Notes under the pieces: model-generated
The model's input: only the letters and a program-made list of their open reading frames with translations
The model's database searches: none
Told to the model about the DNA's origin: nothing
Assembly (NCBI RefSeq): GCF_900094805.1
Contig: NZ_FMAT01000003.1
Coordinates: 310,001-374,000 of the forward strand
Direction of reading: 5' to 3'
DNA: 64,000 nt
DNA from: Arthrobacter sp. NIO-1057
GTDB taxonomy: Bacteria; Actinomycetota; Actinomycetes; Actinomycetales; Micrococcaceae
Position numbers and translations under genes: made by a program
In this document: positions 1 through 64,000 of the stretch, piece after piece
How positions within the stretch are numbered: the stretch's first letter is position 1
How the letters are laid out: the number at the start of each line of letters is the position of its first letter

Positions 1-918
1 GCGATCACGATCTTCGCAAAAATCGTGGTGCCCACCGTGGGTGATAAGGGCGAACTACCCGAATCCTTGCCCTTGCTGCACCTGCCCGGGGTGCCGCTGA
101 ACCTTGAAACCCTGAAGATCATCGCGCCCTACGCCATCGCGGTGGCTTTTGTGGGGTTGCTCGAATCCTTGCTCACAGCGAAATTGGTGGACGACATCAC
201 CGATACGCCCTCGAGCAAGACCCGCGAGTCCTGGGCCCAGGGCACCGCAAATATTGTCACTGGATTCTTTGGCGGGATCTGCGGTTGTGCGATGATCGGG
301 CAAACCATGGTGGGCGTGAAAGTTTCCGGGGGCCGCACACGCATTTCCACGGCCTTCGCCGGTATTTTCATGTTGCTACTGGCGGTATTGCTCGGCGATG
401 TGGTGGCGCAAATTCCGATGGCCGCTCTGGTCGCGGTGATGATCGTCGTCTCGGCGACCACCTTTGATTGGCATTCGATTCGCCCGAGCACGCTGAAGAT
501 GATGCCCAAGAGCGAAACCTTCGTCATGGCCATCACCGTGGTGCTCACCGTGCTCACCCACAATCTGGCCATCGGTGTGGGCGTGGGCATCCTGGCGGCG
601 ATGGTGCTCTTCGCCAACCGGGTGGCCCACATGGTCACCGTCACCCGCACGGTGGATGGCGAACAAGCGCTGTATGCGGTCAATGGCGAGCTGTTCTTCG
701 CCTCCTCCAATGACCTGTACACGCAGTTCCGCTACGCCGAGGATCCGCAGCGGATCGTGATTGATCTCAGCGCCTCGCACCTGTGGGATGCTTCGACTAT
801 CGCGTCGGTGGATTCGATCCGGACCAAGTACCAGAATTACGGAAAGACCGTGGAAATCCGCGGGCTGAACGAGGCCAGCCAGAAGATGCAGGAGCGGCTG
901 GGCGGGAAGCTGAACTAG
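1..918 (+). CDS. SulP family anion transporter with STAS domain, 3' part only
   Basis: The reading frame is open from base 1, so the gene begins outside the window and only the last 305 residues are seen. The visible part holds several hydrophobic membrane segments up to about residue 205 and then a soluble C-terminal domain that fits a STAS domain (hydrophobic strand IVIDLS followed by the helix region DASTIASVD). SulP proteins move sulfate, bicarbonate or other small anions across the cytoplasmic membrane, and the STAS domain lies in the cytosol and tunes transport. The substrate cannot be read from this fragment. The family call is strong; specificity is open. Confidence 0.9.
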   Translation, partial: AITIFAKIVVPTVGDKGELPESLPLLHLPGVPLNLETLKIIAPYAIAVAFVGLLESLLTAKLVDDITDTPSSKTRESWAQGTANIVTGFFGGICGCAMIGQTMVGVKVSGGRTRISTAFAGIFMLLLAVLLGDVVAQIPMAALVAVMIVVSATTFDWHSIRPSTLKMMPKSETFVMAITVVLTVLTHNLAIGVGVGILAAMVLFANRVAHMVTVTRTVDGEQALYAVNGELFFASSNDLYTQFRYAEDPQRIVIDLSASHLWDASTIASVDSIRTKYQNYGKTVEIRGLNEASQKMQERLGGKLN

Positions 919-925
919 CTGGCCG

Positions 926-1390
926 CTAGCCGATAGCCCGCCGGTAGTACACGCTGTTTTCATCCAACTGGTAATCACCGAAGGGTGGGCACAGCGTGAA
1001 ACCGGCAGACTGGTACATGCGCCGGGCGGCGGTGAAGTACTCGTGCGTCCCGGTCTCCAGGCAGAGCTGGGTGAAACCGCGCAGCGCAGCGCAGCCGATC
1101 AGCTCGTCCAGCAGCCGTCGGCCGATGCCCTGTCCGCGGAACTCGGGGGACACGCGCATGCTTTTCAACTCCGCCACCTGCCCGCCCAGGTCCTTGAATG
1201 CGCCCATGCCGATTACCGTGTCGCCGGAGCAGACCTGGAACAGCGTGACGCCTTCCCCGGCCAGCGCACTGGCGTCCATGGCGTGCCGGCTCTCCTGTGG
1301 CGCAGTGGGCGCCATATCGGTCAAATGCTCCCGCACCATGAGCTGCATCGATTCGGCGAGCGGATCGGCCTCGATCATCCTGATATCCAT
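926..1390 (-). CDS. GNAT family N-acetyltransferase
   Basis: A 154-residue single-domain GNAT protein. It carries the acetyl-CoA pyrophosphate-binding pattern R-G-Q-G-I-G-R-R-L preceded by the strand LKSMRVSPEFR, and ends with the usual YQSAGF segment. The start is set at the ATG giving MDIRMIEAD because the longer open frame upstream has no GNAT character. It probably acetylates a small amine or a protein N-terminus, but the substrate cannot be read from sequence. It ends 8 bases from the convergent transporter gene, and the GGDEF gene lies just upstream on the same strand with a 47-base gap, so co-transcription is possible. Confidence 0.88.
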   Translation of the reverse strand: MDIRMIEADPLAESMQLMVREHLTDMAPTAPQESRHAMDASALAGEGVTLFQVCSGDTVIGMGAFKDLGGQVAELKSMRVSPEFRGQGIGRRLLDELIGCAALRGFTQLCLETGTHEYFTAARRMYQSAGFTLCPPFGDYQLDENSVYYRRAIG

Positions 1391-1437
1391 GGCTCCAGCG
1401 TGCCACGGTTTTATTTCACTCCGATGTCGCCCGGGTT

Positions 1438-2484
1438 TCAGCCTTCGCGCGCGGCCCGATCGCGTTTCGAGGCATACATGTCCCGATCCGCACGCAGGAT
1501 CATCGTGCTCAGGTTGTCTTCCGTGCGCGCCTGCGCAACACCGAAGCTCCATGCCTGCGACGACGAGCCCTGCACGCGAGCCATCAGTAGCTGCGCCTGG
1601 GTGCTCGTGGTGCCCGGAAACAGAATCACGAACTCATCGCCGCCCAATCGAGCCACCACATCTTTGTTGCGAGTGCTCGCTTCAAGATGCCTCACCAGGT
1701 CCTTCAGGGCCCGGTCGCCCGCCTCATGGCCGCCTTCATCATTGATCGCCTTGAACTTGTCCATGTCCAGCAGGGCCGCCGCGAGCGGCCGCCGAGAGCG
1801 CTGGGACGAAGCGAGCATGAGCTCACCACGCTGCTGCAGCCCGCGGCGGTTGACCGCCCCGGTGAGTTCGTCGACCTCGGACTGGTAGCGAAAGCGGGCT
1901 TTCACATAGCTGCCGATCACGGAGGCGCCGATGGTCAGCAACACCAGGCTAAGCACATTGAGCTTTCCGCTGTGTACCGCCATGCCTGACTGCGGCCCGT
2001 AGAAGTAGGCCAGATACAGGGTGCCGACCAGCACCGGGTAAATGGTCCATCGCACCAGTCTTGGGTTGAAGAGCCAGGCCAGATACAGGGTGATCAACGG
2101 AAATTCCTGGAGCCGGAAGGCGATTTGCTCGAAATCCGAGGAGAGACCGACGAAGTAGCCGAAGGCCACAAGCTCGGTCAGCGCCCCGAGGTAGCCGATC
2201 CATAGCGGGAAGCGGTCCTGCTTGATGTAGATCAGCAAGAGCACCAGAATCGCCCCGGCAAAACGGACATACCCTAGGTACTCCCTGATCACCGACTCGA
2301 AGTCGTAGGTCATATTGATCAGATAGAAGAGTATGAAGAAACAGGCGATAAACCCGGTTACGGCCACTTCCGGGCGCTTGATGGCCCGAGCCCTGGGGGG
2401 GCAGTAGCCGGTACCACCAGCCACTAACATCCCGGGCCCGCCGGTCCTTTTTCCCTCGAAATCGCGTATCCATATCCAGTACAT
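1438..2484 (-). CDS. Membrane-anchored diguanylate cyclase (GGDEF)
   Basis: About 348 residues. The N-terminal half is hydrophobic with roughly six membrane-spanning stretches and no recognised sensor domain. The C-terminal half is a GGDEF domain with an intact active-site motif in the context RLGGDEFVILF and the upstream DELTGAVNRRG and LLDMDKFKAINDEGGHEAGD signatures. It should make cyclic di-GMP from two GTP at the inner face of the membrane. I see no clear RxxD inhibitory site directly before the motif. The start is uncertain: in-frame candidates lie at 2514, 2484 and 2430. It faces the EAL gene across a short divergent promoter region. Confidence 0.88.
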   Translation of the reverse strand: MYWIWIRDFEGKRTGGPGMLVAGGTGYCPPRARAIKRPEVAVTGFIACFFILFYLINMTYDFESVIREYLGYVRFAGAILVLLLIYIKQDRFPLWIGYLGALTELVAFGYFVGLSSDFEQIAFRLQEFPLITLYLAWLFNPRLVRWTIYPVLVGTLYLAYFYGPQSGMAVHSGKLNVLSLVLLTIGASVIGSYVKARFRYQSEVDELTGAVNRRGLQQRGELMLASSQRSRRPLAAALLDMDKFKAINDEGGHEAGDRALKDLVRHLEASTRNKDVVARLGGDEFVILFPGTTSTQAQLLMARVQGSSSQAWSFGVAQARTEDNLSTMILRADRDMYASKRDRAAREG

Positions 2485-2558
2485 TGTAAGATTTCCACTA
2501 GCCAACTGCACCACACTTTAACGGCACAGTACTTCAATTTCGGTATGATCGGCGCTTT

Positions 2559-3254
2559 ATGAAATTCGTATTCCAGCCACTCATCGACTTGCAGCGCCAT
2601 GCCCTCGCGGGCTTCGAAGCATTGGCAAGGTTCCGCGATGGCCGCACTGCCCAGGCGCATTTCGATGAAGCGCGCCTTGCAGGCGGTCTAATTGACCTCG
2701 AGCTACACGCTCTGAACCAGGTCCTTGCCGCCAGCAAGGCCATCCCCAATGGCCTGCTACTCACCATGAATGCTTCGGGGCCGGCCATCGATGCTTTCGC
2801 CCAACAGCATCCACTACTGGATCCCCGACTAGCCTGGGGATTGGAGCTACATGAGCTCTCCGCACCGGAACAGTGTGGCAGGGCGCGGATCAGCGCCGAT
2901 GAGCTCGGCTGCCTCTTGCTGGTTGACGATGCCGGAATCGGCTATGCAACCCGCGAACGGATCAAAATGCTCAAGCCCCATATCGTGAAGTTAGACCGGT
3001 CATTATTCACCCGCTACCAGTCGTCCTCCACGGCACGCGAGCATGCCGATCTGCTTATGGACGCGGCCCGAGGGATCAATGCGCAGACGCTGGTCGAAGG
3101 CGTGGAAACCGCGCAGCATCTGGCCCTGGCCCGGGACCTGGGCTTCGACTACGCCCAGGGCTTCTACTTCAGCCCCGGCCTAGACGCGCAGCAGCTGCCT
3201 AAAGCGATGGTCAGGCTACGCAGACGCCTCGGGATCGATATTCCGGGTTTCTGA
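2559..3254 (+). CDS. Stand-alone EAL-domain protein (putative c-di-GMP phosphodiesterase)
   Basis: A 231-residue protein that is essentially only an EAL domain. The signature EALAR is near residue 20. Later landmarks are MNASG, LELHELS, LLVDDAGIGY, IVKLDRSLF, LVEGVET and QGFYFS. These keep the metal-binding and catalytic acidic residues, lysine and glutamine of active EAL enzymes in order. The usual DDFGTGYSS loop is changed to DDAGIGYAT, so activity is likely but not certain. It is divergent from the membrane GGDEF gene, giving a synthesis/breakdown pair. Its 3' end overlaps the convergent small membrane protein gene by 39 bases. Confidence 0.87.
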   Translation: MKFVFQPLIDLQRHALAGFEALARFRDGRTAQAHFDEARLAGGLIDLELHALNQVLAASKAIPNGLLLTMNASGPAIDAFAQQHPLLDPRLAWGLELHELSAPEQCGRARISADELGCLLLVDDAGIGYATRERIKMLKPHIVKLDRSLFTRYQSSSTAREHADLLMDAARGINAQTLVEGVETAQHLALARDLGFDYAQGFYFSPGLDAQQLPKAMVRLRRRLGIDIPGF

Positions 3255-3437
3255 TCGCCGTTCGCGTCCCCGCGTGCTCTTCACCCGGATCACCGGCAGC
3301 ATCTTCACCAGCGCGAGCACCAGGTACAGCACGGTGTTGATCGCGACGAATGAGGCCAGCACCGCGAACCAGTCGCTGAGCAGCACGCTCTCGGGCAGGA
3401 TGATCCCGCGCGGCACGTGCACCAGAAGTTCCACCAT
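3216..3437 (-). CDS. Small membrane protein coupled to the glycosyltransferase
   Basis: A 73-residue protein with one long hydrophobic stretch (about residues 22-50, possibly two short helices) and a very basic C-terminal tail. Its ATG overlaps the stop codon of the upstream glycosyltransferase (TGATG), which points to translational coupling. The longer open frame upstream of this ATG lies inside the glycosyltransferase in another frame and is not used. I do not recognise a family. By position it could be an accessory subunit for polymer export or for stability of the synthase; that is inference from context alone. Confidence 0.65.
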   Translation of the reverse strand: MVELLVHVPRGIILPESVLLSDWFAVLASFVAINTVLYLVLALVKMLPVIRVKSTRGRERRSETRNIDPEASA

Positions 3438-4873
3438 CAGCCCAATTCCTTCCGTGTGGCACCTGCGTGCTCGACATGCTTCCAATCCGCGCTGCGGGCG
3501 AAGGCGATATCCGCCACGCCCTTGAGGAAGGCCAGATCCAGGAACGCGTCGTAGACGAGCTCCGGGATGACCATCGCCGCGACGATCCGCGCGCGCCATC
3601 CACCATGCCAGACGGTGACGATGCGTTCCACCGCGAAGAGCGCCCCGAGGAGCATCCAGAACGGGAACCACACCCAGGTGTCCATCGAAACCAGCATGAT
3701 GAGCATCAGCGCGAAGTAGCTGAACAGGGCGATCACCCCGTAGCCGATGCCGATCTGCTGCGCCCAGTAGCGCGAGGTCTGCGCACTCACCCCGTAGGCG
3801 CCCAGGTTCTCCAGCGCACCGCGCTGCCAGCGCAGGCGCTGGGCCCAGAGCATCTTCCAGCTGGGCATCAGTTCGGTGACGACCGTACAGCTCTTCGGCG
3901 AGGTAGTCAGCGCGCCGAGGGTCTTCAGCGCAATGGTCAGCTCATTGTCCTCGGTCAGCGCGGCGGTGTCGTAGACTTCGCCGGGGTTGCCCGGCAGCGT
4001 GGTGCCGCGGGCAGCGGCCACCGTACGCAGGGCCGAGGCGCGGAAAACCGAGGCGGTGCCGGTGAGCACGAAGACCCGGCCATTGCGGCGCTCGATCTCG
4101 CGCTGGTAGCGGGTGTATTCGTTGCGCTGGAACTGGCCGAGCAGCCCATGCCCCTCTTCGCCGTGGAAGAGACCGCCCACCGCCATCAGCGCGCGGTCCC
4201 AGGTGAACCGGTCCTTCGCGGTTTCCAGGAATCCGGCGCCGATCTGCGAATCCGCATCCATCACCATGACACAGTCGTTATCGCCCATCGCCGGCAAAAT
4301 GGCCTGCAGCGCCTGGTTCAGCGCCCCGCCCTTCTTGTGCTTGTTCTCCACCGATTCGAAGACCTCGACACCGTGCTCGCGGGCCACCGCAACGGTGGCA
4401 TCGGTGCAATTGTCGGCCACCACGATGATCCGCGATGGCTTGAAGCTCTGCTCCTCGAGGGCCTTGAGCGTAAAGGGCAGGGAAGCTTCCTCGTTGTGCG
4501 CAGGAATCAGCACCGTCACGGTGACTTCGCCTGAGTGGACACCGCGGGTGCGAGCCATCACGGCTTTCGGCGCCAGCGGTCGGCTCGATTTCTGGATTGG
4601 CGTCCGGCGATAGCGCCAGGTCACGAAGCGCTCGCCAAGCACCACCAGCAGCACCAGCATCGCTGCGGCCGACACCGCGAATACCAGGATGGACAGATCG
4701 GGCAGCTCTGTGCTGTAGAACGTGGTCCAGAGCGCGCCGATCCGCAGCTCCACTGGGTTCCACATCGACACCGGCTTGCCGCTTAGGCTGATGGACCACA
4801 ATAGCAGCGCGGCCGCGGCCACGACAATCAGGACGACAGCGATGCCCACCCATCGGCTGAAATGCTTTTGCAC
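3437..4873 (-). CDS. Processive family-2 glycosyltransferase, membrane bound
   Basis: A 478-residue membrane glycosyltransferase of the cellulose/hyaluronan synthase type. Two N-terminal membrane helices (about 8-28 and 60-80) precede a cytosolic GT2 domain with IPAHNEE near 123-129, the D-A-D metal motif at 206-208, T-E-D at 307-309 and the product-channel motif QRLRW at 345-349. Two to four further membrane helices follow. These are the marks of processive polysaccharide synthases that use UDP sugars and push the polymer through the membrane. No PilZ domain is visible in the protein. The nearby GGDEF and EAL genes make c-di-GMP control of this polymer an attractive inference, not a demonstrated link. 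Confidence 0.9.
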   Translation of the reverse strand: MQKHFSRWVGIAVVLIVVAAAALLLWSISLSGKPVSMWNPVELRIGALWTTFYSTELPDLSILVFAVSAAAMLVLLVVLGERFVTWRYRRTPIQKSSRPLAPKAVMARTRGVHSGEVTVTVLIPAHNEEASLPFTLKALEEQSFKPSRIIVVADNCTDATVAVAREHGVEVFESVENKHKKGGALNQALQAILPAMGDNDCVMVMDADSQIGAGFLETAKDRFTWDRALMAVGGLFHGEEGHGLLGQFQRNEYTRYQREIERRNGRVFVLTGTASVFRASALRTVAAARGTTLPGNPGEVYDTAALTEDNELTIALKTLGALTTSPKSCTVVTELMPSWKMLWAQRLRWQRGALENLGAYGVSAQTSRYWAQQIGIGYGVIALFSYFALMLIMLVSMDTWVWFPFWMLLGALFAVERIVTVWHGGWRARIVAAMVIPELVYDAFLDLAFLKGVADIAFARSADWKHVEHAGATRKELG

Positions 4874-5073
4874 GTACGCGCTCCGTTCACGTTCAGGGCT
4901 CCCCGCGCGGCATCACACCGACGGGTGTTCAGAGGAACAACTCCGGGCGATTAGGCCAAGTAATTTACGTAGCCAACGTAGCATCATGCGCGAACTCAGG
5001 AAAGCATGCCGAGAGGCAAATCACCCCAGCAAAAGCACAGCTTTTTCTCTCCACCGCATGAACGGAGCGCGAC

Positions 5074-6726
<1,653 letters not shown>

Positions 6727-6828
6727 CACATTCAAAGACTAGTCCCCGGTGCTGCGCCTGTCACCGTGGGGTTGATCGTGATCTGTGGTTTTGCCGCCTC
6801 CGGTCCCGGCCCGCGTCAAGCTAAAAGA

Positions 6829-7170
6829 TCAACCAGCTGCCTTCTGAACCAGGGCGCGAATTTTCTGTTCGGTAGCTTCATCCAGTGCGGTGATCGTCCA
6901 CGCCACCGGGTGCATCAGCGAACCTTCTTCAAAGGCCGGGTTGACCACTTCACCAAATCCGAAGGCCAGGTAGTCCTTGTCCGGTTTGATGTAGCAGATA
7001 TCCTTGCCATCTTTGACGTAAAACGCGAGACCCCAGCGCACCACTGGCTCCAGCGACGGTGCACTTTCGGTAATAACCGAATGCAGTCGCAGAGCAATCT
7101 CCTGGTAGGGGGCCGGTGCTCCCGCTAACTTATTGCGGACTGCTTCCTCGCCCTTCTTGGCAAAAATCAT
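6829..7170 (-). CDS. DUF1801 domain protein
   Basis: A 113-residue soluble protein resembling the DUF1801/YdhG family: an N-terminal helical part with APYQEIALRLHSVI, then WGLAFYV and ICYIKPDKDYLAFGF. The start at 7170 is chosen because GAAGGGGAGAAG lies directly before it. Members are small, often annotated as YdhG-like, and no biochemical function is established. It stands alone upstream of, and divergent from, the DUF222/HNH gene. A second DUF1801-like gene lies at 10738. Confidence 0.75.
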   Translation of the reverse strand: MIFAKKGEEAVRNKLAGAPAPYQEIALRLHSVITESAPSLEPVVRWGLAFYVKDGKDICYIKPDKDYLAFGFGEVVNPAFEEGSLMHPVAWTITALDEATEQKIRALVQKAAG

Positions 7171-7342
7171 GGTCTTCTCCCCTTCGGATTGCCCGCCGTT
7201 GATAGCGGTTCTTCGCTGACTTCCTACTGGCCAAATTGTGACCAGTAAGCGTTGAGCTAACAATTCAATAACCTACCCGATACAGGCCCCACGACCTGTG
7301 GATAACAGGCCAAACTGTCCTAGTTCCGCGGGAAAATTAAGC

Positions 7343-8992
7343 ATGACAAATCAGTATTTCGCCCTCGATGACGACAATGAGAATCGTCTGCCTTTAGATC
7401 CGCCGGGCACCCGCGGCGAATCCCAATCCAGCTCCATCTTCGCCGACCACCTCATCCACCAGATGTTCTTCGGTCCCATGAAGAAGCTCGTTGATGAGCT
7501 CTTCGAAGCCGGCCCGCTCAAGGACCCCGGCGAAGGCCTAATACGACTGCAGAAAATCCAGAAACTCCTGAGCATGTTAGATGCTGCTCGCGCGGTCGTC
7601 ATGGCCGACAGTGTTGAGCTGGTCGCTCAAATCTATGCGGAGGAACCCATCGCCAAACCCTATCTTGAATCGGAGCAAGAACGACGCGAACGGCTCAGTG
7701 CTAACTACTACGCCGTAGATCGCGCTAGCGACCAAATCATCACCTCAAATTTTGTTGCCGAATCGGCCATCGCGCTGCGCGAAACGGCAAAGAAAGCCAG
7801 TGCACACATGTTCTTCGCCAAGGGATTGCGGCACGCTTGCCCGCAGACCCTCCTAGCCCTCGCTGCCGGGCAGATTACCCCGTCGGCAGCACGCGCCATC
7901 GTGAAAAACGCGCAAGATCTTTCTGAGGAACAGATCAACCTGATGGAGGAGCAGCTCTTACCGGTTGCTGCTACCGCCAGCGATGACACGGTAAGCCAAC
8001 GGGCCCGCCGGTTTCACGATCGGACTAACCCAGAGCAGGCGACCGCGCGCCATGAAAAAGCCGCTGACGATAGGAAGGTCACCAGCTGGGATTTGAAGGA
8101 CGGGACCGGAGTCATCAAATTCGTTGGCCCCATCACCAACGTGCAGTCCATCATGAACACCCTGGACTACGAGACCACCCAACACACCGACCCCAAAGAC
8201 TCCCGCACCAAGGCCCAGTTGATGGCGGACATTTTCTGCGACGCGTTGATTAGCGGATGGCCAACCACCAACGGCACACCGCTAAGGCCCCGTGTTGTGG
8301 TGACCATCCCGGCACTCCAGATGCTGGCGAATCCAAAATATGCGCTGGCAGATCTCGAAGGTCACGGACCAATTCCCATGGCGCTGGCCCTGCAGTTGGC
8401 CAAAGATGCCCCATCCATCATCCCGGTGCTCACCGATCCTTTCAGTGGGGCCGTGATGGATGTAGGTCGCAAGCGCTATAAGCCGACCCGCGTGCTCAAA
8501 GAGTTCTTGAGGGCCCGGGATCAGCACTGTTGCTACCCCGGATGCCGGCGTACCGCCGATAAGTCCGAGGTCGACCACGTTGAGGCCTGGGAAACCGGCG
8601 GCCATACCAACCGCGAAAACACCGAACTATTGTGCAAGCAGCACCAGATGTTCAAGCATGCCCTTGGCTGGAAGGTGATTAACCGGCCGGACGGCACCAG
8701 GTGTTGGCTCACCCCACATGGGCTCAATGCACTCGTTGTTCCGGGAAGCGTTGAGAATGTAGAGCGCTTAGACCACGTGCACAACCATTGCCCGGAACGA
8801 AAAGTCGCTTCTCCCGCAGACCTTCGACGATTACTGGGAAACCTATCGCTGCGCGATGAGGAACTGCATATCCGGGTTGAGAACCCCCGCATCATTGACG
8901 GGAACCTGAGCTCGATCCGCAGGAGCCGGATCCGCCAGGTACAGACGCCGCTGCCGCCTGAGGGCATCCCCACGACCCAGGATGTTGAGTGA
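7343..8992 (+). CDS. DUF222 / HNH endonuclease domain protein (13E12 type)
   Basis: About 549 residues. The N-terminal two thirds fit DUF222, a helical domain common in actinobacterial multi-copy families. The C-terminal part carries an HNH nuclease core: CCYPGCRR, then VDHVEAW, then NTELLCKQHQMFKH, with the cysteines and histidines expected for zinc and metal binding. Such genes, known from mycobacteria as 13E12 repeats, occur in many copies per genome and are thought to be mobile or selfish, but this is not proven. I chose ATG 7343; a GTG at 7298 is in frame but lacks a better ribosome site. A strong palindrome begins at its stop codon. Confidence 0.9.
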   Translation: MTNQYFALDDDNENRLPLDPPGTRGESQSSSIFADHLIHQMFFGPMKKLVDELFEAGPLKDPGEGLIRLQKIQKLLSMLDAARAVVMADSVELVAQIYAEEPIAKPYLESEQERRERLSANYYAVDRASDQIITSNFVAESAIALRETAKKASAHMFFAKGLRHACPQTLLALAAGQITPSAARAIVKNAQDLSEEQINLMEEQLLPVAATASDDTVSQRARRFHDRTNPEQATARHEKAADDRKVTSWDLKDGTGVIKFVGPITNVQSIMNTLDYETTQHTDPKDSRTKAQLMADIFCDALISGWPTTNGTPLRPRVVVTIPALQMLANPKYALADLEGHGPIPMALALQLAKDAPSIIPVLTDPFSGAVMDVGRKRYKPTRVLKEFLRARDQHCCYPGCRRTADKSEVDHVEAWETGGHTNRENTELLCKQHQMFKHALGWKVINRPDGTRCWLTPHGLNALVVPGSVENVERLDHVHNHCPERKVASPADLRRLLGNLSLRDEELHIRVENPRIIDGNLSSIRRSRIRQVQTPLPPEGIPTTQDVE

Positions 8993-9008
8993 AGGAAATT
9001 TTCCTTCA
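8990..9008. promoter_or_regulatory. Palindrome 1 of 3, TGAAGGAAATTTTCCTTCA
   Basis: A 19-base near-perfect palindrome overlapping the stop codon of the HNH gene, with flanks extending it to 23 bases (8988-9010). It may be a terminator stem, but two related palindromes follow at 9107 and 9210 with the same outer TGA-GGA and TCC-TCA halves. That suggests a repeated protein-binding site rather than three terminators. Confidence 0.5.
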
Positions 9009-9106
9009 CTACGAACGAATCACACCACCCATACTTTTACTTCACCATCCTTGGCCGTCGATGAATCACGACGGGCACTGGGTGCTGCTTCATGCCCTGC
9101 TCTGGC

Positions 9107-9125
9107 TGAAGGATAAAATCCGTCA
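9107..9125. promoter_or_regulatory. Palindrome 2 of 3, TGAAGGATAAAATCCGTCA
   Basis: A 19-base palindrome with one mismatched pair, extended by GGC/GCC on the outside to 9104-9128. It shares the TGA-x-GGA ... TCC-x-TCA halves with the sites at 8990 and 9210. It is the middle one of three in the 346-base gap before the MFS gene, and I see no gene in this gap. Confidence 0.5.
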
Positions 9126-9209
9126 GCCAACCTGACGATCGTTGCCATCACCTCGCACAGATGGTCAATGCAGGCCCCGAACTTCTAGCTGGACACAGCA
9201 CTCGAAGAA

Positions 9210-9227
9210 TGACGGAAAATTCCGTCA
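9210..9227. promoter_or_regulatory. Palindrome 3 of 3, TGACGGAAAATTCCGTCA
   Basis: An 18-base palindrome (8-base arms, 2-base centre) lying 112 bases before the MFS start. It is the closest of the three related sites to that promoter and the best operator candidate. No regulator gene is adjacent, so the binding protein is unknown. Confidence 0.55.
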
Positions 9228-9338
9228 CGACGACCTGACTCCCTCACCTGTGCAACGACCCGGTGCGTCTATTTTGCTCAGACCGCTCAGAGTATTCTGT
9301 TCCTACAAGCACCGACACCACATAGAGCAGGTCGCCTC

Positions 9339-10736
9339 ATGAGTGACGAGTACGTAGAAGAAACTGCCAAAAATACCGCGCCGTCCTCATCACCGGACGG
9401 CGTGGCACCTGCTGGTGGACAACGTAGTTTTCTGCACATTCTCATCAACACCGCGGTGGCAAACTTCACCACGAGTTTCCTGTGGTTCGCACTGACCTTC
9501 TGGGTGTATCTGGAAACCGAAAACGTCATGGCCACCGGCATTATCGGTGGTGCGTTCATGTTGCTCATTGCGGTGTTCTCCATGATTTTCGGAACTATCG
9601 TGGATAACCATCGCAAGAAATCGGTATTTTTGTTTTCTGCATTCATCACCGCTATAGCCTTCAGCCTGGCAGGTCTGATCTATTTGTGGTTGCCAACCGA
9701 GGACATCTTGAATGTCGGAGGCTGGCAATTTTGGCTCTTCTGTCTGGTGATCCTCTTTGGCGCCATCGTCGAACAGATGCGCGGCATCGCGCTGTCCACC
9801 ACGGTCACCCTACTGATCCCCGTTGACCGTCATGCCAATGCGAACGGCTTGGTGGGAACCGTACAAGGTATCGCCTTCATCATCACCAGCGTTTTCAGCG
9901 GCTTGGCCATCGGCTGGCTGGGCATGGGGTGGACGCTGACAATTTCGATCGTCATGGTCGTTCTCACCATGCTGCATTTATTGCAGATCAAGATCCCGGA
10001 GGAAGAACCGGTCAGGGAAGAAGGACGCACCAAAACCAGTGACCTACGCCTAGGATTCAGCACGGTCATGGCCATCCCGGGACTATTCGCACTGATCATC
10101 TTCTCAATGTTTAACAACTTCATCGGTGGCACCTATATGGCACTGATGGACCCATATGGACTAACGATTATGTCCGTCCAGGCGTGGGGTCTAGCCTTCG
10201 GGTTAGCCTCCACAGGGTTTATCGTCGGTGGATTGTTAATCGCAAAATTTGGACTGGGGAAAAATCCGATCCGCACCATGCTCTGGCTGGTCGTGGCCAT
10301 GGGGTTGCTCGGTGCGATCTTCACCATCCGCGAATGGTCGTGGCTCTATATCGCGGGGATTTGGTTGTACATGACGTTCATTCCGGCAGTTGAAGCCTCG
10401 GAACAGACGGTCATTCAAAAGGTCGTGCCCTTCCGTCGCCAGGGCCGAGTCTTTGGCTTCGCGCAAATGATGGAAGCTGCCGCAGCACCGGTAACCGCCT
10501 TCTTAATTGCACCCATCGCCCAATACTGGATCATCCCGTACATGCGAAGCGAGCCAGGCGCCGAGCAATTCGGCTGGTTGCTCGGTGGTGGTCAAGCGCG
10601 CGGTATCGCATTGATATTCCTGGTGGGCGGGCTGATTATGATACTGGTGGCACTGCTGGCGATGAGCACCAAGCAGTACCGCAAGCTCTCCACAATTTTC
10701 CAAGCCGACGGGCCATCAACAGTTCAGGAGCACTAA
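9339..10736 (+). CDS. MFS transporter
   Basis: A 465-residue protein with about twelve hydrophobic segments after a 30-residue polar N-terminus, and a cytosolic loop with the MFS-type DNHRKKS between helices 2 and 3. The overall look is that of the DHA3-like drug/macrolide branch of the major facilitator superfamily, but no substrate can be assigned. It is followed after one base by the DUF1801-like gene, so the two are likely one transcript. Three related palindromes occupy the 346-base upstream gap. Confidence 0.88.
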   Translation: MSDEYVEETAKNTAPSSSPDGVAPAGGQRSFLHILINTAVANFTTSFLWFALTFWVYLETENVMATGIIGGAFMLLIAVFSMIFGTIVDNHRKKSVFLFSAFITAIAFSLAGLIYLWLPTEDILNVGGWQFWLFCLVILFGAIVEQMRGIALSTTVTLLIPVDRHANANGLVGTVQGIAFIITSVFSGLAIGWLGMGWTLTISIVMVVLTMLHLLQIKIPEEEPVREEGRTKTSDLRLGFSTVMAIPGLFALIIFSMFNNFIGGTYMALMDPYGLTIMSVQAWGLAFGLASTGFIVGGLLIAKFGLGKNPIRTMLWLVVAMGLLGAIFTIREWSWLYIAGIWLYMTFIPAVEASEQTVIQKVVPFRRQGRVFGFAQMMEAAAAPVTAFLIAPIAQYWIIPYMRSEPGAEQFGWLLGGGQARGIALIFLVGGLIMILVALLAMSTKQYRKLSTIFQADGPSTVQEH

Positions 10737-10737
10737 C

Positions 10738-11148
10738 TTGGCAACTACCCAGAAGACTTTGCCCACCGATGCTGATGTTCACGAGTTTATTGCCGCAGCG
10801 ACACCAGCAAAACGTCGTGAAGATGGCAAGGTTCTCGAGCGGATCTTTAGCGAGGTCACCGGGGAAACGCCGGTGATGTGGGGGCCGAGCATTGTTGGTT
10901 ACGGTACCTACACCTACGTCTCACCGTCTAACCCAAAAAATACTGGGATCTGGCCAAAGACCGGCTTCTCACCGCGTAAAGCGCAACTATCGATCTACGG
11001 GCTCAAAGATCTTCCCGAAGGAGCTGCCCTACTGCCCCAATTGGGCAAATATACCGAGGGTGCCGGCTGCGTCTACGTGAAGAAACTAGAAGATATTGAC
11101 CTGGAAGTTTTGAAGGAACTGATCAAAATTGGCAATTCGCGCCACTAA
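10738..11148 (+). CDS. DUF1801-like protein, TTG start
   Basis: A 136-residue soluble protein with the pattern PVMWGPSIVGYGTYTY and STGFSPRK-like region (here KTGFSPRKAQLSIY), typical of DUF1801 proteins of unknown function. It begins with TTG one base after the MFS stop codon; CAGGAGC lies at a good distance, which supports this unusual start. Co-expression with the transporter is likely. Its stop codon overlaps that of the convergent membrane-protein gene, and a short stem (11139-11164) spans both ends. Confidence 0.8.
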   Translation: MATTQKTLPTDADVHEFIAAATPAKRREDGKVLERIFSEVTGETPVMWGPSIVGYGTYTYVSPSNPKNTGIWPKTGFSPRKAQLSIYGLKDLPEGAALLPQLGKYTEGAGCVYVKKLEDIDLEVLKELIKIGNSRH

Positions 11149-11164
11149 TTAACTGTTGTGGCGC
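11139..11164. terminator. Stem-loop over the convergent gene ends
   Basis: Arms GCGCCAC (11139-11145) and GTGGCGC (11158-11164) enclose a 12-base AT-rich loop that contains both stop codons. There is no clear T-run, so it is only a plausible bidirectional terminator. Confidence 0.4.
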
Positions 11165-11612
11165 TGCTCGTTGTGTGCCAGCGACGGATCATGGCGCTGA
11201 CCGCAAATGCCACTCCAAGGAGAACCGCGGCTGCACCGGCCCACAGTGAGACGGTCAAGGGCAGTTGCGCACTGGAGTAATTTGGGAAGGCGTCAAAAAG
11301 CAAAAGGCCCCAAATAAAGCTCGGAATCACTCCAGCCGCGAGCGAGATAAGACTGAAGATTAGGGCATGCCGCCAACGATCCGTGGCGCTTCCCAGCCAC
11401 GTCATCAAGCCTGCAATGCCTAACCATGGAAGCAAGGGGAAGGCCAGGGGCAACCAGAGATCGGGCATGGTCCACCAAGAAGCGCCCGATATGACTGGGT
11501 CAATGACAAGCAACAGAACAGCGAAGAGGATTGAACAGGCACCGGCTAGCCAGCTCTGGCCTTTCTTGGTGTGGGGCACCTGCCGCAATTTCCATCCAGT
11601 CATACGTTTCAT
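11145..11612 (-). CDS. Hypothetical four-helix membrane protein
   Basis: About 155 residues with four hydrophobic stretches after a basic N-terminus (MKRMTGWKLRQ). I do not recognise a family. The start is uncertain: an in-frame TTG at 11690 would add 26 residues but has no ribosome site, and ATGs at 11612 and 11603 are both possible. It is a single gene between the DUF1801-like gene (convergent) and the hypothetical gene at 11766 on the same strand, with a gap of about 150 bases to the latter. Confidence 0.6.
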   Translation of the reverse strand: MKRMTGWKLRQVPHTKKGQSWLAGACSILFAVLLLVIDPVISGASWWTMPDLWLPLAFPLLPWLGIAGLMTWLGSATDRWRHALIFSLISLAAGVIPSFIWGLLLFDAFPNYSSAQLPLTVSLWAGAAAVLLGVAFAVSAMIRRWHTTSSATTVN

Positions 11613-11765
11613 CTTATATACGGCGTCATCAGCATCGATTTGAGCTGTTTCTAAGATTTGAGCGTGGTGCAGGTTTGTTTGGCAGAACAATAATCAACAC
11701 CTGAGTACCGAATAGCAGCGGTAGTGCGCTAACCGGATGCCACCTTAATGCCCTCGGAGCATGTC

Positions 11766-12875
11766 TTATTCGGCTTCTTCGAAGAAGGTTTCCACCTCGG
11801 TAATACCTGCGGAAATAACAGGGACCAGACGCTCATCAATGCTGTAAGTTTCGCCATCCTTGGAGAGCAGCCCATAGCCAACTAAGGAATCCATGGCGGC
11901 CTGTGCTTCAGGCAACACCGAGTCGTAGATCTTCGGTCCAACATTGCGGCGCAGGCCCTCAAGGTCGCCTTCTCGTCCGGTGGAAGCGGTGACCAAGAGG
12001 TTACGCAACACCAGGTAGTGGGCTTCATCGCGCAGCGCGACATCAAAGGTCGGGTTCAAGTGGGCCTGTACGCAGCCCACTGCCATCTCGAAGAGGATCT
12101 GTGCGCTGGCCGCTTGATCTCCGTCAACCAGCAGATCATAGGATTCTTCGTCCAGACGCATCGTTGGTCCGTCAAAGTCCACCACGGACAGTCGCGCCGC
12201 ACCCCAGATGTAGGTGAAGACAAGTGGTGCCGGAGCATCGGTGTCGAAAGTTTCTGCGTCCAAGCCCAAGGAATTCAGTACCCGAGCGCGCGCATCCTTG
12301 TTCGCCTCGCTTTCATCGGACATATCAACGCCGTCTCCGATGGCTAAAGCGAAGGCCTTGACCTGATTGAATAACTTTGTCTCACGCAGTAGCTCGCAGA
12401 TTTCTGCATCGCCTTCGGCAAAGCCTTCCAAGGTGTCTTCAAGCATTTCACGCAGTGCTTCGAAGTTTTCTGCTTCGCCTTCCCAGAGATTTCTCTCCTC
12501 GAGGTAGCTGAGGTAGTCCAGCCAAGTGGTGAAGACTGGTTCCGGGGCGACAGTCTCGGGAAGCCCCATGAGGTGCTCGGCCAAGGACTCGCCGAAGAGG
12601 TCAATATCGATATCGTGCAGGTTAGAGCTATTGGCTTTTTGTGCGTATTCTGCACCGACTGCGCCGATAACATACAGCTGAATATCTGCAGCTGCGGCGG
12701 CATCTTCAGGGGAGAAGGCCGGAACAGTACTTGCTACCCACGCCGCATAATCTTCACGCAGCGCGTCGATATATTGTTCCACCTGGATACGGTAAACACT
12801 GCGACCGCGTTGTGCGGCTTTGGCAGGATTTCCTGCGCCGGAGTTCTTTTTACTGTGACGCTTTTTGCTGGCCAT
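11766..12875 (-). CDS. Hypothetical acidic protein sharing a region with the pRiA4b ORF-3 gene
   Basis: A 369-residue acidic soluble protein with a short lysine/serine-rich N-terminus (MASKKRHSKKNSG). The start is supported by AAAGGA eight bases before ATG. I know no function. Its segment VFTTWLDYLSYLEERNLWEG closely parallels VFTAWTVYLDFLQENDLWGG in the protein at 27838-29613. The C-terminal part (MDSLVGYGLLSKDGETYSI) also parallels MELLRSLGLVNEGSTYDI there. So it looks like a paralogue of the first two thirds of that protein, without its C-terminal pRiA4b ORF-3 domain. Confidence 0.75.
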   Translation of the reverse strand: MASKKRHSKKNSGAGNPAKAAQRGRSVYRIQVEQYIDALREDYAAWVASTVPAFSPEDAAAAADIQLYVIGAVGAEYAQKANSSNLHDIDIDLFGESLAEHLMGLPETVAPEPVFTTWLDYLSYLEERNLWEGEAENFEALREMLEDTLEGFAEGDAEICELLRETKLFNQVKAFALAIGDGVDMSDESEANKDARARVLNSLGLDAETFDTDAPAPLVFTYIWGAARLSVVDFDGPTMRLDEESYDLLVDGDQAASAQILFEMAVGCVQAHLNPTFDVALRDEAHYLVLRNLLVTASTGREGDLEGLRRNVGPKIYDSVLPEAQAAMDSLVGYGLLSKDGETYSIDERLVPVISAGITEVETFFEEAE

Positions 12876-12939
12876 GAGCGATCCTTTGAGTTATCGACAG
12901 TCTCTCTTCTTCAAGCCTACGGTGTCCGGTGAAAATCCA

Positions 12940-12968
12940 TTGACCTATCGGTGGGAATCGGACAAGAT
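12940..12968 (+). promoter_or_regulatory. Candidate promoter of the etf operon
   Basis: TTGACC at 12940-12945 and CAAGAT at 12963-12968 are separated by 17 bases, lying about 55 bases before the etfB start. The -35 box is good and the -10 box weak. Confidence 0.35.
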
Positions 12969-13021
12969 GAGCAACAGAGGAACTTGGAAGTCCTAGCACC
13001 TGCGGTACGAAGGAGAACCGA

Positions 13022-13798
13022 ATGAAGATCGCCGTTTTAATCAAGGAGGTCCCGGATACCGGGGCGGACCGTACGCTGAATCAACACACGGGTCTAGCTG
13101 ATCGGGCTGCTTCCGAAGCGGTACTTGATGAAATCGGCGAGCGCACACTGGAAGTCGCTCTCAAGATCTTAGATTCCCAGCCAGAGACCCACATTACGGT
13201 GCTGAGCATGGGACCCGAGACCATCCAAGCAACCCTGCGCAAGGCCCTTGCCATGGGAGCCGCCGGGGCCATACACGTCAGTGATGAGCAGCTACTCGGA
13301 GCCGATCTCATGCTCACCGCGCAGGTCTTGGCCGCCGCACTGCGCCGTGATCAGTACGATCTGATCCTCACCGGGAACATGTCCACCGACGGCTCGGCAG
13401 GCATGCTGCCGGTGATGTTGGCCGAGCTACTGTCCTTACCGGCTGCTACCTCGCTGTCTCAAATCACCATCACCGATGGCGTACTGCAAGGCACCCGCGA
13501 ACTGGAGGGCGCCACCGCGCAGGTGAGCACCCCGCTTCCGGCCATCGCTTCGATCACCGAGGCATTGCCCGATGCGCGTTTCCCGAACTTTAAAGGCATC
13601 ATGGCCGCCAAGAAGAAGCCAATCGAGGTACTTTCTCTAGCAGATCTGGACGTGGAGGCACTGCCTGCCGATACCGCCCGGTCGATCATGCTCACCGTGA
13701 ATCAGCGCCCTGCCCGTGAAGCGGGCACCATCATGACTGATGACGGCCAGGCCGCCACAGCGCTGGTTGAATTTTTGGCGAAGAACAACCTGGTGTGA
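13022..13798 (+). CDS. etfB: Electron transfer flavoprotein beta subunit
   Basis: A 258-residue protein of the normal ETF-beta length. It opens with [16 protein letters not shown], carries the AMP/adenine-binding region and the conserved stretch [24 protein letters not shown], and ends in [11 protein letters not shown]. With EtfA it forms the soluble heterodimer that takes electrons from acyl-CoA and other dehydrogenases. GGAG lies six bases before ATG. It is first in a three-gene unit with etfA and a b-type cytochrome-like membrane protein. Confidence 0.95.
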
Positions 13799-13811
13799 AC
13801 GGAAAATTATC

Positions 13812-14795
13812 ATGACTACATTTGCCCCGGATTCCATCCTGGTATTTCTTGAGACCACACTTGGCGGTGAACCGGCGAAAAGCACCGCCGAATTACTTGG
13901 CGCTGCGGCGGGTATCGGCACCCCGGTTGCGGTCATTGCCGCGGAGGCAGAGCACCTTGAAGCCTTGGCCGCCCATGCCGCGCAGGCCGGGGCTCATTCG
14001 GTACTGAGCGCGCAGGTTGATTCCGTGGTGCTCACCGCACCATTGGCCGATGTCCTGCAGCAAGCTTATGAACTGGTGCAACCGCAAGCAGTGCTCTTAG
14101 CCCATAGCCTGACCTCCCGCGAGGTAGCCGCACGCTTCGCGGTACGCCACAAATTGGCCCTGAGTGTGGACGCGCTCGGGGTACAGCGTGATGAGCAGGG
14201 GGTGATTGCCAGCCATTCGATTTATGGCGGAGCCTTTGCGACCACTAGCGCCCCGACCTTTGGTGCTCCAGTCATCACCGTGCGGGTAGGCAGTATTGAA
14301 GAGCGTGCCCAAGCACAGGAACTAGCATTGAGGGCATTAGACGTTGCTGCGGGCGATTCCGCCGAAATCACAGTGCAGGACGTGTCCTCGGTTCAGGCCG
14401 ATTCAGCGCGTCCCGAATTGCGCACGGCCACCAAGGTGGTCTCCGGTGGACGTGGGCTGGGTAGCGCGGAACAGTTTGAGCTGGTGTATCAGTTGGCCGA
14501 TGCCCTAGAGGCTGGGGTGGGTGCTTCACGTGCCGCGGTGGATGCAGGCTTTATTGAACATGCTGCTCAGGTAGGCCAGACCGGCGTTGCGGTCTCCCCT
14601 CAGTTATATGTAGCGCTGGGTATCTCTGGCGCCATCCAACATAAGGCCGGTATGCAAACGGCCAAGACCATCGTGGCCATCAACAAAGACAGTGATGCTC
14701 CGATTTTCGAGATTGCCGACTTTGGCATTGTCGGCGATGTCTTCAAGATTGTCCCGCGAGTCATTTCTGCTTTGGAAGCACGCAAGGCACAGTAA
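13812..14795 (+). CDS. etfA: Electron transfer flavoprotein alpha subunit
   Basis: A 327-residue protein with the standard FAD-binding C-terminal half: [51 protein letters not shown] and [13 protein letters not shown]. These are the signature segments of ETF-alpha, which holds FAD and passes electrons onward. It follows etfB after 13 bases. Its stop codon overlaps the start of the downstream membrane protein (TAATG), which argues that the two are made together. Start set at ATG 13812; an earlier in-frame start overlaps etfB and adds nothing recognisable. Confidence 0.95.
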
Positions 14796-16486
14796 TGACG
14801 AGCCCATTGTCCAAGAGCCTGCGGCAGGGCCTACCTCGGATTCCCGGAGGCGACCCATGGCCACCTGCCGGTGTCCAAGAAACAGCATCGGAGCCCGCCG
14901 TTTTACCGGAGGAAACTGAAATCCCCGTTGCCCCGGAAACTGCTCAGGTTGTCCCTACCCCGGAGCCTGAGGCAAGTTCAGTACAGCCAGTTATAGTTTC
15001 GGCGGCTCCTGTAGCGAAGCTGCGCCAAGGTCTGCCGAGAGTTGTTGGCGGAGAGCCTTGGCCTCCTAGCGATACACCGGGCCGTGCCGCGGTTCCCCTG
15101 GCTGCCGATGAGCCCGCGGTGGCACCGGAATCACCTGCGCAGTCAGCTCCGATTCAGGAACCGGTTGTACTGGTTACCCCTGAACCTGCTGGAAAAACTG
15201 AGCCAGCCCAAGAAGAGCGTCCCGTGGAATTCTATGGAGATGCGCCGACGATTCGACGAGGCCTACCTCGGGCGGCAGACGGACAGCCTTGGCCACCGGC
15301 TAGCTTTGTCGCCACCCCTTTCACGGCTGCGCCTGTGCCAGTCGAAAAAGTAGACCAGCGTCCAACAGCAGAGGCTCAAGAACGTGTTGTCGCAGCGCCA
15401 GTTATCGCGGCACCTGTTCCCGAAGAACCCGACGTCAAAAAACAGCAGGCCACAGAGCCAGTGGCTAAACCTGTTGCCGCGCCTGCACCGGCTCCGGCAC
15501 CAGCACCAGGGCCAGCACAAAAAGCCCCGCCGGCTGCGACAAGTTCGAAGCCAGCTGTTGCAGAGCCGAAACGCCATGGGCCGCTGACCACTAAACAGTG
15601 GATTCTCGCCGGCGTGCTCGGTGCATTTTGCGCCTTGGGCATGGCAACGGCCGTGGTTCTGGTTGCTCGTGGAATCGCCGGCATCGATGCCGTCGCGGAG
15701 TTCATTCAGCGTTACCCCGGTGAATATCATCTCCCCGATTCAGCTCCTGTGGGCGTGCCTGCATGGCTAGCCTGGAACCACTTCTTCAACTTTTTCTTGA
15801 TGGTGCTGATCATCCGCTCCGGATTACAGGTACGCCATCAGAAAAAGCCTCCGGCCTACTGGTCTTCCAAACGTAGCCCCAAGGTGAGCATTAACCTCTG
15901 GTTGCACCAGAGCTTGGATGTGCTGTGGATTATCAATGGTCTAGTGTTCGTCGTCTTGCTCTTTGCTTCGGGACATTGGATGAGGGTTGTCCCAACGTCT
16001 TGGGAGGTTTTCCCGAATGCGCTTTCGGCGGCCCTTCAATACCTCACCTTGGATTGGCCCACGGAAAACGGTTGGGTGAACTACAACTCGCTACAGCAGC
16101 TGGCGTACTTCGTCACCGTATTTATTGCCGCACCATTAGCAGCGATCACCGGATTCCGGTTAAGCGCGTTCTGGCCCAAGTCACCATCGCTATCCAAGAG
16201 ATACCCCATCGAGGTGGCCCGGTCCCTGCACTTCCCCACCATGCTCTACTTTGCCGTGTTCATTCTTGTTCACGTCATCCTCGTATTTTCTACCGGAGCG
16301 TTGCGCAATCTAAACCATATGTATGCCGCTCAGGGGTCAACCGATCCGACGCAGTACGCCGAGAATTGGGCAGGGCTGCTCTACTTTGCTCTTTCACTGC
16401 TGGTCATCACCGCCGCATGGCTTGCCTGCAGGCCTATTGTTCTCTCATCTATCGCAGGCTTCTTCGGAAAGGTCAGTTCGCGGTAG
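14795..16486 (+). CDS. Cytochrome b-like membrane protein with repeat-bearing Pro/Ala-rich N-terminus
   Basis: A 563-residue protein in two parts. Residues 1-262 are low-complexity, rich in Pro, Ala, Val and Glu. They carry three copies of a 16-residue motif of the form (L/I)-R-(Q/R)-G-L-P-R-x3-G-x-P-W-P-P (or close to it) at 9-24, 76-91 and 153-168. Residues 268-555 hold about five membrane helices with histidines placed like the haem ligands of b561/hydrogenase-type cytochrome b (H329 in WNHFFNFF, H371 in WLHQSLD, H479 in SLHFP, H493 in LVHVILV). It is coupled to etfA by a one-base overlap. I infer a membrane partner that accepts electrons from ETF; no iron-sulfur motif is seen. Confidence 0.8.
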
Positions 16487-16516
16487 CGAATCAAATCTTG
16501 CCTCTAACGCAGATTC

Positions 16517-16528
16517 TCTCGCGCGAGA
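16517..16528. promoter_or_regulatory. 12-base palindrome TCTCGCGCGAGA
   Basis: A perfect 12-base palindrome about 60 bases before the methyltransferase start. It could be an operator or chance; there is no other support. Confidence 0.25.
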
Positions 16529-16589
16529 AGCTAGATAGTAGTTATGGTGATTTCAACGCATCTACCAAGAAACTGAAGGACTAAACGTC

Positions 16590-17240
16590 ATGAGCCACCA
16601 GCACCACTCCGAAGAACTAGAAGGCGTAGCTTTCTGGGAAAGCCACTACGGACAGTCCGAACGTGTGTGGTCAGGCAAGGTCAATCAGGTCATCGAGAAT
16701 TTGGTGAAACCGCTGACTCCGGGAAACTCATTGGACATCGGTTGCGGGGAAGGCGGAGACGTTCTTTGGCTCGCTTCACATGGCTGGCAAGCCACCGGAC
16801 TGGATATCTCTCCAACTGCCATCAGCCGAGCCCGCGACGATGCCAAGCGACATGAGATCCCCGCAGATCTGGCCCAATTTGTGGCTTCGGACCTGGACCA
16901 GTGGGACACGGATAAAACCTTTGATTTAGTCACCCTGAGCTTCTTCCAAGCACCCTTCGAGTTCCCGCGTGCCGATTTTCTGCGCAAAGCAGCCAGCTTC
17001 GTCGCACCGGGCGGTCACTTGTTGATACTTTCTCACGCTGAGCGCCCTTCATGGGCTCCGCCGGTAGATAACGCATTACCGGCATTCCCGTCGCCGGAGC
17101 AAGATCTCGAAGCGTTGGCCTTGGACTTAGAAAAATGGAGCATCCTGCAGGCCGAGGTAGTAGAACGAAACATCACCGCGCCGACCGGTGAACCGGCGGT
17201 CATGAAAGACTCAGTGGTGTTTGTTCAGCGCACGGCCTGA
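16590..17240 (+). CDS. Class I SAM-dependent methyltransferase
   Basis: A 216-residue protein with the Rossmann SAM-binding motif LDIGCGEGGD near residue 49, followed by GLDIS (motif II) and FDLVTLSFFQ (post-II), then PGGHLLILSH. Size and motifs resemble TehB-like and thiol-type methyltransferases, but the substrate cannot be set. The short His-rich N-terminus (MSHQHHSEE) is a mild oddity. It stands about 100 bases after the cytochrome-like gene, preceded by AGGA, and ends at a strong stem-loop. Confidence 0.85.
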   Translation: MSHQHHSEELEGVAFWESHYGQSERVWSGKVNQVIENLVKPLTPGNSLDIGCGEGGDVLWLASHGWQATGLDISPTAISRARDDAKRHEIPADLAQFVASDLDQWDTDKTFDLVTLSFFQAPFEFPRADFLRKAASFVAPGGHLLILSHAERPSWAPPVDNALPAFPSPEQDLEALALDLEKWSILQAEVVERNITAPTGEPAVMKDSVVFVQRTA

Positions 17241-17245
17241 CATGG

Positions 17246-17280
17246 AGTGATCCTCCAGCCTGCACAGCTGGAGGATCACT
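17246..17280. terminator. Bidirectional stem-loop terminator
   Basis: Perfect 14-base arms AGTGATCCTCCAGC and GCTGGAGGATCACT with a 7-base loop lie between the convergent methyltransferase and rhaB genes. The position and strength of the stem fit a terminator for both, although no long T-run follows. Confidence 0.7.
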
Positions 17281-17304
17281 AATGGCATCGCTTCCCACAC
17301 GAAG

Positions 17305-18789
17305 CTATGCCAGCTTGAGCGCACCAACTGGTTGATAGTGGTGCAAAACTGTTGACCGGCGAACCACCGCTCGCAGGTCATTGACCCGATGAGAACCTTC
17401 GGGCAAGGCACGCAACTGCACCAGCACATTGCCCAGTGCGGTGCATTCAACCGGCCCAGCGGTGACGGGCACCCGCGCAAGATCAGCTATCCGTTGGCAC
17501 AGCAATTCGCCTTGAGACCCACCACCGACAATGTGAATGTCCTCTAGGTCGAATCCACCGAGCCGCGCCGCTTCATGGGTTTGAGAGGCAAAGCTGCTGG
17601 CCAACGACTCGATAATGATGCGGATGAGTTCGACCTTCGATTCTGGAGCAAATCCACCGGCATCAATGATTGCCTCACTGATCCGAACAGGCATCTTCCC
17701 CGGCGCAAGAAACTGTTCTTCTTGTGGATCGATCAGGACCTGAGGAACCGGTAGCCTCTGGGCTTCTGCCAGCAGGTCATCCAACTGAACTTCAGCGTCT
17801 CCGGCCTGCTTCGCTTGCAAGTTCCAGTAGCTTAGCGATTCGCTGAGCAAGAAGGTTCCGGTGACGTTCTTGAGGAATCGTACCGATCCTTCTAGGCCTA
17901 GCTCATTGGTGAACCCGGCTCGTTGGGCTTGGGAAGTCAGCACGGGCTCGGTGAGTTCGACACCGGCCAGGCCCCAAGTGCCACAGGAGATGTAGGCAGA
18001 TTTTTCGCTCGCCAGCGGTGTCGCCGCCACCGCGCTGGCGGTGTCATGCGAAGCTACCGCCACAACCTGCACTGAATTTGTAGCGCCAAATTCTTGTGCC
18101 AGTTCCGGCAACAGGGATCCGACGGTTTCACCGGGATACACGATTTGCGCAAGCTTATACGCAACCCCGAGCTCTCGTACCAACTCCTGGTCCCACGTTC
18201 CCGTGCGCTGGTTCAGTAGTCCAGTGGTGGAAGCGTTGGTCCATTCGCAGCGTGCCTGCCCGGTCAGCAACCAGTTGATGTAGTCAGGCACCAACAGCAA
18301 TTGATCAGCCGATGCCAACCGTTGCTCTTGTTGCTCAGCTTCCAGCTGGTAGATGGTGTTAAACGGTAGGAACTGCAGTCCATTGCGCTCAAAAAGTTCG
18401 GCACGGCTGAACTTCTTCTCTAGTTCTGGCACAGCCAACTCATTGCGCGGATCGCGGTAGTGTCGCACCTGCCCCAGTCGTCGCCCGTCCTTAAGCAGGG
18501 CGTAGTCTACGGCCCAGGAATCGACCCCAATGCTGGCGATGTCAGCACGTAGCTCAAAGGCCTTCTTCAGGCCCACCTTGATCTGCGACCACAATCCATC
18601 AATATCCCAGGCCAAGGACTGACTCGAAGCGTCGGTCTCAAATTCGCTCAGCGCAACCGGCCCATTGGCGAAGCGGTGAACAAGGGTTAGCTGAATTCGC
18701 CCGTCCACCAGCTCACCAATCATGACCCGACCACTGGTGGCCCCCAAATCAATGGCGGCCACCGGGCGTTGTGTTTGCTTCGGACTCAT
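17305..18789 (-). CDS. rhaB: Rhamnulokinase
   Basis: A 494-residue FGGY-family sugar kinase, normal length for rhamnulokinase. The N-terminal phosphate motif is AAIDLGATSGRVM; further landmarks are GVDSWAVDYALL, VASHDTASAVAATP and ISCGTWGLAGVEL, with the C-terminal nucleotide region IHIVGGGSQGELLCQ. It phosphorylates L-rhamnulose at C1 using ATP. It is the last gene of the rhamnose operon and its ATG overlaps the stop of the aldolase-dehydrogenase fusion by four bases (ATGA). Confidence 0.95.
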   Translation of the reverse strand: MSPKQTQRPVAAIDLGATSGRVMIGELVDGRIQLTLVHRFANGPVALSEFETDASSQSLAWDIDGLWSQIKVGLKKAFELRADIASIGVDSWAVDYALLKDGRRLGQVRHYRDPRNELAVPELEKKFSRAELFERNGLQFLPFNTIYQLEAEQQEQRLASADQLLLVPDYINWLLTGQARCEWTNASTTGLLNQRTGTWDQELVRELGVAYKLAQIVYPGETVGSLLPELAQEFGATNSVQVVAVASHDTASAVAATPLASEKSAYISCGTWGLAGVELTEPVLTSQAQRAGFTNELGLEGSVRFLKNVTGTFLLSESLSYWNLQAKQAGDAEVQLDDLLAEAQRLPVPQVLIDPQEEQFLAPGKMPVRISEAIIDAGGFAPESKVELIRIIIESLASSFASQTHEAARLGGFDLEDIHIVGGGSQGELLCQRIADLARVPVTAGPVECTALGNVLVQLRALPEGSHRVNDLRAVVRRSTVLHHYQPVGALKLA

Positions 18790-20843
18790 CGCAAGAACGC
18801 TGCAGCAACACCAGAATCCACTGGAATGTGCAGCCCTGTGGTGCGAGTTAGTTCTGGTCCGGTCAGCACATATACCGCATCGGCAATATTTTCCGGGATG
18901 ACTTCTCGTTTGAGAATCGTCCGGTTCGCGTAGAACTGCCCTAAGTCTTCCTCAGCTACACCGTAGGTAGCGGCACGGTTGGCACCCCAGCCCGAAGCGA
19001 AGATGCCCGATCCACGCACCACACCATCGGGGTTGATGCCGTTCACACGAACACCGTGCTCTCCCAGCTCAACAGCCAACAACCGTACCTGGTGGGCTTG
19101 ATCTGCCTTCGTCGCCGAATACGCGATGTTATTCGGGCCAGCAAAAACGGAATTCTTTGAGGAGATGTAGATGATGTCCCCGCCAAGCTTCTGCTCGATC
19201 AGCACCTTGGCAGCTGCCTTCGAGACAAGGAATGAGCCCTTGGCCATCACATCGTGCTGCAGGTCCCAGTCGGCTTCGGTGGTTTCCAGCAAGGACTTCG
19301 ACAGGGACAGACCAGCGTTGTTGACCACAAGATCCAGACCACCAAAAGCCAGCACCGCATCATCAATCGCTGCCTGTACTGCCTTTGCGTCGGCCACGTT
19401 GGCAGCTACCCCTACAGCAACATCGGTGTCACCCAATTCAGCAGCGGTTTCTTGCGCCTTGGCTAAGTCCAGATCGGCAATCACCACACAAGCACCTTCA
19501 GCAGCCAGTCGCTTGGCCACCGCCTTGCCGATGCCCGAAGCAGCCCCGGTCACCAAGGCAATGCGTCCCGCATGCGATTTGGGCTGAGGCATGCGTTGCA
19601 GCTTCGCCTCTTCCAAGGCCCAATATTCGATCCGGAATTTCTCTGCATCAGAAATCGGTGTGTAGCTGGAGAGCGCTTCGGCCCCGCGCATCACGTTAAT
19701 GGCGTTCAGATAGAATTCACCGGCCACCCGCGCGGTTTGCTTATTCGCCCCGTAGGAAAACATGCCCACCCCGGGAACCAGCACGATCAACGGATCCGCC
19801 CCGCGCATGGCCGGGGAGTTCTCCTGCCTGTGGCTCTCGTAGTAGCGCTGGTAGTCGGCGCGGTACTCAAGGTGAAGCTCCTGCAACCGATCCAGCTGCT
19901 CTTCGACGCTCGCCGTGGCCGGCAAATCCAGCACCATTGGTTTGACCTTGGTGCGCAAGAAGTGGTCGGGGCAGCTGGTCCCAAGTGCGGCCAGTGAGGC
20001 CAGTTTTTCGCGTGCAAGGAAGTCCAGGACCCGCTCATCATCGCTGAAGTGGCCGACCATGGGCTTGTCTTTGCTGGCCAGTGAACGAATAGTTGGCGCC
20101 AGGGCGGCGGCACGGGCACGACGCTCCGATTCAGGCAGCGGTTCAAACCCCGAGACTACCTCGCCAAAGGGCTGGGGCTCCCCATGTTCTTGGATGTAAG
20201 CGGCCGCGGTGTCAATGATCCACAACGAATTAGCCTCAGACTCTTCGCTGGTATCCCCCCAGGCCGTGATCCCATGGCCACCGAGGATACAGCCCACCGC
20301 TTGCGGGTTCTCGTCCTTGATTCGGGCAATATCCAGGCCGAGCTGGAAGCCCGGACGACGCCAATCAACCCAGGCCACCTTGCCACCAAAAATCTTGGCG
20401 GTGAGCTCTTTCCCATCCTTGGCGGTGGCGATGGCGATGCCGGAGTCGGGATGCAGATGGTCCACGTGGTTGGCGTTGACCAGTCCATGCATGGCGGTAT
20501 CAATCGAGGGGGCCGCGCCGCCCTTGCCATGCAGGCAGTAGGCGAAGGCGGCCACCATTTCGTCTTCCCGCTCTACGCCCGGGTAAACGTCAACCAGCGC
20601 ACGCATCCTATCCAGGCGCAGGGTGGACAAGCCCTGTTCGGTCAATGTTCCCAGATCGCCACCGGAGCCCTTGACCCAGAGCAGCTCGATATTCTCCCCG
20701 GTGACCGGGTCGATGGTGGTGCCCTTGGCCGAGGTATTGCCCCCGGCATAGTTGGTGTTTTTCTTGTCTTGGCCTAGTCGGTTGGAACGCTCAATGAGCG
20801 TGGCAGCCGTAGTGGCACTCGATGTTGCAATGCTTTGAGTCAT
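18786..20843 (-). CDS. rhaEW: Bifunctional rhamnulose-1-phosphate aldolase / lactaldehyde dehydrogenase
   Basis: A 685-residue fusion. The N-terminal part (about 1-420) is a class II aldolase with YAGGNTSAKG, the metal-binding histidines in VDHLHPDS and LGGHGITAW. The C-terminal part (about 430-685) is a short-chain dehydrogenase with TGAASGIGKAVA, NNAGLSLS, and the catalytic Ser and Tyr-x3-Lys (YISSKNS, AYSATKA). Such fusions are known as RhaEW: cleavage to dihydroxyacetone phosphate and L-lactaldehyde, then oxidation to lactate. Start set at ATG 20843, preceded by GAGAG. It sits between the MFS gene and rhaB. Confidence 0.93.
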   Translation of the reverse strand: MTQSIATSSATTAATLIERSNRLGQDKKNTNYAGGNTSAKGTTIDPVTGENIELLWVKGSGGDLGTLTEQGLSTLRLDRMRALVDVYPGVEREDEMVAAFAYCLHGKGGAAPSIDTAMHGLVNANHVDHLHPDSGIAIATAKDGKELTAKIFGGKVAWVDWRRPGFQLGLDIARIKDENPQAVGCILGGHGITAWGDTSEESEANSLWIIDTAAAYIQEHGEPQPFGEVVSGFEPLPESERRARAAALAPTIRSLASKDKPMVGHFSDDERVLDFLAREKLASLAALGTSCPDHFLRTKVKPMVLDLPATASVEEQLDRLQELHLEYRADYQRYYESHRQENSPAMRGADPLIVLVPGVGMFSYGANKQTARVAGEFYLNAINVMRGAEALSSYTPISDAEKFRIEYWALEEAKLQRMPQPKSHAGRIALVTGAASGIGKAVAKRLAAEGACVVIADLDLAKAQETAAELGDTDVAVGVAANVADAKAVQAAIDDAVLAFGGLDLVVNNAGLSLSKSLLETTEADWDLQHDVMAKGSFLVSKAAAKVLIEQKLGGDIIYISSKNSVFAGPNNIAYSATKADQAHQVRLLAVELGEHGVRVNGINPDGVVRGSGIFASGWGANRAATYGVAEEDLGQFYANRTILKREVIPENIADAVYVLTGPELTRTTGLHIPVDSGVAAAFLR

Positions 20844-20883
20844 GATTCTCTCGGTTGTTCTTCTCGGAGTTCTTCGCTGGTAT

Positions 20884-22191
20884 TTACGCGTCGACCCGGT
20901 CAGCGGCGACCAGCTTGCCGTAACGCTCAATCTCAATTTCTTCTAGGGACTTGCCCCGTGTTTCTGGCGCCCAGATGGTTCCGATCAGTAGTGCCGCGGC
21001 GAGCAACCCGAGGATCAGCAGGCCCAGCTTTTCTAGTCCCATGTTGGTCAGCAGCACCGGGAAGACCAGTGAGAGCAGGCCAACCATGACGCGGGCAAGC
21101 ATGAACAGCACTCCCTGCGCACTGGCACGGTATTTGGTGGCGAATAGCTCGGCAGTCCACAGCCCGTAGAAGGCCTGAGCACCGATACCAGCCGAAATAC
21201 CCCAAGCTACCGCGTAGAACAGCAGCGAGAATGTTCCCGGTGGTACGAAGATCAACACCGCCCAGGCCACGATGCCCAGCAGGGCTCCAGTGAAGTACAG
21301 CCATCGACGCGAGACGCGGTCACCGTATTTCATGAAGCCGAAGTAGGTGGCTGCGGCGGTCAGTACCCAGACCAATACCTGCAAGAGGTTCTGCTGGGTG
21401 GCCGATTCGACTCCGGCTGCCTCATATACTCGCGGCTGGAAGATGCCGGCCTGGCCTGCCACGGTATTCCACAGGCCATATACGCCAATCAGGAACAGCA
21501 GAGCCGAGAAGTTTTTGCGTTCGGCCAGCAGTGAGCGAATGCCAGAGAAGAAGGAAATCTTGGTTCCGTTGGCCAGCTCGTTTGCACGTTGTTCCTTCCA
21601 CCGGGTGGATTCTGGAAGGCCACGACGGACCCACCAAGTCACCGCGGCCACTACGAAGAGGTGGAAGAAGATCAGTCGGGATCCAGCCACACCCAGCGGT
21701 TCGACCATAATGGCCAAGGCAAAACCAACTGCGGGTCCAAAGGACCATGCCAGCTGAGCGGTGCCCACGTGGGCAGCGCGTGATTCTTCGGGCGCTTCCT
21801 CGGCAATATAGGTCCAGGATGCTGGAACGCCGGCGCCGACGGCGATACCCATAAGCACCACACCGACCACCAGGAGTGTGGTGTTAGCTGTGAAGGTGAT
21901 CAGCAAGGCACCGATCATGAAGACAATCAGGTCATAGGTGTAGATGAACTTTCGACCTAACCGGTCGCACAGCGGACCGCCGATCATCGCCCCCAGAGCG
22001 GCGCCGAAGGCGTTGGCGGACACGGCGGCGATAATACCGACCAGCGCATCGTCAAACCCGAAGGCTGATTGCCACAGACTCAGGCTGGTGGCTAGGGCGA
22101 TGATGGCGCCGGCCTCAATGTAGTTGCTCATCGCCACAGCGATAGTTGCTTTCCAGCCGGTAATGCCGCGCTTCGTTGCTACGGTACCCAT
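20884..22191 (-). CDS. MFS sugar transporter, probable L-rhamnose permease
   Basis: A 435-residue protein with about twelve membrane segments and sugar-porter-like marks: DRLGRKFIY after helix 2, LPESTRW at the central loop and PETRGKSLEEIE at the C-terminal end. It starts directly after the rhaI stop codon (no gap) inside the rhamnose operon, so import of L-rhamnose is the natural inference (RhaY-like in other bacteria). Substrate is not proven by sequence. Confidence 0.9.
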   Translation of the reverse strand: MGTVATKRGITGWKATIAVAMSNYIEAGAIIALATSLSLWQSAFGFDDALVGIIAAVSANAFGAALGAMIGGPLCDRLGRKFIYTYDLIVFMIGALLITFTANTTLLVVGVVLMGIAVGAGVPASWTYIAEEAPEESRAAHVGTAQLAWSFGPAVGFALAIMVEPLGVAGSRLIFFHLFVVAAVTWWVRRGLPESTRWKEQRANELANGTKISFFSGIRSLLAERKNFSALLFLIGVYGLWNTVAGQAGIFQPRVYEAAGVESATQQNLLQVLVWVLTAAATYFGFMKYGDRVSRRWLYFTGALLGIVAWAVLIFVPPGTFSLLFYAVAWGISAGIGAQAFYGLWTAELFATKYRASAQGVLFMLARVMVGLLSLVFPVLLTNMGLEKLGLLILGLLAAALLIGTIWAPETRGKSLEEIEIERYGKLVAADRVDA

Positions 22192-23364
22192 TTAGGCTCC
22201 CCATCCTGCTTGTACCCCACCGACGCGCTCGGCTTCGATGCGGCTTTGGTAGTCCGAAGTGCGGAAGGCCTGCATCGGATCTGCCGGGAGGCCACGCTCG
22301 GCCCGCCAAGCTTCAAGTTCTGAGCGGACATCGGTGTAGAAGGCGTTCATGAAGATTTCGTTGGCAGCTAGCACGTCGCCTGAAATCTGTGCCTCCGTCA
22401 ATGCAACGCGATCAATGAGCAGGGCTCGCGCGGTCATTTCTTGGACGTTGAGCACGCTGCGGATTTGACCCTGAATCTTGTTCTCCACGTTGTGGCACTG
22501 GTCCAGCATGAAAGTAATGGTGCTCTGTTCTTCTAACCCGCCACCGCGAATGACCTCGGCCATGATACGGAAGAGCTGATAGGGGTCAGCGGATCCAACA
22601 ATCAGATCGTCATCGGCGTAGAAGCGGGAGTTGAAGTCGAAGGAGCCCAGCTTGCCTAGACGTAGCAGCTGCATCACGATGAACTCGATGTTGGTTCCTG
22701 GCGCATGGTGCCCGGTGTCGAGGCACACCATGGCCCGCTCCCCTAGGGCTGCTACTTGAGCGTAGGAGGTGCCCCAGTCTGGAACATCGGTGTGGTAAAA
22801 AGCTGGTTCAAAGAACTTGTATTCCAGTACTAGGCGCTGCTCGCCGGAAAGTCGGGCATAGATTTCTGCCAGCGAGTCTGCCAAGCGGTCTTGGCGACCA
22901 CGCATGTCCGCCTGGCCCGGGTAGTTAGATCCTTCGGCAAGCCAGATCTTCAAATCTTGGCTGCCCGTTGCGTCCAAGACGTCGATGCATTCAAGGTGAT
23001 GATCGATGGCCTTGCGACGGATCTTTGGATCCTCGTGAGTTAGCGCGCCGAACTTATAATCATCATCCTGGAAGGTGTTCGAGTTAATAGTTCCTAGACG
23101 CACACCGAGGTTCTCGGCATGGCTGCGCAGGGCGCTAAAGTCCTCAACTTTGTCCCAGGGAATGTGCAAGGCCACCGATGGTGCAAGACCGGTGAGTCGG
23201 TGTACTTGTGCGGCATCGGCGATCTTTTCGAAGGGGTCTCGTGGCGTGCCTGCGGTTGAATACACCTTAAAGCGGGTGCCGGAATTACCGTAGGCCCAGG
23301 AAGGGACTTCAATGGCCAGTTGGTTGAGTGTTTTTAGGTTCTCGGGGCTCAACGTTGCGCCCAT
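22192..23364 (-). CDS. rhaI: L-rhamnose isomerase
   Basis: A 390-residue protein of the Pseudomonas-type RhaI family, related to xylose isomerase barrels rather than to E. coli RhaA. Landmarks are TGLAPSVALHIPWDK, GTINSNTFQDDDYK, LVLEYKFFEPAFYHTDVPDWG, VCLDTGHHAPGTNIE and LGSFDFNSRFYADDDL, which carry the metal-binding acidic and histidine residues. It converts L-rhamnose to L-rhamnulose. ATG 23364 is chosen because GGAGAG precedes it at five bases; the in-frame ATG at 23376 would include that site. Confidence 0.93.
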   Translation of the reverse strand: MGATLSPENLKTLNQLAIEVPSWAYGNSGTRFKVYSTAGTPRDPFEKIADAAQVHRLTGLAPSVALHIPWDKVEDFSALRSHAENLGVRLGTINSNTFQDDDYKFGALTHEDPKIRRKAIDHHLECIDVLDATGSQDLKIWLAEGSNYPGQADMRGRQDRLADSLAEIYARLSGEQRLVLEYKFFEPAFYHTDVPDWGTSYAQVAALGERAMVCLDTGHHAPGTNIEFIVMQLLRLGKLGSFDFNSRFYADDDLIVGSADPYQLFRIMAEVIRGGGLEEQSTITFMLDQCHNVENKIQGQIRSVLNVQEMTARALLIDRVALTEAQISGDVLAANEIFMNAFYTDVRSELEAWRAERGLPADPMQAFRTSDYQSRIEAERVGGVQAGWGA

Positions 23365-23394
23365 AAACCTCTCCATTTCTCTTGATGCGGTGAG

Positions 23395-23742
23395 TTAGTT
23401 ACTTGTTGCTGGCAGGTTTGCCAATTGGTCTTCGAGGTTGAAAACTTCACTGAGCCGTTGGGCTTGCTGATCCGCTCGTCCGTCGAGACTGAGGAAGAAT
23501 GCAGACATCTCTGCCTCCCACCGTGCAGTGCGCGGGTCAGCGTCGAGAGCCTCTTGCGCTGCTTGGTCGTCGTCCGTTTCGTAATAGCCGATGAGCAGTC
23601 CGTCGGCGCGTAGAAAGAGCGAGTAGTTCCGGCGTCCGGCATCGTTGATTGCTTGGAGCATCTCCGGCCAGACTTTTGCGTGGCGTTCGATGTACTGGTC
23701 CATGAGCTCGGGGCGAACTTGTAGCTGGAAGCAGACTCGCAT
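23395..23742 (-). CDS. rhaM: L-rhamnose mutarotase
   Basis: A 115-residue protein of the RhaM family with the expected opening MRVCFQLQVRPELMDQYIERH, then VWPEMLQAINDAG and NYSLFLRADGLLIGYYE. RhaM interconverts alpha and beta L-rhamnose before isomerisation. AGGAAAG lies just before ATG 23742. It is the first gene of the operon and lies opposite the LacI-type regulator. Confidence 0.93.
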   Translation of the reverse strand: MRVCFQLQVRPELMDQYIERHAKVWPEMLQAINDAGRRNYSLFLRADGLLIGYYETDDDQAAQEALDADPRTARWEAEMSAFFLSLDGRADQQAQRLSEVFNLEDQLANLPATSN

Positions 23743-23807
23743 TAGCTTTCCTTCCTGCGTCAAACGTCGTTGTTGGTGGTACCGCTATCTCTTCATTTTG
23801 CATAAAA

Positions 23808-23819
23808 TGAATCGTTTCA
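23808..23819. promoter_or_regulatory. LacI-type operator candidate, TGAATCGTTTCA
   Basis: A 12-base palindrome with one mismatched pair and a central CG, the typical build of a LacI-family site, placed 66 bases before rhaM in the divergent region. A related site lies at 23895. Confidence 0.6.
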
Positions 23820-23894
23820 ATCATGCGGTACATTGAGTGTAAGGCACTTCACGATTAGAGATCAAGAAGATTCGCCCATGATTGACGGAATATT

Positions 23895-23908
23895 TTGAAA
23901 CCTTTCAA
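23895..23908. promoter_or_regulatory. LacI-type operator candidate, TTGAAACCTTTCAA
   Basis: A 14-base palindrome mismatched only at its centre, close to the regulator side of the divergent region. With the site at 23808 it gives the two-site arrangement often seen when one LacI-type protein controls both directions. Confidence 0.6.
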
Positions 23909-23989
23909 TACGTGCTGGCGTTAAGCTCGCCACCAGGACCCGGGATATACTCGCAAGATCAGTACCCTCGAAAAGAACAGGAAATCTCT

Positions 23990-25012
23990 GTGGCCGTCAG
24001 CGTAAAGGAAGTCGCCGCCGAAGCCGGAGTTTCTGTGGGCACCGTATCCAACGTGCTCAACCGCCCGGAGGTCGTTTCTGAACGCACCGTCAACAAAGTC
24101 AGTGCTGCAATAGAAAAGCTCGGTTTCGTCCGCAATGACGCGGCCCGACAATTGCGTGCAGGTCACAGCCGGAACTTTGGACTTGTGGTCCTGGACGGAC
24201 GCAACCCCTTCTTCATGGATGTCACCCAAGGCGCTCAACACCGGGCCTTGGAAAACGGGTATACGGTCCTGATGGGGTCCAGCGACAACTCACTGACTAC
24301 GGAGCAACAACTCTTGGATCTCTTCGAGGAACAGCGGGTTGCCGGGGTACTGATCTCCCCCATGCACAGCGATTTGAGTCGTCTCTGGAAAATCCGTGAA
24401 GCCGGCACCCCCGTAGTTCTGGTTGACCGTGGCAGTGGAGATCGCAGCTTCTCATCCGTTTCCGTTAACGACGTCGAAGGCGGTCGCATCGCGGTACAAC
24501 ACCTAGTAGATCTCGGACGCAAGAAAATAGCCTTTGTCGGCGGACCACAAAGCATCGAACAGGTGCAGCACCGCCTCGAAGGAGCTCAATCGGTCATCGC
24601 AGGAACCGCAGATGCGGTCCTCCAAGTTATGCCTACCAAACAGCTCACCGTTTTAGAAGGTCGCGCCGCGGGCGAGCGGATCTTGGCAATGAACCCAGAT
24701 GAACGACCCGATGGCATCTTTGCCGCCAACGACTTGCTCGCTTTGGGTATCTTGCAAGCACTAGTCATGTCCGGTTCACTCCGCGTCCCCGAGGATATCG
24801 CCCTGGTGGGCTACGACAATATCGACTTTGCCCAGTCGGCAGTTGTCCCAATCACTACGGTGCGCCAACCTGCCGAGGAAATCGGACGGACGGCAGTGGA
24901 CGTGCTGTTGCGTGAAGCCGAGGCGGGCGCAGACACGGTGAGAGAACAGTTCGTTTTCACGCCGAAACTTGTCGTCCGTGAATCAACTGTGGGGACAGGC
25001 AACGCGAGCTAA
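23990..25012 (+). CDS. LacI family regulator of rhamnose genes
   Basis: A 340-residue LacI-type repressor. The N-terminal helix-turn-helix reads VKEVAAEAGVSVGTVSNVLNRP. A periplasmic-binding-protein-like sensor domain follows with FVGGPQSIEQVQHRL, PDGIFAANDLLALGIL, ALVGYDNIDFAQ and TTVRQPAEEIG. The GTG at 23990 is chosen because AGGA precedes it and the helix-turn-helix should be near the N-terminus. It is divergent from the rhamnose operon, so rhamnose or rhamnulose phosphate is the likely effector (inference). Confidence 0.92.
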   Translation: MAVSVKEVAAEAGVSVGTVSNVLNRPEVVSERTVNKVSAAIEKLGFVRNDAARQLRAGHSRNFGLVVLDGRNPFFMDVTQGAQHRALENGYTVLMGSSDNSLTTEQQLLDLFEEQRVAGVLISPMHSDLSRLWKIREAGTPVVLVDRGSGDRSFSSVSVNDVEGGRIAVQHLVDLGRKKIAFVGGPQSIEQVQHRLEGAQSVIAGTADAVLQVMPTKQLTVLEGRAAGERILAMNPDERPDGIFAANDLLALGILQALVMSGSLRVPEDIALVGYDNIDFAQSAVVPITTVRQPAEEIGRTAVDVLLREAEAGADTVREQFVFTPKLVVRESTVGTGNAS

Positions 25013-25111
25013 GGTCTTGCTGATGACTTGCTCAAAACGGCCCTCCGAGGGTGGCATTCACGAAAGGTCTCTTGTTAGGTTGGCAGTCCAGCCAACGAAA
25101 GGGATGGAAAT

Positions 25112-25270
25112 ATGACTGCAAATGATCCACAAGCTTTCCTGAACAAGGACGAAGCTGAATTGCCCGATACCATTTCTGATCCTGCGCTGAATGATGAAAC
25201 CGGCCAGGACTGGACCGATGAGGGCGGGGCAACTCCCGCCGGTGCGGCAATCGACGGCACAGATAACTAA
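25112..25270 (+). CDS. Small acidic protein, 52 residues
   Basis: A short frame starting MTANDPQAFLNKDEAELPD and ending in GGATPAGAAIDGTDN. It is strongly acidic, with no hydrophobic core, and probably disordered. AAAGGGATGGAA lies just before ATG, and a strong stem-loop terminator (25288) follows 17 bases after the stop. That combination supports a real, separately transcribed gene. I do not recognise a function. A short palindrome, GTTGGC-6-GCCAAC (25079-25096), sits just upstream. An antisense frame over this region has no such support. Confidence 0.65.
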   Translation: MTANDPQAFLNKDEAELPDTISDPALNDETGQDWTDEGGATPAGAAIDGTDN

Positions 25271-25287
25271 ACACTAACCATTTCAAC

Positions 25288-25324
25288 CGCGGTGGGAAGC
25301 TAGTAAACACAGCTTCCCGCCGCG
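25288..25324 (+). terminator. Stem-loop terminator after the small acidic protein
   Basis: Arms CGCGGTGGGAAGCT (25288-25301) and AGCTTCCCGCCGCG (25311-25324) pair over 14 positions with one G-U pair and a 9-base loop. Only TTG follows rather than a T-run. Confidence 0.65.
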
Positions 25325-25415
25325 TTGGGCGTTAACCCAATGAGCATAGGTGCCCGTGCTAGCGTTTGACGATAGAACTCTACTGCCAATTCATCTTCTA
25401 GGGGCCGCGCACTTC

Positions 25416-26303
25416 ATGGCTACTCAACCAGATCTCAGCGGTGTTTCCCTGCCCCAGATCGCAGCAGTGATCACCGTGGTTGACTATGGATCATTCACTG
25501 CAGCCGCCGATGTCCTCGGAATCTCACAGCCATCGCTCTCGCGCAGAATTCAGTCCCTCGAACAGAGTCTGGGTGTGCCCATTTTTCGTGCAGTGGGACG
25601 CACCATGCAATTAACCGACGCTGGGCGCAGCATCGTCCCTGCCGGACGACGCATCCTTGACGAACTGGCCTCGATCAACGCACTAGGTGCGTCGACTAGG
25701 GAGCTGAAAACCGGTTCTTTGCGCATCGCGGGTTTACCTTCGCTCATCGGCAGCGTGTTGCCCGAATATGTTGGCCAGTTCCACCAGAAGCACCCAGAGA
25801 TCCACCTTGAAATCCTCAGCGTCCAAGACCACGAGGAACTGGTTGAAACAATCCGCTTGGGTAGTGCAGATGCAGCGTTCGGCGTGAGCCATCAAGTTCC
25901 TGCCGATTTAGAATCCCGGCTGGTCTGCCAACAAGAATTTGCTGCCGTAGTCCCGGCCAACCTTAACACCGCAACGGGTCTCAACGCACAACTACTAAGT
26001 TCCTTGAGCTTGGTTAGCCTGCCCCAGCCCACCTCCATCCGCAAAGTCACCGACGAGATATATCGTTCGCTTGGCTGCGTTCCACCACGGGTCATCACCA
26101 CTGTGCAACGCGACGCCCTAGTGCCACTGAGCATTGCTTGCGGAGGTATCACGATGGTTCCGGGCGTCATGGCCACCACCGCTGAAGTCTTCGGCGGCAA
26201 ACAACTTGCGCTACCGGAAGGAACAGGCCGCGCAATCGGGATCATCTACCGGCGCGATCCGTTCCAAAACCCGGCTCTAACGGAGTTCTTACACCTACTG
26301 TGA
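25416..26303 (+). CDS. LysR family transcriptional regulator
   Basis: About 295 residues. The winged helix-turn-helix lies near the N-terminus (FTAAADVLGISQPSLSRRIQSLEQSLGVPIF), followed by a substrate-binding domain starting at GSLRIAGLPSLIGSVLPEY. Start placed at ATG 25416 so that the DNA-binding domain begins at the usual distance; an upstream in-frame start at 25350 would add 22 unusual residues. No divergent target gene is adjacent, so its regulon is unknown. Confidence 0.88.
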   Translation: MATQPDLSGVSLPQIAAVITVVDYGSFTAAADVLGISQPSLSRRIQSLEQSLGVPIFRAVGRTMQLTDAGRSIVPAGRRILDELASINALGASTRELKTGSLRIAGLPSLIGSVLPEYVGQFHQKHPEIHLEILSVQDHEELVETIRLGSADAAFGVSHQVPADLESRLVCQQEFAAVVPANLNTATGLNAQLLSSLSLVSLPQPTSIRKVTDEIYRSLGCVPPRVITTVQRDALVPLSIACGGITMVPGVMATTAEVFGGKQLALPEGTGRAIGIIYRRDPFQNPALTEFLHLL

Positions 26304-26477
26304 GTGAAGGCACCCCGAGGTTTTAGGGCTGATTTTTACGGTGTAGATACTGGGCCCGCACCCTGACATAGCTTTGATGCATGGATTACCTCGTTGAATC
26401 TATTGGTGCACGTTCAGCTTTTTGTGATCGTCTGGGATCGAACTATAGCCAGATGAATTCACGCAGGAGGCGCATAT

Positions 26478-27827
26478 ATGACCGAGCTTCGAATACGGCC
26501 TCGCAAACGGCGCATCACTTTTGTGCTCATCACTGCGCTGATCATTGCCCTGATTGTGGCTGCTGGTGGACTCTGGTTTAAGTTGCAAGGCAATATTTCT
26601 ACGGCAGCTATTCGAAGCACCGAATCGCCGGCGCCTGATTCGAGTCACGGTTTGAACATCTTGCTCTTGGGTTCGGACACCCGCGATATGGACGCCACCG
26701 GATTTGGCAAAGCCTCGGGCGCACGCAGCGATTCGATGGTTCTGGTTCACATCGCCGCGGGGAACAAACGCATTGATGCAGTCCAAATCCCTCGTGACAC
26801 CCTGGTAGATATGCCCGCCTGTGAAGACACCGGTCATGGCAGTTATCCTGGCGGTGTGGCGATGATTAATTCGGCACTAAATTACGGTCCGGCCTGCTCT
26901 GTCACGGCTGTTGAATCACTGACCGGTGTGCAGTTGAATCACTTTGTTGAAATCAACTTTGAAGGGTTCATGTCCATCGTTGATGCCTTGGGTGGGGTCA
27001 AGGTGTGCCTGCCAAAGGCGATGAAGGATTCCAAAGCGAACCTTGACCTGCCAGCCGGAGAGCAGACCGTCAACGGAACTGATGCCCTAGCCTTGGCCCG
27101 TACCCGTCATGCGGTAGGCGATGGCAGTGACATCGCACGCCTAGGTCACCAACAGATGGTCATGTCGGCCATCGTTCAACAGGCCACCAGCAAGGAAACG
27201 CTCGCCCGACCGGACCGGCTGTATTCCTTCTTGGATGCTGCCACGTCATCACTGACCGTAGACCCAGGTTTGAGCTCCCTGACTGATCTGAGCTCACTGG
27301 CCCTGAGGGCCCAAGCGGTTCCTTCAGACAAAATCACCTTCATGACCATGCCATGGGAGCAGGCGCCGCAGAATAAGAATCGTGTGGTTCCCTCCGCTGA
27401 CGCGGAATCTCTTTTTGCCAGCCTGCGCGCGGATTCACCTGTTGTTCTAGCAGGTTCGGCAGACAAGAAAAAGACCGAAAACAGTAAGAGTCCCCAGGCT
27501 CAGGTACAGATCTTTAACGCAGCCCAGGTAGCAGGACTGGCAGCTGACTTCTCGGCCAAGGCCACCAAAGAGGGATTCACCGTTTCATCAATCGGCAATG
27601 CCGCTCGCGTGAAGGCTCGTACCACCTTGCTGGCCGCCGATACCGACCAGGCCCAAGAGACGGCGAAAGCCCTAGCCAAGGCACTGAATCTGGACATCAA
27701 ACCAACAACCGCCACAGTTGATGGTGTTCAGTTAAGCCTCGGCCAGGACTACCAAGAGTTACAGAAGCCGGAAAAATCGCCGGTGACAACTACCAACCGC
27801 ACAGCGGATCAGAGCCTGTGCGGTTAG
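26478..27827 (+). CDS. LCP family (LytR-CpsA-Psr) wall-polymer ligase with LytR_C domain
   Basis: A 449-residue membrane-anchored protein: basic cytoplasmic end, one membrane helix (about 13-35), then an extracellular LCP domain. The LCP marks are LNILLLGSDTRD, ARSDSMVLVHI, DAVQIPRDTLVDMP, FVEINFEGFMSIVDALGGVKVCL, and the late LALARTRH and RLGHQQMVM. A C-terminal LytR_C-like domain (about 340-425) follows. Such enzymes move glycopolymers such as arabinogalactan or teichoic-type chains onto peptidoglycan. AGGAGG lies before ATG. It is a single gene. Confidence 0.92.
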   Translation: MTELRIRPRKRRITFVLITALIIALIVAAGGLWFKLQGNISTAAIRSTESPAPDSSHGLNILLLGSDTRDMDATGFGKASGARSDSMVLVHIAAGNKRIDAVQIPRDTLVDMPACEDTGHGSYPGGVAMINSALNYGPACSVTAVESLTGVQLNHFVEINFEGFMSIVDALGGVKVCLPKAMKDSKANLDLPAGEQTVNGTDALALARTRHAVGDGSDIARLGHQQMVMSAIVQQATSKETLARPDRLYSFLDAATSSLTVDPGLSSLTDLSSLALRAQAVPSDKITFMTMPWEQAPQNKNRVVPSADAESLFASLRADSPVVLAGSADKKKTENSKSPQAQVQIFNAAQVAGLAADFSAKATKEGFTVSSIGNAARVKARTTLLAADTDQAQETAKALAKALNLDIKPTTATVDGVQLSLGQDYQELQKPEKSPVTTTNRTADQSLCG

Positions 27828-27837
27828 CCGTTACTAG

Positions 27838-29613
27838 CTAGAACTCAAGATCGAGATTCTCGTTGATTTCCTCGATGCTGAATACTGCCGGGTCAAAGTC
27901 TTCGCCCGGGACCGGCTGGAATTCTTCGGGCAGCACGTCTTCCATCATGGTCAGGGGCTTCTCGTCCTTGAGTTCTTGAACCATCTGGGTCCACTGCCAT
28001 GGGCCGCCACTATCTTCCAGTGGACCCATGCGGCGTCCACCGATGCACCGTGGCAATTGACCATCATCGGCGGCGAGAACATCCTCAACCTCGATCCCAA
28101 TTCGCCAATCATCACCAAAGTCGTAGGCGTAGCTCAGCCGGTCCTTCGGTTTCTTGAAAAGCTTGGAGAGTAGAACTGTCGACTCATCGACATCACTTTC
28201 CATATATGGGTTCTTGGGACCGTAGCTGACCTTGTAGTTTGGACCGTAGAACTGGTGCAGGTGCGAGTCAGAGAAGTCGAAGCTGGTCTGGATGATGTCG
28301 TGCAGATCCCCCAGATTCAAGTCGGTCGGTACCAGAACGCGTCGCCAGATCGGTGGCTTCACATCGCGCAAGGAGAGCTTAAGCTGTAGCACCTTGCCCT
28401 TATACGGCTCGGTGCGTTTTAGACGCTTAGGTTCATCCTCCTCATCAAAAGCGAGTCCGAAGGGATCCATCGCAGCCTGGTCTGTAGGTTCTTCAGCCTG
28501 CGTGTCTTCCTGGACCTCGTCATCCAAGTCGGTCAGCGCCAGCCTGACAATTCCCGGAATGTCATAAGTACTTCCCTCATTCACCAGGCCCAGCGAACGC
28601 AGTAGTTCCATACGTTGATGTGCGCCGGAGAATCCAGCCTCGGAGAACGACTCGAGACGGTCATGAACAACCGGCTGCGCTTCGCCATCGATCGCTCTGA
28701 GCAACCAGAGATTAGAAAGACCCCAAGACTCAACAGTTTCCTCGTCGTCTTTTTCCGGCCGAGCCAGCAGCAAATCAAGGACCGCCTGGAGATAGCCGTA
28801 CTTGCTCTGGAATGTCACCGCATCGTCAACATCCATGAAATCATGCGCATATTTGCCGTGTTCCGGAACGGCACCGGTCTTGGTATCCAGCACGCCGGCC
28901 ATTTCAAGGGCAGTGAGCACGATGGAAGCCACGTGAAGACGGCTCGACGCGTCAACATCCTTCGGAAATAGTCCGCGTACTGTCTGAGCCGCTTGGGAAA
29001 TATATTTCGGGCCCGGGCCAGCGTCCCAGTAATCGTGCCCCTCGGTGGTGGCCCAGGTCAGGAGCACTCGACCCATCTTCAAAACCTGCAATCGGTCCAT
29101 GTCAGCAACGGCATCCCCAACAGTTTCCGGTACCTCCAACGGCTTCTTGGCGCTGCCCTCGTTGAAAGGATCATCGGCATTGATCGTTTCCAGCAACCAT
29201 TCGATACCGGCCGGATCGCCACCCCACAAATCGTTTTCTTGCAAGAAGTCCAAATAGACGGTCCATGCGGTGAACACCAGATCGCGTAGCTCTCCGGAGT
29301 CGTCGTCTGGATCTTCGGCTTCTTCGAATTCGATGGTTGCGTTCAGCACCGTGAATAGCTGCGGGGGATCAAAGTCGGTGACGCTGCGTAATTCAATGGC
29401 TTCAGCATAGAAGCTCAAGGTTTCACCCACTGTGGCCAAAACCATCGGGGCCAGTTCGCTATCCCCGTGCTGGGATTCAAGCCATCGGGTGAACTGCGGG
29501 GCTAGGGCATCCAGACCACGCTTAACCTTCGCGCGTTCTATGGAGATGACATCTCCCTGCAGGCGCGCCGGGTGCCCCTGCTTGGGCTTCTGCTTCTTCT
29601 TTTTCTTCGCCAC
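27838..29613 (-). CDS. pRiA4b ORF-3 family protein with long N-terminal extension
   Basis: A 591-residue acidic protein beginning with a lysine-rich stretch (KKKKKQKPKQ) and a GTG start. The C-terminal 180 residues form a pRiA4b ORF-3 domain: VLQLKLSLRDVKPPIWRRV, LGDLHDIIQTSF, DSHLHQFY, YAYDFGDDWRI and PRCIGGRRMGPLEDSGG. Function of that family is unknown, though it is spread among plasmids and mobile DNA. Residues 1-390 are helical and share segments with the hypothetical protein at 11766-12875. It ends ten bases from the convergent LCP gene. Confidence 0.85.
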   Translation of the reverse strand: MAKKKKKQKPKQGHPARLQGDVISIERAKVKRGLDALAPQFTRWLESQHGDSELAPMVLATVGETLSFYAEAIELRSVTDFDPPQLFTVLNATIEFEEAEDPDDDSGELRDLVFTAWTVYLDFLQENDLWGGDPAGIEWLLETINADDPFNEGSAKKPLEVPETVGDAVADMDRLQVLKMGRVLLTWATTEGHDYWDAGPGPKYISQAAQTVRGLFPKDVDASSRLHVASIVLTALEMAGVLDTKTGAVPEHGKYAHDFMDVDDAVTFQSKYGYLQAVLDLLLARPEKDDEETVESWGLSNLWLLRAIDGEAQPVVHDRLESFSEAGFSGAHQRMELLRSLGLVNEGSTYDIPGIVRLALTDLDDEVQEDTQAEEPTDQAAMDPFGLAFDEEDEPKRLKRTEPYKGKVLQLKLSLRDVKPPIWRRVLVPTDLNLGDLHDIIQTSFDFSDSHLHQFYGPNYKVSYGPKNPYMESDVDESTVLLSKLFKKPKDRLSYAYDFGDDWRIGIEVEDVLAADDGQLPRCIGGRRMGPLEDSGGPWQWTQMVQELKDEKPLTMMEDVLPEEFQPVPGEDFDPAVFSIEEINENLDLEF

Positions 29614-29816
29614 TGAGCTACTTTCCCATCCTTGCTTCGCTTAGTTTCAAGGCTACGTGCCATGCCACGTTCCTGCCCAACATTTGGGCCGACGAGATTG
29701 ACTACACATCAGAATTTCCCCATGCGCATACAACCGTTAAGCGATGAATCTAGGCCGCGCGGTGATCTATGACGACATCATTATTGAGCGAACGCACCCG
29801 TTGATAGGGTGACAGC

Positions 29817-30515
29817 ATGATCAATACTGCTCGACTGCATTCGGACCTGTCCCGTCTCACTCGCGAAACTGCGTCGATGTCCGCTACTGTGCGAACTCTG
29901 TCCGCCGAAGAATTATCCGCCGACTCACTGTGTGAGGGCTGGAGTCACGCACATGTCATCGCGCACTTGGCCTCAAACGGTCGGACCCTGGTCAAGCTCG
30001 TGGACTGGGTCACCAGCGGTGAGCCACAGAAACTTTATGCCTCGCAGGAAACACGCAACGCAGAAATCGATGAGTTGGCCGCGCTACCGAGCGAAGAACT
30101 GCTCGCAGCTTTTGAAGAATCGGCTAGCTACTTCGCGCAAGAGTGTGAGCGCCTTACCGGCAAGCTTGCAGTAGAAGAGGTTGATCTGCACGGCAAGATC
30201 ATTCCAGCGGCCTCCATCGTTGCCTTGCGTACTGCCGAAGTAGTCATCCATCACCATGACCTGAATACCGTGTGGACCATCGCCGAGGCTGAGCCGGATT
30301 CTCAAGAGGAAGCTCTGGAAGCCGCTGTGCGCACCATGCGCTTCAAGGATGCTCCGGGCATGACGCTGCTAGCCAACGATGGCGGTGAATGGGTCATCGG
30401 TGATGGTTCGCTCACCGTGAGGGCTGACCGCGCACATTTGATTGACTGGTTGGCTCGTGGCAATTCTAAGAACATCGAAGCTGACGGCCCAATTCCCGAA
30501 CTACCCACCTGGTAA
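29817..30515 (+). CDS. Maleylpyruvate isomerase-family mycothiol-dependent protein
   Basis: A 232-residue protein of the DinB/MDMPI fold. It has the marks LCEGWSHAHVIAHLASNGRTL and AEVVIHHHDL, whose histidines and acidic residue bind a divalent metal in mycothiol-dependent enzymes, and a C-terminal MDMPI-type domain ending in LIDWLARG. Members use mycothiol, a thiol limited to actinobacteria, for isomerisation or thiol transfer. The exact substrate is unknown. It is separated from the next gene by 93 bases that hold two stem-loops. Confidence 0.85.
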   Translation: MINTARLHSDLSRLTRETASMSATVRTLSAEELSADSLCEGWSHAHVIAHLASNGRTLVKLVDWVTSGEPQKLYASQETRNAEIDELAALPSEELLAAFEESASYFAQECERLTGKLAVEEVDLHGKIIPAASIVALRTAEVVIHHHDLNTVWTIAEAEPDSQEEALEAAVRTMRFKDAPGMTLLANDGGEWVIGDGSLTVRADRAHLIDWLARGNSKNIEADGPIPELPTW

Positions 30516-30525
30516 CCACCTCACG

Positions 30526-30543
30526 CACGTGTATCCACACGTG
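30526..30543 (+). repeat. Stem-loop 1 before the COG0523 gene (CACGTG-6-CACGTG)
   Basis: CACGTG occurs twice with a six-base gap; the copies pair with one another (and each is itself a palindrome). It could be a weak hairpin or a protein site. It lies just after the MDMPI stop codon. Confidence 0.35.
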
Positions 30544-30557
30544 AAATTGCCCCAATT

Positions 30558-30583
30558 AACAGGGCGAGTAGATACGCCCTGTT
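30558..30583 (+). repeat. Stem-loop 2 before the COG0523 gene
   Basis: Arms AACAGGGCG (30558-30566) and CGCCCTGTT (30575-30583) with an 8-base loop lie directly before the ribosome site of the GTPase gene. This is either the terminator of the preceding gene or a leader structure that affects expression of the GTPase. Confidence 0.5.
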
Positions 30584-30608
30584 GCGCCACGATGAAAAGG
30601 AACCGGTC

Positions 30609-31676
30609 TTGATCCCCGTTATTGTGCTCACTGGATACCTCGGCGCCGGAAAAACCAGTTTGCTCAATGGATTATTAACCCGCCCGGGCACCCGGGTTGG
30701 CGTGATCATCAACGACATCGGCAAGATCAATGTTGATACCGGACTGATCACCGGGCAGATCGATGCCGCCGAATCCATTGCCGGCGGCTGCGTGTGCTGC
30801 CTGCCAGATAGTGGTGGCCTTGATGAGCTGCTGGAAAAACTTGCGGCACCAAAACTTCGGTTGGATGCGATCATCGTTGAAGCCAGTGGCGCAGCCGATC
30901 CGATCAACGTGGATCGGCTCTTGCGCTACGGCAATGCACCCGGGGTCCGCCCCGGAGGCATCATCGACGTTATCGACGCAGTACAGCACGAACATACGGT
31001 GGACACTGCCGCCATGGCCCCGGCCCGGTTTACTGCAGCCAGTCTCGTGGTGGTTAACAAGCTAGATATGATCTCCTCAGAACAACGCGAGGCGACCTTC
31101 GCTCGAATCAGCGAGCGAGTACGTCAAGCCAACCCAAAGGTGAGCATTGTTCCCGCCAGCCACGCTGCCATCGACCCGGAACTGGTCTTTGATATTGCGC
31201 TGAATGAGGACCCGGCAGACGAACTTCCGCTGGCCGCCGCGTCTCGGGCCGAGCATGACCATAGCCATGCCCCACATGCTCGTGCGGTCACCGTGCCCTG
31301 TCCCGATCCTGCAGACCCGGGCGCCATCCTGGATCTATTAGAAAGCCCTCCGGCAAATGCCTACCGACTCAAGGGCCATGTGAAGATTCGTATCGGCACC
31401 GGGATCCAGCGCTACTTGATCAATATGGTCGGTTGGCAACCACATCTTCAGTTGGCCACACCCGGTTCTGATCCTGCCGACGATGCTCTGGTGGCCGTTG
31501 GAGTGGACCTGGATGAGCAGTTGGTCGGGGACGCGCTGCGTTCTGCCTTGCAACCGGCCCTTGTCGAGCCGACCTCGCAAAATCTCACGCGTCTTGAACG
31601 CCGTTTGATCCTCAGTTCACGGGCCACCCAAGATGAGGATGAGCAGCTGGCCGATGAAGAATCCGTAAGTAGCTGA
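30609..31676 (+). CDS. COG0523 (CobW/ZNG-type) GTPase, probable metal chaperone
   Basis: About 355 residues. The Walker A motif GYLGAGKTS is near the N-terminus, then the metal-binding C-x-C-C motif in GGCVCCLPDSGG, Walker B region IIVEASGAADP, NKLD, a histidine-rich linker (EHDHSHAPHAR) and a C-terminal CobW_C domain. The family delivers Zn2+ or other metals to client enzymes using GTP. The TTG at 30609 is preferred because AAAAGGA precedes it; an in-frame TTG at 30582 lies inside a hairpin. No Zur-like box was seen. Confidence 0.88.
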   Translation: MIPVIVLTGYLGAGKTSLLNGLLTRPGTRVGVIINDIGKINVDTGLITGQIDAAESIAGGCVCCLPDSGGLDELLEKLAAPKLRLDAIIVEASGAADPINVDRLLRYGNAPGVRPGGIIDVIDAVQHEHTVDTAAMAPARFTAASLVVVNKLDMISSEQREATFARISERVRQANPKVSIVPASHAAIDPELVFDIALNEDPADELPLAAASRAEHDHSHAPHARAVTVPCPDPADPGAILDLLESPPANAYRLKGHVKIRIGTGIQRYLINMVGWQPHLQLATPGSDPADDALVAVGVDLDEQLVGDALRSALQPALVEPTSQNLTRLERRLILSSRATQDEDEQLADEESVSS

Positions 31677-31839
31677 AGTTCGATTTGTAAGTAATGCCTC
31701 GGCACGAGAGATCAAAAATCGCGCCATCACTGGGATTCAGGCGGGTTGGTTGTAATTGTTGGTTCAGCGTAAATAAATTGTTCTAAGAACCCGGACGAAA
31801 ACTCAGGCCTGTTCTTCGCCAGCTTGTCGGCAAAAGTTA

Positions 31840-32031
31840 CTAATTTTCCTTCGTCGCAACGCTTTTCAGCAGACCGACAACGATAAACCCAGCTAGGAAG
31901 ACGGCTCCTGCCCAAATCACCAAGCCCACTTGCGGTGCGCTGGGTTCATTAAATAGTTGGGGCATCGTCAAAATGACGGTTATCGCACCAATCACCATAG
32001 CTACAAAAGCTGCGTAAAAAGCTAACTTCAA
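31840..32031 (-). CDS. Small two-helix membrane protein, TTG start
   Basis: A 63-residue protein reading MKLAFYAAFVAMVIGAITVI and then a second hydrophobic stretch, ending in VGLLKSVATKEN. GGAGAAGAG lies eight bases before the TTG start, which decides it; a longer frame upstream has no membrane or coding character. I do not recognise a family. It is divergent from the YefM antitoxin gene. Confidence 0.6.
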   Translation of the reverse strand: MKLAFYAAFVAMVIGAITVILTMPQLFNEPSAPQVGLVIWAGAVFLAGFIVVGLLKSVATKEN

Positions 32032-32167
32032 TGGCTCTTCTCCATTACAGGGTTGATTCCTCAGCAACGCTACCAAAAGAGACGCTTCTATTCCTGCAGT
32101 GACCTCCTGTTTATAAAACACAGCCGGTTCCGGTCTCAGCCAAGTCACTTCCCTGCACCATAGAAAC

Positions 32168-32190
32168 GTCGTACCTCTAGGTGATACGAC
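32168..32190. promoter_or_regulatory. Operator candidate before yefM (GTCGTA-11-TACGAC)
   Basis: Inverted hexamers GTCGTA and TACGAC are spaced by 11 bases, about 20 bases before the antitoxin start. YefM-type antitoxins usually repress their own promoter, so this is the likely site. Confidence 0.45.
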
Positions 32191-32211
32191 CAGTAGTTGA
32201 AAGGGCCCAAG

Positions 32212-32463
32212 ATGTCCATTAGCGCAAGCGAAGCACGCAAGACGCTCTTTCCGTTGATTCAACAAGTCAACGATGATCGCCAAGCTGTCGAAATCGTGTC
32301 ACGCAAGGGAAATGCTGTTCTAATGGCGGCAGATGAATACGCAGCATGGCAGGAGACCGCGTACCTCTTCCGCTCGCCAGCCAATGCCCGACGGCTCTTA
32401 GATGCCTACGAACGTGCACGGTCGGGAGTGACCGAGACTGACGAGCTCGACTGGGACGAATAA
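32212..32463 (+). CDS. yefM: YefM/Phd-type antitoxin
   Basis: An 83-residue antitoxin: N-terminal DNA-binding Phd/YefM fold (SISASEARKTLFPLIQQVNDDRQAVEIVSRKGNAVLM is the family opening), then a C-terminal toxin-wrapping tail (SPANARRLLDAYERARSG). GAAAGGG precedes ATG 32212. It should bind and neutralise a YoeB RNase and repress its own operon. The partner toxin just downstream is broken, so this antitoxin appears to be an orphan here. Confidence 0.88.
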   Translation: MSISASEARKTLFPLIQQVNDDRQAVEIVSRKGNAVLMAADEYAAWQETAYLFRSPANARRLLDAYERARSGVTETDELDWDE

Positions 32464-32684
32464 GTGCAGCTCGTCTAGGATCGCGCAGGAAGGGGCGACT
32501 ACTTCTACTGGCAAACTGCCGTCCGGCGCGTGCTCAAGAGAGTCAACACCCTGATTGAAGCTTGCCTTCAGAATCTCTTCCAGGGGGTTGGAAAGCCCGA
32601 ACAGCTCAAATACGGGGCCACTGGCTCGTCTATATAGTGATCGGCGAAGACTTGATCATCCTCCAAGCCCGATACCACTACTAA
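32464..32684 (+). pseudogene. yoeB: Broken YoeB toxin gene
   Basis: Directly after yefM, a GTG-started frame reads VQLV, then TAG at 32476-32478 in the place of the usual Trp of the VWD motif, then DYFYWQTAVRRVLKRVNTLIE and GKPEQLKYGATG as in YoeB. About ten residues are then missing (the segment with catalytic RxxDEHR) and the frame shifts. The C-terminal end VYIVIGEDLIILQARYHY resumes in another frame and ends at 32684. Two independent lesions mean no working toxin is made. Confidence 0.88.
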
Positions 32685-32988
32685 ATGGGGTCCGGCCCAT
32701 GCCGAAGTACCCCGTCGAGTAGTAGAGGAACCGAACTCGTCAGCAGTACTGGCTTACTCTTCGCGCCACAGGATTATTGGGGCGCAACGCCTGGACAAAC
32801 GACCCCCAAACGCCACAAGCGTCGGTCCACGCGAGGGTCTATAAGCTGAAAGGTGATCGCGAAACCACAACCTTGAAATGCAAAAACCGGAGCTAGCACC
32901 CGCACAAAACCCAAGGTAACGGCCCGCCATGTCCTGGTAAAGGTGAACTGCGCGGGTACTGGCCCCGGAAGATTATAGAAACAGTGGC
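32685..32988. other. 304-base gap with no supported gene
   Basis: Lies between the broken yoeB and the end of allE. I see no frame with coding character, no strong stem-loop and no repeat. It may hold decayed sequence linked to the toxin-antitoxin locus. Confidence 0.4.
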
Positions 32989-33825
32989 TTACAAAGCGAC
33001 CTGTCGGTTCTGATCCTTGTACAGTAGGTAACGGAAGTTATCCGGACCACCGGCATAACAAGCCTGCGGGCAGAAGGCACGCAGTGACATGTAGTCCCCG
33101 GCTTCCACTTCAACCCAGTCACCGTTCAACCGGTACACGCCCTTACCTTCGAGCACGTACAGGCCATGTTCCATCACGTGGGTCTCGGCAAAAGGAATCG
33201 AAGCACCTGGCTCAAAGGTCACGATGTTCACGCCAAAGTCGAAAGCGGCATCGTCAGGATCAAGCATGCGGGTGGTGCGCCATTTGCCATCGGTGCCCGG
33301 CATGGCGCCAGGTTCCACGTCGCGTTCATTGCCCACCACCGGGCCCGGAGCATCCACACCGGCCAGTGGTTCATAGCGCTTGCGCAGCCAGTGGAAACTG
33401 GTCAGTTCGGTGCCGTCATTGCGTGCCGACCAGGTGGAACCGGCAGGCAGGTAAGCGTAACCGCCGTCTTCGAGCACATGCTCGGTGCCTTCAATGATCA
33501 GGGTCAGTTGCCCGGTGAGGACAAAGATGAAGCCCTGGACTTCGGCCTGTGGTTCTGGCTTGGTCGCTCCGCCGCCGGGGGCAACTTCCACGATGGACTG
33601 GGCGAAGGTGGTGGCACCACCGGCGACCGGACGGTTGAGCACCCATGCGCGGGTATTGGTCCACTCGGGGAAGACACTGGTGACGATGTCACGCAGCACG
33701 CCCTTGGGGATCACGGTGTAAGCCTCGGTGACGATGGCGCGGTCGGTGAGTAGGTCGCTCTGTGGCGGGTGTCCACCGAAGTTCGCGTAGTAGGACGCGG
33801 AGTTCTGGATTGCTGGAACAGTCAT
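32989..33825 (-). CDS. allE: (S)-ureidoglycine aminohydrolase
   Basis: A 278-residue bicupin protein matching AllE/YlbA. Its N-terminal half has SASYYANFGGHPPQ and PKGVLRDIVTSVFPEW, followed by a cupin with VQGFIFVLTGQLTL. The C-terminal cupin has FAETHVMEHGLYVLEGKGVYRLNGDW with the metal-binding residues, and ends RYLLYKDQNRQV. It removes ammonia from (S)-ureidoglycine to give (S)-ureidoglycolate in purine breakdown and uses Mn2+. It is last in a run with the DUF6986 and malate synthase genes (ten-base gap). Confidence 0.92.
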   Translation of the reverse strand: MTVPAIQNSASYYANFGGHPPQSDLLTDRAIVTEAYTVIPKGVLRDIVTSVFPEWTNTRAWVLNRPVAGGATTFAQSIVEVAPGGGATKPEPQAEVQGFIFVLTGQLTLIIEGTEHVLEDGGYAYLPAGSTWSARNDGTELTSFHWLRKRYEPLAGVDAPGPVVGNERDVEPGAMPGTDGKWRTTRMLDPDDAAFDFGVNIVTFEPGASIPFAETHVMEHGLYVLEGKGVYRLNGDWVEVEAGDYMSLRAFCPQACYAGGPDNFRYLLYKDQNRQVAL

Positions 33826-33835
33826 GATGGGATCC

Positions 33836-35089
33836 TTAGGCGTGGGAGCGATTCAGCGCGATGGCTTCGAGTTCGGGCAGGGTGATCTGGGCTAGCTCAG
33901 CGACTTCCTCTGCGCTCACCGCACCGCAGGTGACCCCGCGGTGGATGTAGCGAGCAAGGGCTCGTGCGGTGGCTGGTTCGTCCATAATCGTTGAGCTGAT
34001 CTGGTGAACGTAGTTGCGCAGGCGGGTACCGGCCGCTTGCAGACCCTCGCGGAAGAAGGCGAAGGTGGCAAGGTAACGGGTGGGCAGCTGGTTTTCGTGC
34101 AGGTCCCAGCCCTGGTAGATACCTCGGGCTAGGTGGCGGGAGACCAAACGAGCATGCAGCGCCCAGGCTTCTGCCATGTTCTCCGGGTCGCCGGCGGGGA
34201 TGATGTTGGTCGAGCCGTCGGAGAGCTCGACGCCGGTGCCGGCCACGGCCACCTGCATGACGTCCTTGGCGTAGTCGGCCACTGGATGTTCCATGGACTG
34301 GTAGCCGGCGGCCACGTCCAGTGAGGCAGAGTAGTCATAGGTGCCGTAGTGCAGGGAGGATACTCGGCCCTGGCCTGCATGGATCAGCCCGGCCACAGGA
34401 TGGGTGCCATCGGCGGCGATGATGACCTGGGGGGTTTCGACCTGCACTTCGAAGCGAAGAGCGCCGGATTCAAGACCATGGGTTTCTTCTAGCTTTTCGG
34501 TCAGCACTACCATGGCTTTGACCTGGTCTACCGTGGTTACCTTGGGCAGGGTCAGGCGTAGTCCCGCTGGTAGCTGACCGTGAGAAAGCAACTGGTTAAT
34601 GAACAGGCCCAGGGTTCGAATGCCTCGGGCCCGGGTCGGAGCTTCGAAACATTTAAAACGGATACCGATAAAGGATGGTGCTTTGTTTGCGGCGATGGCC
34701 GCAGCGAGCGAGTCGGCCGCCGCCAGTACGGCGGCGTCCTCCTCAGCATCGTTGCGATTGCCAAAGCCGTCTTCAAAGTCAATGCGCAAATCTTCGATGG
34801 GTTCACTGGCCAGCTTCTGGGCTACCAACTCGGCCAACCGCTGTGGTTCAGCCAGGTTCAGCTTGGTGGCCAGCATTGATAGTCCCACCAGGCCACCGGC
34901 GGCCGCCATGGCGTTGTGGCCCCACGCCGTTGGTAGTTCCGGGGTGTACTGATCCCCTGGAACATACACGGTGTGGATGGGCTGGCGTGCCCCGGAATCC
35001 CCCGGGTAGGACTTTTCTAGTAGCTGATCCGTGGTGGCCAGTAGCGCTTCTACGCTGGCCAATGTGGACTCATCGAAGGGGTTGATCAT
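33836..35089 (-). CDS. DUF6986 protein, HpcH/HpaI aldolase-like
   Basis: A 417-residue protein with a TIM-barrel aldolase/citrate-lyase look: IEDLRIDFEDGFGNR, then LRLTLPKV, LRFEVQVETPQVI and the region SSLHYGTYDYSASLDV. Related proteins are usually annotated DUF6986 or citrate-lyase-beta-like and are commonly next to malate synthase. The reaction is not known; it may act on glyoxylate or a related 2-oxoacid. Its ATG overlaps the malate synthase stop codon (ATGA), so the two are translated together. Confidence 0.82.
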   Translation of the reverse strand: MINPFDESTLASVEALLATTDQLLEKSYPGDSGARQPIHTVYVPGDQYTPELPTAWGHNAMAAAGGLVGLSMLATKLNLAEPQRLAELVAQKLASEPIEDLRIDFEDGFGNRNDAEEDAAVLAAADSLAAAIAANKAPSFIGIRFKCFEAPTRARGIRTLGLFINQLLSHGQLPAGLRLTLPKVTTVDQVKAMVVLTEKLEETHGLESGALRFEVQVETPQVIIAADGTHPVAGLIHAGQGRVSSLHYGTYDYSASLDVAAGYQSMEHPVADYAKDVMQVAVAGTGVELSDGSTNIIPAGDPENMAEAWALHARLVSRHLARGIYQGWDLHENQLPTRYLATFAFFREGLQAAGTRLRNYVHQISSTIMDEPATARALARYIHRGVTCGAVSAEEVAELAQITLPELEAIALNRSHA

Positions 35090-36717
35090 GACTTGCTCAC
35101 GTACTCCTTTTCCAATAGTTCATAAGCGCCGGTGGTGAGGAAGTCTGCAAAGTCCTCATCCTTGCCACTGGTCAGGGTGGCGATCAGCCCGGCGGCTGGC
35201 TCATAGTAGGCCTTGAAGTGTTCCTCGTTGTTGACTTCGCCGCGCAGGCGCTCAACTTCTTCATCAAGAATCTTCGAGACCAGTTCTGCGGTGATGGTGT
35301 TGCCGGTGTCGGCGGCGACCACTTGATTGCGAATCTGCTGCCAGATCTGCGAGCGGGAGATTTCTGCGGTGGCGGCGTCTTCCATCAGGTTGTGGATGGC
35401 TACCGCACCATTGCCCGAGAGCCATACAGCCACGTAGTTCACGGCGACGTAGAGGTTGGCGCGCACGCCGGCCTCGGTCACGTCGCCCGGTGCGCTGGCA
35501 ACGTCAAGCAGTTGGGCCGCGGTGACCTCAACCTCTGGGCGCTGGCGGTCGATCTGGTTTGGCTTCTCGCCCAGCTTGGCGTCGAAGATTTCCTTGCAGA
35601 TATCTACCAGGTCTGGGTGAGCTACCCACGAACCGTCGAATCCGTCGTTAGCTTCACGGGACTTGTCATCGCGCACCTTCTCGAAGGCTGCTGCGGTGAC
35701 TTCTGGTTCGCGGCGGTTCGGGATGAACGCGGCCATGCCACCCATGGCGAAGGCGCCACGCTTGTGACAGGTTTTCACCAACAGTTCGGTGTAGGCGCGC
35801 ATCATTGGTGCGGTCATGGAGACGGCCGAACGGTCCGGCATGATGAAGGCATCGCCGGCTTCGCGGAAAGTCTTGATGATGGAGAACAGGTAGTCCCAGC
35901 GTCCAGCGTTCAGACCCGACGCGTGCTCGCGCAGTTCGTAGAGGAATTCTTCCATCTGGAATGCGGCTGGAATGGTTTCGATCAGCATGGTGGCGCGCAC
36001 CGTGCCATGGGCGATTCCCAGTTCAGCCTGGGCGAAGGTGAAGATCTCGTTCCACAGGCGTGCTTCGAGGTAGTGCTCCATCTTCGGCAGGTAGTAGAAC
36101 GGCCCCTGTCCGGATTCGGCCAATACCTTGGCGTTGTGGAAGAAGTGCAGGCCGAAGTCCACCAGTGCACCTACCGCTGGCTCGCCGTTGATCAGTACGT
36201 TGTTTTCTGGCAGGTGCCAGCCGCGGGGACGAACCACAACGACAGCGCGTGGTGCGTCGGTGCGCAGCGCATAGGACTTTCCGGTCTTCTCGTCGGTGAA
36301 AGCCAGGGTGCCGCGGGCGGCGGCCGAAAGATTGGAGATTGCGTCGATGACGTTGAACCAGCTCGGAGTGGAAGCATCTTCCAGGTCGGCCAACCAGACT
36401 TTGGCGCCTGAGTTCAGGGCGTTGATGGCCATCTTGGCTGGAGACGCTGGGCCGGTAATTTCGACGCGACGGTCACGCAGGGCTTCCGGTGCTTCGGCGA
36501 CCTTCCAGTCACCGGTGCGCACTGCTTCGGTCTGTGGGTCAAAGTCGATGGCTTTGGCGTCAGAGAATTCTTGGCGGCGCACTGAACGAGCTGCCAGCAA
36601 CTCGTTTCGGGTTCCGGCGAACTTCTCGTGCAGCTTCTGGATGAAAGCTAGGGCGTCATCGGAGAGAATCTGCTGGGCATCTGCGACGTCGGGGATGCTG
36701 GTGATTGAAATACTCAT
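35086..36717 (-). CDS. aceB: Malate synthase A
   Basis: A 543-residue protein of the malate synthase A class (about 530 residues is usual). Landmarks: VEITGPASPAKMAINALNSGA, WLADLEDASTP, VVRPRGWHLPE, YYLPKMEHYLEARLWNEIF, GTVRATMLIETI and AFAMGGMAAFIPNRREPE, with catalytic Arg and Asp/Glu in these blocks. It joins glyoxylate and acetyl-CoA to malate. AAGGAAC precedes ATG 36717. With AllE and an IclR regulator it probably consumes glyoxylate released from purine ureides; no isocitrate lyase is in view. Confidence 0.95.
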   Translation of the reverse strand: MSISITSIPDVADAQQILSDDALAFIQKLHEKFAGTRNELLAARSVRRQEFSDAKAIDFDPQTEAVRTGDWKVAEAPEALRDRRVEITGPASPAKMAINALNSGAKVWLADLEDASTPSWFNVIDAISNLSAAARGTLAFTDEKTGKSYALRTDAPRAVVVVRPRGWHLPENNVLINGEPAVGALVDFGLHFFHNAKVLAESGQGPFYYLPKMEHYLEARLWNEIFTFAQAELGIAHGTVRATMLIETIPAAFQMEEFLYELREHASGLNAGRWDYLFSIIKTFREAGDAFIMPDRSAVSMTAPMMRAYTELLVKTCHKRGAFAMGGMAAFIPNRREPEVTAAAFEKVRDDKSREANDGFDGSWVAHPDLVDICKEIFDAKLGEKPNQIDRQRPEVEVTAAQLLDVASAPGDVTEAGVRANLYVAVNYVAVWLSGNGAVAIHNLMEDAATAEISRSQIWQQIRNQVVAADTGNTITAELVSKILDEEVERLRGEVNNEEHFKAYYEPAAGLIATLTSGKDEDFADFLTTGAYELLEKEYVSKS

Positions 36718-37061
36718 GAGTTGTTCCTTAACCTCTTGTGCTCTTCTGCACTGCTCTGTTCCATGTTTGGATGTTTTGACGTTCATCCAACTTGTTGCTG
36801 CAATCTGCACCGTCGTGGTGCCGTTGGCTGCTGATTCATGATCCCGGCAATCCAAAAGATTTCCGTATAGTGGATACTATTATCCTCAAAATGAAAACGC
36901 AAGGGGTATTTGTGGTCTCAACCACGGATTTTTGTCGAAGAATTATCGGATCGTGGAAGAAAAGCACGGTTTTGAGCTATTCTTGAGACGGGGATTTCGC
37001 ATCGTAGAACTTACGCGTATGCTACTTCCAAAATGAGTGTCCTAACTAAGGAGCAAAAAAG
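36718..37061. promoter_or_regulatory. Divergent control region between aceB and the IclR gene
   Basis: 344 bases without a gene. It holds two overlapping inverted repeats at 36867-36885: ATAGT-4-ACTAT (36867-36880) and GGATA-4-TATCC (36872-36885). They lie about 150 bases before aceB and 180 before the regulator, and either could be the IclR-type binding site. Confidence 0.45.
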
Positions 37062-37835
37062 ATGACGCAGACTTCCAGCAAGTCCACCACTGGCGGCGTC
37101 CAGTCCGTCGAACGCGCATTTGAGCTTCTGGAAGTTATCGCCCGCGCTGGCGGTGAAGCAGCACTGAGCGAATTAGCTGCCGGCACTCCCCTACCCTTGC
37201 CTACCATCCACCGCCTGCTGCGCACCTTGGTAGGAGTGGGCTACGTCCGTCAGCTACCTAATCGTCGCTACTCCCTGGGTCCACGACTCATCCGCTTGGG
37301 TGAAGTGGCCAACCGCCAGCTTGGTGCACTGGCTTCACCCGTGCTCAAGGATCTGGTTACCCAACTCGGCGAGTCAGCCAATATCGCCGTCTTGGATGGC
37401 GACATGGTCACCTACATTGCCCAGGTTCAGTCGGCACACTCGATGCGCATGATTACCGAGGTGGGACGCCGCGCCATGCTGCATAACTCCGGCGTCGGAA
37501 AGGCCGTACTCTCGGTCTTGGATGATGAACGCGTGCAGCGTTTGGTCTCCCAGGCTGGCATGCCACCGAAAACCGCGAATACCATCACCACGCTGGGCAA
37601 ACTCTTCACCGACGTAGAAGCCACCCGCGAACGTGGCTACGCGATTGACGAGGAAGAACAAGAACTGGGTGTGCGATGCATTGCCGTCCCAGTGCCCGGC
37701 GCTCCAACACCCATGGCCATCTCGGTCTCCGGCCCGGTCACCCGCGTTGACGAAGCGTTCATGAAAACCGCTGTGCCGGTACTGCAGGCCGCAGCCAGCG
37801 AACTGGGCGTGCAGCTGGTGGCAGCAGCCGACTAG
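37062..37835 (+). CDS. IclR family regulator (AllR-like)
   Basis: A 257-residue IclR protein: winged helix at the N-terminus (VERAFELLEVIARAGGEAALSELA, PTIHRLLRTLVGVGYV) and an effector domain with LGESANIAVLDGDMVTYIAQ, HNSGVGKAVL and ELGVRCIAVPV. It is divergent from the malate synthase/AllE operon. Known AllR-type members respond to glyoxylate or allantoate, so a similar role is likely here. A clear ribosome site (AAGGAGC) precedes ATG. Its stop overlaps that of the convergent MFS gene. Confidence 0.9.
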   Translation: MTQTSSKSTTGGVQSVERAFELLEVIARAGGEAALSELAAGTPLPLPTIHRLLRTLVGVGYVRQLPNRRYSLGPRLIRLGEVANRQLGALASPVLKDLVTQLGESANIAVLDGDMVTYIAQVQSAHSMRMITEVGRRAMLHNSGVGKAVLSVLDDERVQRLVSQAGMPPKTANTITTLGKLFTDVEATRERGYAIDEEEQELGVRCIAVPVPGAPTPMAISVSGPVTRVDEAFMKTAVPVLQAAASELGVQLVAAAD

Positions 37836-39082
37836 TTTTCCGAGCCGGCGCGTGCCGGCACCAAGATCGTCATCGCTGCCAGCGGAAGCAGGACAATGGC
37901 GGCGACGACCGTCAGCGCCGAGAAGGAGCTGACCGCCATCAGCGGGCCGGCGGCAAAAGCGGCCGTGGCACCGCAAAAGTTGGACAGGGCATCAACTCCG
38001 CCCTGGACAGACGCGCGTTCCTGCTTGCTGATGACCGTCGCGAACAGGGCAGATCCGGACACGTTGATGAACGACCAGCCCACCCCGAGCAGGATCAGGC
38101 TGGCCATGATCCAGCCCATGCTCTCCGGGTGCAATCCCCCGGCCAACAGGGAAGCTGCAAAGATCGCCAAGCCTGTGCCGATGGAGAAGCGATAGCCCCA
38201 GCGGTCCGCCACGTACCCCACCACTGGGGCCAAGGCGTACATGCCGAGAATATGCAGTGAGATGGTGATGCCGACCAAGGACACCGAACCGCCGTGATGG
38301 GTGACGTGGATCGGAGTCATCGTCATGATGGCCACCATGACCACCTGCGCGCTGAGTATCGCCACCACCGCGTAGCGCGCCCGGAGATTATTGCGCAGTT
38401 CCGAGGCAAAGCGCTTAAGGCTGCCGCGCTGTCGCACCGGCAGAGCCGCACCGGCCAACCGGTCGTTCTCCCGGATCAGCAATAGCGGATCAGGGCGCAT
38501 CAGCAAGAAGACCAGCAAGCCTGCCAGCAGCATGGCGATACCGGCAATGAGGAATGCCCCGGCATAAACATGCAGCCCGGTCGCGTTGCCGATCGCCTGG
38601 CCAGGAACTCCGAGGTTCGGGCCGAGCACCGTGCCGATGGTTCCTACCCAAACGATCAGTGCCAGGCTGCGACCCTTGTGGTCGTCGGCAGCCAGGTCGG
38701 TGGCGGCGAATCGGGACTGCAGGCTAATGGCTGATCCCGAGCCGATCAGCAGCAAGCCGGCGAAGAGCAGGATCACCATCTGGAATTGGGCGGCGGGAAC
38801 CAATAGCAGCGCACCGAGCGCTGCCAGCCACCAGCCGCCTGACAGGGCAAAACGGCGTCCGAAGCGCGCAGCCAGGTTGCCCAGGGGCAATCCGAGCAGA
38901 GCCGCGCCGAGGGTGCTGGCGGTGCGGGCTAGGCCTGCCCAGGCTTCACTCGAGGTGACTTCTTCTGCCAGCAGGATGCCGATCGACGGGGCAACGCCCA
39001 CGCCGATGGTTCCGAAGATCTGGGAGATGGCAAGGACCCAGAGGGTACGCTGTTGCACCCTGCTACGCGTCAACTCGTTCAA
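37832..39082 (-). CDS. MFS transporter
   Basis: About 416 residues with twelve predicted hydrophobic segments and MFS loop marks AARFGRRFALSGG after helix 2 and VADRWGYRFSIGTG in the second half. It resembles drug-efflux-type MFS proteins; substrate unknown. The TTG at 39082 is preferred since GGAGGGC lies before it; an in-frame ATG at 39097 and an upstream start at 39154 are alternatives. A very strong inverted repeat lies upstream, between this gene and the GntR regulator on the same strand. Confidence 0.85.
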   Translation of the reverse strand: MNELTRSRVQQRTLWVLAISQIFGTIGVGVAPSIGILLAEEVTSSEAWAGLARTASTLGAALLGLPLGNLAARFGRRFALSGGWWLAALGALLLVPAAQFQMVILLFAGLLLIGSGSAISLQSRFAATDLAADDHKGRSLALIVWVGTIGTVLGPNLGVPGQAIGNATGLHVYAGAFLIAGIAMLLAGLLVFLLMRPDPLLLIRENDRLAGAALPVRQRGSLKRFASELRNNLRARYAVVAILSAQVVMVAIMTMTPIHVTHHGGSVSLVGITISLHILGMYALAPVVGYVADRWGYRFSIGTGLAIFAASLLAGGLHPESMGWIMASLILLGVGWSFINVSGSALFATVISKQERASVQGGVDALSNFCGATAAFAAGPLMAVSSFSALTVVAAIVLLPLAAMTILVPARAGSEN

Positions 39083-39135
39083 AGCCTTGCCCTCCATTCG
39101 CGTCAGATGGTTCGCTAACCATCCAAAATCAGTGT

Positions 39136-39174
39136 AAAGCAATCTGGGATACAAGATGTATCCCAGATTGCTTT
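39136..39174. promoter_or_regulatory. 18-base-arm inverted repeat between GntR and MFS genes
   Basis: Perfect 18-base arms (39136-39153 and 39157-39174) surround a 3-base loop; the centre reads ATACAAGATGTAT. It lies after the GntR gene and before the MFS gene on the minus strand, so it could be a terminator of the former, an operator for it, or both. FadR/FCD-type GntR proteins often bind short ATAC..GTAT palindromes, which this centre resembles. Confidence 0.6.
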
Positions 39175-39214
39175 TGTGGCAAAGTCACGGCCGAACAACA
39201 GGCCCGGACGACCC

Positions 39215-39850
39215 TTAGCGTCCGCTGCCATTGTCCGAAACGTGCTTTCTCAAGCACTCTTTGAAGCCAGCTGAATCACCGTCGCGCATCAACCGGGCTA
39301 GATCCTGATGCTCGGCAATGATTTCCTCGCGGCGCGTGACCAGGTCTTCCGAGGTAGCAAAAAGCGCAAACCGATGACGGTCAGCTAAATGATCATAAAG
39401 CTCAACGCGGACGCTGTTGCCAGCGGCCTCGACAAAGCCTCGATGGAAGGCGATGGTCAGTTCGACAAACTCTTTCAGGCCGCCGGCAGCCAAAGTAGCA
39501 TCCTGCTGGTCGATGGAGGCGATCTGCCGCTGGGTCAGCTGCTCCCGTTGGGCCTGCGAGGCGTCAGCCACCGAGGCCGATTCGAGCAGCAAACGCGTAT
39601 CTGCCAGTTCAGCGACCTGCTTGTCGCTCAGTCCGCGTACCAACGCACCGCGCTTGGGGAAGATCTCGATCCACCCTTCTTGCTGGAGCCTGCCCAGGGC
39701 CAGGCGCACCGGTGTGCGGCTGAGCTCGAATTCCTTGGCTAGCGATGCCTCGCCAATCATCGATCCCGGCGCATAGGTACCCTGCAGCACTCCGTCACGG
39801 ATCAGCCGATACGCTCGTTGCGATGCGCTGGGTTCTTCGGTGGGCGCCAC
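39215..39850 (-). CDS. GntR family regulator, FCD type
   Basis: A 211-residue protein with an N-terminal winged helix (YRLIRDGVLQGTYAPGSMIGE, LAKEFELSRTPVRLALGRLQQEGWI) and an FCD ligand domain (VAELADTRLLLESASV, FHRGFVEAAGNSV, EIIAEHQDLARLMRDGD). FCD domains bind metal and small organic acids. It sits just upstream of the MFS gene on the same strand and probably controls it; the strong palindrome at 39136 is the likely target. Confidence 0.9.
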   Translation of the reverse strand: MAPTEEPSASQRAYRLIRDGVLQGTYAPGSMIGEASLAKEFELSRTPVRLALGRLQQEGWIEIFPKRGALVRGLSDKQVAELADTRLLLESASVADASQAQREQLTQRQIASIDQQDATLAAGGLKEFVELTIAFHRGFVEAAGNSVRVELYDHLADRHRFALFATSEDLVTRREEIIAEHQDLARLMRDGDSAGFKECLRKHVSDNGSGR

Positions 39851-39940
39851 GGATGCGATTCTCCTTATTTACTTCGGCAGCCGCGCGATAGATCCCGCGG
39901 TGTTTCCAGACTACGCGAATGGTCGGCGTGCTAGCCTCTG

Positions 39941-41797
39941 CTACTGGGCGAACTGTGTTTCGTACAACTTGGTGTAGCGCCCGCCAAGGGCAAGAAGTTC
40001 TGCGTGCGTTCCGCGTTCAATGATCTGGCCGGCTTCCACTACGAGAATCTGGTCAGCCGAGCGGATAGTGGAGAGCCGGTGGGCAATGATCAGCGCGGTG
40101 CGGTTTTCCAGTGCTTCTGCCAAGGCGGCCTGCACGGCAGCTTCGTTGGCTGAATCCAGGGCAGCGGTCGCTTCATCGAGAATGACCACCTGTGGGGCGG
40201 CCAGCAGCAGTCGAGCAATGGTCATGCGCTGGCGTTCGCCACCCGACAGGCGGTAGCCACGCTCACCCACCACGGTTTCCAGTCCATCGGGCAGCGCCTG
40301 GATGACCGACTTGAGCCGGGCGCGTTCCAGCGCTTCCCAGATTTGCTCGTCCGTGGCTTCAGGCCGGGCCAGGGTCAGGTTGGAGCGGATGGTTTCGTGG
40401 AAGAGGTGGCCGTCCTGGGTCACCATCGAAACTGTGGTGCGCAGCGAATCCAGTTTGAGCTGGCGGATATCCTGCCCCGCCAATTGAACGCTTCCCGAGT
40501 CCACGTCATAAAGCCTGGCCAGCAGTGAAGCTACCGTGGACTTGCCGGCGCCCGAGGATCCCACGAGGGCAAAAGTCTGCCCTGCCGGGATCTCGAAATT
40601 GATATCGTGCAGGACCTGCTCGCCCCCACGGGTATCAAGAATCGCCACCTCCTCCAGCGAGGCCAGCGAGACCTTATCCGCGCTCGGATAGGAGAAGTTC
40701 ACGTGATCGAATTTCACTGGAACCGCGGCGCCCGCTTCAAGACGGCGGGCATCTGGGGCATCGGAAATCAGCGGTTCCAAGTCCAAGACCTCGAAGACGC
40801 GGTCAAAGCTGACCAGAGCGCTGGTGATTTCCACGCGGGCATTGGCCAGTGCGGTCAATGGAGTGTAGAGCCTGGTCAGCAGCATGCCGAGGGTGACAAC
40901 ATCGCCGGCGGCCAGTTCGCCGCGCACCGCGTACATGCCACCCAAGCCATAGACCAAGGCGAGCGCCAAGGCGGCCACCAGAGTCAACGCGGTCACGAAG
41001 TAGAACTGGCGCATGGTCATCTTCACGCCGATGTCGCGGACCCGACCGGCGTGCATGGCGAAGACCTTCGACTCGTCCTTGGGGCTGCCGAAGAGCTTGA
41101 TCAGCGTGGCGCCCGGCGCCGAGAAGCGTTCGGTCATCTGGTTGCCCATGCTGGCGTTCAGTTCGGCGGATTCGCGGCGCAGCAAGGCGACTGATTTGCC
41201 AAAGTGGCGGGCCGGCAGAAGGAAGATCGGCAAGAGCACCAGGGCAATGAGGGTGACCTGCCATGAAGTGGTGAACATGACGGCGGCGGTGAGGATCAAC
41301 GCCACGGTATTGGATACCAGGCCAGAAAGCGTCCCCGCGAATGCCGACTGGGCACCGATGACGTCATTGTTCAGCCGACTGACCAACGCACCGGTTCGAG
41401 TACGAGCGAAGAACGCGACAGGCATTTTCTGCACGTGGTCGAAGACCGCGGTACGCAGGTCGTAGATGATGCCTTCGCCCAGTCGCGAGGAGAACCAGCG
41501 GACGATGACGGAAGTAATGGCATCCAAAACAGCGATGACCGCCATGATGATCGCCAGATTGGCAATGGTGCGCATACCCGACTGTGCGACGATTTCGTCA
41601 ACCACCCGGCCAGCGAGCACCGGGGTCACTACTGCGAGGACAGCTGCGATCACCGAGAAGAGGACGAAGACCATGAGCCGGGTCTTATACCCGGCAGCAA
41701 ATTTCAGAACCCGTTTAGGCGTGGTCGAGGCATAGGCCTTCCCCTTGTCGCCAGATAGCTTCCATAGCGAATGCCAGGCGGCACTTTCCATGCTCAT
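39941..41797 (-). CDS. ABC transporter, fused membrane and ATPase domains
   Basis: A 618-residue half-transporter of the MsbA/LmrA exporter type. An ABC membrane domain with about six helices (residues 40-330) is followed by an ATPase with Walker A GSSGAGKST, signature LSGGERQRM, Walker B VVILDEATAALD and switch histidine IIAHRLST. It should act as a homodimer or with a partner not seen here, exporting drugs or lipids. The TetR gene 93 bases upstream on the same strand is a natural regulator. Confidence 0.92.
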   Translation of the reverse strand: MSMESAAWHSLWKLSGDKGKAYASTTPKRVLKFAAGYKTRLMVFVLFSVIAAVLAVVTPVLAGRVVDEIVAQSGMRTIANLAIIMAVIAVLDAITSVIVRWFSSRLGEGIIYDLRTAVFDHVQKMPVAFFARTRTGALVSRLNNDVIGAQSAFAGTLSGLVSNTVALILTAAVMFTTSWQVTLIALVLLPIFLLPARHFGKSVALLRRESAELNASMGNQMTERFSAPGATLIKLFGSPKDESKVFAMHAGRVRDIGVKMTMRQFYFVTALTLVAALALALVYGLGGMYAVRGELAAGDVVTLGMLLTRLYTPLTALANARVEITSALVSFDRVFEVLDLEPLISDAPDARRLEAGAAVPVKFDHVNFSYPSADKVSLASLEEVAILDTRGGEQVLHDINFEIPAGQTFALVGSSGAGKSTVASLLARLYDVDSGSVQLAGQDIRQLKLDSLRTTVSMVTQDGHLFHETIRSNLTLARPEATDEQIWEALERARLKSVIQALPDGLETVVGERGYRLSGGERQRMTIARLLLAAPQVVILDEATAALDSANEAAVQAALAEALENRTALIIAHRLSTIRSADQILVVEAGQIIERGTHAELLALGGRYTKLYETQFAQ

Positions 41798-41890
41798 GAA
41801 TTTTTGCTCGCAATCCTGCTCGGGGATTCGGTGGGTTCCACCTTGCTTAGTTTCCCAGCATCTCTCCTGTCACTTCTAGCTAGGGTCAGC

Positions 41891-42496
41891 TTATTTTCTA
41901 GCTGCACCCGTTGACCATTTGTTATCAATCATGGCCGCAAAGTCGAAAGCTTCATCGAGGATTTCTCGCAGGGATTCGTTGTGCGAGTCCACCCACCGCA
42001 CCAGAGCGTGGTCATAGAGGGTCAAGGCCAACAGCGCTGAGGTGTCCGCCAATCGATGATTCGCACAGAACGGATGCAACGCCTGGGCAAGCTCGGCTTG
42101 CTGTTCGCGACGTGACTCTTGCCAGCTGGCTCGCAGCGCTTGGGTGCTCCACACCAGTTGAACTCGAGAGCGCACCGCTTCGGGATCCTCCTCAGCGGCA
42201 ACAACCGTCGGTTCAAAGCTCCGGCGCAAAAGTTCGAGCAAGCTTTCGCTGGGATTCGATGCCATGGACTCAAGCATCTGGGAGAAATGCATACTCATGG
42301 ACCGCAGTGCGGTCACCACGGCGTCTTCTTTTGAAGAGAAATATCTGAAGAACGTCGCGCGTGAAATTCCTACAGCTTGCGCTGCTTGCTGAGCAGTGAC
42401 GTTCTCCAAACCGCGCTCAGCAAAAACGGTATACACCTGCTGAGCCAACTCGGTTTTCATCTTCTCGCGCACCCGATCGCGCACCACGCTGCCCAT
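41891..42496 (-). CDS. TetR family regulator
   Basis: A 201-residue TetR protein. The DNA-binding helix-turn-helix is near the N-terminus (ENVTAQQAAQAVGISRATFFRYFSSKED), followed by an all-helical ligand-binding domain. It lies directly upstream of the ABC exporter on the same strand, which suggests that it controls that gene. A short palindrome before its start may be its own operator. Confidence 0.9.
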   Translation of the reverse strand: MGSVVRDRVREKMKTELAQQVYTVFAERGLENVTAQQAAQAVGISRATFFRYFSSKEDAVVTALRSMSMHFSQMLESMASNPSESLLELLRRSFEPTVVAAEEDPEAVRSRVQLVWSTQALRASWQESRREQQAELAQALHPFCANHRLADTSALLALTLYDHALVRWVDSHNESLREILDEAFDFAAMIDNKWSTGAARK

Positions 42497-42532
42497 GGCA
42501 AAAATTTTACTCTGAGATCACTCGCCTTTAAT

Positions 42533-42545
42533 GAGACTCCGTCTC
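42533..42545. promoter_or_regulatory. TetR operator candidate GAGAC-TCC-GTCTC
   Basis: A 13-base inverted repeat 37 bases before the TetR start codon, in the divergent gap to the aldo/keto reductase gene. Its position fits self-control by TetR. Confidence 0.5.
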
Positions 42546-42689
42546 TTTTGTCAGATCAGCACTAGAATGCAGTAGGCGTGTCGGATCTTCTCCGATTTAC
42601 GATACTCAATAATCCCCCAATGATGGTGCCTGCATCTTGCCACTTCGGTAGGCTCAAGAGTGGCATTGATTTCCAGTTGAAGGACGGGC

Positions 42690-43733
42690 ATGGAACAGCA
42701 GAGAAGCATCAACAGCATCGAACTCGGGCAAGGCCTGAAGGTCACCGGCCAAGGCTTTGGATGCATGTCTCTGAGCAGCGCTTACGGTGCCGCCGAGGAC
42801 GCGGAATCCTTGCGGACCGTGAACCACGTAATTGATTCCGGAGTCACTTTCCTGGACACCGCGAACATCTACGGCGCGGGGCACAACGAAACCCTGCTCT
42901 CACAGGTCCTCAAGACGCGCCGCGACGAGGTCACTCTGGCCACCAAGGCCGGAATTGTTCGGCCCAAGAACCCGGGCGACCCGCGAGCGAATGGCGACCC
43001 CGCCTTCATTAAGAAATGCTTTGACGAGAGCCTCCAGCGTCTCGGCGTGGACTACATTGACCTCTACTACTACCACCGGGTTGATAGCCGGGTCCCGATT
43101 GAAGATACCGTCGGCGCCTACAAGGACCTGGTCGAGGCCGGCAAGGTGGGCCATATTGGATTATCCGAAGTGACCGCCAACGAGCTTCGCCGAGCACATG
43201 CGATTCACCCTATTTCAGCGATTCAAATGGAGTACTCCATTTTCAGCCGGGACATCGAGCGCTGGCTGCTCCCCACAGCCAGCGAGCTCGGCGTGGGCCT
43301 GGTCAGCTACGCATCCTTGGGCCGCGGCTACTTCACGGGCGAAGTGGATTCGCTCGATCAGCTGGATGCGAACGACGTTCGTCGGAACTTCCCGCGTTTC
43401 GAGGACTCCAGGATGCAGCATAACCAGCCATTGCGAACGACCATCGAAGAAACCGCGCAACGTGAAGGAATCACCACCGCCCAGCTCTCATTGGCGTGGG
43501 TTTATGAGCAGGCTCGGATCCAGAATGTGCAGGTATCGCCTATTCCGGGAACTCGCTTCGCCCACCACTTTGACGAGAACATTGGTGCTTTGGATGTCCG
43601 CCTCTCCGAGGAATCAATGGCGGCGCTGAACGCGCTGGCAGAACGCGTGGACGGCGAGCGCCAATCCGACATCATGTCCGTGTCCAAGGGACGCGAAGAA
43701 GTACAAATGGCGGAAGAAGGCAGCGCCTCATGA
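42690..43733 (+). CDS. Aldo/keto reductase
   Basis: A 347-residue NADPH-dependent TIM-barrel reductase. It has the catalytic tetrad in order: Asp and Tyr in FLDTANIYG, Lys in LATKAG and His in LYYYHRVD, then the cofactor segment VQVSPIPGTR. It should reduce aldehydes or ketones; substrate unknown. Its stop codon overlaps the start of the nitrilase-family gene by four bases (ATGA), so the two are one unit. Confidence 0.92.
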   Translation: MEQQRSINSIELGQGLKVTGQGFGCMSLSSAYGAAEDAESLRTVNHVIDSGVTFLDTANIYGAGHNETLLSQVLKTRRDEVTLATKAGIVRPKNPGDPRANGDPAFIKKCFDESLQRLGVDYIDLYYYHRVDSRVPIEDTVGAYKDLVEAGKVGHIGLSEVTANELRRAHAIHPISAIQMEYSIFSRDIERWLLPTASELGVGLVSYASLGRGYFTGEVDSLDQLDANDVRRNFPRFEDSRMQHNQPLRTTIEETAQREGITTAQLSLAWVYEQARIQNVQVSPIPGTRFAHHFDENIGALDVRLSEESMAALNALAERVDGERQSDIMSVSKGREEVQMAEEGSAS

Positions 43734-44524
43734 AAATTGCATTAGCCCAGGTACTGAGCACCTCGGATCCACAGCGCAACCTCGTGGCCATTCGTGATCA
43801 CGCTAAGCAGGCCAAGGAAGCCGGTGCTTCTTTGGTGATCTTCCCTGAAGCGATGCAGGTGGCTTTTGGCAATGATCTAGCCAAGGCCGCTGTTGCTCTC
43901 GATGGTCCTTGGCCTACACTGGTTCGCCAGCAAGCGCGCGACATTGGCATCACCATTGTCGCCGGGATGTTCACTCCCGGCGAGGGCGGGCGGGTTCGCA
44001 ATACCCTGCTGATCGCGGGTCCCGAGGCAGATATCCACTACGACAAGATCCACCTGTACGACGCCTTCGGCTACGCTGAATCCGACTCGGTGACCCCGGG
44101 AAATTCGCCAGTGCAGTTTTCGCATGAGGGACAGATCCTTGGTGTGGCCACCTGCTACGACCTCCGATTCCCGCAGCTGTTCATCCGCCATGCCAATTCC
44201 GGTGCCGCAGTGAACATCGTCTGCGCCTCGTGGGGCGCCGGTGAAGGAAAAGTTGAACAGTGGACCACCCTAGCCAAGGCCCGCGCCTTGGATTCGACCA
44301 CTTTTGTGGCGGCAGTGGGCCAAGCTGATCCGGAAAGCGTTGGGCGGAAGGTACCCGGCACGGCGCCGCTAGGCGTGGGTCATTCACTCGTCGTGGACCC
44401 GCTGGGTCGGGTCATTGCCCAAGCCGGTGCCGAACCAGAATTGCTCGTGGTGGATCTGGATCTGGCCGTGGTTGAAAAAGCCCGGCAACAGTTGCCGGTG
44501 CTGGCCAATACCGTGGAACTCTAG
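43730..44524 (+). CDS. Carbon-nitrogen hydrolase (nitrilase superfamily)
   Basis: A 264-residue protein with the Glu-Lys-Cys triad of the nitrilase superfamily: Glu in VIFPEAM, Lys in HYDKIHLYDAFGY and Cys in ATCYDLRFP. The size and motifs fit the amidase/omega-amidase branch that hydrolyses amides such as deaminated glutathione or 2-oxoamides; the substrate is not determined. It is coupled to the aldo/keto reductase gene by a four-base overlap. Confidence 0.92.
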   Translation: MKIALAQVLSTSDPQRNLVAIRDHAKQAKEAGASLVIFPEAMQVAFGNDLAKAAVALDGPWPTLVRQQARDIGITIVAGMFTPGEGGRVRNTLLIAGPEADIHYDKIHLYDAFGYAESDSVTPGNSPVQFSHEGQILGVATCYDLRFPQLFIRHANSGAAVNIVCASWGAGEGKVEQWTTLAKARALDSTTFVAAVGQADPESVGRKVPGTAPLGVGHSLVVDPLGRVIAQAGAEPELLVVDLDLAVVEKARQQLPVLANTVEL

Positions 44525-44637
44525 CGGGTCAGCCAGTACAGGATGTCACTGCACACCGGGTCGCCAGTGTCATCGTCGTTGAATCACACCTCAAGCACGG
44601 TCACTAGTTGCTGTTCGGGTTGGCGCTCCACTTGCAT
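44521..44637 (-). pseudogene. Possible small gene with in-frame TGA
   Basis: On the minus strand, in the 237-base gap, a frame reads MQVERQPEQQLVTVLEV, a TGA (44584-44586), then FNDDDTGDPVCSDILYWLTR and a stop overlapping the nitrilase-gene end. The part after the TGA looks like coding sequence. It may be a decayed gene or chance; I know no homologue, and no ribosome site is seen. Confidence 0.2.
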
Positions 44638-44761
44638 GCTGGGGCATCGAAGAAAACAGTCTTTTATCGCGTCCGACTGCCCAAAACCAGCAGTGCAGCG
44701 CGCGTAATATCCTCGCCGAGCCGCAAGGTACCTCCCGGCATGCATCCAATAAGCCACCCGT

Positions 44762-45685
44762 TTATTGCCCGATGTCCTCCAGGGCTTGTGTTGGTATCAC
44801 TGACCTGTCCCGGCGTCGGGGCCTCAGCTCGCTGGCAAGCGATCCGGCCACGATGAGCAGCGCGCCGACAATGGCCACAGGTGGCAGCCGGTCCCCGGCG
44901 ATACGCCCGATGATCGCGGCCCATACTGGTTCCCCGGCATAGATAATTGTGGCCCTCGTCGGCGAGACCGACTTTTGCGCCCAGTTCATCGCAAGCTGGA
45001 TCATGCAGCTAGCCACGCCGAGGGCAACTGAAGCAATGACCCACACCCACGAGAACTCGGGCACTTGCTCACCGACAATCGGAACGGTCAAGAACCCGAG
45101 AAACCCAGCCACCAGCAACTGAACCACGGTGACGCGCCCAAGATGCACCTTGCCGGCGAACCAGCCAATAAGAATGATCTCCAGGGCTATGGGCAACGTG
45201 CTGATAATCGTGACGATCTCGCCCGTGCCGAAGGTGAGCCCGACACTGCCGGGGTCGGCTAGGAGAACAAGCCCGATGAAGGCCAGCGACACGCCAATCC
45301 AGGTGAGCAGTCCTGGCTTCTGACGGAAGACAACCCATTGCAGCAACGGTACCAGCGGAACATAGAGCGCAGAGATAAAGGCAGAGGTGCTGCTGTTAAG
45401 CGTCTGCAAGCCGGCGGTTTGCAGACCGTAGCCGAAGAAGATCATGACTCCGATGGCCGCACCGGCACCTATCTCCTTCAGAGTCAGGCCCTTGAGTACT
45501 CGCGCAAATAACAGGGCACTAATAAGGCCGGCAGTGATAAACCGCATTCCGACGAAGAACCATGGACCACTGTGCTGCACAGCAATGTGGATGATCAGAA
45601 AGGTTGCGCCCCAGATGACTGTGGCAAGGACCAAGACCACTTCTTGGCGGGAGAACGCGCGCCACCGAAACCTATTGTGCAACAT
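44762..45685 (-). CDS. EamA/DMT family transporter
   Basis: About 307 residues with ten hydrophobic segments in two repeats of five, the build of the drug/metabolite transporter family. Each half opens in the EamA style: LVLATVIWGATFLIIH, and later VVQLLVAGFLGFLTV. Such proteins export amino acids or metabolites. Start placed at ATG 45685; the in-frame TTG at 45694 is possible. The start codon lies inside a palindrome facing the XRE-cupin regulator, which suggests direct repression. Confidence 0.87.
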   Translation of the reverse strand: MLHNRFRWRAFSRQEVVLVLATVIWGATFLIIHIAVQHSGPWFFVGMRFITAGLISALLFARVLKGLTLKEIGAGAAIGVMIFFGYGLQTAGLQTLNSSTSAFISALYVPLVPLLQWVVFRQKPGLLTWIGVSLAFIGLVLLADPGSVGLTFGTGEIVTIISTLPIALEIILIGWFAGKVHLGRVTVVQLLVAGFLGFLTVPIVGEQVPEFSWVWVIASVALGVASCMIQLAMNWAQKSVSPTRATIIYAGEPVWAAIIGRIAGDRLPPVAIVGALLIVAGSLASELRPRRRDRSVIPTQALEDIGQ

Positions 45686-45695
45686 AATGCACAAT
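45674..45695. promoter_or_regulatory. Operator candidate ATTGTGCA-6-TGCACAAT
   Basis: Eight-base inverted arms with a six-base centre lie at the start of the EamA gene. A third TGCAC half-site is found at 45712-45716, next to the regulator start. This is the likely site for the divergent XRE-cupin protein. Confidence 0.6.
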
Positions 45696-45717
45696 CTTAT
45701 GGTGAATAATAGTGCAC

Positions 45718-46272
45718 ATGCAAACGAGCGACAGCGCAGATGTCCTGACCCACGTCAGCAGAAATGTTCGCCGGCTACGCCTAGCCACGGGCCTGAGCCA
45801 GGCGGCACTGGCCGACCAATCAGGAGTAAGCCGACGCACGGTCATCAAGCTGGAAGCCGGCGAAGCGAACATCAGTCTCACAGGACTCGACCGGCTCGCA
45901 GAATCCCTGGGCGTGACATTCGTCGATTTGGTCGCTGAGCCCACGGCTCCGCGCTCTTCGATCAACGAAGCCGTATGGAGAGGGCAGCATCCTCACAGCG
46001 TGGGAACGCTGATGGCCTCAGTTCCAGCCAATAAAGAAGCGCAGCTTTTGAGCTGGTCGCTCGAACCGGAAGAACGCTACGTCGGCGAACCTGATCCTGC
46101 GGGCTGGTCCGAAATGATTCTTGTTGTCGAAGGCGAGCTCCGTATTAAGACCACAGAAGAAACGGTGCTGCGCACCGCTGGCGAGCATTACGCATTCGCC
46201 ACGAATCAAGACTTCTCCTACATCAATGAAAGCCAGCACCTGACGTGCTTTGCCCGGATCGTCGTGAGCTGA
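45718..46272 (+). CDS. XRE family regulator with cupin domain
   Basis: About 184 residues: an N-terminal helix-turn-helix (LRLATGLSQAALADQSGVSRRTVIKLE) and a C-terminal cupin domain (LILVVEGELRIKT-like, here MILVVEGELRIKTTEETVL). This domain pair is known from regulators that sense a small molecule through the cupin. There is no ribosome site before ATG 45718 or GTG 45712, while AATAAT lies about seven bases upstream, so a leaderless message is likely. It is divergent from the EamA exporter. Confidence 0.88.
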   Translation: MQTSDSADVLTHVSRNVRRLRLATGLSQAALADQSGVSRRTVIKLEAGEANISLTGLDRLAESLGVTFVDLVAEPTAPRSSINEAVWRGQHPHSVGTLMASVPANKEAQLLSWSLEPEERYVGEPDPAGWSEMILVVEGELRIKTTEETVLRTAGEHYAFATNQDFSYINESQHLTCFARIVVS

Positions 46273-46372
46273 TTTATCCAAACAGCCACCAACGCTGCTG
46301 AGCTCTTTCGCAAACAGACACAGGCCACTAGGGTGATTATCAGCCACCCGAACACCTGCCGATGGAGCTTCC

Positions 46373-47401
46373 GTGTCCTTAGCCTTGCCCAAGCCAACTG
46401 CCCCGCATCCATCCATGGCTCCGGCGTTGAATTGGGGAATACTGGGGCCGGGCTGGATTGCGGGGCAATTCGCGACCTCGCTGAATTCCCTGACCGCCAG
46501 TCGTCTCGCCGCGGTCGGTTCGCGCAGCCAAGAACGCTCTGCGCAGTTCGCCCAGACCCATGGCGATAGCGACACCCGGGCTTACGATTCCTATGACCAG
46601 GTGCTCGGCGACCCGTCAGTGAACGTGGTCTATATCGCCGTCCCGCACAGCGGCCATGCAGAATTAGCCATCAAGGCCATCAACGCCGGCAAACATGTCC
46701 TGGTGGAAAAGCCGATGACCCTGAACGCGGATCAGACTCAGCAGGTAATCACTGCTGCCAGAACGGCCGGCGTCTTTGCCATGGAAGCCATGTGGTCACG
46801 CCTCTTGCCCGTCGGCAACGTGATCGCCCAGGTCCTCGAATCACGGCTGCTCGGCGAAATCCTCTCCATCAACGCGGACTTCGGAGCCAAATTCCCTGTG
46901 GATCCTACCTCCCGGATTTATGATCCTGCCCTGGGCGGTGGCGCGCTGCTCGATGTCGGGATCTACCCTGTCGCCTTCAGCGCCATGATCTCCCCTGCCA
47001 AACAGCTGCTGCACGCATCAGGCCGGATGACCCAGACAGGAGTCGACGCATCATTCACGGCAGTGCTTGCCAACAACGACGGGTCCACCTCCAGCATTTT
47101 CAGCAGCATCGAAACTGATTCGCCGCAGGCCGCCTGGATTGCCGGAACCGAAGCGACCTTGGAAGTTGAGCGCCCCATTTTTGCCGGCTCACGGCTCGTG
47201 CTGCGCAACGGGGATGGCAGCATCGCCGACAGCCAAGACTTCACCGAGCACTCCGCTGCCACTGGTTTAGGCTGGGAAGCCGCGCACGTCGCCCGATGCA
47301 TCAGCGAAGGAGTGCTCGAGTCGCCCATCATGCCACTGGATGAATCATTGGCGATCGCACACACCATGGACCAGATCGCGGCCCGACTGCGCAAAGGCTA
47401 G
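46373..47401 (+). CDS. Gfo/Idh/MocA family oxidoreductase
   Basis: A 342-residue NAD(P)-dependent oxidoreductase. The Rossmann motif WGILGPGWIAGQFA is followed by VVYIAVPHSGHAELAIKAINAGKHVLVEKPM, which holds the catalytic Lys of E-K-P, and a C-terminal alpha/beta domain with LGGGALLDVGIYPV. It probably acts on a sugar or cyclitol. GTG 46373 is preferred as GGAG precedes it by five bases; ATG 46415 is an alternative. Its end overlaps the convergent hydrolase gene by four bases. Confidence 0.9.
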   Translation: MSLALPKPTAPHPSMAPALNWGILGPGWIAGQFATSLNSLTASRLAAVGSRSQERSAQFAQTHGDSDTRAYDSYDQVLGDPSVNVVYIAVPHSGHAELAIKAINAGKHVLVEKPMTLNADQTQQVITAARTAGVFAMEAMWSRLLPVGNVIAQVLESRLLGEILSINADFGAKFPVDPTSRIYDPALGGGALLDVGIYPVAFSAMISPAKQLLHASGRMTQTGVDASFTAVLANNDGSTSSIFSSIETDSPQAAWIAGTEATLEVERPIFAGSRLVLRNGDGSIADSQDFTEHSAATGLGWEAAHVARCISEGVLESPIMPLDESLAIAHTMDQIAARLRKG

Positions 47402-48204
47402 TGAATCGGCACCGCTGTATGCGGGGCTCCGTGCTTCGCCACGTCATCCATCAGGATCTGCGGCCAGGCATTCACCTCATCGCGGGTGCTGGCTACTTGG
47501 AGCCTCGCTTGGGGCAACCCGTACAGCAACGCCTGCGCTGTAGTCACCGGGTGGGAAGGGTCCTCGGTCCACGCGAAGATATGCGTGGGGACATTGACGC
47601 GTGCCAGATCCGCAAGCTGCGGCAGATCGCTGGCAGCCGCGCCTCGGAAAATGGTCGGCAGAAGCTGAGGAGAATTATCCGGCAGGGTCACCGGGTTCCC
47701 GACGGTTGCTGGAGGGACCGGCTGATTGATATCGGCTTGGACAAAGGCATCCCAGCCCTCGGTTTCCAGCACCCTGGCATGGTTCAGGTACGCTTGCGAC
47801 TTCGCCTTGCGGGACTCCCAGGCAGTTGGCGGAAGCAGCAGGGTCAGTCCGCAAAAGCGCTCTGGTTCCTTGATCGCGGCGTAGAGCAAGGTGGCGCAAC
47901 CCATGGATGGTCCCACGCCATAGACCTTTTCGCCCGGGAAGTACTCGTGCAGCAGGGCCAGCAGATCATCCGCCAAATTCTGCCATTCGTAGTCTTCAAC
48001 GACGGTGCGTCCAGTGGATTCGCCGTGCCCGCGGGCATCGTAGCGCAGCAGCCGCGTGCCACTCAGTCCCCGGCCCAAATCCATGTTCAGCACGCGGTCC
48101 CGCGCCCGGCTGGAGGTCAAGCCATGAAGCTGGACTACCGGATGTCCGCCTTCATCGCTGAGTTCCACTTCAAGTTCAGCGCCTTGAACACTAAATTTCG
48201 CCAT
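47398..48204 (-). CDS. Alpha/beta hydrolase
   Basis: A 268-residue alpha/beta-fold hydrolase. HGLTSSR gives the oxyanion region, GPSMGCATLLYA the nucleophile elbow (serine), and Asp and the late His complete the triad. It resembles small esterases such as EstB/3-oxoadipate enol-lactonase relatives, but the substrate is unknown. It is divergent from the condensation/GNAT fusion gene with a 50-base gap. Confidence 0.87.
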   Translation of the reverse strand: MAKFSVQGAELEVELSDEGGHPVVQLHGLTSSRARDRVLNMDLGRGLSGTRLLRYDARGHGESTGRTVVEDYEWQNLADDLLALLHEYFPGEKVYGVGPSMGCATLLYAAIKEPERFCGLTLLLPPTAWESRKAKSQAYLNHARVLETEGWDAFVQADINQPVPPATVGNPVTLPDNSPQLLPTIFRGAAASDLPQLADLARVNVPTHIFAWTEDPSHPVTTAQALLYGLPQARLQVASTRDEVNAWPQILMDDVAKHGAPHTAVPIH

Positions 48205-48254
48205 AATCCAAGTCCGCTTCCGTCATAGTCAATCTTGGGTAATAGGATAACGCC

Positions 48255-50021
48255 ATGAGACTGACGAACGTTGCACAGTTACGGCTGCCCTTTGGAAAGT
48301 TGCACGGATATGACGTCGCTGTTCAGCGCACCGGAGTTGAACTGCCCATTTCCTTCGACCAGCGACGCCACGTCTGTCTGGGCCAACGCCCCGGATCCTG
48401 GATGGCCATCAGCTTCAGATTGCCCGCCAAGGTTCAGCTCGATGTCCTAGCCAGCGCATGGCTGGAAGTCATCAACCGCCACGGAACCCTATGTTCCGCC
48501 TTCAGCCAGGATGAGCACGGCGAGCTGCGCCTTGAAGAGATCGCCGTGGCACCAGGGGCCTGGGTCCAGCACCCCGTAGCCAGCGGACAGTCCATGAACG
48601 ACGCGCTGCGCGATGTTTTTGATAAGGCTTGCTCCCCCTTCAACGCCCCATCCCACCGGTTGTGCCTGCTTGAGACCGCCTTGGAATCAACCGTGGTTAT
48701 CGCTTCGGACCATTCGCACGTGGACATGTGGTCCATGCTGGTCATCGTGCGGGACCTGCTGCGATCACTGGGACTATCCGATGATGATGTCATCCCGCAG
48801 CCACTGACCGCTGCCAGTTTCGCCGAGCACACCCGGGCCTTGGCGGAACGGGAGCGCGCCCCGCGCGAGGTGCACCAGCGATGGGCTGAAGTACTCGACG
48901 CCAGCGGCTCGGTCATGCCCCGCTTCCCGCTGCCGCTGGGTGAACCGGTGCCCCACGCCGAACGAGTCGAAGTACGAGATGTCCTGGACGTTGATGACAG
49001 CGCCGCCTTCGCAGCCCAAGCCAAAGAGGATTCGGTGTCCACACTGACTGCCGTCATCTCCGCGATGACCTCAGTGACTTTGGGCCTGGCCCAAGCCCCG
49101 CTGCGTGCTGTCTTCCCGGTGCACAGCCGCTATGACCACCAGTGGGATGACTCGGTCGGCTGGTTCATCACCAATTCGGTCATTGAGTCCTCGGATCCTG
49201 CTCCGTTGGCCTGCGCGGCTGCCGTCAAGGAAGCGGTACGACTCGGTTCGTGGCCGCTGGAAGAAATTCTGGAACCCTTTGGGGGTATGCCCGAAGCTCC
49301 GGGAATGTTCGCCATTTCCTGGTTGGACCTGCGCCGACTCCCGGTCCGCGTTGATTCCATTGGCCTCCAAGCGCAGTACATCAGCGCCAATATCCGCACC
49401 GATGGGGTGATGTTGTGGTTCATCCTTGATGATGCAGGACTACATCTGCGTTGCCGCTATCCCGATACCGCCGAAGGTCGTGAACATGTGGGTGGCTGGC
49501 TTGATGCCCTGATCCTCAAACTACGTTCACAGGCCCGCGCTTCTGCCGGTGGACTGCTGCGCCTGGGCGAACGCCGTTACCGTGTGCAACGAGCCGAACG
49601 TTCTGATGTACCAGCCATTGTCGCACTGCTTGCCGATGACAAGTTGGGTGCCACCCGTGAAGGCAACGAGCTGTTGACCTATGAACGGGCTTTCGACAAG
49701 ATCAGCCGCGACTCATCCAACTATCTTGCAGTAGTACGCGATGAACAAGACATTGTCATCGGAACGATGCAGTTATCAATTATTCCGGGATTATCCCGCA
49801 ACGGCACCACACGCCTACAGATTGAAGGTGTGCGCGTGGCCACCAGCGAAAGGTCGCAAGGTGTCGGCCGGGCAATGCTCGAATGGGCGCATTCCCACGG
49901 CCGGGCTCGCGGTGCCCGCCTGGCACAACTGACCACCGATAATTCGAGGGTCAAGGCCCACGAGTTTTATGCACGTTTGGGGTATGAGCAGAGCCATGTG
50001 GGGCTTAAATTGCAGCTTTAG
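48255..50021 (+). CDS. Condensation-like domain fused to GNAT acetyltransferase
   Basis: A 588-residue protein in two parts. Residues 1-430 resemble the condensation/acyltransferase superfamily of NRPS and PapA/WES enzymes, with the active-site H-x3-D in SDHSHVDMWS (H153, D157) and a late DDSVGWFITNSV that parallels the VGWF element of such domains. Residues about 445-588 are a GNAT domain with RLQIEGVRVATSERSQGVGRAML. No carrier protein or adenylation domain is near. It may acylate an amine or alcohol, with the GNAT part adding a second acyl transfer. Function is unknown. Confidence 0.75.
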   Translation: MRLTNVAQLRLPFGKLHGYDVAVQRTGVELPISFDQRRHVCLGQRPGSWMAISFRLPAKVQLDVLASAWLEVINRHGTLCSAFSQDEHGELRLEEIAVAPGAWVQHPVASGQSMNDALRDVFDKACSPFNAPSHRLCLLETALESTVVIASDHSHVDMWSMLVIVRDLLRSLGLSDDDVIPQPLTAASFAEHTRALAERERAPREVHQRWAEVLDASGSVMPRFPLPLGEPVPHAERVEVRDVLDVDDSAAFAAQAKEDSVSTLTAVISAMTSVTLGLAQAPLRAVFPVHSRYDHQWDDSVGWFITNSVIESSDPAPLACAAAVKEAVRLGSWPLEEILEPFGGMPEAPGMFAISWLDLRRLPVRVDSIGLQAQYISANIRTDGVMLWFILDDAGLHLRCRYPDTAEGREHVGGWLDALILKLRSQARASAGGLLRLGERRYRVQRAERSDVPAIVALLADDKLGATREGNELLTYERAFDKISRDSSNYLAVVRDEQDIVIGTMQLSIIPGLSRNGTTRLQIEGVRVATSERSQGVGRAMLEWAHSHGRARGARLAQLTTDNSRVKAHEFYARLGYEQSHVGLKLQL

Positions 50022-50106
50022 GTCTGGTGATCGTTATCCGGAAACTATGTGTGCAATCCTATGTGCCACTTACACTGGTGGTGGTCGTGGTCTGAGTCGT
50101 AAACTG

Positions 50107-50124
50107 GTGAATACATGTATTCAC
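50107..50124. promoter_or_regulatory. Perfect 18-base palindrome before relBE
   Basis: GTGAATACATGTATTCAC lies 17 bases before the antitoxin start and just before its ribosome site AAGGAGG. RHH antitoxins repress their own operon through such a site. Confidence 0.7.
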
Positions 50125-50141
50125 TTTTGAAGGAGGACTAG

Positions 50142-50369
50142 ATGCCAACCAGCATTCGACTACCTCATGAGACTGAAGAGCGCCTTGACCGATTAGCCGC
50201 CTCAACAGGCCGCTCTAAAGCGTTCTACTTACGCGAGCTGATCACGACCGGACTTGATCGGATTGAGCGGGAATACACCATCGCCCAGAACGCCTCCGAG
50301 ATTCGGGGAGGTCGTCGCCAGACCGTTTCCAGTGATGATGTAAGGCGTGAACTTGGCCTGGGAGGTTAG
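50142..50369 (+). CDS. relB: RelB-type (RHH) antitoxin
   Basis: A 75-residue ribbon-helix-helix protein. The N-terminal SIRLPHETEERLDRLAASTGRSKAFYLRELI is the DNA-binding RHH core, and the C-terminal tail should wrap the toxin. A strong AAGGAGG lies before ATG and a perfect palindrome before that. It overlaps the toxin gene by 23 bases, which is typical for relBE pairs. Confidence 0.9.
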   Translation: MPTSIRLPHETEERLDRLAASTGRSKAFYLRELITTGLDRIEREYTIAQNASEIRGGRRQTVSSDDVRRELGLGG

Positions 50370-50616
50370 GTACGACCAGGAGGCGATCAAAGCCTTAAAA
50401 CGGCTGGATAAACCAGTCTCACAAAAGATCATGAACCACCTCGATGAAGTGGCAGCGCTTGATGATCCTCGCGTACGTGCCAAGCCCCTGCAAGGCCCGT
50501 TGACAGGCCTTTGGCGATACCGCGTCGGAGACTGCCGCGTCATTTGCGATGTAATCGACGGAGAACTCACCATCGTAGCCCTGGATCTAGGTCACCGCTC
50601 CAAAATATGCCTCTAG
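50347..50616 (+). CDS. relE: RelE/ParE-type toxin
   Basis: An 89-residue protein of the RelE/ParE fold: YDQEAIKALKRLDKPVSQKIMNHLDEVAA, then GLWRYRVGDCRVICDVIDGELTIVALDLGHRSKIC. The basic residues (R, R, H/R near the end) fit a ribosome-dependent RNase. GTG start inside the antitoxin frame. The gene looks intact. Confidence 0.9.
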   Translation: MNLAWEVRYDQEAIKALKRLDKPVSQKIMNHLDEVAALDDPRVRAKPLQGPLTGLWRYRVGDCRVICDVIDGELTIVALDLGHRSKICL

Positions 50617-51142
50617 CCATTGGATACCCACTCCGTCCAAACGCATAGCGCTGAAACTTGGCCAATGGACGTAGAAGTCGGAGCAGTTCACGTTGCTAAG
50701 ATTCACTGGATGGTGGACCATGGTGAGCCTTTCCCGCATTCGAAGCAGCTCAGGCTTACGGCTGTCCGTTCCGAAGCGCTGCGACGGGTGACAAGCAGAG
50801 GCATTGTCTAGCAGGTAAATCCTCCGACAGAACAGACCCCGAGGGAAATTTAGTTGCTCGCCTGATTCAAGTTATTTCTTGAATGAAGTTATGGTCTTGC
50901 CAGAATTCTTGCCACCAAGCTGTATTTCTCTGCGGTCGAAAATCCCATGAGCTCGTCGTACACCCCAGATTCCTTCACACCGTCCACGGAGCCGAGAGCT
51001 ACGATATCTGAGGCGTTTTCCTAGTTACTTAATGTCCATTGACTACGGGCTGTAGGCAATCCACCAGACAGGTCCACTTCAGGGGCGCTCAAACAAGTCT
51101 GAGACAACACAATCTTCACCATGACGTCACCGGCCCCACCAT
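50617..51142. other. 526-base gap, possible gene remnant on minus strand
   Basis: No complete gene is seen. On the minus strand, 50889-51020 reads ENASDIVALGSVDGVKESG followed by VYDELMGFSTAEKYSLVARI and LARP, closing with a stop. It has plausible coding character, yet no start codon with a ribosome site lies upstream. It may be the tail of a decayed gene. A 63-residue plus-strand frame at 50620 lacks any support. Confidence 0.3.
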
Positions 51143-52339
51143 CTACGCGCGGCCTGCCCCCTCGTCAGCCACCACGGCGAAGATATTCGGCTGTACATAA
51201 CCGGCCTGCTCAAAAGCCTCTAATACCGCCTGGCTAACCGGTTCCACCTTGTCGCGGTGAATCAAGGCAATGGCACTGCCACCAAAGCCACCACCGGTCA
51301 TCCGGGCACCTATCGCTCCAGCCCCCATCGCTGCTTCCACAGCGGCATCAAGTTCTTCACTAGAAATCTCATAGTCATCCCGCATGGAAACATGAGACTG
51401 ATACAGGAGCTCGCCGACAGCATTGAGGTTACCTTCGCGCAGAACCTCGACGGTATCCAAGACTCGCTGATTCTCGGTGACAATATGCTTTGCGCGGCGC
51501 TTGATCACAGGGTCTTCAATGCCCTCAAGCTGGGCAACAGCGCTTATCTCGCGAAGAGCGTCTACTTTCAAGACTTCGCAGGCTTCTTCGCAGCTTTGTC
51601 GGCGTGCGGCATAGCCACCATCAACATGCGAATGCTCCACCCGCGTATCAATGACCAATACCACCGCGTCATTTTCAGCCAAGGGCAAGGGCACGTTCTG
51701 TGCCTGCATGGAACGGCAATCCAAGAACAACGCATGCTGCGCCTGCGACATTAGCGAAGCGCTCTGATCCATGATCCCGGTCGGGGCACCCACAAATTCA
51801 TTCTCAGCGCGCTGGGTCAGCTGAGCCATTTCGGTCTGCGAGAGCCCCAGATCATAGAGATCGTTCAGAGCAACAATGGTCCCAACTTCCAGGGCGTGCG
51901 AAGAGGAAAGTCCCGAGCCCACGGGAACATCCGAGTCCACCAATAGCTCAAACCCTGATAGCTCAACACCCTCCAGCTGGTTCAGTACCCACACCACGGC
52001 CGCCGGATAGGCTGCCCATCCTGGGACCGCGCGCGGCACCAGCTCATCAATGGTGATGGAGGTGATGGGAAGCGAGTCCGCCTGACCGTAGGTTGAGGCG
52101 AAGTGAAGTGTTGTGCTCTCTGGTTCCAGCTGCGATTTTCGACGGATGGCTACCAAGGCGTTCTTGTCGATGGCAAAGGGCAGGACGTATCCCATGTTGT
52201 AGTCGGTGTGTTCACCGATCAGGTTTACTCGTCCCGGGGCACGCCAGATGCCTTCCGGATGGTGTCCGAAAGTCTTGGTGAACTTTTCTCGTAGTGCGGC
52301 CACTCGGGCGGCATGCTCTTGGCTGTCACTAATGCTCAC
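51143..52339 (-). CDS. galK: Galactokinase
   Basis: A 398-residue GHMP kinase of normal length. It has the galactokinase signature GRVNLIGEHTDYNMGYVLP, the ATP-binding motif DVPVGSGLSSSHALEVG and the C-terminal GARMTGGGFGGSAIAL. It phosphorylates D-galactose at C1 with ATP. Last gene of the sugar block; its ATG overlaps the galT stop codon (ATGA). Confidence 0.95.
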   Translation of the reverse strand: MSISDSQEHAARVAALREKFTKTFGHHPEGIWRAPGRVNLIGEHTDYNMGYVLPFAIDKNALVAIRRKSQLEPESTTLHFASTYGQADSLPITSITIDELVPRAVPGWAAYPAAVVWVLNQLEGVELSGFELLVDSDVPVGSGLSSSHALEVGTIVALNDLYDLGLSQTEMAQLTQRAENEFVGAPTGIMDQSASLMSQAQHALFLDCRSMQAQNVPLPLAENDAVVLVIDTRVEHSHVDGGYAARRQSCEEACEVLKVDALREISAVAQLEGIEDPVIKRRAKHIVTENQRVLDTVEVLREGNLNAVGELLYQSHVSMRDDYEISSEELDAAVEAAMGAGAIGARMTGGGFGGSAIALIHRDKVEPVSQAVLEAFEQAGYVQPNIFAVVADEGAGRA

Positions 52340-53445
52340 GGGGTGACCTCACGCAATCTTGCTGCCGTAGCTTCGGCTGGTACGTCATTAATAAAAGCGC
52401 CCATTGCCGCCTCAGACCCGGCGAGGAACTTGAGTTTGTCGGCGGCTCGTCGCGGGCTGGTCAGTTGCAGGTGCAACCGTGAGGCGGCACGCTCTGGGGC
52501 AGCCAGTGGAGCTTGATGCCAGGCGGCGATATAGGGAGTTGGGGTGTCATAGAGTGCATCAAAACGACGCAAGAGATCTCGATACATGATCGCTAGCTCG
52601 TCTTTTTCTTCGTCGTTTAATGCCGCAAAGTCTGGCACGTGGCGGTGTGGAACCAGGTGTGCTTCCAGCGGCCAGCGTGCTGCATAGGGAACAAAAACAG
52701 AGAAGTGTTCACCCTGTACCACCATGCGGGCGCCTTCAGCCTGCTCGAATTCGAGGATGTCTCCGGGCAGCGTGCGGCCGGTAGCCTCAAGATGCTTGAC
52801 CGCCTGTTCTGCCATCTTGCGGGCCGTAGGCGTCAGGTACGGGTAGGCGTAAATCTGACCATGAGGGTGGTGCAAGGTGACACCAATATCCTGCCCGCGG
52901 TTCTCAAAAGGGAATACCTGGGCGATGCCATCCATCCCCGAGAGCTCTTCGGTGCGCTGCGCCCACGCTTCAATGACGGTACGGGCACGTTCATCATTCA
53001 GCGAAGCAAAGGACCCGGTGTGATCCGGGGTAAAGACCACCACTTCACAGCGTCCGTAAGCCGGTACTGGCATCTGATTCTCCGCGCGTTCTGGGACCTG
53101 TCCTAGCGCAGGGCCCAGTGAGGGGAATCGGTTTTCAAAGACCACCACATCAAAGTCTTCGGCGGGGATTTCGCTTTCACGTGAACCCACACTTGGACAC
53201 AGCGGGCACTGGTCCTTGGGAGGCAGGTAGGTGCGTGATTGACGGTGGGCTGCCACAGCCACCCAGTCCCCGGTTAGCCGGTCGAAGCGTAATTCTCCGG
53301 GCTCACCGCGTGGATCCAAGGCTCGGGTGTCAACGACCTGTTCGGGCACGGTCGAAGTAGCGTCGGCGAAGAAGATCGCTTCGCGTCCGTCGGCGAGGTG
53401 GTGCACCCGATGGGTGATTACATGTGCTGCGTTGCCCTGCGGCAT
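52336..53445 (-). CDS. galT: Galactose-1-phosphate uridylyltransferase
   Basis: A 369-residue GalT. The active-site His-x-His motif lies in VTLHHPHGQIYAYPYL and the zinc-type Cys pair in KDQCPLCPS. Further blocks are VFENRFPSLG, RCEVVVFTPDH and LEAHLVPHRHVPDF. It swaps UMP between UDP-glucose and galactose 1-phosphate in the Leloir pathway. It lies between galM (75-base gap) and galK (overlap). No galE is in the window. Confidence 0.95.
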   Translation of the reverse strand: MPQGNAAHVITHRVHHLADGREAIFFADATSTVPEQVVDTRALDPRGEPGELRFDRLTGDWVAVAAHRQSRTYLPPKDQCPLCPSVGSRESEIPAEDFDVVVFENRFPSLGPALGQVPERAENQMPVPAYGRCEVVVFTPDHTGSFASLNDERARTVIEAWAQRTEELSGMDGIAQVFPFENRGQDIGVTLHHPHGQIYAYPYLTPTARKMAEQAVKHLEATGRTLPGDILEFEQAEGARMVVQGEHFSVFVPYAARWPLEAHLVPHRHVPDFAALNDEEKDELAIMYRDLLRRFDALYDTPTPYIAAWHQAPLAAPERAASRLHLQLTSPRRAADKLKFLAGSEAAMGAFINDVPAEATAARLREVTP

Positions 53446-53520
53446 GGCAATGTCTCCAGATACTTCTCAAGTCGGTAGTTCAAGCAGGTGAGTTCAAACA
53501 AGTCGGTTCATCCAGCGAGC

Positions 53521-54456
53521 CTAGGCCGGGCCGATCAACCAACTGGCCTGGTGGATGGCCGCTGGTTCCAAACGGATCACGTCCTCACCGGAGTTAAAGG
53601 CCCCCGGCGGGCAGGTCATCGGTTCAACGGCTAGTCCGGTACGGTCCAGTTCAGGCTCGTTACGGTCCGCGGTATGGATCTGCACCCATGGGCAGGTGGC
53701 ATCCCAGATGATCTGTGAACCGACCCCGTGCTCATCGGTGAGTACTGCGCGGGTCAAATGCTGCCCATCAAATTCCAGGGCCGTGTAGGCGTGGTCAATG
53801 AAAGTGGTGCCCAGTTCTCGTGGGGTGCGGAAGTCGAACTCGGTACCCGCGACCTCGATGACCTCTTTGGGCAGCAGGCGTTCGCCTTCGGTGAGTTGAA
53901 TCTTGTGGGCCGGCAGGCTCAACGTCCAGTTGTTCACCTGTTCTCCGGGGGCCACCAGGTAGGCGTGCGACCCCCAGCCAAAGGGTGCCGGCGCATCTGC
54001 AAGGTTGGTGGCGGTGGCGGTGGTGCGCAAGCCATCGGCTTCTAACCCGTAGCCAATGACCAGTTGCAGGTGATGGGGGTAGCCTTCGCTCGGGGTGATG
54101 GTGGTGCGGAACTCGGCGAATTCAGCACTGTGCTGGTCAACGGTGAACTCTGTGTCGACCACCAGCCCGTGCAGGGCATGTGAACGGTCAACCTCGGTGA
54201 TCGGCAACTGCCGTGCTTCCCCGTCCCAGGTATAGCGGCCATCGGTGATGCGGTTTGGCCAGGGGGCAAGGATGGCTCCGGAGAAGACCGGGCGGGGGAA
54301 CTGGGGATCAAAGGATCGCACCAGGTCTCGTCCCTGGTATTGGAGGCTGACTAGGCTCGCGCCGAGGCTGGCGATTTCGACGTTGAAGCCGTGGGCGGCG
54401 AGTTTGATGATCTGGCCGTTGACGCTGCCAACCTGTGCTTCGCTCACGCTGGGCAT
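53521..54456 (-). CDS. galM: Aldose 1-epimerase (mutarotase)
   Basis: A 311-residue galactose-mutarotase-like protein with APWPNRITDGRYTW, the catalytic His region SHALHGLV, and later WGSHAYLVAPGE and the late Glu in GLAVEPMTCPPGAFNSGE. It brings beta-galactose to the alpha form used by GalK. The 120-base gap to the upstream permease gene contains an imperfect stem-loop. Confidence 0.93.
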   Translation of the reverse strand: MPSVSEAQVGSVNGQIIKLAAHGFNVEIASLGASLVSLQYQGRDLVRSFDPQFPRPVFSGAILAPWPNRITDGRYTWDGEARQLPITEVDRSHALHGLVVDTEFTVDQHSAEFAEFRTTITPSEGYPHHLQLVIGYGLEADGLRTTATATNLADAPAPFGWGSHAYLVAPGEQVNNWTLSLPAHKIQLTEGERLLPKEVIEVAGTEFDFRTPRELGTTFIDHAYTALEFDGQHLTRAVLTDEHGVGSQIIWDATCPWVQIHTADRNEPELDRTGLAVEPMTCPPGAFNSGEDVIRLEPAAIHQASWLIGPA

Positions 54457-54514
54457 GATTCCTCTTTCTTAGCTGGTGCGATTCAAAGTGCGAGTTCTTG
54501 GGTGTTAGCGCACG

Positions 54515-54551
54515 CTGGGCCCCTTGCACACACCGGTGCAGAAGGGCCCAG
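54515..54551 (-). terminator. Imperfect stem-loop between permease gene and galM
   Basis: CTGGGCCC (54515-54522) pairs with GGGCCCAG (54544-54551), with a partly paired inner stem. Without a T-run on the minus strand it may be an attenuator or processing site that lowers expression of the gal genes relative to the transporter. A half-copy of the LacI operator, TGTTAGCGC, lies next to it (54503-54511). Confidence 0.45.
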
Positions 54552-54575
54552 ACGTACACTGCGCGGGGCCGCGAC

Positions 54576-55757
54576 TTAGTGGGTAGCGCCTGCGCGGCGC
54601 TTGTTGTAGATGTCGAAGGCCACTGCCAACAGCAGCACGATACCCTTGACGATCTGCTGGGTGGAAGCGCCCACGCCCATCAGCTGCATTCCATTGGAAA
54701 GTACCGCCATCACCAGGCCGCCGACAATGGCGCCGGTCACACGGCCCACGCCGCCGGTGGTCGACGCGCCGCCGATGAAGCAGGCCGCGATGGCATCCAG
54801 CTCGAACATGTTGCCGGCGCCGGGCTGGGCGCCATTGGAGCGCGAGGAGAAGACCACACCGGCGATGCCCGAGAGCAGGCCCATGTTGATGAAGATCCAC
54901 AGGTTGATCTTCTTCACGTTCACACCCGAGAGCTTGGCGGCCGAAAGGTTGCCGCCGATGGCGTACACGTGGCGACCAAAGACGGTCTTGGTGGTCAGCA
55001 CGTTGTAGCCCAGGATCAGCACGGCCAGGATGATCAGCACGATCGGCATGCCGCGGCTGGTGGCGATCTGCCAGAAGAACCAGAGGATGATGATGGCAAT
55101 GATCAGGTTCTTGCCCAGGAACATGGCCAGGGATTCAACGCTCTGCCCGTACTTCACGCGTCCCTGACGGTTACGCCACTGCGAGTACACCAGACCGACC
55201 ACCGCGATCACACCGATGACCAGGGTGAAGGTATCAAAACCGTACCCACCCAACAGACCGTTCAGGAACCCACCGGCGATCTGCCCGTACTCACCCGGGA
55301 ACGGGGAGAGGGAGACGTTGTTGAGCACTTCGTAGGTCAAACCGCGGAAGAGCAACATACCTGCCAGGGTCACGATGAACGCCGGGATCCCCACATAGGC
55401 GACCCAGAAGCCCTGCCACAAACCACACAGTGCACCCACCGCGATACCGGCGAGCATGCCGACCCACCAGGGCATATCGTTTTTGATGACCAGCACCGCG
55501 GACACCGCGCCGGTGAGCGCCACGAGGGAACCAACCGAGAGGTCAATGTGCCCGGCAACAATCACGATGATCATGCCCAGAGCCAGAATCAGCACGTAGG
55601 AGTACTGCAGGACGATATTGGTGATATTGGTGGGGCTCAAGAGCAGCCCGTTGGTCAGGATGCTGAAGAGTGCCACGATGAGCACAAAGGCAATGTAAAT
55701 GCCCGAGGTGCGCAAATTCTTGGTGAAGATATCCTTCAACTCGGTGGTGATCGTCAT
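54576..55757 (-). CDS. gguB: Sugar ABC transporter permease (GguB/XylH type)
   Basis: A 393-residue membrane protein of the ribose/multiple-sugar permease family with about ten helices. It shows the family motif [21 protein letters not shown] and [31 protein letters not shown]. It forms the membrane channel with the GguA-type ATPase and ChvE-type binding protein. Its start overlaps the ATPase gene by four bases. Confidence 0.93.
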
Positions 55758-57292
55758 CGGGTACTTTCCTTCTCGATGGTCATGAGTTCCATGAGGCGTT
55801 CCTGGGTGGCTTCGGCCACCGGCAGTTGGCCGGTCAGCCGGCCGTAGGCCAGGGTGTAGATGCGGTCGCAGATGCCTAGCAGTTCGGGCAGTTCGGAGGA
55901 GATCACCAGAACTGCCTTGCCGGCTGCGGCCAGCTCGTTAATGATGGTGTAAATTTCGTATTTCGCGCCGACGTCGATGCCGCGGGTGGGCTCGTCGAGG
56001 ATCAGCAGTTCCGGTGCGGTGTGCAACCACTTGCCCAGCACCACCTTCTGCTGGTTACCGCCGGAGAGGTTGCCGACCTTCGCCATCACGTTGGGGGTCT
56101 TGATGCGCATGGACTTGCGGTAGTGTTCGGCGATCTGGATTTCGCGGTTGGAGTTCACGAAGCCGTTGGAGGAGATTTTCCCCAGCCCGGCCGCGGTGGT
56201 GTTCACGCGAATATCTTCGATCAGGTTCAGCCCGAACTTCTTGCGGTCCTCCGAGACGTAGGCGATCCCGGCCTTGATGGCCTTGCCCACGGTGGAGGTA
56301 TCCACCTGCTTGCCGCCCATGAGCACGCTGCCGGTGATATTCCGGCCGTAGCTGTGCCCGAAGACGCTCATCGCCAGTTCGGTGCGCCCGGCGCCCATCA
56401 GACCTGCGATGCCCACGATTTCGCCAGCGCGCACGTTCAGCGAGGCGTTGTCCACCACGGTGCGTTCCTGCTGGACCGGGTGCTGGACGGACCAGTCGCG
56501 CACCTCAAAGACCACGTCCCCGATTTCTGGTTCGCGGTCCGGGTAGCGTGAGGAGAGTTCGCGTCCCACCATGCCGCGGATGATGCGGTTCTGGTTGGAG
56601 GTCGGATCGGCCATGTCCAAGGCTTCAATGGATTGGCCGTCACGGATGATGGTGGTGGTATTGGCGATATCTTCAATTTCGCCAAGCTTGTGCGAAATGA
56701 TAATTGAGGTGATGCCTTGGTCGCGTAGTCCGCGCAGCAGGTTGAGCAGGTGCTCGGAGTCATCGTCGTTCAGCGCAGCGGTCGGCTCATCGAGGATCAG
56801 CAGCTTAACGTTTTTGCTCAGGGCCTTGGCGATTTCCACCAGCTGTTGCTTACCCACACCCAGCTGACCGACCTGGGTCACCGGAAGTTCATCCAGACCC
56901 ACTCGGGCCAACAGCTGTGCAGCTCGGTGGTTGGTTTCGTTCCAGTCGATGAAACCACCCTTGGAGGTTTCATTGCCGAGGAAAATGTTCTCGGCCACCG
57001 AAAGGTAAGGCACCAGTGCCAGTTCCTGGTGGATGATGACGATGCCTTGGGCTTCGGAATCCTTGATATTCGAGGCTTGAAGTTCTTGGCCTTCGTAGAT
57101 GATCTTGCCCTCGTAGCTGCCGTGCGGGTAAACGCCCGAAAGCACCTTCATGAGGGTGGATTTGCCGGCGCCGTTTTCGCCGCAGATGGCGTGAATTTCG
57201 CCCTTGCGAACCGACAGGTTGACGCCGTCGAGCGCCTTGACCCCGGGGAAAGTCTTGGTGATTTCCTGCATTTGCAGGATGGTGCTGTCCAT
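55754..57292 (-). CDS. gguA: Sugar ABC transporter ATPase (two ABC domains, GguA/XylG type)
   Basis: A 512-residue duplicated ATPase. The N-terminal domain has Walker [12 protein letters not shown], signature [15 protein letters not shown] and Walker [12 protein letters not shown]. The second domain carries [14 protein letters not shown], signature [11 protein letters not shown] and [14 protein letters not shown]. This double-domain form is typical for ribose, galactose, xylose and arabinose importers. Start set at ATG 57292, preceded by AAGGA. Confidence 0.94.
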
Positions 57293-57382
57293 AGTGCGCA
57301 CGTCCTTGCTGTGTGCTGTGAGCACCCTACCCGTTGCTGGCCGCAACACCTTGATGTTGCGGCCAGCGCGGAGTGCGGGAAA

Positions 57383-58552
57383 CTACTTGCTCTGACCGGC
57401 CTTTACTTCTTCTGCCGTGTAGTACTCGGAATCAACGAGCAGGGACTTGATGTTGTCCTTGATCACGATGTCCGAATCCAGCAGGAAGGATGGGACAACC
57501 TTCTTGCCGTTGTCGTAGGTTTCGGTGTCATTGGCTTCTGGTTCGCCGCCACCGGCGTAGGCCTTGACCGCGTCGACTGCCTGGGTGGCCAGCTTGCGGG
57601 TGTCCTTGAAGATGGTGGAGTACTGAACTCCATCATCAATCAGCTTTACCGATGCGATTTCAGCGTCCTGACCGGTGACGACTGGTAGGCCAGCCTTCAT
57701 GGTCTTGCCGTAGCCAGCGTTGGACAGTGCGGTGATCACACCGCGGGAGATACCATCAAATGGTGAGAGGATGCCGTCGATCTTGGTCTTGCCACCGGCG
57801 TAGTGAGCGGTGATCAAGTCCTCCATGCGCGACTGGGCTTCTTCCTGGCTCCAGCGCAGGGTTGCTGCCTGCTGGATGTCGGTCTGGCCGGACTTCACGA
57901 CAATGGTCTTGTCATCGAGGAATGGCTGGAGCGTGTCCATGGCGCCCTTCCAGAAGAAGTGTGCGTTGTTGTCATCGATGGAACCGGCGAAGAGCTCAAC
58001 GTTCAGCGGGCCCTTCTTATCGGTCTTTTTGCCATCGGCATCCAACAGTCCAAGACCGGTCAGCAGCGAGGTAGCCTGCTGTACACCGACGTTGTAGTTG
58101 TCGAAGGTGACGTAGAAGTCAACGTTTTCGGTGCCATTGATCAAACGGTCATAAGAGATGATCGGAATGTTGGCGTCGGCTGCTGCCTGCAGCTGGGTGG
58201 ATAGTGCGGTGCCATCAATCGAGGCGACTACCAAGATGTCATCACCCTTGGTGATCATCTGGTCAATCTGCTGCTGCTGGGTAGGGATGTCATCGTTCGC
58301 GAACTGCAGGTCGACGCTGTAGCCAGCTTCTTCGAGCTGCTTCTTGACGGCCGCGCCGTCAGCAATCCAGCGTTCTGAAGTTTCTGTAGGCATTGCTACG
58401 CCTACCTGGATGTCCTCCGGTGCCTTTGATTCGCCGTCTCCGGCGCCTGCGCCGCCACCTGCACCACTGCCGCCACAGGCTGCCAGTGCGGTAACCAATG
58501 CGAGGGAACCAACGGTCGCTGCAGCCTTGCGGGTCCAGTTATTCCATGCCAT
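57383..58552 (-). CDS. chvE: Multiple-sugar-binding lipoprotein (ChvE type)
   Basis: A 389-residue secreted binding protein. The N-terminal signal ends in a lipobox with Cys26 (VTALAACGG), so it is lipid-anchored outside the membrane. The mature part is a periplasmic-binding fold: VGVAMPTETSERWIADG, FANDDIPTQQQQIDQMI, IPIISYDRLI and VVTGQDAEIASV. ChvE relatives bind galactose, arabinose, xylose and glucose. AAGGAGG precedes ATG 58552. A 20-base LacI-type operator lies 50 bases upstream. Confidence 0.94.
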   Translation of the reverse strand: MAWNNWTRKAAATVGSLALVTALAACGGSGAGGGAGAGDGESKAPEDIQVGVAMPTETSERWIADGAAVKKQLEEAGYSVDLQFANDDIPTQQQQIDQMITKGDDILVVASIDGTALSTQLQAAADANIPIISYDRLINGTENVDFYVTFDNYNVGVQQATSLLTGLGLLDADGKKTDKKGPLNVELFAGSIDDNNAHFFWKGAMDTLQPFLDDKTIVVKSGQTDIQQAATLRWSQEEAQSRMEDLITAHYAGGKTKIDGILSPFDGISRGVITALSNAGYGKTMKAGLPVVTGQDAEIASVKLIDDGVQYSTIFKDTRKLATQAVDAVKAYAGGGEPEANDTETYDNGKKVVPSFLLDSDIVIKDNIKSLLVDSEYYTAEEVKAGQSK

Positions 58553-58603
58553 CTTTTCCTCCTTGAAAATGTGCCACTCTGTGCGAGTGAGACTGGGCTC
58601 ACA

Positions 58604-58623
58604 CCATGTTAGCGCTAACATGG
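58604..58623. promoter_or_regulatory. LacI-type operator, CCATGTTAGCGCTAACATGG
   Basis: A perfect 20-base palindrome before the sugar-binding-protein gene. The inner TGTTAGCGCTAACA is identical to the site before araB at 62719, so both promoters should be bound by the same LacI-type protein. Confidence 0.85.
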
Positions 58624-58736
58624 CAGATTAGGCCACCCCTAATTGCAGATAAATTAAGATTCCTTACTCATTGCGCTGGCGGAGCCCAAAATTTGCGCTC
58701 CGCCGGCCCAAAATACCGCGGAAATGCGGTGTAGAA

Positions 58737-60248
58737 CTAGAAACCCTGAGCGAGTCGGTAGTAGCTCTGGTTGACGCGAATTTGCTGTGCAAAGTTCCTT
58801 CGCGTGGTTTCTTCATCAATGACCAGCAGTTCTGTACCGGCAATTTCAGCAAAAATTTCGAAGGCTTCGATACCGGCGGCGGTAGACATCACCGTGTGGT
58901 GCGCTCCCCCGGCAGCCAGCCACGATTCTGCAGAGATATTGAAGTTTGGTCGCGGGCTCCACACTGCGCGAGCCACAGGCAGGTGTGGCAGATCCGCCGG
59001 CGGGGTCACCACGTCAACCACATTGGCGGTCAGGCGGAAGCGTTCACGCATATCGGCCATGGAAACCACTACGGCGCCTTGAGTCGCGTCGGCATTAAAG
59101 ACCATGCGTACCGGGTCTTCACGGTCGCCAATGCCCAGTGGGTGGATTTCCACGCGTGGCTTGGTGGTGGTCAACGAAGGGCAGACCTCTAGCATGTGGG
59201 CCCCGAGGATCAGTTCCCTACCCTCGCTCAGGTCGTAGGTGTAGTCCTCCATCAACGAGGCGCCACCGGGCAGGCCCTGGCCCATCACCTTCGCCGCGCG
59301 CACCAGCACGGCGGTCTTCCAGTCACCTTCGGCACCAAAGCCATAGCCCTTGCCCATCAGACGCTGCACGGCCAGGCCAGGCAACTGCTTCAGCCCGCCC
59401 AGATCCTCAAAGTTGGTCGTGAAGGCCATGGCATTGGCTTCACTGAGGAAAGCTTCCAAGGCGATTTCCTGCCGGGCCGCGTAGCGAAGCGACTCGTGGC
59501 GATCCCCGCCGGCACGCAGCTCCTCGACCACGTCGTAGTCGCGTTCGTACTCGGCGACGAGTGCGTCGATGTCGGTCTCGGCCACAGCTTCAACGGCGTC
59601 GACCAGGTCATTAACCGCCCAGGTATTCACCGAAACACCAAAGCGGATCTCAGCTTCGGTCTTATCCCCCTCAGTGACGGCAACGTTGCGCATATTGTCA
59701 CCAAAGCGCACCAGGTTCAGGTTCTGCACGGCGTTGTAGCCGGCAGCGCCACGGACCCAGGTTCCCACGCGACGGGCCACCACCGGGTTGGACACGTGGC
59801 CCACCACGGTGGTTCGAGCTGTCCCCAAACGGGTGGCGAGGTACGCGTATTCGCGGTCACCGTGCGCGGCCTGATTCAGGTTCATGAAGTCGAAATCGAT
59901 GGTGTCCCAGGGAAGCTCGACATTGGCCTGGGTGTGCAGGTGTAACAGGGGCTTCTGTAGGGCCTTGAGACCATTGATCCACATCTTGGCTGGGCTGAAA
60001 GTGTGCATCCAGGTGATGACGCCGAGCACCTTGTCATCCGAGTTTGCTTCCAGCATCGCCTTGCGGATGGATTCAGAATCTTTGAGAACTGGCTTCCAGA
60101 TAATCTTGGCTGGAACCTCGGGCGACGCGTCGAGTGTTTGGGCCACCTCGGTGGACTGCTGCGCCACCTGGCGCAGGGTTTCCTCGCCGTACAGGTCCTG
60201 GCTTCCAGTGAAGAACCAGATTTCTTTGTCGTTATATGCCTTAGCCAT
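58737..60248 (-). CDS. araA: L-arabinose isomerase
   Basis: A 503-residue protein of standard AraA length. It opens [20 protein letters not shown] and holds [12 protein letters not shown], the metal-binding Glu and His in [28 protein letters not shown] and HHTVMSTA. It interconverts L-arabinose and L-ribulose with Mn2+. AAGGAC precedes ATG 60248. It follows araD after seven bases and is last in the ara operon. Confidence 0.96.
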
Positions 60249-60255
60249 GATGTCC

Positions 60256-60972
60256 TTACTGTCCGTATACGTTCTGGTAGCGCTCGTAGAGCGAGTCAAT
60301 TTTTGCGGGGTCAATCGGCTGTGGATCCCCCAGTTGCTGTGCAATATGCACGGTGCGGGCCACTTCCTCACACATCACGGCAGCTTTGACGGCCGCTCGC
60401 GCGTCCTTGCCAATGGTGAAAGGACCGTGATTAGCCATGAGCACGGCGGGGCTGCGCGATTCGCTTAATGTCGAGACAATGCCGCGGCCAATGGAGTCAT
60501 CACCGATGATGGCAAAAGGACCAATGGGGATGGGACCACCAAATTCATCGGCCATCATGGTCAGCACGCAAGGAATGTCTTCTCCACGAGCAGCCCAGGC
60601 GGTGGCGTAGGTGGAATGCGTGTGCACCACACCGCCAACTTCAGGCATGTGCTCGTAGGTGTAGGCGTGAGCGGCAGTATCCGAGGAGGGTGAATGCTCG
60701 CCTTCCAGCAGTTGACCGTCCAGGGTGCACACCACCATGGATTCAGGAGTCAGATCATCATAAGAAACTCCCGAAGGCTTAATCACAAAAAGATCTTCGC
60801 TACCGTCGACAATTTCGGGGTGACGCACCCGCTGGGAAACGTTGCCCGCCGTCCAGACCACCAGTTCATAACGGGGAAGCTCCGCATGCAGGTCAGCAAC
60901 GACCTGGCGGACCCGCTGAACTTCTTCACGCATGGAGAGCGGATAGCTCTGCAAGGTTCGTTGTTGATTCAT
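60256..60972 (-). CDS. araD: L-ribulose-5-phosphate 4-epimerase
   Basis: A 238-residue class II aldolase-fold epimerase. It has [28 protein letters not shown], the zinc histidines in [13 protein letters not shown] and the late His in [10 protein letters not shown]. It converts L-ribulose 5-phosphate to D-xylulose 5-phosphate. Start at ATG 60972, as the frame upstream has no family resemblance. It lies between araB (34-base gap) and araA. Confidence 0.95.
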
Positions 60973-61006
60973 GGGTTTCTCTTTTCGTCCAAAACTTTTC
61001 TTGTGC

Positions 61007-62620
61007 CTAGATGGCAGTGATGGCAATGCGCTGAATGGCCAAACCGGCCTCGTACTTTTGCAGGTAGGCCTCAAATCCCGCACGGTCTTCTTCCACCGGG
61101 TCAGCATGATGTAACTGGGCTTGGGCAAAGACCTCAGAATTCAAGAATTCGGGCAAAGAATCTTGTAATCCATCAAGGACCCGACGTCGGTACGCGGCGA
61201 GCACGGCGATACCCCATGCGCCGCCGTGGCCGGCACTTTCGCCCACAAGAACCGGAGTGTTGATCGCGGCAGCCAGCAGTCGCTGGGCCGCACCAGCGGT
61301 ACGGAAGATGCCTCCGTGGGCGAACATCCGTGTGACCTCCACTCCCTCTTGGGCCAGTACCCGCAACCCCAGACTCAGGGTGGCAAACATGGCGTAGACC
61401 TGCGCGCGCATGAGGTTGGGCAGGTTCAAGGTGGAATCGGGAGTGCGCAGTATTGCCGGACGTCCTTCAGCCAAATCAACGACTGGTTCACCGGAAAGAT
61501 TGTTGTAGGCCAGTAGTCCTGCCCCATCTGTCGCACCTTCCAGAGCAGCCCGAAGCAAGGTCTCAAAGATGGTGTTTTCATCGGCTTCACTGCCCAATGC
61601 TTGGGCGAACTGACCGAAGACCTGCGCCCAGACCGCAAATTCGCTGGCACCGTTATTGCAGTGAACCATCGCTACCGGATGTCCGTCAGGGGTGGTGACC
61701 ACGTCAATTTCGTGGTGCACTTCTTGCAGCGGCTGATCAAGAACGACCATGGCAAAGATTGACGTTCCCGCGGAAATGTTGCCAGTGCGCTGAGCTACCG
61801 AATTGGTGGCCACCATGCCGGTGCCGGCATCTCCTTCCGGGGGGCACAAGGGGCTACCGGCATTCAGCTGACCACTGGGATCAAGCAGTAATGCTCCAGC
61901 CTCACTGAGCGTTCCTGCATCAGCACCTGCCGGCACCGAGGCTGGCAACAACTTGGCCAATTTGGTAGTGGAACCATGTTTCGCGGCCAGCGCATCAAAG
62001 GCGGAGAGCATCTGCGCGTCGTAACTGCCAGTGGCCGGGTCGATGGGGAACATCCCCGCGGCATCACCCACACCGAGCACAAATTCTCCGGTGAGTAGTT
62101 CATGGACAAATCCGGCCAGTGTGTTCAGGCGAGCAACCTGTGACACGTGCTCCTCACGATTCAGCAGAGCTTGGAAGTAGTGGGCTACGGACCAGCGTTG
62201 TGGAATGTTGAAGTTCAACTCTTCGCTGAGCTGGGCTGCAGCGTCGGCGGTCGAGGTATTGCGCCAGGTTCGGAAGGGAACCAGCAGCTGGCCCTCGGCG
62301 TCGAAGGCCAAGTAGCCGTGCATCATCGCGGAAATACCAATCGCCCCGAAGTTCGTTGGGCGCACCCCGTGACGTTCCTGGGCATCGGCCAATACCTGAG
62401 TCATGCAGTCCTGCATGCCACTGATGATCGCTTCGCGGGAGTAGGTCCAGTTCTTGTCCTGGTATTGGTTCTCCCAGGCGTGGCTTCCGCTGGCCAGTTG
62501 CTGGTGGTCAGGTCCGATCAGGCTGGCTTTGATATTTGTTGAGCCGAACTCAATACCCAGCACTGCCTGACCGTTGTCAATGATCCCGTGGACGGTAGAC
62601 CCGTTGAGCTGTGTTGCCAT
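61007..62620 (-). CDS. araB: L-ribulokinase, FGGY family
   Basis: A 537-residue FGGY kinase. The N-terminal phosphate motif is VLGIEFGSTNIKASLIG. Later blocks are IGISAMMHGYLAF, GDAGTGMVATNSV, AGTSIFAMVVL and the C-terminal MFAHGGIFRTAGAAQRLLAA. By context in a complete ara operon it phosphorylates L-ribulose at C5; the sequence resembles the AraB/XylB border group, so context decides. First gene of the operon, about 100 bases from the LacI-type operator. Confidence 0.9.
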   Translation of the reverse strand: MATQLNGSTVHGIIDNGQAVLGIEFGSTNIKASLIGPDHQQLASGSHAWENQYQDKNWTYSREAIISGMQDCMTQVLADAQERHGVRPTNFGAIGISAMMHGYLAFDAEGQLLVPFRTWRNTSTADAAAQLSEELNFNIPQRWSVAHYFQALLNREEHVSQVARLNTLAGFVHELLTGEFVLGVGDAAGMFPIDPATGSYDAQMLSAFDALAAKHGSTTKLAKLLPASVPAGADAGTLSEAGALLLDPSGQLNAGSPLCPPEGDAGTGMVATNSVAQRTGNISAGTSIFAMVVLDQPLQEVHHEIDVVTTPDGHPVAMVHCNNGASEFAVWAQVFGQFAQALGSEADENTIFETLLRAALEGATDGAGLLAYNNLSGEPVVDLAEGRPAILRTPDSTLNLPNLMRAQVYAMFATLSLGLRVLAQEGVEVTRMFAHGGIFRTAGAAQRLLAAAINTPVLVGESAGHGGAWGIAVLAAYRRRVLDGLQDSLPEFLNSEVFAQAQLHHADPVEEDRAGFEAYLQKYEAGLAIQRIAITAI

Positions 62621-62718
62621 GAATTCTCCGTTCGCACAGCTCAATGAGCAGCGCCATCGCCATCGTTACCTGCTTGCGTGCTTGGGAAAACACGCGAAGC
62701 AGAACAAAACCTCGATGC

Positions 62719-62736
62719 AATGTTAGCGCTAACATT
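62719..62736. promoter_or_regulatory. LacI-type operator, AATGTTAGCGCTAACATT
   Basis: A perfect 18-base palindrome with central CG, lying between the regulator gene and araB. The core matches the site at 58604 exactly. It is the likely AraR site that controls the ara operon. Confidence 0.88.
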
Positions 62737-62784
62737 TTGTGATGCGCAACACCGAAAGTTGAATTGCTGAGACGTTGGGCCCGC

Positions 62785-63846
62785 TTAGCTAGACTTCGGC
62801 GGGGCCGTGCTAGCTCGAATCACGAGGGTTGGCACAATCACCTTCGGGGTCTTATCTGCGGTGGCACCGTCCAACAATTCGGTCAGCGCAGCATGGCCAA
62901 CATCGCGGAATGGCTGGCGCACTGTCGTCAAAGAGGGGATGAGGAAGTTCGAAATTTGCAGATCATCAAAGCCAATCACCGATACATCGGTAGGAACTTC
63001 CAGATCCGCTTCCCAGAAGGCGCGCAAAACGCCGGTGGCAAGGTAGTCATTGGCAGCGAACACTGCACTAACTTCACCGGCACGCACCGAGTCAACTAGG
63101 CGCTTACCTGCTTCATAACCGCTCTGCGCTTGCCAGGATTCAGCCGGCACTTCGATAATCGGCGCTTTGGCTTCCAACATTTTTTCCTGCCAACCGATCT
63201 GGCGTTCGGTGGCATCAAACCAGCCGGTCGGCCCGGAGACATGCGCGATTTTGCGGTGTCCCAACGACAGCAAGTGTCCGGTGGCCTGACGGGCTCCCTC
63301 GCGCTGGTCAACATAGACGTAGTGGGCCGGATCCGCGTCGGGCACATTGGTTCGGGCCGCAACTACCACCACCGGAATCGTGAGTCCGGCATCATCAAGC
63401 GCCTCGATCACTTTTTCGAATGGCGCAACCATAACCACCCCCTCAACACCTTGATCCACCAGGTGATTTAAGGCTTCGCTGGCACTGTAGGCATCGTAGC
63501 GGTCCAGGGCGGTCACCGTGACGAAATAGCCTTGTGCACGGGCGGCCGCTTCAATGGCTAACACGGTGGATTGTGGCCCGAAGAATTCACTTCCGATGGT
63601 CAGAATTCCGATAGTGCTGGAGTGTGAAGTCGCTAGTGCACGGGCTGCTCGGTTGCGTCGATATCCGAGCTTGCGGATTGCATCCAGCACCTGGTCTCTA
63701 GTGCCCGCTCTGACATTTGGATGGTCGTTGAGCACGCGGGAGACCGTCTGATGGGACACTCCGGCCATAGCCGCTACGTCCGCCATCGACGGTGGTCTGT
63801 TTCCTGGACGCCCTTGTTCGGGCTGAGCAATGTTCACAACGGTCAT
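62785..63846 (-). CDS. LacI family arabinose regulator (AraR-like)
   Basis: A 353-residue LacI-type repressor. The helix-turn-helix reads SMADVAAMAGVSHQTVSRVLNDHPNV near residue 20. The sensor domain follows with SSTIGILTIGSEFFGPQ, HVSGPTGWFDATERQIGW, AVFAANDYLATGVL, VIGFDDLQISN and TTVRQPFRDVGHAAL. LacI-type AraR is known in corynebacteria. It is just upstream of araB on the same strand, and two identical operators in the block are its natural targets. Effector (arabinose) is inferred. Confidence 0.92.
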   Translation of the reverse strand: MTVVNIAQPEQGRPGNRPPSMADVAAMAGVSHQTVSRVLNDHPNVRAGTRDQVLDAIRKLGYRRNRAARALATSHSSTIGILTIGSEFFGPQSTVLAIEAAARAQGYFVTVTALDRYDAYSASEALNHLVDQGVEGVVMVAPFEKVIEALDDAGLTIPVVVVAARTNVPDADPAHYVYVDQREGARQATGHLLSLGHRKIAHVSGPTGWFDATERQIGWQEKMLEAKAPIIEVPAESWQAQSGYEAGKRLVDSVRAGEVSAVFAANDYLATGVLRAFWEADLEVPTDVSVIGFDDLQISNFLIPSLTTVRQPFRDVGHAALTELLDGATADKTPKVIVPTLVIRASTAPPKSS

Positions 63847-64000
63847 TATTGCAAAGACGCGCGTTCTAACTACTGTTACCTCGGGTACAACAAAGCTAAA
63901 ACAGCCGTTACCAAATAATATTCTGATTTGTGCATATGTTCATTCTGGAAGAAAAATCCGCAGGATTACAGGGACTTTCCTTGACTTACTCGAAGGTGAA
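63847..64000. other. Window end, upstream region of the LacI gene
   Basis: 154 bases with no gene seen. It should hold the promoter of the LacI gene. I found no full copy of the TGTTAGCGCTAACA site here. Confidence 0.4.

Follow-up and report, generated by a model that had tools for sequence, protein, structure and literature searches.

In many actinobacteria a membrane cytochrome b linked to etfBA probably takes the electrons of ETF in the breakdown of fats and amino acids and thereby replaces the known ETF oxidants, which were not found there. The gene was studied in the window, a stretch of 64,000 nucleotides from Arthrobacter sp. NIO-1057, in which three genes would represent an ETF with its own membrane oxidant. 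The route from ETF into the respiratory chain is a gap for actinobacteria without ETF-QO and EtfD. The cytochrome provides one candidate gene for it, conserved across several families and expected to cause a clear phenotype upon knock-out.

The first-pass annotation had described etfB, etfA and the gene of a 563-residue membrane protein as one unit with a TAATG overlap, and this arrangement was recovered (Table 1): one base is common to the stop codon of etfA (TAA, 14793-14795) and the start codon of the cytochrome gene (ATG, 14795-14797). The products of etfB and etfA matched the Pfam domains ETF and ETF_alpha, both above cut-off; the etfA start was picked by similarity, the longest open frame beginning at 13740. 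With automatic placement, the gap between etfA and the cytochrome gene was -4 to +14 nt in 102 of 104 loci with etfA, a count including the window and some genes twice, and larger in two loci (94 and 503 nt). A missing genomic link to etfBA had been set beforehand as grounds for rejection, and the link turned out to be widely kept: among the 80 nearest loci, 73 had etfB and etfA just upstream of the cytochrome gene. Of the remaining seven, six start 381 bases or less from a contig end; in the seventh, L079, no more of etfB was left than a match of 36 residues, joined to the cytochrome, apparently as the result of a deletion. The constant linkage expected of an ETF-linked oxidant was hence observed in the nearest loci, and among the less similar loci of the family that were fetched it was present in 13 of 20, the other seven being without etf.

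Table 1 Positions of the etfB-etfA-cytochrome unit and of its predicted features within the window
Feature	Position	Strand	Basis
etfB (ETF beta subunit), 258 aa	13022..13798	+	PF01012, E 1.3e-32
etfA (ETF alpha subunit), 327 aa	13812..14795	+	PF00766, E 2.8e-32, and PF01012
TAATG stop/start overlap of etfA and cytochrome gene	14793..14797	+	sequence
ETF-linked membrane cytochrome b, 563 aa	14795..16486	+	PF01292 above cut-off
A/P/E-rich N-terminal tail, aa 1-261	14795..15577	+	AlphaFold2 and loop charges
Tail repeat 1, 18 aa, aa 9-26	14819..14872	+	
Tail repeat 2, 18 aa, aa 76-93	15020..15073	+	
Tail repeat 3, 18 aa, aa 153-170	15251..15304	+	
Six-helix cytochrome b domain	15578..16483	+	AlphaFold2, most ten-residue blocks with pLDDT >80
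H329, predicted outer-haem ligand	15779..15781	+	CAC; H in 144/144; helix position
H371, predicted inner-haem ligand	15905..15907	+	CAC; H in 144/144
H479, predicted inner-haem ligand	16229..16231	+	CAC; H in 144/144
H493, predicted outer-haem ligand	16271..16273	+	CAC; H in 144/144

The membrane protein matched PF01292 (prokaryotic cytochrome b561) with an E-value of 4.8e-8 and a score of 33.4 bits, the cut-off being 30.1. It was the only PF01292 match in its genome, and all 47 aligned sequences that were scanned showed the domain at E <= 0.01. Helices were predicted by AlphaFold2 for the residues 266-295, 323-348, 366-392, 428-456, 472-499 and 526-544. Four histidines had been noted as placed like haem b ligands, with their conservation named as a test; all four (H329, H371, H479, H493) sit in predicted helices and were invariant in the alignment of 144 sequences, which includes the window and some genes fetched twice. 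The loop charges fit an N-in/C-in topology according to the positive-inside rule in 144 of 144 sequences. Because of the four invariant histidines the cytochrome probably holds two haems; haem binding and the pairing of the haems are predictions. Searches of the cytochrome domain or its profile against the sequences of solved structures revealed nothing relevant, and with the full-length AlphaFold2 model as query, none of the Foldseek matches reached E <= 0.001. The top rows, disturbed by the tail, were TRP channels (E 0.18 and worse). Only rank 10 makes sense, 6g94_A, a chain of the E. coli hydrogenase-1/cytochrome b complex; this fold likeness is weak and not significant (E 1.0, probability 0.54, TM 0.49 of the target).

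The absence of ETF-QO and EtfD had been claimed for the locus and proved true for the whole genome within the searches made: neither an ETF-QO or FixC domain nor an EtfD was found. In the family of the window, the ETF-QO domains PF05187 and PF21162 (FixC/ETF-QO) were each detected in 0 of 100 genomes and EtfD in 0 of 149, with positive controls recovered in the same or a sister search. The cytochrome was present where the other ETF oxidants were missing, a pattern uncorrected for phylogeny: among 327 genomes of the order, 81 had the cytochrome, 88 EtfD and none both, against 21.8 expected (Fisher p 2e-13), and 158 had neither. The exclusion holds inside genus g74 (20 with the cytochrome versus 6 with EtfD). 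A 273-residue frame with two of the three CCG matches in the own genome was considered as EtfD candidate and rejected; we take it to be LutA-like. The third CCG match, a protein of 965 aa, reads as FAD/Fe-S D-lactate dehydrogenase and was rejected likewise. A second ETF, unnoticed in the first-pass annotation, is encoded elsewhere in the genome. Compared with the EtfB and EtfA encoded there, the EtfB of the window shows 40 % identity and its EtfA 47 %, the latter across 235 aligned residues. This second ETF has to be counted against the reading of the cytochrome as ETF oxidant.

The tail is predicted to be disordered and, by the positive-inside rule, cytoplasmic. Its pLDDT in the AlphaFold2 model was 36-69 in ten-residue blocks up to residue 250, without secondary structure. 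Three near-identical motifs, LRRGLPRxxGGEPWPPAG, are conserved at the protein level; they had been overlooked previously. A motif profile gave three matches in the genome of the window, all within the cytochrome. The regular expression fixed G, P, R and W; two residues that it left open, an R at the second position ahead of G and a P following W, were nevertheless present in 100 %. The motif was located beside etf genes in 17 of 17 fetched genomes, out of 42 with a strong tail motif. We infer ETF as the ligand of these repeats. Alternatively, the repeats may bind acyl-CoA dehydrogenase or cluster proteins, for instance, and leave the contact with ETF to the cytochrome domain alone. Such a role seems to us the less likely one, though it deserves consideration. 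Five relatives linked to etfA lack the tail (L002, L189, L190, L197, L198), so the pairing does not depend on it. A read-through AlphaFold chain of EtfB, EtfA and tail left the FAD domain of EtfA unfolded, with a pLDDT of about 40 over most of it, and gave no information on contacts of tail and ETF. Against a purpose other than ETF binding stands the distribution of the repeats: ETF-linked cytochromes carry tails in three dialects (RRGLPRxxGGEPWPP; RRQGLPR; KQRMGGYRP), whereas the seven etf-free members among the 20 less similar family loci were devoid of repeats. Dialects were counted with simple regular expressions, which placed L042, a frameshifted class I locus, in class II; L179 holds masked letters and L180 is truncated where its contig ends. 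Furthermore, repeats of at least two kinds (KGLGIAxGAKRPGAKK; DPWDEP) occur in the tail of EtfD, an unrelated protein, in some lineages, and in an AlphaFold3 model described for mycobacteria ETF meets EtfD via its repeat-bearing disordered tail (PMC13083937).

We consider it likely that the cytochrome is a third, non-homologous ETF:menaquinone oxidoreductase, with docking repeats that catch ETF and two b haems that pass on the electrons. Acyl-CoA dehydrogenases would reduce ETF, which the repeats of the cytoplasmic tail would catch at the membrane. Single electrons would be transferred from ETF to a haem b on the cytoplasmic side (H371/H479), from this inner haem to the outer haem b (H329/H493) and finally to menaquinone, a quinone being the presumed electron acceptor. 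The work of ETF-QO and EtfD would be done by an unrelated fold without iron-sulfur clusters or an own flavin. It is improbable that the cytochrome serves as a trans-membrane wire, delivering the electrons of ETF to an outside acceptor or another complex instead of menaquinone. The positions of the histidines suit two haems, one in each half of the membrane, an arrangement that would be needless if the donor is cytoplasmic and the quinone lies close to the inner side, and relatives of the domain were also found inside genes annotated as molybdopterin oxidoreductases. However, a flank clustering of 97 loci pointed to no further partner gene next to the unit; shadow ORFs in the GC-rich DNA made this clustering noisy. 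The widely shared clusters were the etf and cytochrome genes, and one downstream cluster of 43 loci had mixed lengths and positions.

Of 93 loci, 56 had one or more genes for acyl-CoA dehydrogenase, enoyl-CoA hydratase or hydroxyisobutyrate dehydrogenase upstream and in the same orientation, a number that falls to 47 when matches of 32-35 % identity are set aside. Upstream genes of acyl-CoA oxidation were absent in the window, and upstream acyl-CoA genes in the Glutamicibacter-type loci L007-L013. Their presence in many relatives favours the cytochrome as acceptor over donor of ETF electrons, two roles which the first-pass annotation had left side by side in proposing a membrane redox partner of ETF. 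Together with the absence of ETF-QO, FixC and EtfD and the exclusion of EtfD across the 327 genomes, these upstream genes support, on genomic grounds, the alternative route from ETF to quinone suggested before. A reversed flow, in which menaquinol would reduce ETF via the cytochrome, perhaps driven by the proton gradient, and feed a reductive reaction, is very improbable: coupling to this gradient is conceivable for a pair of haems that spans the membrane, but the upstream genes, where present, serve the oxidation of compounds of the isobutyryl-CoA type (acyl-CoA dehydrogenase, enoyl-CoA hydratase, 3-hydroxyisobutyrate dehydrogenase), and the cytochrome excludes EtfD, an ETF oxidant. Counted against the ETF-oxidant reading were the cytochrome domains away from etf in seven of the 20 loci, the genes with the molybdopterin oxidoreductase annotation and the missing acyl-CoA neighbours in the window.

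EtfD is among the closest known systems. Mycobacterial EtfD (Rv0338c / MSMEG_0690) has been described as an ETF:menaquinone oxidoreductase with a membrane haem b on two histidines and ETF as partner (PMC13083937; PMC8593149). The presumed role, a membrane haem b (here predicted) and the ETF partner are common to both proteins, and the mycobacteria-like EtfD of L128 has, like the cytochrome, an A/P/E-rich tail that is disordered, there with five repeats. In contrast, EtfD carries CCG domains and cubane Fe-S clusters adjoining its membrane part with haem b, while the cytochrome belongs to a different family, with PF01292 as the only domain above cut-off, no CCG or 4Fe-4S domain found and only two cysteines, C279 and C545. 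One haem in EtfD compares to probably two in the cytochrome, judged from the four invariant histidines. The repeat tail is C-terminal in EtfD and N-terminal in the cytochrome, with different repeat sequences. In M. tuberculosis, etfD is described as apart from etfBA (rv0338c versus rv3029c-rv3028c), whereas the cytochrome gene is part of the etfBA unit. ETF-QO and FixC share the presumed role as membrane ETF oxidant, but none of their Pfam domains (FAD, quinone-binding, Fer4_ETF_QO) was present in the cytochrome. The Pfam domain is shared with the PF01292 cytochromes b, i.e., the b-type subunit of Ni/Fe-hydrogenase and cytochrome b561. This family has four helices; the cytochrome has two more, a long repeat tail and ETF as partner instead of a hydrogenase, and the NCBIfam hydrogenase model matched it only with E 0.53. 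TROL and Tic62 are described as membrane proteins that recruit a soluble flavoprotein, FNR, to the thylakoid membrane, as is proposed here for ETF. They do so through a proline-rich repeat segment. The likeness is one of mode, with no sequence kinship claimed, and in the present case the anchor, the cytochrome, would itself be the redox partner. A literature search revealed no such ETF-cytochrome system among the matches listed, and we know of no precedent among ETF oxidants for a direct transfer from FAD to haem.

A more far-reaching reading, which we regard as doubtful, sees in the cytochrome an independently evolved di-haem ETF:quinone oxidoreductase in which the proton gradient pushes electrons uphill to low-potential menaquinone, ETF is held by multivalent short repeats, and the tandem repeats on EtfD arose separately. 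The cytochrome could use the gradient because a di-haem protein would span the membrane. With a separate origin on each protein, the tandem repeats would reflect a recurrent actinobacterial way to hold ETF there. If the main reading of the cytochrome as ETF oxidant is true, ETF can be oxidised by a cytochrome b that has neither flavin nor iron-sulfur clusters, and the presence of repeat tails on this protein and on the unrelated EtfD suggests a common principle of docking, with a bearing on the published mycobacterial EtfD. Among the relatives without a tail, one on a plasmid directly follows etfA, and genes for a thiolase and a CoA-transferase adjoin on the opposite strand.

The first-pass annotation had placed etfB, etfA and a 563-residue membrane protein, the last two genes overlapping by one base, in a possible alternative route from ETF to quinone. 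This gene order was confirmed (see table); the start of the third gene shares one base with the stop of etfA. The genome has 3.54 Mb on 13 contigs and contains one copy of the membrane protein, hereafter the cytochrome.

Features of the window considered in the analysis
Feature	Position	Strand	Pfam domains or content
etfB	13022-13798	+	ETF
etfA	13812-14795	+	ETF_alpha (plus ETF)
563-residue membrane protein (cytochrome)	14795-16486	+	PF01292, prokaryotic cytochrome b561, above its cut-off
369-aa neighbour	11766-12875	-	no match at E <= 1
AMP-binding acyl-CoA-ligase-like gene	5074-6735	-	PF00501, PF13193
Gene run	32989-36855	-	malate synthase, DUF6986 protein, two-cupin protein

A genomic link of the membrane protein to etfBA, which the annotation had proposed as a check, was recovered in relatives: among 277 relatives on genome contigs, the 80 best-matching included 73 with etfB and etfA directly upstream of the cytochrome, in a sample of nearest relatives that is biased toward finding the link. 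Six of the seven misses were at contig ends. The seventh, a Microbacterium MAG (L079:4362-6915), has an enoyl-CoA hydratase gene followed by an etfB match of 36 residues that runs into the cytochrome; etfA is wholly absent and etfB absent but for its start, an assembly fault or a deletion. In a further chosen set of Micrococcaceae loci, etfBA was present in 13 of 20 and absent in 7. The full-length protein was matched at E <= 0.001 in 179 of 245 genomes of the family, and the nearest named relatives of the locus belong to Glutamicibacter and Arthrobacter.

The four histidines described as placed like haem b ligands (H329, H371, H479, H493) proved invariant in 144/144 aligned sequences, comprising the window's own, those of loci that carry or lack etf genes and that of one molybdopterin-linked case, with some genes represented twice. 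AlphaFold2 (51 sequences) predicted six long helices, most blocks with a pLDDT above 80, preceded by a tail without secondary structure (pLDDT 36-69). With the N-terminus inside, the cytoplasmic loops of the window's protein hold 13 lysines and arginines versus 3 in the outer loops, and the inside charge exceeded the outside charge in all 144 sequences. In the model with this topology, the inner half of the membrane would hold H371 and H479 and its outer half H329 and H493, and the four residues are predicted to bind a trans-membrane pair of b haems. The cytochrome can hardly bind an iron-sulfur cluster, because it has only two cysteines, C279 and C545. Sequence and profile searches revealed no solved relatives, and Foldseek none at E <= 0.001; among its weaker rows, the only sensible one was a chain from the complex of hydrogenase-1 and cytochrome b (6g94_A, E 1.0, TM 0.49 of the target).

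The most unusual part of the protein is its tail, which the annotation did not mention. The first 260 residues are rich in A, P and E and hold three copies of the motif L-R-[RQ]-G-L-P-R-x-x-G-G-[ED]-P-W-P-P-A-G. Across the loci retrieved, the first copy has its GLPR at residue 9-14 with few exceptions, and later copies follow mostly 50-110 residues further. Conservation across 287 copies was 100 % for the R at the second position before G and for the P that follows W, 94 and 95 % for the two G and 91 % for E or D. Copies within the same gene differed by synonymous codons at 2230 of 4015 residue-identical positions (120 genes), thus selection on the motif acts at the protein level. A motif profile gave three matches in the window's genome, all within the cytochrome, and was positive in 45 of 327 genomes of the order. 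Forty-two of these were strong matches, and in all 17 fetched the tail was beside etf genes (in G413 and G374 a contig end truncates the locus). Other ETF-linked cytochromes of the family have like tails with different repeats: R-[RQK]-G-[LM]-P-R in L082, L113, L115, L202, L203 and loosely L195, and K-Q-R-M-G-G-Y-R-P with shorter forms, two to six copies by regular expression, in L187, L188, L192, L193, L196 and L204. Five members beside etfA lack the tail (L002, L189, L190, L197, L198), and the seven etf-less members of the 20-locus family set have no repeats.

EtfD, the mycobacterial ETF:menaquinone oxidoreductase, is unrelated to the cytochrome but shows the same design of repeats in a tail. 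The EtfD of the mycobacteria-like locus L128 carries KGLGIA five times in an A/P/E-rich C-terminal tail; those of L207 and L218 each contain DPWD nine times, mostly as DPWDEP, and the final copy forms the C-terminus. The latter tails are very long and disordered, continuing beyond the aligned core for 569 and 580 residues. Repeat tails were present in these 3 of 19 distinct EtfD loci, of which several, including all three tailed ones, had been chosen for long frames; the other 16 end at most 40 residues from the aligned core. According to PMC13083937, the mycobacterial EtfD tail is disordered, has conserved interspersed repeats and is unresolved in the cryo-EM map, and ETF meets EtfD through this tail in an AlphaFold3 model, which is not a measurement. 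This model is the best outside support for a putative docking of ETF by tail repeats. For L017, one of five loci with all three genes in one frame, the EtfB-EtfA-tail chain was folded (49 rows, natural stops read as serine); most of the EtfA FAD domain and the tail had a pLDDT near 40.

Both known membrane oxidants, ETF-QO and EtfD, had been reported missing, and this held for the sampled genomes of the family, the window's genome included each time. PF05187, the ETF-QO Fe-S domain, was found in 0 of 100 family genomes (controls positive 3/14), PF21162, the quinone-binding domain of ETF-QO/FixC, in 0 of 100 (controls positive 2/14, E. coli and Caulobacter), and EtfD in 0 of 149 at E <= 1e-30. 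The EtfD query, a core from a mycobacteria-like genome, was positive in 88 of the 327 order genomes. CCG matches in the window's genome were rejected as EtfD and belong to two other proteins. The cytochrome domain (E <= 1e-50) occurred in 81 of the 327 genomes, never together with EtfD (21.8 expected; Fisher p 1.6e-13, inflated by shared ancestry); 158 genomes had neither. Strong tail motif and EtfD likewise coincided in no genome (11.3 expected; p 9.5e-7, inflated by shared ancestry). Three weak motif matches (E 7e-4 to 9e-4) were set apart: that of G080 falls within the dialect-II tail carried by the genome's own cytochrome, at the L115 locus, while the fetched places in G564 and G332 have neither cytochrome nor etf; G332 is also an EtfD genome and raises the overlap to one if counted. 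Within genus g74, 20 genomes had the cytochrome, 6 EtfD and none both; the values were 4, 9 and none in family f33 and 4, 13 and none in family f28, as if one had replaced the other several times.

Genes for enoyl-CoA hydratase (49), acyl-CoA dehydrogenase (37) and 3-hydroxyisobutyrate dehydrogenase (19) precede etfB on its own strand; of the 93 loci with 2.5 kb upstream, 56 have one or more of them. Domains were confirmed by Pfam on examples. Seven acyl-CoA dehydrogenase matches had identities of 32-35 % and two enoyl-CoA hydratase matches 33 %; nine of the 56 loci rest solely on such matches, leaving 47 without them. Together, the three enzymes point to valine/isobutyryl-CoA breakdown. None of these neighbours was present in the seven Glutamicibacter-type loci L007-L013, and the whole window had no acyl-CoA oxidation gene of these kinds at E <= 1e-3. 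Since acyl-CoA oxidation genes are upstream in relatives, electrons likely flow, by analogy, from acyl-CoA oxidation via ETF to the cytochrome.

The observed base for a mechanism comprises the gene unit, the conservation of the histidines, the repeats in the tail, the absence of the known oxidants, the mutual exclusion with EtfD and the acyl-CoA neighbours in relatives. Acyl-CoA dehydrogenases would reduce ETF, the tail repeats would catch the reduced ETF, single electrons would pass to the inner haem and menaquinone would be reduced. A simple reaction on the inner side leaves the outer haem hard to explain. In succinate:menaquinone reductases, a pair of haems allows electrons to be driven onto the low-potential quinone by the proton gradient. 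The transfer of ETF electrons to menaquinone is thermodynamically tight, thus a gradient-driven transfer via the two predicted haems could hold for the cytochrome, a tentative and rather doubtful analogy. Among the matches listed in searches of open-access papers, none describes a cytochrome b that acts as the partner of ETF in these bacteria, and annotated plasmid records name the protein only 'cytochrome b/b6 domain-containing protein'. The job, ETF oxidation at the membrane, is known; as far as could be seen, this fold for the job is apparently undescribed.

The cytochrome domain may serve several partners. Copies standing alone, with no etf genes nearby and no repeats, were L185, L186, L191, L194 and L199-L201. 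The domain was also located inside genes annotated as molybdopterin-dependent oxidoreductase (L005:3863-5542 and plasmid matches H5-H20), a set from Curtobacterium, Rhodococcus, rhizobia and others in which two of the records contribute no annotation. A 42 kb plasmid recorded as Stenotrophomonas maltophilia (L001, NZ_CP090424.1) encodes an actinobacteria-like cytochrome of 51.5 % identity; its host or assembly may be mislabelled. A second ETF on contig 3 of the window's genome (L118:8424-10265; EtfA 47 %, EtfB 40 % identical to the window's) is housekeeping-like; some 6.6 kb away is a gene whose sequence reads as cysteine-desulfurase-like. The oxidant of this second ETF could be the same cytochrome, as no EtfD was found in this genome. 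In the window, the acyl-CoA-ligase-like gene is about 6 kb before etfB, and the run with malate synthase is perhaps a glyoxylate or purine-breakdown cluster. The homologue cluster of the 369-aa neighbour was located upstream of the unit in five loci.
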